Shown piece after piece: positions 1-38,311 of a stretch of DNA of 38,311 nt. The number at the start of each line of letters is the position of its first letter. The stretch's first letter is position 1. A program made the translations under genes and the position numbers. Under the pieces are notes generated by a model. That model made no database searches, had not been told where the DNA came from, and saw nothing but the letters and a program-made list of their open reading frames with translations. The stretch comes from Chthoniobacter flavus (GTDB lineage Bacteria; Verrucomicrobiota; Verrucomicrobiia; Chthoniobacterales; Chthoniobacteraceae), in NCBI GenBank assembly GCA_945860355.1, contig CAMARB010000015.1:1-38311 (forward strand), given 5' to 3'.

Positions 1-617
1 CCTCCCCCGGAAGCATCGCCGAGAAAAGGGTTCGCGATGCGCACAACCGCCCCGGACTGGGAGAGCACAGCGGAGGGGAATTCCAGTTCCACGGAGAGCC
101 CGTTGCCGTTCACCGCCCTCAAATCGAGCTCGGCTTCCAGCCGCACCCATCGTCCCGAGGACAACTCGCCCAAAGTCAGCGTCGGCAGAGGCTCGACTTG
201 GTCGTTCCAAGGGCCGCCGAACCGATCCCCCTGTTTTGCCGTGCCCAGGACGAGATTCACGGAGGACCCGGCGCCGGAGGGCGTTTCCAGCCAGAGATCG
301 ACGGAAAACCTCAGACGCCGCCGGTAACGAGGCGCGTCCGCCGATTCCAAGCGCTGCCCGAAAAACACGTTCTGGGTGACTCCGGACGCGCCGCGAATCT
401 CCAGACTCCAAACGGCCGGGGATTCCTCGGGAACGTGACCTACCCGGCACTGCGTGACCGTGGCACCGCTGGGGGCGGCGTAGCGGATTTTCCAGCGATC
501 GGCCGCGAAATTTTGCCTCCAGAGTTCACAACGCGCCTCGGCATCCGGGTTCGACGAACGCGCCCAGAGAGCGAGTTCGGGGTTCAAGAAGAGGTTTTCT
601 GCGGGCCACTGAGACAT
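1..617 (-). CDS. Partial hypothetical protein (C-terminus beyond window); N-terminus reads MSQWPAENLFLNPELALWARSSNPDAEARCELWRQNFAADRWKIRYAAPSGATVTQ...
   Basis: Manual minus-strand translation from ATG at 615-617 is open to the left edge (about 205 codons) and is absent from the supplied ORF track because it has no stop inside the window. The 'NPELALW...ADRW' pattern resembles carbohydrate-binding/tail-fibre-type beta-sandwich N-termini (weak). Confidence 0.6.
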   Translation of the reverse strand, partial: MSQWPAENLFLNPELALWARSSNPDAEARCELWRQNFAADRWKIRYAAPSGATVTQCRVGHVPEESPAVWSLEIRGASGVTQNVFFGQRLESADAPRYRRRLRFSVDLWLETPSGAGSSVNLVLGTAKQGDRFGGPWNDQVEPLPTLTLGELSSGRWVRLEAELDLRAVNGNGLSVELEFPSAVLSQSGAVVRIANPFLGDASGG

Positions 618-684
618 ACTAGGAAAAGACGGCGCGGGGCGCGTCCCGGGACCGAACACGCCGGGCGGCTCATTCCCGGCGGGT

Positions 685-2280
685 TTACTCCAGGCGTTTG
701 AGGACGGGAATCCGGTAGTTCTGCATCAGCATCGCATCGGCCTCCGCCAGGGACGCGGCGTCGAGATAGATGCAGGAGGGGTCTCCCTCGAACTCGATCT
801 TGTGCAGACCCTGGACGGGGTTGGCGAGGGCCACGGGCACATCCCCGAGTTTGCTGAGTTCGACGCCGTTGATGCGTTTGACGACCATCTGACGCAGCTC
901 CTCGTATCCCACCGTCAGGGCGGAGGGCAGCATCCCGCTCAGCACCACGATTTTGCGGTCGCCGTCCTTGAAGAGCTCCGTCTGATGGCGGTCGAGATAC
1001 ACGAAGTCTTCCGGGGCTTTTTTGGACCAATCGGCCCCCCACTCCTTGAGCAACTGCCGTGAGAGCTCCTGAAGCACCAGTCCGCCGAGGATGTAAAACC
1101 GCGGGGCTCGATCGATGACGTAAGGCTCGCTCACAAACTGGCCCGGGCTGCGGCGGGCGAGGGTGAGTCCCATCTTTTTGCGTTGTCCCTTGCGGAGCAC
1201 GGTCACCTGAACAGTGTCGCCGTCAAAATGCCGGGTGCCCATGAGATGGGTCAGAGAGAGTTTGCCGTAGGCGGGGTCGTTGTAATTCCCGTCCTGATCG
1301 ATGGCCTCGCCGTTGATCTCGGCAATCACGTCCCCGGGCTCGATGCCGGCTTTCTCGGTCGGCCCGCCCTTGAGCACGTCGGTCACGTAGATACCGCCCG
1401 AAGTGTCGCCGTTGAGGCCGATATACCGGCGGAACTGGGGATCGCGCGTGTTGGAGTAAGCCAAACCCGCGCGCGGGAACCCTTCGTAGGGCGCCCGGGC
1501 GGCGTCCTTGAGAAAATGTTCGATCACGGGGGTGGGCACGATTTCAGCGCTTTTGGTGGTGTTGTCGTAGCGCATGATCAAGCCGGCGAGTTTGCCGTCT
1601 TTCACCACGGGCAGCGTGAAACTGCTGTCGCGGAACTGAAGCGACACCGTGGCGCGGTAGACCAGCAGCGCGGATTCATCGATGGGATACCGGGCCACCT
1701 CGGCCGTTGTCAGGGATCCCTTGGTTACGAGCACCGTCCCGGTGTTTTCCAGCTGCCAGACCGAGAGGGTGTCGCCCACCGTCCCCTCGGTGAACGCGAG
1801 GGCCTCGAAGTTTTTCATGAACGTGGGGTCCTCCGCCTTGAGCAGCGCTAGGTTGGCTTCGTAGTCCACCACCTCGACCGAGGCGGAAACCTTCTGGCCA
1901 CCCTCGGGCGCCTCCAGCTCGATGAAATTGGCGTTGGCCACGAGTTCCCCGGTCACCAGCACCCGTTTGTCGGAAAGCACCGCGCCGACCGCCCTCCGGG
2001 AAAACGGGGCGCGTTTCGCCCAGGGCCGCATGAAATCCCAGGGTTGATTGGTCACGTTCACCCGCACCACCGCGGGTTTGCTCTGCGTTTTGAGCGCCTC
2101 GGGCGGAATCCCGGGCGTTTGCACCGGGGCGGGCTGGGCGCCGGAAGGGTTCTGCGGCGAGCCGGTCGGGGAATTGCTCCCCGGGGCCTCCGAGTTCTGG
2201 GCGGCCAACGGCAGCGCCCCGGCCGCCAGCAGGCAACCGAGCAAACGCAGGAGGGGAAGAGAGAGAGCGGGCTTGTTCAT
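685..2280 (-). CDS. HtrA/Deg-like PDZ protein with degenerate protease domain (pseudoprotease)
   Basis: Signal peptide-like N-terminus; trypsin-like fold region aligns with the neighbouring HtrA protein (2293..3753); PDZ segment 'GGIYVTDVLKGGPTEKAGIEPGDVIAEINGEAID'; Deg9-like C-terminal 'FYILGGLVLQELSRQLL'. Catalytic H/D/S positions are not conserved. Confidence 0.85.
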   Translation of the reverse strand: MNKPALSLPLLRLLGCLLAAGALPLAAQNSEAPGSNSPTGSPQNPSGAQPAPVQTPGIPPEALKTQSKPAVVRVNVTNQPWDFMRPWAKRAPFSRRAVGAVLSDKRVLVTGELVANANFIELEAPEGGQKVSASVEVVDYEANLALLKAEDPTFMKNFEALAFTEGTVGDTLSVWQLENTGTVLVTKGSLTTAEVARYPIDESALLVYRATVSLQFRDSSFTLPVVKDGKLAGLIMRYDNTTKSAEIVPTPVIEHFLKDAARAPYEGFPRAGLAYSNTRDPQFRRYIGLNGDTSGGIYVTDVLKGGPTEKAGIEPGDVIAEINGEAIDQDGNYNDPAYGKLSLTHLMGTRHFDGDTVQVTVLRKGQRKKMGLTLARRSPGQFVSEPYVIDRAPRFYILGGLVLQELSRQLLKEWGADWSKKAPEDFVYLDRHQTELFKDGDRKIVVLSGMLPSALTVGYEELRQMVVKRINGVELSKLGDVPVALANPVQGLHKIEFEGDPSCIYLDAASLAEADAMLMQNYRIPVLKRLE

Positions 2281-2292
2281 GTGCGTTTGGGA

Positions 2293-3753
2293 TTAAAACG
2301 AAGCGGAAATGTTCTGCTCCTCGAGCACGTTGTAGCGCCGCTTGATCCGGCTGCGGGCGGCCTCCACGGCGGCCCGCTCCAGAACCAGCGGCCGTCCAAC
2401 GCCCACAAATTTGAGGACGTAAAACTCCGTCTTTTCCTCGAACGCTTCGGCCAGATCCTTGAGGGCGTTGATTTTTTTGCCGTTCACCTCGTCCACAATA
2501 CCCTCCTTAAAATCGCCCAGATAGGTGTTGATCGGGTCGGGCAGGATCGAGCTGAGGATGATGACGCTGGGATGCGTTTTGTAGAGTTCCTTGGAAACGA
2601 ACGCGTCGAAAAAGTAGCCGATCCGCGGGTTGGCGAACTGATAGGCGCCGGTCAGGTTCCGGGAGAGGGGCTGGAAAAGCAGGCCGCCGAACAGGACGTA
2701 ATCGGGTTGTTGCTCGTAGGTGTTGGCTTGCAGGGTGTAGGGCCAGGCCCGGTCGAACTTCACGGTCAAACTCTGCTCTTTGCCCTCGCGCAGCACCGAG
2801 AACCGGACCGAATCCCCCAGAAACTTGCGCTCGGCCACCTCGGCCATCAGCACCCGTTCCCCGTCGAGCTCCACCATGCCGTCGCTGAACACCGGATGCC
2901 CGTCGATGGCGAGAATCACGTCACCCTCCTTCAAGACCCCCGCGCACACGCCCGCCGATTGCACGCTGCTGACCACCACCCCGCGCCCGTCGTCCGGCAG
3001 ATTCAAGGCGCGCCGGTGGGCCGGGTTGAGCAGGTTAAACGTGTTCAACGAGAGATCCATGTAACGGTCATAACGACCGTCGGCGATGTCCTGCAGGAAC
3101 CGCTGAATGACGGGGGTCGGAATCATGTAACCCACGTTCTGAGCCACGTCGCCGCTGTATCCCTGGAAGGCGACCCCCACCACCTTGGAGTCCTGCAAAA
3201 CCGGGCCGCCGCTGTTGCCCGGATTGATGGCCGCGTCGATTTGAATGCAGAGATGCGAGTCGAGCAGCGAGTGGGAATAGGTCCGGAAATCGACCCGGGA
3301 AACAATGCCGCGGGTGACCGAGAGCCGGTCGCCGCCGATCGGGTAACCGAACACCGAAACCGTCGACTCAATCTCGGGCAGCGCGCCCAGGGGCAGCGGT
3401 TTGGTGTCCTTGAAGAAAGAGGGGTCATCCACCTTCAGAAGCGCCAGATCACAGTCGTGGGCGATGTGCTCCACAGTGGCGATGTACTTCTTGGGATCGT
3501 TCTCTTTTTCCACCGTCAAAAAACGGGCGTTGCTCACCACATGCGCGTTGGTGAGCAAACGTTCCTTTTCCACCACCCAACCCGTGCCCGAGCCGCCGCC
3601 GGTCTGCCCCGGCAACCACGGGATCCGGTAATTGGGGACCTGGGCGGTGTTGGTGATCCGCGCCAAACTCTTGCGCACCTCGTTGGGCTGGGCCCATGCC
3701 GATGCCGTCGTCAAAGCCAGAGCAATCAGAAGCTGCGGGACACGCATGATCAT
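2293..3753 (-). CDS. HtrA/Deg9-like serine protease with PDZ domain
   Basis: 'LLTNAHVV', 'DCDLALLKVDD' and 'NPGNSGGPV' catalytic motifs, PDZ-like region, 'YVLFGGLLFQPLS' C-terminal motif. Start placed at MIMRVPQLLIALALTTASAWAQ (signal peptide) rather than the longer ORF start at 3915. Confidence 0.9.
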   Translation of the reverse strand: MIMRVPQLLIALALTTASAWAQPNEVRKSLARITNTAQVPNYRIPWLPGQTGGGSGTGWVVEKERLLTNAHVVSNARFLTVEKENDPKKYIATVEHIAHDCDLALLKVDDPSFFKDTKPLPLGALPEIESTVSVFGYPIGGDRLSVTRGIVSRVDFRTYSHSLLDSHLCIQIDAAINPGNSGGPVLQDSKVVGVAFQGYSGDVAQNVGYMIPTPVIQRFLQDIADGRYDRYMDLSLNTFNLLNPAHRRALNLPDDGRGVVVSSVQSAGVCAGVLKEGDVILAIDGHPVFSDGMVELDGERVLMAEVAERKFLGDSVRFSVLREGKEQSLTVKFDRAWPYTLQANTYEQQPDYVLFGGLLFQPLSRNLTGAYQFANPRIGYFFDAFVSKELYKTHPSVIILSSILPDPINTYLGDFKEGIVDEVNGKKINALKDLAEAFEEKTEFYVLKFVGVGRPLVLERAAVEAARSRIKRRYNVLEEQNISASF

Positions 3754-3871
3754 AAGTCGCAGAAGATGGGGGCAAGTTTTGACCCTGTAAAATGGAATGT
3801 CAGAAGGGAATTGGGCGCCCGGGACGGCGCGAAAATGGTCGGGGTTCGCACGCGAAAAAAGGGCGCCGTTT

Positions 3872-5152
3872 TCAGCCCCGCGCCAATGCCTGGCGCACCT
3901 CGGTCGCCTCGGCAAACGCCTGCCGGATCACACCCGCCACCCGTTCAATCTCGCGGGGGCCAACGGCCGTGCCTGTGGGCAGGGCCAGGATCCGATCCGA
4001 AAGCCGCTCGGTGTTGGGCAGGTTCGCCCCGGCCTCCGGATAAAGGGTGCGGTAAGGTTCCATGCGATGGCATCCGGGGAAAAAATACCGCCGGGCCAGG
4101 ACGTTGTCCGCGTGCAGCACCCGCAGCAGCTCGTCGCGGGTCAGCGGGCACACCGTCGGATCCACCTCCATAACGACGTACTGGTAGTTGCCGCGCTCGG
4201 ATGGATCGTAGGGAATGAGGGTCAACCCGGGGATGCCCGCGAGCTGGGTGGCGTAGGCGGCGTGGTTGCGCCGGTTCATGGCGATGAACGAGTCGATGCT
4301 CTCCAGGCTGGTGATTCCCATGGCCGCGCACACCTCGGTCATCTTCGCGTTCATCCCGAGGTATTGGACCGTGTCGTAGCCCGTGAACCCGAAGTTGCGC
4401 ATGAGCCGCAGTTTCTGGGCGAGTTCATCGTTGTCCGTGACCACCGCCCCGCCCTCAAAGCTGTTGAGGAACTTGGTTGCGTGAAAACTAAAGACTTCAG
4501 CGTCCCCGAAATGCCCCACCAACGTGCCCTTGTGCGAACAACCGAAGGCGTGGCTGGCGTCAAAAAGCAGACGGAGCTTGTGGCGGCGCGCAATGTCCTC
4601 CAAGGCCGCCGTGTCGCACGTGCGCCCCCAGAGATGGACTCCGATGATGCCCGTGGTGCGGGGGCTGATGAGCCGCTCCACGGACTCCGGATTCAACGTG
4701 TGCGTCTCGGGATCCACGTCGCAAAACACGGGTTTGGTTTGCTGCCATTGCAGCGCGTGCGCGGTCGCCACGAAGGTGAAGGAGGGCAGGATGACCTCGC
4801 CCTGCAAATCCAGGCCCCGCATGGCGAGCATCAAGGCGGTCGTTCCGTTGCAGGTCACCAGGCAATGTTTGACCCCGATGTAATCCGAAATGCGTTTCTC
4901 AAACTCCCGCACATACGGCCCGTCGTTGGAGAGCCAACGCGTGTCGAGCATCTGGTCGATCCGCTGCTGCAGATCCGCCCGGTTGCCGATGTTGGGCCGC
5001 CCCACATGGAGCGGTTCGCGAAATGCGGGGAGCCCCCCCAGGATCGCCAGTTGGCGCGGCGCGCCGCCCAAGTCCGGCTCGGCTGGGATGGCCTCGACCA
5101 AATCCAATTCGGGCATTGGGTCCGGGAACTCCTTGATTTGAGGGATCGCCAT
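3872..5152 (-). CDS. DegT/DnrJ/EryC1/StrS family PLP-dependent sugar aminotransferase (VioA-like)
   Basis: Motifs 'RWLSNDGPYVREFE', 'CNGTTALMLA', 'LPSFTFVATAHAL', PLP-lysine segment 'SFHATKFLNSFEGGAVVTD', and 'ARRYFFPGCHRMEPYR'. Start placed at MAIPQIKEF. Confidence 0.9.
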   Translation of the reverse strand: MAIPQIKEFPDPMPELDLVEAIPAEPDLGGAPRQLAILGGLPAFREPLHVGRPNIGNRADLQQRIDQMLDTRWLSNDGPYVREFEKRISDYIGVKHCLVTCNGTTALMLAMRGLDLQGEVILPSFTFVATAHALQWQQTKPVFCDVDPETHTLNPESVERLISPRTTGIIGVHLWGRTCDTAALEDIARRHKLRLLFDASHAFGCSHKGTLVGHFGDAEVFSFHATKFLNSFEGGAVVTDNDELAQKLRLMRNFGFTGYDTVQYLGMNAKMTEVCAAMGITSLESIDSFIAMNRRNHAAYATQLAGIPGLTLIPYDPSERGNYQYVVMEVDPTVCPLTRDELLRVLHADNVLARRYFFPGCHRMEPYRTLYPEAGANLPNTERLSDRILALPTGTAVGPREIERVAGVIRQAFAEATEVRQALARG

Positions 5153-5165
5153 AAGAATAGGGGGG

Positions 5166-5984
5166 TTACTTGATTTGCCGCGCTGGAACACCAAAGACCG
5201 TGGCGCCTTCCGGCACATTCTGGATCACCACGCTGCCGGCGCCCACCGTCGCGCCCGCGCCCACGGTGATGTCCGGCAACACCACCGCGTGACTGCCGAT
5301 CTGCACCTCGTCGCCGATCACCGCGCGACCCAGGATACTGGCAAACGGCGCCACCTGCACAAACGAGCCCATCCGCACGTCGTGGGCGACACTCACGTGG
5401 CTGAGGATCGTCGAGAAATCGCCGATCCGGCTGTTGACGCCGACACCGGTGAACGCCTCGATGATGACGCCCTCTCCGAGGCAGACACTGGCAGCGAGGC
5501 TGGCCGAGGGTTGAACCAGGTTCACAAAACGGGCGCCGCGGCCGCGCAGCCGGTCGCAGACCTTTTTGCGCCCGGCCACATCCCCGATGGCGCAGATGAA
5601 CACCTCTTCGGGGCCGGGCGCATGGTCTGTCCCTCCCACAATCGGAGGCAATTCCGCAAAACCCTCCAGCGCATCGGGGATGTCGTTGAGAAACCCGCGG
5701 ACAACCCATTCCCGGCCCGAACCGCGCGCGGTTTGCGACATCCCGAAAATCTCGCGGCCGTAGCCACCCGCCCCGACGATGAGCAGCGACTTAGGCCCTG
5801 AAAACACCGGGCGCGGACCGGGATTGCTCCCGGGGTTGAAGGGGCTTCCGGCGGGCTTGTTTCCCAGAGCGCACCACGCCTCAAACTCCTGCCAAGCCCC
5901 CAACTCGTCGGAGGGCATGATGAACGTGGACCCGGATTCCTCCAATCGTTCCACGCCAAACTCCACGAGCCGAAACCCGATCAT
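5166..5984 (-). CDS. NeuD/PglD-like sugar O/N-acyltransferase (left-handed beta-helix)
   Basis: 'LLIVGAGGYGREI' N-terminal nucleotide/sugar-binding motif followed by hexapeptide repeats '...GEGVIIEAFTGVGVNSRIGDFSTILSHVSVAHDVRMGSFVQVAPFASILGRAVIGDEVQIGSHAVVLPDITVGAGATVGAGSVV..VPEGATVFGVPARQIK'. Start choice MIGFRLVEF (5984); the ORF can extend to 6107. Confidence 0.85.
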   Translation of the reverse strand: MIGFRLVEFGVERLEESGSTFIMPSDELGAWQEFEAWCALGNKPAGSPFNPGSNPGPRPVFSGPKSLLIVGAGGYGREIFGMSQTARGSGREWVVRGFLNDIPDALEGFAELPPIVGGTDHAPGPEEVFICAIGDVAGRKKVCDRLRGRGARFVNLVQPSASLAASVCLGEGVIIEAFTGVGVNSRIGDFSTILSHVSVAHDVRMGSFVQVAPFASILGRAVIGDEVQIGSHAVVLPDITVGAGATVGAGSVVIQNVPEGATVFGVPARQIK

Positions 5985-6133
5985 AACGCCCCCTCCCCTG
6001 CCAGGCGGCGGCGCACCCGATTCCCCGCCGACGCCCCGCCGCCTCCCGGACCAAGCGCCGACAATCCGGGGACGCACCGTGCCAAACACGATGCGGCTCT
6101 GGGACACCGGCAGGGGGAACAGGCAGGCGCGCG
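5981..6133 (-). CDS. Candidate small ORF (50 aa) overlapping the NeuD-like start by ATGA; may not be coding
   Basis: ATG at 6131-6133, stop TGA at 5981-5983 overlapping the ATG at 5982-5984; no recognisable domain. Confidence 0.15.
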   Translation of the reverse strand, partial: RAPACSPCRCPRAASCLARCVPGLSALGPGGGGASAGNRVRRRLAGEGAL

Positions 6134-6141
6134 CATAAAAC

Positions 6142-7188
6142 TTACACCTCGAGGATTTCCGGACAGACGAGGTTCTCCGTCGTCAGGACAGCGCTGGACC
6201 AGGCCAAACCCGGGCCGACCCCGCCCAGAAGCGAAATCCTGCGTCCGGCGCGGAGCTCGGAGCGTCCCCGGGCGAGCATGGCCAGCGGCAGGGTGCCCGA
6301 TCCGCTCAAGCCGTATTCGAAAACAGGGCCGCAGTATTTGTCTGAAGGAATCCCCAGCGCCCGGCACAAAGCCGTGTCACCCGCCATGCTCAACGGCTCA
6401 AAGTAGCCCCGGTCCAGGTCCGAGGAAGTAACGCCGGCGGCTTGGAGCACCCGGGAAACCGACCCGGGCAGTTCACGGAGGGCGGCCGCTTCCACGGCCT
6501 GGCAATCCAAACTGTAGCCGCTGGCCCGTTCGATCCCCTCCGGGGTGGAGAACATCTCCGGGTTGGGCGGGTTTCGGACGCCCCCCACGGGCATGTAAAG
6601 GGCCTCAAAAGCGGCGCCGTCGCCGCCGCTGTCAAAATGCAGGGCCGGGGCGTCCGCCTGGTATTCCAGCGCGCAAACGCTCCCGCCGTGTCCGTCAATC
6701 GTGGAAAACAACGTTTCGCCGGCCACACTCGAGACCGACTTGGACACCTCGCCGGTGAGCAGGAGCCCCCGCTTGAGGTGGCCGGCCCCGAGCATACTCG
6801 CCAGCACCTGGAGCCCGTGAAGAAAACCCAGGCTGCCCGACGGCAAATCAAACGCCACCGCCGTCTTCGGAATCCCGAGCCGGTCCTGGACGATAATCGC
6901 CGTGGCGGGGATGGGATAATCCGGCGTCAACGTGGTCATGATCACCACGTCGATTTGAGCCGGTTCCCAGCCCAAATCCGCGAGTAGGCGCCGCGAGGCG
7001 TCGACGCAGAAATCCGACTGGCACTGTTCCCATCGGGCCCTGCGCTGAAGGGCGCGCACGTTGCGGCGCCGGGCCGAGGCGAGCTGGGCGGCGCTCAGTT
7101 CGAGTTGTTCGAGCGGGATGTCCCGCAGGGGCGGCACGGCGGCAGCCAACCCGGCGATGCGGACATTGGGAATTGAAAGAGTGGGCAT
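6142..7188 (-). CDS. FabH/KASIII-like protein lacking the Cys-His-Asn catalytic residues
   Basis: Co-linear with the KASIII at 7922..8974 along the full length ('RRLLADLGWEPAQIDVVIMTTLTPDYPIPATAIIVQDRLGIPKTAVAFDLPSGSLGFLHGLQVLASML', C-terminal 'LVCPEILEV'). Active-site Cys, His and Asn replaced. Confidence 0.85.
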   Translation of the reverse strand: MPTLSIPNVRIAGLAAAVPPLRDIPLEQLELSAAQLASARRRNVRALQRRARWEQCQSDFCVDASRRLLADLGWEPAQIDVVIMTTLTPDYPIPATAIIVQDRLGIPKTAVAFDLPSGSLGFLHGLQVLASMLGAGHLKRGLLLTGEVSKSVSSVAGETLFSTIDGHGGSVCALEYQADAPALHFDSGGDGAAFEALYMPVGGVRNPPNPEMFSTPEGIERASGYSLDCQAVEAAALRELPGSVSRVLQAAGVTSSDLDRGYFEPLSMAGDTALCRALGIPSDKYCGPVFEYGLSGSGTLPLAMLARGRSELRAGRRISLLGGVGPGLAWSSAVLTTENLVCPEILEV

Positions 7189-7925
7189 TAGGTCAAACCT
7201 CCATCCATGATGAGATTGGTGCCGGTGATCCAGCGGCTGGCCGGGGACAGGTAGAACACCACCGTGCTGGCGACATCCTCGGGAAGCCCGTATCCCAGCG
7301 GATACCGGGCCTCGTCCGCCGCAACCACCTCGGCGCTGACTTGGTTGGCAAACCCGTCCACCACCTCCGTTTTCACCATGCCCGGCGAGATGCAGTTGGC
7401 GCGAATGGCGTTACCGGAGAGTTCATGGGCCAGGACCCGGGCGATGCCCACCAGCGCCGCTTTGGAGCCGGCGTAAATGGAGTGGCCGCGCGCCCCGATA
7501 AACGCGCCGAGCGACGCGATAAACACGATGGAACCGCCGTTTTTGAGCCGCCGGGTTTTGAAAAGCCGCTGGGTGAGGAAAAGCGGCGCTTCGACGTTGA
7601 TGGCATACACCTCCCGGTAGCGCTTCTCGTCGCTGAATTTGAAGGGGTGCAGCAAAGTCACCCCCGCGCAGTGGGCGATCCCGTCCAGGGGCGGCAGTTT
7701 CGCCACGAACTCGTCCCGGTTTTGCTCATGGACCAAGTCGGCGGGAACCGCCGAGTGATTCCCCGGGGCCAACTCCGCGAGCACGGCGCTGAGTTTCGCC
7801 TCGCTGCGTCCGGTGACGATCACCTCCGCCCCCATCTGCGAGGCGGTGATCGCCGTCTGGCGGCCGATGCCTCCCGTGGCGCCGGTGACGAGGATGGTTT
7901 TTCCGACCAAATGAAACGGGGTCAT
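7188..7925 (-). CDS. SDR family oxidoreductase (FabG-like 3-oxoacyl-ACP reductase type)
   Basis: 'TILVTGATGGIGRQTA' Rossmann motif; 'IASLGAF..SIYAGSKAAL' Ser-Tyr-Lys; 'INVEAP'; C-terminal 'SPASRWITGTNLIMDGGLT'. Confidence 0.9.
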   Translation of the reverse strand: MTPFHLVGKTILVTGATGGIGRQTAITASQMGAEVIVTGRSEAKLSAVLAELAPGNHSAVPADLVHEQNRDEFVAKLPPLDGIAHCAGVTLLHPFKFSDEKRYREVYAINVEAPLFLTQRLFKTRRLKNGGSIVFIASLGAFIGARGHSIYAGSKAALVGIARVLAHELSGNAIRANCISPGMVKTEVVDGFANQVSAEVVAADEARYPLGYGLPEDVASTVVFYLSPASRWITGTNLIMDGGLT

Positions 7926-8974
7926 ACCTCAATGAGTTCCGGACAGACGACGCCGTCGCTTTCCCAGCAGACGGACGCCCAGGAAAGGCCCACGCCGAAC
8001 CCGGACATCACCACCTTCATGGGCTTGGAGGCGAGCGCCTCGCGCATTTGTGCGGTCAGAGTCAGGGGCACGGTGGCCGAGCTCGTGTTCCCGAAATCGT
8101 AGAGCGTCGAGGGCAGTTGCGGGGGCTTGATCCCGATTTTGCGGGCCACCTGGCTGTTGATGAACAGGTTGGCCTGATGAAACACAAATGCGTCGATGTC
8201 CGGCACGGTGTGCCCGGAGTACTCAAGAAGGCGCTTAATGGAGACGGGGATCTCCCGCATCGTGAAATTCATGATCTCGGCCGCGTCCAGCACCACGTCC
8301 GTCTCGCCCCGCGACCCGCCCCCGTCGAGCGCCGCCTTCTCAAAGGACTGGGAGCCCACCGGATTGCGGCATCCGCCCGCGGGCACATAGATGACCTTGA
8401 ATCCGCCGCCGTCGCTGCCCATTTCAAACTGCATGGGCTTGGCGTCGGCGCTGCACTCCATGGCGGTGGCGGTGCCCGCATGCCCGAAGAGCACGGCGCT
8501 GGCGGGATCCGAGTCGCCGTGCATCTTGGAGACGTCTCCGGCCAGGAGCAGGCCCCGCTTCAAGCCGGAGTTTTCAAGCAAACTGCCCAGCACATACAAT
8601 CCGTAGGTGTATCCCGAGCAACCCAGGTTCACGTCGAAAGCCAGCGCCGATTTCGGCAGACCCATCCGGGCCTGGATGAGCTGCGCCGTGGCTGGGAACG
8701 GGTAATCCGCCGTTTGCGAAACAAACACCACGGCCCCAATCTCCTCGGGCCCCCAGCCCAGCTCCTTGAGCAGACGCTCGGCGGATGCCTGGCAAAGATC
8801 CGAGCAACACAACTCTTTGGGCGCCCAACGCCGGAACCGGATCCCGGTGTATTTGATGATCTTCTCGCGTTGTTCCTCGCTGAGCAGACCGTAATCCGAG
8901 TTGGAAACAATCTGCCGCGGAACCGCCGAAGCGACTCCCGCGATCCGAGCCCGGCGGAGGGTGGCCAGTGCCAT
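7922..8974 (-). CDS. 3-oxoacyl-ACP synthase III (KASIII/FabH-like), catalytically intact
   Basis: 'ALAFDVNLGCSGYTYGL' (Cys), 'DAFVFHQANLFI' (His), 'YDFGNTSSATVPL' (Asn); 'KYTGIRFRRWA' N-terminal motif. Confidence 0.93.
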   Translation of the reverse strand: MALATLRRARIAGVASAVPRQIVSNSDYGLLSEEQREKIIKYTGIRFRRWAPKELCCSDLCQASAERLLKELGWGPEEIGAVVFVSQTADYPFPATAQLIQARMGLPKSALAFDVNLGCSGYTYGLYVLGSLLENSGLKRGLLLAGDVSKMHGDSDPASAVLFGHAGTATAMECSADAKPMQFEMGSDGGGFKVIYVPAGGCRNPVGSQSFEKAALDGGGSRGETDVVLDAAEIMNFTMREIPVSIKRLLEYSGHTVPDIDAFVFHQANLFINSQVARKIGIKPPQLPSTLYDFGNTSSATVPLTLTAQMREALASKPMKVVMSGFGVGLSWASVCWESDGVVCPELIEV

Positions 8975-8978
8975 GGAA

Positions 8979-9224
8979 TCAGGCGGCCTTGAGCGCTTTT
9001 TTGGCGACGACCAATTTGTACACGTCTTCCAACGTGTCGCATTGCTTGAGCTCCATGCCCGGGACCTGCACTTCGTATTCGCAATCGATCATTGCGAGCA
9101 GGCAGAGCAGCGCCAGGGAATCCCACTGCGGAATGCGGTGGTACTGGGTTTGCGGGGTCAAAGACTCGGGTTCGATGCCTTCCACGGCGTTTTCGAAATG
9201 GCGGACGAATTGTTCAACTTCCAT
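8979..9224 (-). CDS. Acyl carrier protein
   Basis: 81 aa acidic protein with 'QWDSLALLCLLAMID' phosphopantetheine-Ser (DSL) motif; sits immediately before the KASIII gene. Confidence 0.88.
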   Translation of the reverse strand: MEVEQFVRHFENAVEGIEPESLTPQTQYHRIPQWDSLALLCLLAMIDCEYEVQVPGMELKQCDTLEDVYKLVVAKKALKAA

Positions 9225-9263
9225 AGGGGTGGTTCGGTGGGTGACGGGTTGCAGTTTAGCTCT

Positions 9264-10439
9264 TTAATCAAAATTCATGCTCGCGGCGTACGCCTCGTGG
9301 AACGCGCAGATCCGCTGCTCTTCATCGCTGAGCACGCCGGCGCCGTGGGCAAACCCCACCGAACGCTGGACCTGCTCACAAATCGCGGCGTCCTCGGCAA
9401 AGATCGCCTGCACAAACTCGGCAGCCGAACGGTAGAACTGCTTTTTGAGCGCCAGCTCCATCTTGCTGAGTTCCCCAAGGCCGCTTGTCGCAAAGAGGTA
9501 ACTCGTTAAAACCGTGGTCTTTTCGTCAATCGGCAGGATCCGCTGCAAGCTGAATGATTCGCCCCGGGTCGATGCGAGGACAAAGTTGGGGTAGAGATAA
9601 AAATGCCGATACCCCTCGATGCGTTGGGGCCGCCGCGCAAGGAATTTGTAGGCGCGATCCATGCGCGCGGACACCTCGGCATTCAACGGCGAAAAAACAG
9701 CCGAATTCCGGCCCGCAAACCGGAAGAAACTCGCCTTCTGCCCCCCCGGCTCGGCGTCCGACTCCGGGGCGCCCTGGGCAGACTCCGGGGCCGGCCCCGC
9801 CAAACCCGACATACCCAGTTTCCGGATCGTGTCCGGATGCACGCAATCGACGTGGTAACCCTCCAGCGTGTTCTCCACCACCAGCTTCCAGTTCGCGTTC
9901 ACGCGGTGTTCGGTGTGCTCGACCACCTCGCCAAAGGCGCTCGCCAACTGCGAAACGGGTGCCCAGAAATCGCCCCACTGGCGCTCAAAATCGTCTTCCG
10001 CAAGGGTCTCGCCGGGGTTCTCCCGCTTGATGAAAACCAGGGGCCCGAGGAACCGCACATGCCAGCGCACCAGCCGGTAGTCGCAGAGCGTCTGCGGGGT
10101 GATCTCCGAGATGAGCGGCTTGCGGGGGATCGCGTAGGGCAGCCCCTCGGCGTTGTAGATCCAGCCGTGATAGGGGCATTTGAGCTGCCGGTTCCCGCAC
10201 GGCTCCGTCTGCAACCGGGCGAACCGGTGGGAACAGACGTTGTTAAATGCGCGGATTTCGCCGCCGAAATTCTGGAGCACCACCGAGACGTTCCCCACGT
10301 CGATGCAACGAAAGTCCTGGTCCTTCGAAAGCTCATGAAGGCTGCAGGCGAAAATCCATTCCCGCTCGAAAATACGCTTCAACTCGAGCGCGAGCACGCC
10401 GGGGTCAACGTATTGGGAGGGAGCGATCAGGGGTTTCAT
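9264..10439 (-). CDS. Rieske [2Fe-2S] non-heme iron ring-hydroxylating-type oxygenase, alpha subunit
   Basis: 'CSHRFARL...CGNRQLKCPYHGWIYN' Rieske CxH...CxxH; non-heme iron segment 'VENTLEGYHVDCVHPDTI'. Confidence 0.92.
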   Translation of the reverse strand: MKPLIAPSQYVDPGVLALELKRIFEREWIFACSLHELSKDQDFRCIDVGNVSVVLQNFGGEIRAFNNVCSHRFARLQTEPCGNRQLKCPYHGWIYNAEGLPYAIPRKPLISEITPQTLCDYRLVRWHVRFLGPLVFIKRENPGETLAEDDFERQWGDFWAPVSQLASAFGEVVEHTEHRVNANWKLVVENTLEGYHVDCVHPDTIRKLGMSGLAGPAPESAQGAPESDAEPGGQKASFFRFAGRNSAVFSPLNAEVSARMDRAYKFLARRPQRIEGYRHFYLYPNFVLASTRGESFSLQRILPIDEKTTVLTSYLFATSGLGELSKMELALKKQFYRSAAEFVQAIFAEDAAICEQVQRSVGFAHGAGVLSDEEQRICAFHEAYAASMNFD

Positions 10440-11647
10440 CAGTCGGCAAATGCGTAGAAGACGGAGTCGTAGCGGGTGTTGCTGTGATGGCGCAGCCCAA
10501 AACGGTATCCGCGGTCGAGGCTCTGCAAATAACGGGGCAAATCAATGAGATCCGACGGCCGATGCGAGGTGCAGGCCGCAACCTTCGGGCGCTCAGCGGC
10601 GAGATGCCGACTGGCCCCGTGCAAGATACCGAGGCTTTGCCCCGCCATATCCAGCCGCAGAAAAGAGACCTCCTCCTCCAGCGATTCATCCAGACAGACC
10701 ACCGCCGCGGACTGCGCATCGGTCGGTTCGCCCAACCCGTCCAAGTCCGGCAGCGCCGACGGGATGCAGACTCCCACGCCCCGCCACGGGTTCACATCCA
10801 GCGTCCCCGTGCAGCGCCCCACCACCTCCCGCCGCAGGTGGATTCTCTGCGAGTAGTCGTAGAAAGACTGCCGGTTAAGCCATTTCTCCAGCCGCTCAAA
10901 TTCAGCCGGATCGGGTTCAAACGCGTGAATCCTCCCGAACCGCCCTTTCGCGGCCCGGATGAAACTGCGGACGTGATCGCCGCTACCCGCGCCGCAATCC
11001 ACGTAAACCTCCTCGGAGCCTACCCCGAGAACGCCGGAGCGAAAATACGCGGCATCCGCGGGTCGGTTCAGGGCGAGAAGATATTCCCGGTCCGCTTCGA
11101 GGTGGGAGAGAAGGAACGCGTAAAAGGTCTCCACGGAGAGCGGATCCACCCAGAGTTTTTCCAGCGCGAGGCAATCCCCCAGGCGGGAGGTGATGAACGG
11201 CAGCCAATCGGCGAGTTGAATATCGGTCTCCAGGCGCAAGGCGCGGACCATCTGGAGGTAGTTGAGCATCTTCAGCCCCTTTTCCGATGCGAGCACCTCA
11301 AAGTGGCTGTATCCGGCGTCCGACTGGCCGGTGTTCACGCACACCACTTCCGGACGGTCCTGCACGAGCTCCACCAACCCACGGGTGTCCAGGCAGGGAT
11401 ACCCCATGATGTGGTTGCCCGCGTGCGCATCGTCCACAACCGCCAAAATCTCCAAGTCCCCCAGCTGCCGCGCGTAGTGGAGAAACGCGGACGCCCAGTA
11501 ACCGGTGCCGCAACACACGACGGGCACCTCGCGCACACGGCCCAGGTAATCCTCGTCCGCCCAAGCAGGGAGCCCGAACCCGGGATTGCCGCAAGCCTGC
11601 TCGACGGCTGTCTCCAGGCGGTGTTTGAGATGAGCGATTCGGTTCAT
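10439..11647 (-). CDS. FkbM family methyltransferase with N-terminal Rossmann-like domain
   Basis: C-terminal FkbM region 'EEVYVDCGAGSGDHVRSFIRAAKGRFGRIHAFEPDPAEFERL' ... 'FLRLDMAG'; N-terminal 'VPVVCCGTGYWASAFLHYARQLGDLEILAVVDD'. Stop overlaps the Rieske start (TGATG). Confidence 0.82.
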   Translation of the reverse strand: MNRIAHLKHRLETAVEQACGNPGFGLPAWADEDYLGRVREVPVVCCGTGYWASAFLHYARQLGDLEILAVVDDAHAGNHIMGYPCLDTRGLVELVQDRPEVVCVNTGQSDAGYSHFEVLASEKGLKMLNYLQMVRALRLETDIQLADWLPFITSRLGDCLALEKLWVDPLSVETFYAFLLSHLEADREYLLALNRPADAAYFRSGVLGVGSEEVYVDCGAGSGDHVRSFIRAAKGRFGRIHAFEPDPAEFERLEKWLNRQSFYDYSQRIHLRREVVGRCTGTLDVNPWRGVGVCIPSALPDLDGLGEPTDAQSAAVVCLDESLEEEVSFLRLDMAGQSLGILHGASRHLAAERPKVAACTSHRPSDLIDLPRYLQSLDRGYRFGLRHHSNTRYDSVFYAFAD

Positions 11648-11655
11648 GGCTGTGT

Positions 11656-13779
11656 TCAGTTTTCAACCGCGAGGGCCGGCTCCGGAAGGGCGAGCTCCGG
11701 CAGACGCGCATTCGCGGCGGGCGCCTGCCGGGCGCACCAACGCTGCCACATGCCGCGGAACGCTTTTTCCAAACACCGGGTGAACGCGCTGCCGTCGCCC
11801 AGCACGGGATCCAGCCGCCCGCGAAGGCTCGCGCGGCACCGGCCCAAAAACTCCAGATCCGCGGCCGCAGCCACGGCTTTTTCCACATACTCCTCCGGGC
11901 TGCGCGCGATCAACTCGGGCAACCCCAAAGACGTCAGCAAGACGGCCCCGGAACGCTCGGCGCTCCCCGTCCCCTGCAGCGTGACAAACGGAACCCCCAT
12001 CCAGGCCGCCAGGATGTTGGTGGTGCCGCCCGTGTAGGGAAAGGTGTCGAGCAGGAAATCCACGCGGTGATGCAGCTTGAGGTAATCGGCCACCGGTTGG
12101 CGTTCGATGAGCTCGATACGCTCCGGAGCGATCCCGTGCGACTCCAGAACGCTCCGGACCGGGTTCCCCGCGCGCCCGACGACCAGCAGTTTTGAGCCGG
12201 GCACGGCGGCCAGCACCCGGGCCCAGGTCGCGAGCACGTCCGGGCCCACTTTCGCCAGGTTATTAAAAGAGGCGAACGTCACGAACCCGTTCTCCGCGGC
12301 CGGCAACCCGTTGACCGGCGGGCAATCCGCGGGGGGCCGGAACGTCGAAGCGCCCAGCTCCAGCCGCACGAGTTCCTCGGTGTTCCACCGCTCGGAGACG
12401 CCCGGGGGATCCATCGCCTCGTCGGTGATGCGGTAGTCCATCGCCCGCAGACCCGTGGTCTGCATGTAACCGATCATGCCCACCTGCACCGGCGCCGGTT
12501 TGCGGGCGAACACCATGAGCCGGTTGCGCGAGGTGTGCCCGGAGAGATCCACCAGGATGTCGATTGCGTCCTCTCGGATGAGCGCGGCCAACTCGTCATC
12601 GCTCATTCCCAGCACGTTGTGCCAGCGCTCCACCAACCCCTCCAACCGCTGGCTCATGGCATCGCGCTCGGCTTGGTTGGCGTACACAAAAAACTCACAG
12701 TCCTCCATCCGATGCGCCGCGAAAACGGGCTCCATGAAATAGGCCACCGGGTGCTCCCGCAGATCGCCCGAAACAAAACCCACACGCAGGGGGCGCAGCG
12801 GGTCCGGCAGGACCGTGTGCGGCCGCCAGGAAGCGCGGAGCGGCTCGGCGAACCGCTCCCCGAACCGGCAATGCTCCGCAAACAACCGCTCGCGGTCGGT
12901 CCCGGGCAGGTAATTCAGACCAAAGAGCAGATTGCTAAACGCGTGCCGGTAATCGGGTTTGAGTTCCAGCGCGCGACGGAAAGACGCCACCGCCTCCTGC
13001 GTCCGCCCCAGCTCGTTGAGCGCCGCACCCAGGTTGTTGTGAAGCAGGGCGGACCCGGGCTGGATCCGAAGCGCCTTGCTGTAACAGGTCAAGGAGTCCG
13101 AAAACCGCCCCAGATCCTTGAGCACATTGCCGAGGTTGTTGAGGGCCGTGACCGATTCCGGGTTCAACTCCAAGGCCCGGAGATAGGCGCCAATCGCGTC
13201 CCCGCCCCGGGACTGCGCATGGAGCACCACGCCCAGATTCGTGTATGTGACGTCGCTCGGCTCGTGGAGCTTCAGCGATTCCCGGTAACAGTCCTCCGCC
13301 TCCAGGTAGCGCCCGAGTTCCTTGAGAGCGATCCCCAGGTTGTTGTGAAAAACATACGACCCCGGGTTCAGCGCCAAGGCCCGCCGGTAACATTGCGCCG
13401 CCTCGGAATACCGCCCCTGTTCCTTCAACGCGTTGCCCAAATTGGAGTGCGCAAAATCCGCCTTCGGGTCCGCTTCCAGCGCCAGCTGATAAAACTCGAT
13501 GGCCTCCTCCAAACGCCCCTGCTCCTTGAGCACACCCGCCAGGTTGCTGATCGCCGCCGCGCTGCTTTCGTCCACCCGCAGGGATTCCGTGATGAATTCC
13601 TGAGCGGCATCCAAGTTCCCCAACCGTTGTTCCACCAGCCCGAGCAAATGCAGCGCCTCGGCGTGACGCGGGTTTTGCGCGATCAGCTGGCGGCAAATTT
13701 TGCCCGCTTCCGCGAGGTTCCCCGCCTCGTGATAGCGGTGAGCCTGCTCCATTTGGGAGGAAGAGGGGCGATTTTGCAT
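11656..13779 (-). CDS. TPR repeat + GT41 (O-GlcNAc transferase/SPINDLY-like) glycosyltransferase
   Basis: About 8 consecutive TPRs ('AxxNLGNALKEQGRYSEAAQCYRRALALNPGS...'), then 'PLRVGFVSGDLREHPVAYFMEPV', 'DILVDLSGHTSRNRLMVFARKPAPVQVGMIGYMQTTGLRAMDYRITDEAMDPP', 'FASFNNLAKVGPDVLATWARVLAAVPGSKLLV', 'DTFPYTGGTTNILAAWMGVPFVTLQG'. Start taken at MQNRPSSSQ. Confidence 0.93.
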   Translation of the reverse strand: MQNRPSSSQMEQAHRYHEAGNLAEAGKICRQLIAQNPRHAEALHLLGLVEQRLGNLDAAQEFITESLRVDESSAAAISNLAGVLKEQGRLEEAIEFYQLALEADPKADFAHSNLGNALKEQGRYSEAAQCYRRALALNPGSYVFHNNLGIALKELGRYLEAEDCYRESLKLHEPSDVTYTNLGVVLHAQSRGGDAIGAYLRALELNPESVTALNNLGNVLKDLGRFSDSLTCYSKALRIQPGSALLHNNLGAALNELGRTQEAVASFRRALELKPDYRHAFSNLLFGLNYLPGTDRERLFAEHCRFGERFAEPLRASWRPHTVLPDPLRPLRVGFVSGDLREHPVAYFMEPVFAAHRMEDCEFFVYANQAERDAMSQRLEGLVERWHNVLGMSDDELAALIREDAIDILVDLSGHTSRNRLMVFARKPAPVQVGMIGYMQTTGLRAMDYRITDEAMDPPGVSERWNTEELVRLELGASTFRPPADCPPVNGLPAAENGFVTFASFNNLAKVGPDVLATWARVLAAVPGSKLLVVGRAGNPVRSVLESHGIAPERIELIERQPVADYLKLHHRVDFLLDTFPYTGGTTNILAAWMGVPFVTLQGTGSAERSGAVLLTSLGLPELIARSPEEYVEKAVAAAADLEFLGRCRASLRGRLDPVLGDGSAFTRCLEKAFRGMWQRWCARQAPAANARLPELALPEPALAVEN

Positions 13780-13782
13780 GCG

Positions 13783-13798
13783 CGTGCTACGTAGCACG
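13783..13798. promoter_or_regulatory. Perfect 16-bp palindrome CGTGCTACGTAGCACG upstream of the OGT-like gene (candidate operator)
   Basis: Direct reading; the two 8-bp halves are exact reverse complements, 3 bp from the chosen ATG. Confidence 0.4.
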
Positions 13799-13964
13799 GA
13801 ACATACCAGCCCGCCTGTTTTTTAAATCCGACTCCCGAAACGAAAAGAATTCGGGCAGGAAACCGCGGGCAAGCACCGGGGGAGGCCTCGGGAGAAAGTC
13901 GGCGAATTCTCCGACGTGAGAATCCGGGAAGCGGGATTCCGGGAACGACCAGGGGGGTGAGAAG

Positions 13965-14036
13965 TGCCAGGGGGGAGGATTGAACTCCCGACCTAGGGCT
14001 TATGAGTCCCCCGCTCTGCCACTGAGCTACCCTGGC
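13965..14036 (-). tRNA. tRNA with CAU anticodon (elongator Met, or Ile2)
   Basis: Reverse complement GCCAGGGTAGCTCAGTGGCAGAGCGGGGGACTCATAAGCCCTAGGTCGGGAGTTCAATCCTCCCCCCTGGCA: acceptor GCCAGGG/CCCTGGC, D-arm GCTC..GAGC, anticodon loop CTCATAA, T-arm GGGAG TTCAATC CTCCC. G1-C72 is paired, so not a typical initiator. No encoded CCA. Confidence 0.93.
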
Positions 14037-14126
14037 CAAAGGGCGCGGAAGGTAACGCAGGTTTCTTTCCGGGTTCAAGCGAAGATTTCCAAGCCTTCAT
14101 GGGAACGTGAGGCGGGAGGCGTCAAA

Positions 14127-14184
14127 GTGGCACAGCCATCCTGGCTGTGACTGCCATAGGCCACAGGCTGGAAGCCTGTGCCAC
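14127..14184. repeat. REP-like element: two hairpins inside an outer inverted repeat GTGGCACAG ... CTGTGCCAC
   Basis: CACAGCCA-TCC-TGGCTGTG and CACAGGCT-GGA-AGCCTGTG hairpins nested in GTGGCACAG/CTGTGCCAC. Confidence 0.7.
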
Positions 14185-14290
14185 CTTTCGACCTCGAAGC
14201 AAAACGGGCAATCTCCCACACCAAAACAGCGCCACCTCAAAACGCATCAAAGTGTGCTCAAGTGAGCGCCGTTCAAGGGTGTCCCCAAAA

Positions 14291-14333
14291 AACTCTCCGC
14301 GTTCTCCGCCACTCCGCGTGAAAACTGTCTTTC
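14291..14333. repeat. Intergenic near-tandem CTCCGC-rich repeat (CTCCGCGTT CTCCGCCA CTCCGCGTG AAAACTGTCTTT)
   Basis: Three imperfect 8-9-bp CTCCGC units followed by an AT-richer tail. Confidence 0.35.
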
Positions 14334-14407
14334 TCCGTCCTCTCGGAGCTCGTGTACGCACATTTCATCCTTGCCGTGGCCCGATCCACTGAGCCAAACG
14401 GTGGGCA

Positions 14408-15538
14408 GTGAGAATCACCCTGGTCCACTACTCCTTTCTTCCGGTGATTGGAGGCGTGGAAATTGTCGTCGCCGAACATGCGCGCCTCTTCGCGGACCAC
14501 GGGCACCAAGTCACTCTGCTCGGACGGCGGGGCGCCTCCCAAGACCCGCGGATCCGGTTTCGGGAGCTGCCCGGCGGCTCGGATCCGGGCCAGGAGGACG
14601 CTCTCCGCGAAGCGCTCTGGGACCAGGACTTTGTCATCGTGCACAACGTGCTGACCATGCCGTTTGAACCGGCTTGGACCGCGATCCTCTGGCGGCTCGC
14701 GGACGAACTGGCCGGAGTCCGGTTTGTCGCGTGGGTCCACGACCTGGCCGTGGGCAACCCAGACTACCCGGGGCCGCTGCCGCCGCTGCTCGGCCAAGCC
14801 CATCCGAGGATGACCCACGTCGCCATTTCCGCTCATCGCAAGGCCCAGTTTGAGGCGTTGACTGGAGGCAACTGCGCGCTCATCCCCAACGGCCTGCACC
14901 CCGGCGAACTCGACCTGAGCCCATCGGTGAACACTCTGGCCGAGAAATCGGGGTTTTTCGCCGAGGGCTGGGCGCTGCTCCATCCCGCCCGCCTGCTGCG
15001 CCGCAAAAACATCGAGATCAGCCTCCGGGTCACAGCCGCGCTCCAGGATGCCGGTCACCCCGCGTTTCTGCTACTGACCGCCCCGCCCGACCCCCACAAT
15101 CCGGGCTCGGAAAGTTACGCCCGGGAACTCCGAACCCTCCGTTCGGACCTCGGCCTGGAGGCGCGCGCGTTTTTCCTCCACGATCATTTCCCTCTGGAGG
15201 CGAGGGACTTACGCAGCCTTTACCGGATCGCGGACGCGCTCTTTTTCCCCAGCCACCAGGAGGGCTTCGGACTCCCCCTGCTGGAGGCCGCCCTGCACGG
15301 CAAACCGGTTTTCTGCCCCGGGATCGAGCCCCTCAAAACCCTGGGCTCAACGTTTGCCCACTTTTTCCCGCCGGAGGCGACCCCGGAGCGGGTTGCCGCG
15401 CAAATCGCCGGGGTTTTGCAGGGGTCGCGAGAAACACACGCCCGCAAAAGTGTTTTGCGCGATTACGCGTGGGCTGCAATTTACGAGAAATTCCTCGCCC
15501 CGCTTCTTCTAAAAAAACCATCCTCTCATCCCGAATGA
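14408..15538 (+). CDS. Glycosyltransferase family 4 (GT-B)
   Basis: GTG start; '[31 protein letters not shown]', 'LIPNGLH', '[35 protein letters not shown]'. Confidence 0.88.
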
Positions 15539-17751
15539 ATACCACGACTTCCGTGCCGGCCATCCACGAGGGCAACCTCCAAGCGATTCTGCGAGCCGAA
15601 CACGGAGACCCGTTCTCGGTCCTGGGGATGCACTCCGTGGACGAACAACTGGTGGTCCGCGTTTTCCGGCCCGACGCGGCCGCGGTGACGGTGGAGAACC
15701 TGCTCGACGGCAGCCGCCACCCCGCCGTGCGGATCAACGAGGCGGGTTTTTTCGTCGCGCTCATTGAAGGCGCCACCGAGCGGTTCCCTTACACCCTGCA
15801 TTTTGTGTCCGCAGACGGCCATGCCTGGACGGAGCGCGATCCGTATTCGTTCGGGATCCTGCTGGGGCCGCTCGACCTCCATCTTTTTGCCGAGGGCAAC
15901 CACATGGAGCTCTACCACAAACTCGGCGCGCATCTGCGCGAGGTGGACGGGGTCTGGGGCACGTCTTTCCATGTCTGGGCGCCCAACGCGCAGCGCGTCA
16001 GCATCGTGGGCGATTTCAACCGCTGGGACGGCCGGGTCCACCCCATGCGCAAACTTCTGGGCTGCGGCGTGTGGGAGATTTTCCTGCCCGGGATCGGCGA
16101 AGGCGCCCATTACAAGCTGGAGATTCGCCAGGCGCACGGCGGTGTGGCGCTCAAGAGCGATCCGTTCGCGTTTTACAGCCAGCACGGCACCGCCACAGCC
16201 TCCCTGGTTTTTGATCTGCACCGCTACCGCTGGAACGACGAGGCTTGGATGGCCGCCCGGAAAGAGAAGGAATGGCACCGCAGCCCGATCAGCATTTACG
16301 AGGTCCACCTCGGCTCCTGGCAGCGGAAGGTGGAGGAGGGCAACCGGTTCTTCAGCTACCGCGAGCTGGCCGACACGCTGCTGCCGTACGTCCTGGAGCT
16401 GGGCTACACCCACATCGAACTGTTGCCGGTCGCCGAGCATCCGTTTGAGGGCTCCTGGGGTTACCAGGTCACCGGGTACTACGCGCCCACCAGCCGGTTC
16501 GGGAACCCCGACGAGTTCCGCTATTTCGTGGACCGCTGCCACGAGGCGGGCGTCGGCGTGATCCTGGACTGGGTGCCAGGGCATTTCCCGAAAGACGCCC
16601 ACGGCCTCGCGGAGTTCGACGGGACCGACCTTTTTGAGCACTCCGACCCGCGCCAGGGCGAGCACATGGACTGGGGCACGCTCATCTTCAACTACGGCCG
16701 CAACGAGGTGCGCAACTTCCTCATCGCCAACGCCCTTTTCTGGTTCCACCACTACCACATCGACGGCCTGCGCGTGGACGCCGTGGCCTCGATGCTTTAC
16801 CTCGATTACTCCCGCCAGCCGGGCGAATGGATCCCCAACATCCACGGCGGCCGAGAGAACCTCGAGGCCATCTACTTCCTCAAACGCTTCAACGAAGTCT
16901 GCTACGAGCGCTTCCCGGGCATCCTTACCATCGCCGAGGAATCCACCGCCTGGCCCGGAGTCTCCCGCCCCACCTACCTCGGCGGCCTCGGGTTCGGCTT
17001 CAAATGGAACATGGGCTGGATGCACGACTTTCTGAGTTACATGCAGAAAGACCCGGTCCACCGCCGGTTTCACCAGGGGGACATCACGTTCTCGCTGATC
17101 TACGCGTTCCACGAGCACTTCATGCTCGTGCTCAGCCACGACGAGGTGGTGCACGGCAAAGGCTCGATGCTCGACAAAATGCCGGGCGACGTCTGGCAGA
17201 AGTTCGCCAATCTGCGGATGCTCTACGCATGGATGTACGCGCACCCGGGCAAGAAGCTGCTGTTCATGGGAGGCGAATTCGGCCAGTGGCGGGAATGGAA
17301 CCACAACCAGTCGTTGGACTGGCATCTGACGCAATGGCCCGAACACGCGGGGCTCAGCCGGCTCGTCCAGCACCTCAACTGGCTCTACAAAAACGAGCCG
17401 GCGCTTTACGACCAGGACGACACGTACGAAGGCTTCGAGTGGATCGACTTCCACGACAGCGACAACTCGGTGGTGGCGTTTAAACGCAAGTCCAGGTCCG
17501 GCGAAACCCTGGTGTTCGTCATCAACGCGACGCCCGTGGTCCGCGAGGCTTACCGGGTGGGGGTCAACGGCGAGGGCTGGTACGAGGAAATCCTCAACTC
17601 GGACGCGGCCGTGTATGGCGGCAGCAACGTGGGGAATTACGGGGGCGCCCGCGCGGAAAACATCGCGTGGCAGGGCAAAAGCCATTCCCTGATCCTGCGC
17701 CTTCCGCCGCTTTCCGTGACCGGGCTCAAACGGCGGATCGAACCCGTCTAA
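15535..17751 (+). CDS. glgB: 1,4-alpha-glucan branching enzyme
   Basis: GH13 motifs '[10 protein letters not shown]', '[17 protein letters not shown]', '[13 protein letters not shown]', '[13 protein letters not shown]', '[20 protein letters not shown]'. ATGA overlap with upstream GT4 gene fixes the start. Confidence 0.97.
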
Positions 17752-17777
17752 AACCCCGGGCGGCCCCAAATATTAGG

Positions 17778-17805
17778 TTGCCGGAAAATCAATTCGTCCT
17801 ATTTT
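17778..17805 (+). promoter_or_regulatory. Possible sigma-70 promoter (TTGCCG-16 bp-TATTTT) for the prepilin-like gene
   Basis: Visual match in an AT-rich intergenic stretch; weak. Confidence 0.25.
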
Positions 17806-17830
17806 TTGCATGCAGCGACCCCAACTCCCC

Positions 17831-18532
17831 ATGAAAACCCCCAATCAAAAAGCATTCACCCTGATCGAACTGCTCGTGGTGATCTCCATCATCGCGATCC
17901 TGGCCGGCATCGCCCTTCCGGCGTTCACCGCAGTGCAGACCAAAGGCGCCCAGACCAAGGCCCTTTCCAACGCCAAACAGATCGGCATGGCCTGCAAACT
18001 GTTCGCCGGCGACTACAACGGAAACTTCCCGCTCTACACCGATGTCGCCAACAAAACCCTGGCCACAAACGGAAGCGATTCCAACGCAGTGCTTCAAACC
18101 TTGATGCCCGATTACCTCCCGGACAAATCGATCTTCGCGATCCCCAAATCGGCTTTCTGCAGGAACGCAGGCACGGCGAGCACGGGTGCCAACGCATTGC
18201 TCCTCAACGCCCTCGAAAACGAGTGGGCTTATGTTCTGGGCCTCACCGACACGTCCAATTCACAGTGGCCTTTGATCGCTAGCGGTTTCGCCGCTCCCGC
18301 CGCAGGGACCTATGTCGATGACGAGACGGCACAGGGCGGCATTTGGAGAAACAAGGCAGCCATCGTGATCCGTTGCGATATCAGCGGTAAAGTGGAGAAG
18401 CTCGTGGGGACCACCACCAAGGTCGTGCCTCGGAGTGACAGCGACCCGACGAATGCTTTCGTTTATACGGCAGCCTCCGGCAACGTCCCCGCTTGGCTGG
18501 GTGCGGGAACGTCCGTCCTCAATCCGAAGTGA
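17831..18532 (+). CDS. Prepilin-type N-terminal cleavage/methylation domain protein (pseudopilin-like)
   Basis: 'KAFTLIELLVVISIIAILAGIALPAF' class III signal peptide; 'LSNAKQIGMACKLFAGDYNGNFP'. Confidence 0.92.
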   Translation: MKTPNQKAFTLIELLVVISIIAILAGIALPAFTAVQTKGAQTKALSNAKQIGMACKLFAGDYNGNFPLYTDVANKTLATNGSDSNAVLQTLMPDYLPDKSIFAIPKSAFCRNAGTASTGANALLLNALENEWAYVLGLTDTSNSQWPLIASGFAAPAAGTYVDDETAQGGIWRNKAAIVIRCDISGKVEKLVGTTTKVVPRSDSDPTNAFVYTAASGNVPAWLGAGTSVLNPK

Positions 18533-18560
18533 TCCGCCATTAAGGCATCTACCCCGTTCG

Positions 18561-18594
18561 AAAGGCGCGTTGCTCACCCAACGCGCCTTTTTTT
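18561..18594 (+). terminator. Rho-independent terminator
   Basis: AAAGGCGCGTTG-CTCACC-CAACGCGCCTTT perfect 12-bp stem followed by T-run. Confidence 0.92.
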
Positions 18595-18649
18595 TGCCTG
18601 TGTAGCCCGGAGGGAGACACACCGGCACAGTCAGCCTCCTCGTGCGACC

Positions 18650-20062
18650 CTACCGGATCTCCCCCACCACCGACTCCACCGTCCCGTCACTGAGCCGGGT
18701 GATGAGTTGGGTTCCCGCGACCAGCCCTTTCACGGACGGAATCAGCCGACCATCAGCGAGCGTCGTGATGCTGAACCCGCGCTCCAACACCGTCTGCGGC
18801 GCCAGCAACCGCAACATGTCCCCGCCCCGCTGCAGCCGTTGCTGACGCTCGGCGAGCCGTTGGCGCACGGCGCCAGCCAACCGCCGCTCCAGCGCGTCGA
18901 GCTGCTGCCGCCGCAGACCAATGAGTTGATCCGGCCGGTGCGCGCGGACCACTGCAAACAGATCCCCCACCCGGCGTCCCTCCCGGGAAACCCGGTCTCG
19001 CGCCGCCCGCCCCAACGCCTCCTGGGCCAGATCCAGCCGTTGCGCCGCCGCGTCCAGGCGCCGGGTCGGCTCGCTAAACAACGCCGCCCGGGAAAGATAC
19101 GCCACGCGGTTTTTCACCCGCTCGAGCACCAACAACACGGACCGCTGCAGCTGCGCCTGGGTCTGTCCCAGACGCCGGAGCAGTTCCCCCGTGTCGGGCG
19201 CCACCAGCTCCGCCGCCGCACTGGGCGTCGGCGCCCGCAGATCCGACACAAAATCGGCGATCGTGAAATCGATCTCATGCCCGACCGCGGAAACCACGGG
19301 AATCTGAGACGCGGCAATGGCCCGGGCGAGCGACTCGTCGTTGAACTCCCAGAGATCCTCCATGCTCCCGCCGCCGCGTGTCACCACCAGGACGTCCGGA
19401 CGCGGCAACCCGAGGGACTCCGCCTGGTTGAGCTCCGCAACCGCCGCGGCAAGTTCCTTGCCCGCGCCCGCGCCCTGAACCCGCACGGGCGAGACCAGCA
19501 CACGCAGCCAGGGGGCGCGGCGCTCGAGGATGTTGAGGATATCGCGCAAAGCGGCCCCGGTGGGCGAGGTCACCAGCGCCACCGTCGCCGGGAACCGGGG
19601 CAACGGGCGTTTCCGGGCGGGATCGAACAACCCCTCGGCGTCGAGCTTGCGTTTGAGCGCCTCAAACTTGGCCTGGAGCAGCCCCGCGCCACCGGCCTGG
19701 ACCAGCTGCACGTTGAGCTGATACTGACCGCGTGCCTCGTAAACGGTCAGAGCCCCGCGCACCTGCACCTGCATCCCGTCGGCCAGCGGCACCTGTTTGC
19801 GCCAGGAACCGCCCCTCGCAAACAACACGCAGGAGAGCTGGCTCTGCGCGTCTTTGAGCGTGAAATACTGATGGCCGCTGGCCTGTTTGCGGTAGTTGCT
19901 CACCTCGCCCTCCACCCACACCACGCCCAGCGCGCTTTCGATCACCCCCCGCACCACCCGGGTGACTTCCGAAACGGAAAACACCTGCGGCCCCTCCCCT
20001 GCACCCCACGCCTCCCGGGAATCGTTCCCGGCCTCTGCACTCTCCAACGGATCAAAGCTCAT
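18650..20062 (-). CDS. xseA: Exodeoxyribonuclease VII large subunit
   Basis: N-terminal OB-fold 'VFSVSEVTRVVRGVIE..LGVVWVEGEVSNYRKQASGHQYFTLKD', 'VTSPTGAALRDILNILERRAPWLRVLVSPVRVQG', 'VTRGGGSMEDLWEFNDESLARAIAASQIPVVSAVGHEIDFTIADFVSDLRAPTPSAAAEL'. Confidence 0.97.
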   Translation of the reverse strand: MSFDPLESAEAGNDSREAWGAGEGPQVFSVSEVTRVVRGVIESALGVVWVEGEVSNYRKQASGHQYFTLKDAQSQLSCVLFARGGSWRKQVPLADGMQVQVRGALTVYEARGQYQLNVQLVQAGGAGLLQAKFEALKRKLDAEGLFDPARKRPLPRFPATVALVTSPTGAALRDILNILERRAPWLRVLVSPVRVQGAGAGKELAAAVAELNQAESLGLPRPDVLVVTRGGGSMEDLWEFNDESLARAIAASQIPVVSAVGHEIDFTIADFVSDLRAPTPSAAAELVAPDTGELLRRLGQTQAQLQRSVLLVLERVKNRVAYLSRAALFSEPTRRLDAAAQRLDLAQEALGRAARDRVSREGRRVGDLFAVVRAHRPDQLIGLRRQQLDALERRLAGAVRQRLAERQQRLQRGGDMLRLLAPQTVLERGFSITTLADGRLIPSVKGLVAGTQLITRLSDGTVESVVGEIR

Positions 20063-20078
20063 TTTTAAAAAGAAGATT

Positions 20079-21425
20079 TCAGTCCCGCTCGGCCCGGTAG
20101 GCCTGCGCCAACAGACTCACCGGGTGCGCCACTTTCACCGCAAGCCCCGCCTGGTTCACGCCCGCCTCCAGTTGCACGCAACAGCCCGGGTTGGCCGCCG
20201 CCACCACGTCCGCCCCGGTCTTTTGGATATGGCAAAGTTTGCGGTCCAGGAGTTTCCCGGACATCTCGGGCTGGGTGATGTTGTAAATACCCGCGCTCCC
20301 GCAGCACCACGTGGCTTCGGGCAATTCCACCAGGGTCACGCCGGGCACGTGGGAAAGCACTTCCCGGGGCTGCTGCGAAATCCGCTGTCCGTGACAGAGA
20401 TGACAGGCCTCGTGATAGGTCACGGTCTGCGCCACGGGCGGAGCCGCGACGCGCGGGGGCCGGATCCCGATCCGCACCAGCCACTCGTGCACATCCTGCA
20501 CCCGGTCCGACCAGAGCCGGGCGCGTTCGGCGTAGTCGGGGTCCTCCGCCAGCAAGCGGTCGTAATGCTTGAGGTGGGAGCCGCACCCGGCGGCGTTGGT
20601 GATGATCGCGTCGAGGCGCTCCAATCCCCCGGCCTGATCCTCGAAGAGGTCGATGTTGCGCCGGGCCATTTCCCTGGCGCATTCGAGCTCGCCGTTGTGG
20701 GCGTGCAACGAACCGCAACAGGGCTGCAGCGGGGGTGTCACCACCTCGCATCCGTTGGCCAGCAACACCTCCACAGTGTCGCGGTTGACCTCCGAATAAA
20801 CCAGGTCCTGGACGCACCCGGTCAGCATCCCCACCCGGTGCCGCGCCACGGCGGGCCGCTCCCGCTCGGCGATCAATCCGTCGGAAAAACGCCGGCGCAC
20901 CCGCGGCGTGAGCGGCTCCAGCGCCCGCAGCTTGGCCGGAAGAAACCGGGTGAGCTGGTTCCGCCGCACCCAGCCCTCGAGCCCGGACGCCTGATAAACC
21001 CACAAAAGCCGTCCCAAAAACCGGAGCAGAGCGGGCCGGGTGAAAAGACCGTGCAGGGTGAGCGTGCGCACCAGGGTGCGTTGCGGGCTGGCCAGCACCT
21101 GGCTCGCCTCCACATCGGCCCGGGCCTCCTCGAAAAGCGTGGCGTAACTCACCCCGGCCGGACACGCCGTCTCGCAGGCCAGACACCCCAGGCAATAATA
21201 GAGTTCCTCGCCGAATCCGCGGCCCAATTCCAGGCCGCCCTCGGCCACGCTGCGCATCAGGGCGATCCGGCCCCGGGGACTGTGCCGTTCGAGTTTGGTG
21301 GCGTCGTAGGTGGGACAGGTGGGCAGGCACATCCCGCAATGCATGCACTGCTGCAAAACCGCCGCGTCGAGCTGCGCGAGATGCAGCGGCTTGCCCCCAA
21401 CCGGACTCGGCGATGCGGCGTTCAT
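20079..21425 (-). CDS. glcF: Glycolate oxidase iron-sulfur subunit (GlcF)
   Basis: Two 4Fe-4S motifs 'CMHCGMCLPTCP' and 'CLGCLACETACP'; CCG-type repeats 'PCCGSLHAHNGE', 'TWCCGSAGIYN'. Start placed at MNAASPSPVG, which overlaps the upstream stop (ATGA). Confidence 0.94.
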   Translation of the reverse strand: MNAASPSPVGGKPLHLAQLDAAVLQQCMHCGMCLPTCPTYDATKLERHSPRGRIALMRSVAEGGLELGRGFGEELYYCLGCLACETACPAGVSYATLFEEARADVEASQVLASPQRTLVRTLTLHGLFTRPALLRFLGRLLWVYQASGLEGWVRRNQLTRFLPAKLRALEPLTPRVRRRFSDGLIAERERPAVARHRVGMLTGCVQDLVYSEVNRDTVEVLLANGCEVVTPPLQPCCGSLHAHNGELECAREMARRNIDLFEDQAGGLERLDAIITNAAGCGSHLKHYDRLLAEDPDYAERARLWSDRVQDVHEWLVRIGIRPPRVAAPPVAQTVTYHEACHLCHGQRISQQPREVLSHVPGVTLVELPEATWCCGSAGIYNITQPEMSGKLLDRKLCHIQKTGADVVAAANPGCCVQLEAGVNQAGLAVKVAHPVSLLAQAYRAERD

Positions 21426-22798
21426 CGGTCGAAAATTTTGCCCGGATTCAACAACCCCTCCGGATCCCACGCCCGCTTGAGTTGACGCATCAGCTCCAGG
21501 CTGGCGTCGCCAATCGCTCCGGGCAGAAAGCGTTTCTTGGCCAGCCCCACCCCGTGTTCCCCGGTGATCGTGCCGCCCAGGCTAACGGCGTATTCGAAAA
21601 TCTCGCGCATCGCCGTTTCCACCCGCTCCATCTCGGCGAGATTACGTTCGTCGGTGAGAAACGTCGGATGCAGGTTCCCGTCGCCCATGTGGCCGAACGT
21701 GCCGATCCGCAACTGGTGCCGCTGGCCCACCTCCTGGATGAACTCGATCATGGCCGTCAGCGCGCTCCGGGGCACCGTGGCGTCCTCCAGGATCGTCGTG
21801 GGCGCCACCCGGGCCAGCGCCGAAAACGCCGCGCGCCGAGCCGCCGCCAGCTGCGCCGCATGCGCGGCGTCCCGCGCAAGCACCACCGAAACCGCCCCGC
21901 ATTGCCGGGCCACAGCCTCCATGGCTTGCGCCTGCTCCTCGACCACGGCGGGATGCCCGTCGGTTTCCATGAGCAAAAGCGCCTCGGCGTCCAGGGGCAA
22001 CCCGATCTTGGCGAAGTCTTCCACGCAGCGGATGGTGACCCGGTCCAGAAACTCCAGGGTGCAGGGGATGATCTTGGCTGCGATCAGCGCCGACACTGTG
22101 TCGGCGGCGTGCGACATCCGTGAGAACGTGGCCAGAAGCGTCTTTTTCGCCGCCGGCTTGGGCACGAGCTTCAAGAGGACCCGGGTGATGATCCCCAGCG
22201 TGCCCTCCGACCCGATGAACACGTCTTTCATCGAGTAACCCGCCACATCCTTCACGCATTTGCTCCCCAGCCAGACGCACTCCCCGTTCGCCAAAACCAC
22301 CTCCAACCCCATCACGTAATCCCGGGTGATCCCGTATTTCAACCCGCGCAACCCGCCGGAGTTCTCCGCCACGTTCCCCCCGATGGTCGAGATTTTCAGC
22401 GACCCGGGATCCGGCGGATAAAGCAACCCGACGGCGTCCGCCGCCTCGGCGATGCGCTGGGTGACAACACCCGGTTCCGCCAGGAGGGTGAGATTTTTTT
22501 CGTCCACCTCCAGGATCCGGTCCATGCGCACCAGGCAAAGCACGAGGCCGCCCGCCACCGGCACACTGCCCCCGCTCAACCCGGTGCCTGAGCCCCGCGA
22601 AACCACGGGCATTTTCCTGCGCCGCGCGACCTGAACGACCTGCTGCACCTCGGCCGTGGTTTCCGGGAAAACCACCACCGTGGCCGGGGAATTGAGGGCC
22701 GCCGTGCCGTCAAATCCGTAGGGAATCAGGTCCTCCGGACGGCTCAACACGCGTTCCGGGGAGAGGATTTCAACAAGCTCGGCAACGAGATCGCTCAT
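21422..22798 (-). CDS. glcD: Glycolate oxidase FAD-linked subunit (GlcD)
   Basis: FAD-binding type 4: 'VVFPETTAEVQQVVQVARRRKMPVVSRGSGTGLSGGSVPV', 'GGLRGLKYGITRDYVMGLEVVLANGE', 'GTITGEHGVGLAKKRFLP', 'LKRAWDPEGLLNPGKIF'. Start placed at MSDLVAELVE. Confidence 0.95.
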   Translation of the reverse strand: MSDLVAELVEILSPERVLSRPEDLIPYGFDGTAALNSPATVVVFPETTAEVQQVVQVARRRKMPVVSRGSGTGLSGGSVPVAGGLVLCLVRMDRILEVDEKNLTLLAEPGVVTQRIAEAADAVGLLYPPDPGSLKISTIGGNVAENSGGLRGLKYGITRDYVMGLEVVLANGECVWLGSKCVKDVAGYSMKDVFIGSEGTLGIITRVLLKLVPKPAAKKTLLATFSRMSHAADTVSALIAAKIIPCTLEFLDRVTIRCVEDFAKIGLPLDAEALLLMETDGHPAVVEEQAQAMEAVARQCGAVSVVLARDAAHAAQLAAARRAAFSALARVAPTTILEDATVPRSALTAMIEFIQEVGQRHQLRIGTFGHMGDGNLHPTFLTDERNLAEMERVETAMREIFEYAVSLGGTITGEHGVGLAKKRFLPGAIGDASLELMRQLKRAWDPEGLLNPGKIFDR

Positions 22799-22871
22799 GA
22801 GAGGTGCAGCACATAACCCGCTTTCCCTCCTCAGCGCCAGCAATTCGCCGCCCCGGAGGAATCAGCGGCGG

Positions 22872-23525
22872 TTACCGGAGCTTCTCGTAAAAACGCAACG
22901 CCTCGATCCGGCTCCCCAACTCACGCAACGGGTAAAGCCCACGCTCCGCGCCGGTGCCCGGATCCCGTGTGAGGTAATCGAACCCGGATTTACCGGCCAC
23001 CACCACAAAATGGGTGGTGCCGCCCGGCATCCGCAACCGGACAATCACCGGGTTGCCCCGGCACAGGTTGGAGTCGATCAGACGATAAGACGGCAGATCC
23101 TCATAGGCGTGCCGCACCTTGCCCGGCTCCAGCTCCGCGGCGGCTTCCCAGTAAATCCAGCCTTCCGGAGTGTATCCGCTGGCGCCGGTGAGGAAGGTGT
23201 TGAGGCGCTGCGGGTCCGTGTCCACGCCGTAATAGCTCAGCACCATGGCTGCGGAGGAAACGGCGCAGCCTTCCGCGCCCAGAGTGCCCTGCGTTCCCCC
23301 CAGTGGATCTTGGCCCCAACGCTCGTCGTTCTGCCGGAACGCGGGCACCGGCAACTCCAGCCGCCTCGGAAAATAGAAGCCCCCGCTCGGCTCCAGGATC
23401 CGGAGCGCATTCCAGTCGCGCCAAAGCCAGCCCGCTCCGCCCCCGAGAAGCAGCAGCGGCAGCCCCCAGAGCAAAAACTTCCGAAGCGCGCGACGGCGGT
23501 GGGGAGAGAGCAGCGGCGGATTCAT
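22872..23525 (-). CDS. Membrane-anchored C39-like (papain-fold) peptidase domain protein
   Basis: N-terminal TM 'FLLWGLPLLLLGGGAGWLW'; 'PAFRQNDERWGQDPLGG...EGCAVSSAAMVLSYYG' (Cys), 'TTHFVVVAG' (His), 'YLTRDPGTG' (Asp). Confidence 0.82.
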   Translation of the reverse strand: MNPPLLSPHRRRALRKFLLWGLPLLLLGGGAGWLWRDWNALRILEPSGGFYFPRRLELPVPAFRQNDERWGQDPLGGTQGTLGAEGCAVSSAAMVLSYYGVDTDPQRLNTFLTGASGYTPEGWIYWEAAAELEPGKVRHAYEDLPSYRLIDSNLCRGNPVIVRLRMPGGTTHFVVVAGKSGFDYLTRDPGTGAERGLYPLRELGSRIEALRFYEKLR

Positions 23526-23585
23526 GGGAGCGGGGTTCTACACGGGAAAACTGCGTGGTGCCAGCGGCGGGTCGGCTACTTTCTG

Positions 23586-23602
23586 GGATGCCTTCGGCAT
23601 CC
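23586..23602. repeat. Hairpin GGATGCC-TTC-GGCATCC in a probable intergenic repeat remnant
   Basis: Perfect 7-bp stem with 3-nt loop between the C39-like and MDR genes. Confidence 0.45.
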
Positions 23603-23651
23603 GAGAGCGCGCTTCTTTCATCTGTTTTAGATGCGTGAGCCCTGCGCGTCT

Positions 23652-24644
23652 TTAAGGCCGCAACAGGATCTTGCCGGAACGCCGCCCCTCCGCCGCGCGG
23701 ATCAGCGCCGGCTCGATCTGCTCAAGGGGGAACACCTGCTCGACCGGTGTCCACAACGCGCCTTGGCGGGCCATTTCAAAGAGCTCCGCAAACATGGCCG
23801 CCACGGTTTCCGGGCGCGCCTGTTCATACCAGCGTGTCATCCAAAAACCGCGCCAACGGAGGTCCTGGAAGATGAGCAGCCCGTTGGGAATCCGCATCGG
23901 TTGCCGGGCCATGGCGCCGTAGGTGACCAGGGTTCCTCCGGGCGCGAGAACCTTGGCGAGACGCAGCGCGCTTTCTCCGCCGACCGCGTTGAGCGCCAGC
24001 CGCAGGGGCGCCCCCCCGCACGCGGCTGGAATCTGGCTTGCCAGATCCTCGCCCTCCAAAAGCACCGCATCGGCGCCGATCGCGCGGAGTTCATCCGCCA
24101 ACTCCGGGCGCCGGACCACGTTAAGGGTCTTCAGGCCCCGATGCCGCGCGATCTGGATCACCGCCCGGCCCACCGCGGAGTTGGCCGCGTTTTGAAGCAC
24201 CCAATCACCCGGCTGCAAGGCCTCAAAATCAGCCAGCATCCGGAAAGCCGTTGCCGGATTCACCCGGAGCATTGCCGCCTGTTCCGGGGCAACCCCCGGA
24301 GGCGCGGCAACCAGGCTGTCGGCCGGAACCAGACAGGCCTCGGACCAAGCGCCAACGCCCGAGGGGATCAGCACGGTCTGGCCCGGCTCGAAATTTTCCA
24401 CGGCTGAGCCGAGCTCGGTGATGCGTCCGAAGCCTTCGCCGCCCGGCACCGCGCCGTTCTCGAGGTTCGGCTTCCGGGCGTAAGTCCCTTCAATCGTGTT
24501 GAGGTCGGCCGGGTGAATTGGGGCGAAAAGCATCTCCACGAGCACCTCCCCGGGGCCCGGCGACGGCAACTCGCGCGTTTCCAGATGGGCAACCGCCGGA
24601 GGCGGGCCGTGTTGGCGAAAGACAATGGATCGGGTTTTCATCAT
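23652..24644 (-). CDS. Zinc-type alcohol dehydrogenase/MDR family; trans-2-enoyl thioester reductase-like (MECR/Etr1-like)
   Basis: 'PGPGEVLVEMLFAPIHPADLNTIEGTYARKPNLENGAVPGGEGFGRITELGS', 'GDWVLQNAANSAVGRAVIQIARHRGLKTLNVVRR', 'ALNAVGGESALRLAKVLAPGGTLVTYGAMARQP'. Confidence 0.87.
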   Translation of the reverse strand: MMKTRSIVFRQHGPPPAVAHLETRELPSPGPGEVLVEMLFAPIHPADLNTIEGTYARKPNLENGAVPGGEGFGRITELGSAVENFEPGQTVLIPSGVGAWSEACLVPADSLVAAPPGVAPEQAAMLRVNPATAFRMLADFEALQPGDWVLQNAANSAVGRAVIQIARHRGLKTLNVVRRPELADELRAIGADAVLLEGEDLASQIPAACGGAPLRLALNAVGGESALRLAKVLAPGGTLVTYGAMARQPMRIPNGLLIFQDLRWRGFWMTRWYEQARPETVAAMFAELFEMARQGALWTPVEQVFPLEQIEPALIRAAEGRRSGKILLRP

Positions 24645-24763
24645 CAAACAGGTGGAGACAGGCGGCGGGAGGAGGGCCCTCTGAGCGGATTTCTGGGCTG
24701 GACCTCATCAGCATCGTGCAGGATTGACGAGCCGCGACTAATTTCCTTCAACTGCCCGCCCCA

Positions 24764-25678
24764 ATGCCCCCGGCATCCGCCAGCACCCGACACAGCACTC
24801 TTCAACGCCTCCAAACAGGCGCCCGATACGCAATGCTGGGAGTCGTCGTCAACACCGTGCTGGCGCTCGCCAAGATCCTGGCCGGGATCTTTGGCAACTG
24901 CTACGCGCTCATTGCCGACGGGATTGAATCCGCCCTGGACATCTTCAGCTCGCTGATCCTTTGGTTCGGACTCAAGGTCGCCGCCGCGCCGCCCGACGAC
25001 GAACATCCCTACGGCCACGGCAAGGCCGAGCCGGTCGCGGCAGTCGTCGTTTCACTCGCCGTCATCGGCGCCGCCATCGGGCTCGCCATCCAGAGCATCC
25101 GTGAAATCCTCACCCCCCACCACGCGCCGGCTCCGTTCACCCTGCTGGTCTTGGTGCTGGTGGTGCTCGTCAAAGAAACCCTCTTTCGCCGAGTCGTCCA
25201 CGCCGGGGACCTCCTCGGCAGCGGCGCGGTCAAAACCGACGCCTGGCATCACCGCGCGGATGCGATTACTTCCGCGGCCGCGTTTGTGGGCATCGCCATC
25301 GCGCTGCTGGGCGGCCCGGGCTGGGAACCCGCCGATGATTGGGCGGCGCTGCTGGCGTGCGGACTCATCGGTTTCAACGGATTGAGCCTGCTGCGCCCGG
25401 CGCTCCACGAGGTCATGGACACGGCGCCGCCCAAAGAGCTCGAGGAAAGCGTGCGGAGCGTCGCCGCTGAGGTGCCGGGCGTGAAGGAAGTGGAGAAATG
25501 CAGGGTCCGCAAGATGGGCCTCGACTTCTACGTGGACATGCACGTGGGCGTGGAAGCGCAGATCACGGTGCACGCAGGCCATCAGATCGCGCACGCGGTC
25601 AAGGACGCCATCCGCGAGGCCAACCCCGCCGTGGCCGATGTGCTGGTCCACATCGAACCCGTCGGGCACATCGATTAG
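24764..25678 (+). CDS. Cation diffusion facilitator family transporter
   Basis: 'ALIADGIESALDIFSSLILWFGLK', 'DDEHPYGHGKAEPVAA', 'KTDAWHHRADAITSAAAFVGI', C-terminal cytoplasmic domain 'VEKCRVRKMGLDFYVDMHVGVEAQITVHAGHQIAHAVKDAI'. Confidence 0.95.
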   Translation: MPPASASTRHSTLQRLQTGARYAMLGVVVNTVLALAKILAGIFGNCYALIADGIESALDIFSSLILWFGLKVAAAPPDDEHPYGHGKAEPVAAVVVSLAVIGAAIGLAIQSIREILTPHHAPAPFTLLVLVLVVLVKETLFRRVVHAGDLLGSGAVKTDAWHHRADAITSAAAFVGIAIALLGGPGWEPADDWAALLACGLIGFNGLSLLRPALHEVMDTAPPKELEESVRSVAAEVPGVKEVEKCRVRKMGLDFYVDMHVGVEAQITVHAGHQIAHAVKDAIREANPAVADVLVHIEPVGHID

Positions 25679-26196
25679 CCCTCCCGATTCTCCAGGCCCC
25701 GGCAGCACTCCTGGATTCGCTCCAGAACGTAGTAAACCGTCCGGGCCCGGATCCGCACCAGGTCGCATCCGACCAGCCGCGTGACGAACGCGGGATCCAA
25801 CGCCGCGATCTGGCCGGGCAGCGCGCCCTCCAGCCCACGGCAGAGAAGCACCGCCATGGCCCGAGTCAGCGTCTGCACCTCCGGGCCGAGGGTCATCCGG
25901 AGGGTGACGCCTCCGCCCGGTTTGAGCCGGAGATACACCCCGACAAAATCCGTGCATTGCGCGTCTTTGCGCAGATCTTCCACCGCGAAACCCTCCCCGG
26001 CCCTGGGCGCGATGCTGCGGGCTTTTTCGGCGTACGCCACGAGGTTGTCCCGGCGCTCGGCCTCCGGCAACGCCTCGAAAAACGCCACGAGAGCCGCCAA
26101 TGGGGGAGGCAAATCGGGACTGATCGGACTGATCGGACTGATCGGTCCTATCGGTTCTATCGGTCCCCTAGAACACCCCGGCGCGCCTTCCTCCAT
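25675..26196 (-). CDS. SufE-like protein with a repeat-derived N-terminal extension
   Basis: 'LVAFFEALPEAERRDNLVAYAEKARSI...VEDLRKDAQCTDFVGVYLRLKPGGGVTLRMTLGPEVQTLTRAMAVLLCRGLEGALPGQIAALDPAFVTRLVGCDLVRIRARTVYYVLERI'. ATG at 26194-26196 overlaps the pyrF stop (TAATG). Confidence 0.72.
   Translation of the reverse strand: MEEGAPGCSRGPIEPIGPISPISPISPDLPPPLAALVAFFEALPEAERRDNLVAYAEKARSIAPRAGEGFAVEDLRKDAQCTDFVGVYLRLKPGGGVTLRMTLGPEVQTLTRAMAVLLCRGLEGALPGQIAALDPAFVTRLVGCDLVRIRARTVYYVLERIQECCRGLENREG
26117..26170. repeat. 9-bp tandem repeat (GGACTGATC)x3 followed by degenerate GGTCCTATC/GGTTCTATC units
   Basis: Direct reading of 9-bp periodicity inside the SufE-like CDS; translated on the minus strand as IGPISPISPISP. 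Confidence 0.85.
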
Positions 26197-26927
26197 TAAC
26201 CGGGGAAAAGCCGCGCGATCTCCGCCTGCAATTCCTCGGCTTTCGCCTTGGGATCGGGTGCCTGGCGGATCGGCCGGCCGATCACGACAAAGTCCGCTCC
26301 GCTCAGAAACGCGTCGGCGATGGTGACCGTGCGTTTCTGGTCGTCCACCGGGCGATTCTCCACCGGCCGGATCCCGGGGGTGATGATGAGGAGTTTTTCC
26401 CCGAGATCGCTCCGGAGCCGGGCCGCCTCCAGACCGCTGGAGATGACGCCGTCGCAGCCGATGGCCAGCGCCCGTTTGGCGCGGGAATAAACCAACTCCT
26501 CCACATCGCACTGGAACCCGAGATCATCGAGGTCCCCGCGGTCGAGGCTGGTGAGCACCGTGACCGCGAGCAGCTTCATCGTGCCCTTGGCCTGGACGGC
26601 CGCCTCCAGGATCGCCTGGCTGCCGTGCACCGTGCAGCATTCCACTCCGCGGGTGCTGAGGTTTGCCACGGCGTTCTTCACCGTCTCCGGCACGTCGAAA
26701 AACTTCAGGTCGACGAAAATCTTTTTGCCCCGGCGCTTGAGCTCCTCGATGAGCTCAAAATAACCCTCGGTCATGAAGAGCTGCATGCCCACCTTGTAGA
26801 ACGTGATCGAATCCCCGAGTTGATCGACCACCCGCAACGCCTCGGCCCGGGTGGGCACATCCAGGGCGAAAATCAGACGGTCCCTCGGCGGGATGGCTTT
26901 ATCGGAAAGAAGAGAGCGCTCAGACAT
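26196..26927 (-). CDS. pyrF: Orotidine 5'-phosphate decarboxylase
   Basis: 'LIFALDVPTRAEALRVVDQLGDSITFYKVGMQLFM', 'KKIFVDLKFFDVPETVKNAV', 'IITPGIRPVENRPVDDQKRTVTIADAFLSGADFVVIGRPIRQAPDP'. Confidence 0.97.
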   Translation of the reverse strand: MSERSLLSDKAIPPRDRLIFALDVPTRAEALRVVDQLGDSITFYKVGMQLFMTEGYFELIEELKRRGKKIFVDLKFFDVPETVKNAVANLSTRGVECCTVHGSQAILEAAVQAKGTMKLLAVTVLTSLDRGDLDDLGFQCDVEELVYSRAKRALAIGCDGVISSGLEAARLRSDLGEKLLIITPGIRPVENRPVDDQKRTVTIADAFLSGADFVVIGRPIRQAPDPKAKAEELQAEIARLFPG

Positions 26928-26943
26928 GGCGCGCGGTTTCTAG

Positions 26944-28380
<1,437 letters not shown>

Positions 28381-28418
28381 GTCCCTGGGGTCTTCCGAGC
28401 CCCGCCGCACTCCCATTC

Positions 28419-29150
28419 ATGGCTTTCACTCCACCCGCCTCTCCCCCCCCGCTCCCGGTGCCCAGGCACATCGCCATCATCATGGATGGCAACGGACGCT
28501 GGGCGCGGGAGCGGGGGCTGGCGCGAATCGCCGGGCACCAGCAGGGCGCGGCCTCCGTGCGCACCGTCACCCGGGCCTGCGCGGAATGGGGCGTCGAATT
28601 CCTCACGGTTTACGCGTTCTCGACCGAGAACTGGAAACGCCCCCGGTCGGAGACCGATGCGTTGATGGTGCTTTTGGAGCATTTCATCGAACAGGAGCTG
28701 CCAGAGTTGATGCGCAACCAGATCCGGCTCCGGGCGATCGGGCGGCTGGAGGATTTGCCGCTGGGCTGCCGGAACGCGCTCCAACGCGCCATCGACCTGA
28801 CGGCGGGCAACACCTCCACCACGCTGATCCTGGCGCTGAGCTACAGCGGGCGAAGCGACATCCTCCGGGCCGCCCAGTCCCTCTGCCTCAAGGCCCGAAG
28901 CGGCCAACTCGATCCCGAGTCCTTGGACGAGGAGGTTTTCCGCCAGGAACTCTCCACGGGCGAGTATCCCGACCCGGACCTGCTGGTGCGGACGTCGGGT
29001 GAGATGCGGCTCTCCAACTTTCTGCTCTGGGAGCTGAGCTACACCGAGATTCACGTGACCCAGAAATTGTGGCCGGACTTCGGCAAGGAGGACTTGCTAG
29101 AAGCCGTCCGGGAATTCAATAAACGCGAGCGTCGTTTTGGCGCCGTGTAA
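28419..29150 (+). CDS. uppS: Isoprenyl transferase (undecaprenyl diphosphate synthase family)
   Basis: 'PRHIAIIMDGNGRWARERGLARIAGHQQGAASVRTVTRACAEWGVEFLTVYAFSTENWKRP', 'YPDPDLLVRTSGEMRLSNFLLWELSYTEIHVTQKLWPDF'. Confidence 0.97.
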   Translation: MAFTPPASPPPLPVPRHIAIIMDGNGRWARERGLARIAGHQQGAASVRTVTRACAEWGVEFLTVYAFSTENWKRPRSETDALMVLLEHFIEQELPELMRNQIRLRAIGRLEDLPLGCRNALQRAIDLTAGNTSTTLILALSYSGRSDILRAAQSLCLKARSGQLDPESLDEEVFRQELSTGEYPDPDLLVRTSGEMRLSNFLLWELSYTEIHVTQKLWPDFGKEDLLEAVREFNKRERRFGAV

Positions 29151-29280
29151 ACCCGGGCCAGCCGCGCCACCCGACCCCCGGGGCTGCCGCCGCTCCCGAA
29201 ACAGCGCGGAAAGCTCGAAAGGCCCGCGCGATGCGGTCATGACCCCGCGCCGAACAACGTTCTTTGTTTAAACAGACACC

Positions 29281-30720
29281 ATGGAAAAAGTGCAGACGAT
29301 TCTTGTAGTTGACCCGGAGACCGACTTTCTGGAGTGGGCAGAGCACCAGCTCACCACCGCCACGACCCGGGTCATCACAAGCAGCAACGCCGACGATGCG
29401 TACAAGGTGTTCTGCCGGGAAACCCCGGACCTGCTCATCACCGAGACCCATCTCTCGCCCTTCAGCGGACAGGAGCTCCTGGTCAAAGTCCGGCTCCGCG
29501 AACCCAACGCCATCGTCGTGTTGACCAGCCAGTTCGGGACCACCCAGGCGGTCATCGAGTCGATGAAACTCGGCGCGTTCGATTTCATCCGCAAGGAGAC
29601 CCTGCCCTTCAACCTCAAGGTCGTCGTGGACGCCGCGCTCAAGGCCCAGGCCGAGATGAAGTCCGCCACCACGTTCAAACCCCAGCTCACGGTGGAGGAA
29701 CGCCAGGATTCCATCGTCGGCAAGTCCGACGCCATGCAGCAGGTGTTCAAAATGATCGGCCGCGTGTCGCACTCCGACGCCCCGGTGATGATCACCGGCG
29801 AGAGCGGCTCCGGAAAGGAGCTCGTGGCCCGGGCGATCCATCATTACAGCCAACGCAGCGCCAAGAGTTTCGTCGCCATCAACTGCGCGGCCATCCCCGA
29901 CCAGCTCCTTGAGAGCGAGCTTTTTGGCCATGAAAAGGGCGCGTTCACCGGCGCCGCCAGCCAGCGCATCGGCCGCTTCGAACAGAGCAACGGCGGCACC
30001 CTTTTCCTCGATGAAATCGGCGACATGCCGCTCCCCCTCCAGAGCAAAATCCTCCGGGTCCTGCAGGACGGCCAGTTTTCACGGGTCGGCGGCAACGAGA
30101 ACCTCAAGAGCGACGTGCGCATCATCACGGCGACCAACAAGACGCTGGAGCAGGAAGTGCAGGAAAAACGGTTCCGGGAGGACCTTTTTTACCGGCTCAA
30201 CGTGGTGCGCATCCAACTGCCGCCCCTGCGCCAGCGCGTGGAGGATGTCCGGCTGCTGGCGGAGTATTTTCTCCAGAAAGTCGCCCTGCAAAAGCATCTC
30301 CCCCAGTTCAAGCTCAGCGAGGAGGCTGTGCGCGTTCTCGAAGCCCATTCCTGGCCCGGCAACGTGCGGGAGCTAGAAAACACGATCCAACGCGCCTGCG
30401 TGCTCGCGACTTCCGAGCTGTTGCTGCCGAAGGACATCCCGCTCGGCATCGCCCAGGCGCTGGAGACGGCCGTTCCAGTCACGAGCGAGGCGGGCGGTCC
30501 CGTGACGACCGAGGCCGCCATCGAGGTGCTCCTGCAGGCGGCTCAAAGCGATCCCGACGTGCAACTGCTGCCCTGGCTCGAACGCGAGTTCACGATCTAC
30601 GCAATGAAGGCCACCAAGGCCAATCAGGTCCGCGCCGCAAAACTTCTCGGGATCACACGGGCCACCCTGCGCAAACGCATCGAACGCTTCGGGATCACCA
30701 AGGAACTGACAATTTCTTAA
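29281..30720 (+). CDS. NtrC-family sigma-54-dependent transcriptional activator with atypical receiver domain
   Basis: REC (1-125), AAA+ 'GESGSGKELVARAIHHYS', 'GHEKGAFTGAASQRIGRFEQSNGGTLFLDEIGDMPL', Fis-type HTH 'ANQVRAAKLLGITRATLRKRIERFGI'. Confidence 0.95.
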   Translation: MEKVQTILVVDPETDFLEWAEHQLTTATTRVITSSNADDAYKVFCRETPDLLITETHLSPFSGQELLVKVRLREPNAIVVLTSQFGTTQAVIESMKLGAFDFIRKETLPFNLKVVVDAALKAQAEMKSATTFKPQLTVEERQDSIVGKSDAMQQVFKMIGRVSHSDAPVMITGESGSGKELVARAIHHYSQRSAKSFVAINCAAIPDQLLESELFGHEKGAFTGAASQRIGRFEQSNGGTLFLDEIGDMPLPLQSKILRVLQDGQFSRVGGNENLKSDVRIITATNKTLEQEVQEKRFREDLFYRLNVVRIQLPPLRQRVEDVRLLAEYFLQKVALQKHLPQFKLSEEAVRVLEAHSWPGNVRELENTIQRACVLATSELLLPKDIPLGIAQALETAVPVTSEAGGPVTTEAAIEVLLQAAQSDPDVQLLPWLEREFTIYAMKATKANQVRAAKLLGITRATLRKRIERFGITKELTIS

Positions 30721-30734
30721 CCGGCCGACCCCGA

Positions 30735-33700
30735 TCAAAGGGTCGCCACCAGGCGTTTGAGCTCCTCCAGCCGACGCTCCAGGCTTCCCGAAGTCAGGCG
30801 CGGAAACTTGCCCCCGATCAGGATGTAATCCCCCGAGCGGGTCAGCATCACCTTGGATTCGCGCACCTCGATCCCGGCGAGTTTTCGCGCGGTCGCCAAG
30901 AGCTTGATGTCCGTCAGAGCCAGCAGATGCTCCGCCGCCGTCGGCAACGGCCCGAACCGGTCCCGCCAATCCTCGCGCAACGCCGCGAGTTGCTCCGCAG
31001 ACGCCACCTCGGCCAGCCGCCGGTAACTCTGGATCCGGGTTTTGGGCTCGGCGATGTAAGTCTGAGGGAGAAACGCCGGGAGCCGCTCCTTGTCGCCGCC
31101 CAAGTCCGATTCCCGGCTCGCGACAAAATCCAGACGCAGCGCCATATCCACCCGCTGGCGATGTTTCTCGCCCTTGAGCTTGGCGATGGCCTGGCGCAAC
31201 AGGGCGCAATACAGGTCGAACCCCACGGTCACAATGTGCCCGCTCTGGGCCGTCCCGAGGATGTTGCCCGCCCCGCGAATTTCCAGGTCGCGCATGGCGA
31301 TCTTAAACCCGGCCCCGAGGGAGCTGTATTGTTTGATGGCGTTGATGCGTTTGCGGGCCTCGCCCACGGTGAGCATTTCCCGGGGCAGAAGCAGATACGC
31401 GTAGGCCTTGCTCTGGGCCCGGCCCACCCGCCCGCGCAGCTGGTAGAGGTCCGCCAACCCGAACCGGTCCGCGCGGTCAATGAGGATGGTGTTCGCGTTG
31501 GGAATATCCAACCCGCTCTCGATGATCGTCGTGGAGATCAACACATCCGCTTCCCCGAGCACGAACTGCTGCATCACCTCCTCCAACTCGCCCTCCTCCA
31601 TCTGGCCGTGCCCCACCACAATCCGCGCCTTGGGACAAAGCTCCTGCACCCGGTGCCGGAGTTTTTCAATCGATTGCACCCGGTTATGGAGCAGATACAC
31701 CTGGCCTTGCCGGGCCAGCTCCCGCTCGATGGCGTCCCGGATGATCCGCTCGTCGTAGGGGCAGATGAGCGTCTCCACCGGGATCCGGTTGAGCGGGGGT
31801 GTCTCGATGGTGCTCATGTCCTTGGCGCCCATCAGCGAGAGGTAAAGGGTGCGGGGAATGGGCGTGGCGCTGAGCGTGAGCATGTCCACGAGCTTGAAAA
31901 GTTCCTTGAACTTCTCCTTGTGCAACACGCCAAACCGCTGCTCCTCGTCGATCACCACCAGCCCCAGGTCCTTGAACGCGATGTCCTTTGAAATCAGCCG
32001 GTGCGTCCCCACCACAATGTCCACGGACCCGTCCCGCAGTCCCTCCAAAGTCTTGCGCTGCTGGGCCGGGGTCCTAAACCGGCTGAGGGTCTCCACCGTG
32101 ACCGGGTAGTCCGACATCCGTTCCCGGAAATTCTGGTAATGCTGCTGGGCCAGCACGGTGGTGGGCACCAACACCGCCACCTGTTTGCCCGCCATCACCG
32201 CCTTGAACGCCGCGCGAATGGCCACCTCGGTTTTGCCGAACCCCACGTCCCCGCAAATCAACCGGTCCATGGGGCGCTCGCTCTCCATGTCCGCCTTGGC
32301 GGCGGCGATGGCGGTGAGCTGGTCGGGCGTTTCCTTGTAGAGAAACGAACTCTCAAACTCGTGCACCCATTTGTTGTCCGGAGGAAACGCAAACCCGCGC
32401 GCCGTTTCCCGCGAAGCGTGCACCTCCAGCAGGCGCGACGCGTAGTCGAACACGGCCTTTTCCGCGCTTTTTTTCGCCTTCGCCCATTTGCCGTCCCCGA
32501 GAACGCTGAGCGGCGGATTGCGTTTTCCCACCCCGACGTATTTGGCGATGAGAAAACTCTGGTCCAACGGCACGTACAACCGGGCGTCGTTGGCAAACGC
32601 GATCACCAACACCTCCTCCGGCGCGCCATCCCCCTCCCCGCGCGGGATGGTTTTCATGCCTTCATACCGGCCGATACCGTGCTCGAGGTGCACCACCAAG
32701 TCGTCCTCGGATAACTCGCTGAAATCGATCTGCGCCCGCGCGGACTGCTCCCGCACCCGTTTGATGGCGAGGCGCCGGGCCCGGTTGTTGCGGTACCGGC
32801 CGAAGAGTTCCGCATCCGAGAGCACAGCCACTTTGGCGGCCGGATAAGTGAACCCCCGGGTCAACGTCCCGAGCACAAAAGTCAGCGCATCACACTCCAC
32901 GGGGGGCAGCAGATCCCGGAGGCGTTCCACCTCGCCCTCGTTGTTGCAAAAAACCCACACGCTCCAGCCCGACTCCCGCCACTCCCGCAACTGGCGGAAG
33001 AACCGCTCGCGTTTGACCTCGTCCACCACAAAGTCGCCCGCGTCGAACTCGCCCAGGCCGTGGTCGAAAAACGCGGTCTCAAAATCCTCCCGCTCATCCA
33101 CGCCCTCGCTGTGCTCCAGGACACGGACCTGGGCGGAGTCGAACCCCGCGCCCGCGTCGAAGGTGACGTCGCTTTTGCCGATGTAAGAGCGGACCGGCAC
33201 GGTCCTTGCCGCGTCGCCGACATCCCCCAGAAGCAGGGTGCAGCTTTCGAGCGGCTCGACGCTGGTCTGATAATCCAAATCAAAATGGCGCAGCGAATCG
33301 ATGTCCTCGTCGAAGAGCTCCACGCGCACCGGCAACGTGTGATGAAACGAAAACACGTCCAGGATCCCGCCCCGCACCGCATACTGACCGCGCGCGCTCA
33401 CCTGCGCCACGTGTTCGTAACCCGCCTCCGTCAAACGCTCGACCAACTCCGCGCGATCCAGCCGGGTCCCCCGAACCAGTTTCACCTCCAGTTTCCTCAA
33501 CGCCCCGGCGGAGGGAACCCGGCTGTTGAGCGACGCCGGGGTCAGCAGCACGATCTCCCGGCCGTTTCCGGCGAGTTTCTCCAAAATCGACAGCCGCTCC
33601 GCGGACGACTCGGGATCCGGCAGCGCGCCCTCCACGGGAGCCGACTCGACCTCCGGGAAAAACAACGCGTCCGGGAACCAGTTGGCCAGTTCGTTGTGGA

Positions 33701-33899
33701 AATTCTCCTGGGCCCGGAGATGGGGACAGACAATCCAGAGCCGCTTTTTGATGGAACGCGCCACCAGAGCCGCCAGCACCGGCCGGGCGGTTTCGTGGAC
33801 CTGCTCAAACACGACTTCCTCCCCGCGGGCGGCCGCCTTGAGCTTGGCCGCCATCGCGCGGGAACGGCCAATGAGTTCAAGGAGATCAACGTGTGCCAT
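30735..33899 (-). CDS. mfd: Transcription-repair coupling factor
   Basis: 1054 aa; 'DLVVHLEHGIGRYEGMKTI', 'PMDRLICGDVGFGKTEVAIRAAFKAVMAGKQVAVLVPTTVLAQQH', 'LVVIDEEQRFGV', 'ATPIPRTLYLSLMGAKDMSTIETPP', 'YQLRGRVGRAQSKAYAYLL'. Confidence 0.98.
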   Translation of the reverse strand: MAHVDLLELIGRSRAMAAKLKAAARGEEVVFEQVHETARPVLAALVARSIKKRLWIVCPHLRAQENFHNELANWFPDALFFPEVESAPVEGALPDPESSAERLSILEKLAGNGREIVLLTPASLNSRVPSAGALRKLEVKLVRGTRLDRAELVERLTEAGYEHVAQVSARGQYAVRGGILDVFSFHHTLPVRVELFDEDIDSLRHFDLDYQTSVEPLESCTLLLGDVGDAARTVPVRSYIGKSDVTFDAGAGFDSAQVRVLEHSEGVDEREDFETAFFDHGLGEFDAGDFVVDEVKRERFFRQLREWRESGWSVWVFCNNEGEVERLRDLLPPVECDALTFVLGTLTRGFTYPAAKVAVLSDAELFGRYRNNRARRLAIKRVREQSARAQIDFSELSEDDLVVHLEHGIGRYEGMKTIPRGEGDGAPEEVLVIAFANDARLYVPLDQSFLIAKYVGVGKRNPPLSVLGDGKWAKAKKSAEKAVFDYASRLLEVHASRETARGFAFPPDNKWVHEFESSFLYKETPDQLTAIAAAKADMESERPMDRLICGDVGFGKTEVAIRAAFKAVMAGKQVAVLVPTTVLAQQHYQNFRERMSDYPVTVETLSRFRTPAQQRKTLEGLRDGSVDIVVGTHRLISKDIAFKDLGLVVIDEEQRFGVLHKEKFKELFKLVDMLTLSATPIPRTLYLSLMGAKDMSTIETPPLNRIPVETLICPYDERIIRDAIERELARQGQVYLLHNRVQSIEKLRHRVQELCPKARIVVGHGQMEEGELEEVMQQFVLGEADVLISTTIIESGLDIPNANTILIDRADRFGLADLYQLRGRVGRAQSKAYAYLLLPREMLTVGEARKRINAIKQYSSLGAGFKIAMRDLEIRGAGNILGTAQSGHIVTVGFDLYCALLRQAIAKLKGEKHRQRVDMALRLDFVASRESDLGGDKERLPAFLPQTYIAEPKTRIQSYRRLAEVASAEQLAALREDWRDRFGPLPTAAEHLLALTDIKLLATARKLAGIEVRESKVMLTRSGDYILIGGKFPRLTSGSLERRLEELKRLVATL

Positions 33900-33980
33900 G
33901 GGAAAAAAACAAGGGGCGGAGCTTCCTCCAACGGGCGGGCCCGCGACAATGCCTTTTGCGCGTTTTCACCCCCGGCGGAC

Positions 33981-34769
33981 TCAAAGGCGCAGCCCGGCGC
34001 TGACCGCCGTTGAGGGCAGCTTACGCGCGCCCAGAGTTTCCACCGGCATCGCGCCAATCCAGCTGTTGGTGAGGAAAATCTCATCCGCGCTGAGCACGTC
34101 CTCCAGGAACAGCGAACACTCCCGCGCATCCACCCGGCGCAGCACCTCCCAGCGGATAACCCCCGGACGCGCCCCGCATTCCCGGGACGGGGTGCGGATC
34201 CTCCCCCCGTGGACCAGGAACACATTGGCCACACAGGCCGAGACGAGCTCCGCGTTCTCGTTGAACAAAAGCGCCTCCTCAAAACCCGCCGCCTGCGCCC
34301 GGCGCAACGCCTCCAAATTCATCCAGTAATTGCCCGTCTTCAATCCCGCAAACGGCGGACAATACGCGCTCTCCGCCACGGTCACCCGGTACGCGGACTG
34401 CGCCGGGCGCGGACGCGGCTCGCTCATCACCAGCACCCGGCAACCGGTCGCCGGAGCCGTGGGCGCGCCGTCTCCGGCGGTCACGTAAATCCGCGCGAAA
34501 TGCTCTTCCCGGCCGAGCGGCGCCTGTTCTTTGAGGAGCGCTCCCGCCGCGCCGAGCGCCTCGGCCGACACGGGAAACGCCCGGCTCGCGCAGGCCTCGC
34601 GCAAACTCTCCAAATGCGCCTCCAGATGTTCCGGGCCGGATTCGGTGACGCGCAGGCTCTCAAAAAGCGACATCCCGTATCGGAACCCGCGATCGGACAA
34701 CGGCACGCCCGAGCAGGGAACAAACCCCGCCCCTTCCCATAACCAGGCCTGCTGCGGCGCGGACTCCAT
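33981..34769 (-). CDS. Class IV PLP aminotransferase (aminodeoxychorismate lyase/BCAT-like)
   Basis: 'PLSDRGFRYGMSLFESLRV', PLP-lysine 'GLKTGNYWMNLEALRRAQAAGFEEALLFNENAELVSACVANVFLVHGGRI'. Confidence 0.88.
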   Translation of the reverse strand: MESAPQQAWLWEGAGFVPCSGVPLSDRGFRYGMSLFESLRVTESGPEHLEAHLESLREACASRAFPVSAEALGAAGALLKEQAPLGREEHFARIYVTAGDGAPTAPATGCRVLVMSEPRPRPAQSAYRVTVAESAYCPPFAGLKTGNYWMNLEALRRAQAAGFEEALLFNENAELVSACVANVFLVHGGRIRTPSRECGARPGVIRWEVLRRVDARECSLFLEDVLSADEIFLTNSWIGAMPVETLGARKLPSTAVSAGLRL

Positions 34770-34775
34770 GGGGCT

Positions 34776-35246
34776 CTAGGCCTTTGCCCGTTCCGCGCGG
34801 AAAGCGCCGAGCACAAAGAGGCCGGCGGCCACGCAGATACAGGCGTCGGCGACGTTGAAAGCGGGCCAGGGGTTGGCAAAACGCACATGCAAATCCACCA
34901 GGAGGAAATCCACGACATGCCCGTGGACAATCCGGTCGGTCACGTTGCCGAGGATCCCGCCCAGGAGCAGCCCGACGCCCCAGCGGCTGGGGGTGTCCTG
35001 GAAAACGCCCCGCAGATAACTCACCAGCAGGCCGAGGAACGCCACCGCCGACAGCGCGATGAAGGCGGCGTTCTGCCCCTTAAACATGCTGAACGCCGCC
35101 CCGGTGTTGGCCCAGTGGCAGAGGTAGAAATAATCGGGCACAACCGCCCGGAGCTCCCCGTTGAGCTCCATCGTCCGGACCACCCACCACTTGGTGGCTT
35201 GATCCAGCGCGTACGCGGGCAGGGCCAGAGCGAGGAGAAGTTTCAT
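34776..35246 (-). CDS. lspA: Signal peptidase II (lipoprotein)
   Basis: 'DQATKWWVVRTM', 'GGILGNVTDRIVHGHVVDFL', 'WPAFNVADACICVAAGLFVL'. Start placed at MKLLLALAL. Confidence 0.95.
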   Translation of the reverse strand: MKLLLALALPAYALDQATKWWVVRTMELNGELRAVVPDYFYLCHWANTGAAFSMFKGQNAAFIALSAVAFLGLLVSYLRGVFQDTPSRWGVGLLLGGILGNVTDRIVHGHVVDFLLVDLHVRFANPWPAFNVADACICVAAGLFVLGAFRAERAKA

Positions 35247-35301
35247 GCGCAGAACCTCCCGCCCGTCGTCGGCAATCGGCGGAACGCCGCGGCGCGCCGT
35301 C

Positions 35302-38079
35302 TCATCCAAGCACCTCCGCGCAACGCTCGCAGAGCTCCGGATGCGCCGCGTGCCGCCCGACCGTGGGACGGAACCGCCAGCACCGCGAACATTTCTGGTG
35401 GGCTGTGCGAACGATCCGCGCCCGGGTTTCCGGCCCGGAAACGATGTTCAACTCGCTGAGGATGAAAAACTCCTCCAACTCGGCGGCCTTGCCCTGGAGC
35501 GCCGCCGCGCGCCCGGGATCCGCCAGCTCCAGCGTGACGGCGCCCTCGAGCGCGTTGCCGATGAGTTTGTCTTTGCGGGCCTGTTCGACCGCTTGGCCGA
35601 TCACGCCCCGCAGCGCCAGCAACTCCTCCATGTGCGCCTCCAGCTCCGGGTCGCGCCAGGAGGCGTCCGCCTCGGGAAACACCTCCAGATGCACGGAACT
35701 GGTCTTGCCGAAATACTCCCAGGCTTCGTCCGCGGTGAACGCGAGGATCGGCGCGAGCAACCGGGTCAACGCGTCGAACACCTGCTGCATGACCCATTGG
35801 CTGGCACGGCGCCGCGGGGAATCCGCCGCGTCGCAATACATGCGGTCCTTGGTGATGTCCACGTAGAGGGCGCTGAGATCCACGGTGCAGAAGTTGTTGA
35901 GCGCCTGGAACACCTTCCGGAACTCGTATCCGGCGTAGGCGTCGCGGCACGCGGCGATGACCTCCTGGAGCCGGGACATGACCCAGCGATCCACGTCGGT
36001 GAGATCGGCCCGGACCACCGGCCCCGCCGCCGCGCCGTCCAGGTTGGCCAGAAGGATCCTGAGGATGTTGCGGAACTGCCGGTAAGCGTCGGTCAGAAGC
36101 GCGAAAGATTCCTCCGAGAACGGCACCTCGTGGGTGAACTCCACGCTGGCCGCCCACAGCCGCACAATGTCGGCCCCGTATTTGCCGACAAAATGCTCGG
36201 CGTTCATCGGTTTGACGTAGGTGCCCTGCTCGGACTTGGACACTTTCTTCCGCGTGTCTTTGTCCACCACAAACCCGTGCGTGATCACCTCCTTGTAGGG
36301 CGCGGCGCCGTTGAGCGCCACGGAGGTGATGAGCGAGGACTGGAACCAGCCCCGATGTTGGTCGGTGGCCTCCAAGTAGAGGTCAGCCGGCCACTGCAGC
36401 TCGGGATGTTTGCGCAGCACCGCCTCGTGCGACACCCCCGAGTCAATCCACACGTCGAGCGTGTCGTTGCGCCGAGTCACCCCCGCCGCCAACCCCACAG
36501 CCGCCGCCCACCACGCGTCGTCCCGCTCGAACCAGACGTTGGTCCCCTCTTTTTCCACAATGTCCGCCACCTTCCGCGCCAGGGCGCCGTCGAGAATCGG
36601 GGCGCCGTTCTCCTCGTAAAACACGGGCAAAGGCACCCCCCACGAACGCTGCCGCGAGATGCACCAGTCCGGACGCGACTCCACCGTTCCGTAGATGCGG
36701 TTGCGGCCCCAGTGCGGGATCCACTGCACCCCGTCAATCGCGCTCAGAGCCGCCTGCCGCACGGCTTCAATCCGGATAAAAAACTGTTCCACCGCGCGGA
36801 ACACGATGGGCGTCTTCGAACGCCAGCAGTGCGGGTAGGAATGTTTGTAAATCTGTTCCCCGAGCAGCGTCCCGTTCTCCCGGAGGTGCTCGACGACTTC
36901 CTTGTTCGCATCGAACACGTATTTGCCCGACCACAGCGGCATGCCGGCCTCCTCGGTAAACCGGCCGTGTTCGTCCACGGGCGAAAGAATCGGCAACCCG
37001 TTTTGAACGCCCGCCAGGTAATCGTCCGCGCCGTGTCCCGGGGCGATATGCACCTGCCCGGTGCCACTCTCCATGGTGACAAACTCGGCGGTGATGATCC
37101 GCGCGGTCCGGTCCAGGAACGGATGCCGGGCCTCGTTTCCGGCCAACTGTTCCCCGGTCATCCCGCCCGAAACCCAATCCCCGGCGACCTCCGGCGCACC
37201 GCCCTCCATCGCCGCCGCCTCGTATCCGGCCGCCTCCAGAAAAGCCGGCACCAACGGTTCGGCGATCACAAACCACTGGGCCGCGCCCGGCGTCTCGTTG
37301 GCCACGGTTGGTTTCTTGCGAAACGCGCGGACCACATACCGCTGGCGGGGATGCACCGCGATCGCCACGTTGGCCGGCAGGGTCCAGGGGGTGGTGGTCC
37401 AGATCACCATACTCGCCAGCCCGCCCAACGGACCGTTGACGATCGGGAATTTGACGAAAATAGCGGGATCCACCCGGTCGGCATATTCGACCTCGGCCTC
37501 GGCGAGGGCGGTCTGCGCGCCGGTGCTCCAATAGACGGGTTTTTTGGACTGATAAACCAGCCCCAGGTCCGCGAACCGGGCAAACGCGCGGAGAATCTCC
37601 GCCTCGTAACCGGGGGCCAGGGTCAGATACGGGTTTTCCCACTCGCCCAGGACCCCGAGTCGCTTGAACTGGCCCCTCTGGATGTCGATGAATTTGCGGG
37701 CGTATTCCTCCGAGCGCCGACGCACCTCGGCCGGCGACAACCCGCGCGATTCCTTGACCACCTTGAACTCGATCGGCAACCCGTGGCAGTCCCAGCCGGG
37801 CACGAACGGGGCGCGGAACCCCGCCATGGATTTGGATTTCACCACCAGATCCTTGAGGATCTTGTTGAGGGCCGTGCCCATGTGCACGTCGCCGTTGGCG
37901 AAAGGAGGCCCGTCATGGAGCACAAAAGCCGGCGCGTCGGCCCGGGCGTCCTGGATCTTGCGGTAAAGACCCTCCGACTCCCAGCGCTTGAGGCGTTCGG
38001 GTTCCCTCTTCACCAAATCCGCTTTCATCGGGAACTCGGTTTTGGGCAGGTGCAAGGTGTCTTTGTAATTCTGGCTCAT
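35302..38079 (-). CDS. ileS: Isoleucyl-tRNA synthetase
   Basis: 'DGPPFANGDVHMGTALNKILKD', 'PGWDCHGLPIEFKV', 'KKVSKSEQGTYVKP', C-terminal Zn motif 'CSRCWRFRPTVG..ELCERC'. Start placed at MSQNYKDTLHLPKTEF. Confidence 0.97.
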   Translation of the reverse strand: MSQNYKDTLHLPKTEFPMKADLVKREPERLKRWESEGLYRKIQDARADAPAFVLHDGPPFANGDVHMGTALNKILKDLVVKSKSMAGFRAPFVPGWDCHGLPIEFKVVKESRGLSPAEVRRRSEEYARKFIDIQRGQFKRLGVLGEWENPYLTLAPGYEAEILRAFARFADLGLVYQSKKPVYWSTGAQTALAEAEVEYADRVDPAIFVKFPIVNGPLGGLASMVIWTTTPWTLPANVAIAVHPRQRYVVRAFRKKPTVANETPGAAQWFVIAEPLVPAFLEAAGYEAAAMEGGAPEVAGDWVSGGMTGEQLAGNEARHPFLDRTARIITAEFVTMESGTGQVHIAPGHGADDYLAGVQNGLPILSPVDEHGRFTEEAGMPLWSGKYVFDANKEVVEHLRENGTLLGEQIYKHSYPHCWRSKTPIVFRAVEQFFIRIEAVRQAALSAIDGVQWIPHWGRNRIYGTVESRPDWCISRQRSWGVPLPVFYEENGAPILDGALARKVADIVEKEGTNVWFERDDAWWAAAVGLAAGVTRRNDTLDVWIDSGVSHEAVLRKHPELQWPADLYLEATDQHRGWFQSSLITSVALNGAAPYKEVITHGFVVDKDTRKKVSKSEQGTYVKPMNAEHFVGKYGADIVRLWAASVEFTHEVPFSEESFALLTDAYRQFRNILRILLANLDGAAAGPVVRADLTDVDRWVMSRLQEVIAACRDAYAGYEFRKVFQALNNFCTVDLSALYVDITKDRMYCDAADSPRRRASQWVMQQVFDALTRLLAPILAFTADEAWEYFGKTSSVHLEVFPEADASWRDPELEAHMEELLALRGVIGQAVEQARKDKLIGNALEGAVTLELADPGRAAALQGKAAELEEFFILSELNIVSGPETRARIVRTAHQKCSRCWRFRPTVGRHAAHPELCERCAEVLG

Positions 38080-38110
38080 CGTCGCGGCGGGATTTGAGGA
38101 AAAGGCCGGG

Positions 38111-38139
38111 AAGCTAAGCCCTCGGCCGGAACCGGTCAA
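38111..38139 (-). promoter_or_regulatory. Candidate sigma-70 promoter for ileS: TTGACC-17 bp-TAGCTT
   Basis: On the minus strand TTGACC (38134-38139) and TAGCTT (38111-38116) with exactly 17-bp spacing, about 30 nt upstream of the ileS ATG. Confidence 0.5.
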
Positions 38140-38174
38140 TGACACGCACCGGAACCGTTTCGGCTTCAGAAAAA

Positions 38175-38311
38175 GATCCGTCAGATCCGTCAGATCCGCC
38201 CGATCCGCCCGATCCGCCCGATCCGCCCGATCCGCCCGATCCGCCCGATCCGCCCGATCCGCCCGATCCGCCCGATCCGCCCGATCCGCCCGATCCGCCC
38301 GATCCGCCCGA
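38175..38311. repeat. 9-bp tandem array: (GATCCGTCA)x2 then (GATCCGCCC)x13, continuing off the window
   Basis: Direct reading; 9-bp periodicity is perfect from 38193 to 38309 and the last two bases (GA) continue it. Confidence 0.98.

Follow-up and report, generated by a model that had tools for sequence, protein, structure and literature searches.

Loss of the catalytic triad in one of two KASIII paralogues of a Chthoniobacter flavus sugar cassette, and their probable pairing

In a viosamine-type cassette on a 38,311-nucleotide stretch of Chthoniobacter flavus DNA (the window), a KASIII paralogue that lacks the whole Cys-His-Asn catalytic triad is encoded in one operon with an intact KASIII. 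The dead protein, P0002 (6142..7188, minus strand, 348 aa), carries Ser119, Glu264 and Leu294 at the positions occupied by Cys119, His266 and Asn296 in the intact one, P0003 (7922..8974, minus strand, 350 aa). From the sequences it seems rather probable that P0002 is a non-catalytic subunit paired with P0003 in a FabH-shaped, PqsBC-like heterodimer of independent origin. An earlier note on this DNA had proposed such a non-catalytic partner, and the proposal is partly supported: it is the best reading of the overlapping KAS-SDR-KAS' genes, the full-length frame, the predicted KASIII fold, the GC3, the sister placement of the two proteins, the pattern of losses and a retained loop. Against pairing, an intact KASIII alone suffices in relatives that have this cassette.

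The P0002 frame (7188-6142 on the minus strand) has no internal stop; the plus strand of 6142-7188 contains internal stops. The earlier note had the coordinates right but placed the gene next to the intact KASIII. An SDR / 3-oxoacyl-ACP reductase-like gene (7188..7925, minus strand; YxxxK present) lies between them, so that the P0003 gene is one gene upstream of the P0002 gene. The SDR gene shares 4 bases (ATGA) with the live KASIII gene and 1 base (TAATG) with the dead one, and a GGAGG is found nine bases upstream of the P0002 start. The GC3 of the P0002 gene is 0.80, like that of the neighbouring genes. P0002 and P0003 align from end to end with 36% identity (E 1e-70), and the alignment bears out the common C-terminal tail, CPE(I/L)(L/I)EV, that had been pointed out before.

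The nucleophile of P0003 (Cys119 in VNLGCSGY) is replaced in P0002 by Ser119 (LPSGSLGF), which takes precisely the place of the nucleophile, next to a Gly that is retained. His266 (FHQANL) becomes Glu264 (FEPLSM), and Asn296 (FGNTSS) becomes Leu294 (YGLSGS). These replacements, C to S, H to E and N to L in the earlier note, are exact in pairwise alignment, and an alignment of 33 sequences and the comparison with E. coli FabH give the same result. Of the KASIII homologues in the fetched loci, all with a readable triad (about 130) keep Cys, His and Asn, the few with a partial triad being cut by the locus end; judged by these homologues, the loss in P0002 is beyond chance or family variation.

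The loss of the active site reaches well past the triad and is wider than had been described. Comparison with E. coli FabH and 31 family members shows that Gln245, Ala246, Asn247, Phe304, Phe157, Gly38 and residue 81 (FabH numbering) are missing from P0002 too. P0002 has no HQAN (pantetheine) motif, no pocket Phe residues and no CoA-loop Gly, and residues of the CoA/ACP entrance are changed as well. With the residues that we take to form the E. coli FabH active site, P0002 keeps 3 and P0003 keeps 16 of the 17 cis active-site columns with at least 90% conservation in the wider clade; for the 43 such columns elsewhere the numbers are 32 and 38. The loss in P0002 is concentrated in the cis active site (Fisher test, p 9e-5, a nominal value since the residue sets were picked after the alignment was seen). 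A Ser exactly at the nucleophile position, beside a kept Gly, might be taken as a sign that the old pocket has acquired a new chemistry, either through Ser119 as the nucleophile or as a decarboxylase or acyltransferase. This is very improbable: P0002 has lost the base His and the Asn, together with the HQAN motif and the pocket Phe residues, whereas the known decarboxylating KSQ-type variants retain their His residues.

The AlphaFold monomer of P0002 has a confident core (mean pLDDT 82, pTM 0.85); for P0003 the values are pLDDT 92.9 and pTM 0.92. By alignment, the CoA loop and the flap fall within weakly ordered parts of the P0002 model, at about 21-50, 151-163 and 200-225. The PDB entry that best matches the model is a KASIII, 4efi (TM 0.87). 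In a Pfam scan at E 0.001 the sole match of P0002 was to PF08541 (ACP_syn_III_C; 33.8 bits, cutoff 26.6), and PF08545, the active-site half of KASIII, was without a match. The domain and the model together place P0002 within the KASIII fold. The strand-loop-helix elements around all three sites coincide in the P0002 and P0003 models, and on this match catalytic residues elsewhere in P0002 were rejected; the earlier note had regarded a catalytic Cys or His placed elsewhere as decisive against its reading. Its statement that the rest of the fold is kept agrees with the predicted KASIII fold.

The best-kept part of P0002 is a loop-helix, FabH 83-98. Among windows of 15 conserved columns it is retained at 15 of 15 positions in P0002 versus 9 of 15 in P0003. 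The permutation p for this retention is 0.001 with a threshold of 80% and 0.015 with one of 90%, values that account for picking the best window anywhere among all 15-conserved-column windows; the pattern DYP[IF]PATA, which lies inside FabH 83-98, served to recruit many of the sequences in the comparison, and part of the conservation there is built in by this choice. In the pattern-free subset of six sequences the same window is still the best (p 0.04 at 80%, 0.38 at 90%), and a scan of P0002 minus P0003 retention gave p 0.07-0.75. At the position of FabH residue 87, P0002 has Ile93, the common residue of the clade, and P0003 has Phe93. This residue sets acyl length: the E. coli enzyme, with Phe, prefers acetyl, and the M. 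tuberculosis enzyme, with Thr, prefers long chains (PMC3734052). The corresponding residue of PqsD, contributed by the second monomer, lines the channel or pocket (PMC3734052). The retention of this putative trans loop in P0002 is suggestive. A stretch that would reach the partner has been kept despite the lost active site, which argues that P0002 and P0003 probably work as a pair.

In a tree of 110 rows P0002 and P0003 are sisters (98/82). The end branch of P0002 (1.85) is the longest of the tree, three times longer than that of P0003 (0.57), and for this reason its placement is less sure than the support implies. The dead copy has been found in one genome only. Among 213 genomes of its order no orthologue of P0002 was detected at E 1e-30, and no match to the dead copy above 41% identity was detected in 57 relatives, in 388 genomes of the phylum, 40 of the family and 213 of the order, in 399 genomes of the order of a betaproteobacterial relative, or in scans of genome contigs, viral contigs and plasmids. 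The first genome-contig scan, with P0002 alone, gave nothing; the second used a pair of short peptides that included DYP[IF]PATA. No dead KASIII homologue occurred among the matches read out, which covered the weaker matches in part. Two other loci, G025 (L024:7156-10246) and G107 (L035:1009-4018), have the order ACP-KASIII-SDR-KASIII like the window. The second KASIII keeps its triad in G025, and the G107 locus ends before His and Asn. Both of these second KASIII proteins lie in a distant clade, and P0002 was rejected on that ground as a degenerate form of their second KASIII.

The occurrence in one genome and the very long branch (1.85 vs 0.57) could also be those of a functionless, redundant duplicate on its way to being lost, which is still readable either because decay set in recently or because translational coupling holds the frame open; the poorly ordered predicted loops (21-50, 151-163 and about 200-225) and the fact that other cassettes do without a dead copy point the same way. 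Such decay, the main rival reading, is nevertheless unlikely. Despite the long branch no stop or frameshift interrupts the 348 codons, the GC3 of 0.80 is that of the neighbours, the predicted core fold is confident and the tail is kept, and the gene overlaps with the one before it. In addition, the losses cluster in the cis active site instead of spreading over the conserved columns.

The cassette is transcribed on the minus strand, beginning with a TPR protein with a GT41 (O-GlcNAc-transferase-like) domain (11656..13797), an FkbM-type methyltransferase (10439..11647), a Rieske-type oxygenase (9264..10439) and an acyl carrier protein (8979..9224). These are followed by the intact KASIII, the SDR, the dead KASIII, a VioB/NeuD/PglD-type sugar N-acyltransferase (5166..5984; TIGR03570, 168.6 bits, cutoff 160.8) and a VioA/DesI-type DegT aminotransferase (3872..5218) whose closest NCBIfam model, DesI, is below its cutoff. 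The start of the acyltransferase gene is uncertain, a longer frame beginning at 6107. The motifs of the partners look intact (DSL attachment motif of the ACP, YAGSK of the SDR, the Rieske cluster motif, SFHATK of the aminotransferase). A short frame of about 48 codons, 5981-6127 on the minus strand, occurs between the dead KASIII and VioB-like genes and ends in an ATGA overlap with a VioB-like ATG near 5984.

VioA-like aminotransferase, ACP, KASIII, reductase and VioB-like acyltransferase occur together, as in a viosamine-type set; this sugar N-acylation setting goes beyond the earlier note. The viosamine island of Pseudomonas syringae (with VioS), which makes an N-(3-hydroxybutanoyl)-modified viosamine for flagellin, has an aminotransferase, an ACP, a KASIII, a 3-oxoacyl-ACP reductase and a VioB-like acyltransferase (PMC3927599). 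One KASIII gene is reported there, whereas a second, dead one is present here, and the window adds Rieske oxygenase, FkbM and TPR/GT41 genes. Cassettes of Xanthomonas, Massilia and Oxalicibacterium (VioA-ACP-KASIII-SDR-(SDR)-VioB-Rieske-FkbM) are nearly identical to the present one in gene content, and their KASIII proteins, all of them intact, have 42-45% identity to P0003. Many of these cassettes have a second SDR in the slot that the dead KASIII occupies in the window. The set is also found in Methylobacillus and others, with one or two SDRs and sometimes TPR/GT41. From this viosamine-type cassette, shared with Xanthomonas, Massilia and relatives, the product would likely be a 3-hydroxyacyl-ACP that acylates a 4-amino-sugar. 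The same genome has a dTDP-glucose 4,6-dehydratase (RmlB) over its family cutoff and seven flagellin places, which is consistent with an N-(3-hydroxyacyl)-4-amino-4,6-dideoxy sugar on flagellin. The probable product of the operon is an unusual, acyl-decorated sugar that would coat flagella; we infer the identity of the sugar and the flagellin target from the likeness to the P. syringae island together with RmlB and the flagellin places.

The position of the P0002 gene, between those of the SDR and the acyltransferase and in the second-SDR slot of many related cassettes, raises another alternative. P0002 might form its own dimer apart from P0003, with its fold kept and its active site lost, and serve as a non-catalytic docking protein or scaffold for the ACP, the SDR or the VioB-like acyltransferase. 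We regard this as quite unlikely: a scaffold would need neither the full-length fold of a P0003 sister nor the trans loop, and the residues of the CoA/ACP entrance have changed too.

For the pairing of P0002 with P0003, the PqsB precedent cited in the earlier note is a fair functional parallel. PqsB, of the PqsBC enzyme of Pseudomonas aeruginosa, likewise retains none of the triad residues and has PqsC as its partner (PMC4807248). Like PqsB, P0002 is a KASIII-like protein with its triad wholly lost, encoded in the same operon as a KASIII partner that keeps Cys and His (PMC4807248). The two systems differ in that PqsC is without the Asn, whereas P0003 keeps the full triad, and in that PqsBC belongs to quinolone signalling and the present pair to sugar acylation. 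Among 60 PDB relatives of P0002 listed up to E 10, PqsC and PqsD are present and PqsB is absent. A homology to PqsB beyond general KASIII kinship was rejected, as the best PDB match is 4efi and P0002 groups with P0003. PqsBC was the only dead-subunit KASIII pair found in the literature searched, which took in a minority of subscription journals.

The other precedent that had been invoked is a weaker parallel. In type II PKS a dead condensing subunit, KS-beta or chain length factor, is paired with a live one and shapes product length. These are KAS I/II-type proteins, whereas P0002 has no KAS I/II-type domain and matches only the KASIII C-terminal Pfam domain, ACP_syn_III_C (Pfam, E 0.001).

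If P0002 and P0003 do form a heterodimer, P0003 would condense, with the acyl group first on Cys119 and the malonyl group next, borne by the carrier protein of the cluster itself. The SDR would reduce the 3-oxoacyl-ACP, the VioA/DesI-like aminotransferase would make the 4-amino-4,6-dideoxy sugar, and the VioB-like enzyme would transfer the 3-hydroxyacyl group onto the amino group of the sugar. P0002 would take one half of the KASIII dimer and act in trans: its loop TPDYPIPATAII may reach the acyl pocket of P0003 and offer Ile at the acyl-length position, where a P0003 homodimer would offer Phe. What we infer here is the dimer, the contact made in trans and the acyl group.

FabH-type enzymes are usually homodimers, and PqsBC has been described as unique in being a heterodimer (PMC4807248). 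Another KASIII heterodimer in which one subunit is dead, evolved independently, in a single lineage and outside quinolone signalling, with complementary losses in its two halves, has in our estimate a little under an even chance of being what is seen here. The same tentative estimate applies to the form that those losses would take, namely that P0003 retains the catalytic centre and P0002 the loop for the partner's pocket. If true, a second case from another pathway and another starting enzyme would show how a homodimer becomes a heterodimer with a dead half. Phe93 in P0003 versus Ile93 in P0002 would then predict that acyl preference shifts in the presence of the dead subunit.

Elsewhere in the window, adjacent DegP-like proteins with 25% identity (685-2280 and 2293-3915, both on the minus strand) make up a second dead/live pair. 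The protein of 2293-3915 keeps TNAHVV and GNSGGP; that of 685-2280 has TGELVA, is without the GNSGG stretch and a trypsin match, and keeps its PDZ domains. Outside the cassette, a prepilin-type protein (FTLIELLVVISIIAILAGIALPAF) is encoded at 17810-18532 on the plus strand beside a glycogen branching enzyme-like gene. About fifteen copies of the 9-base unit GATCCGCCC occupy 38175-38311 and reach the end of the window.
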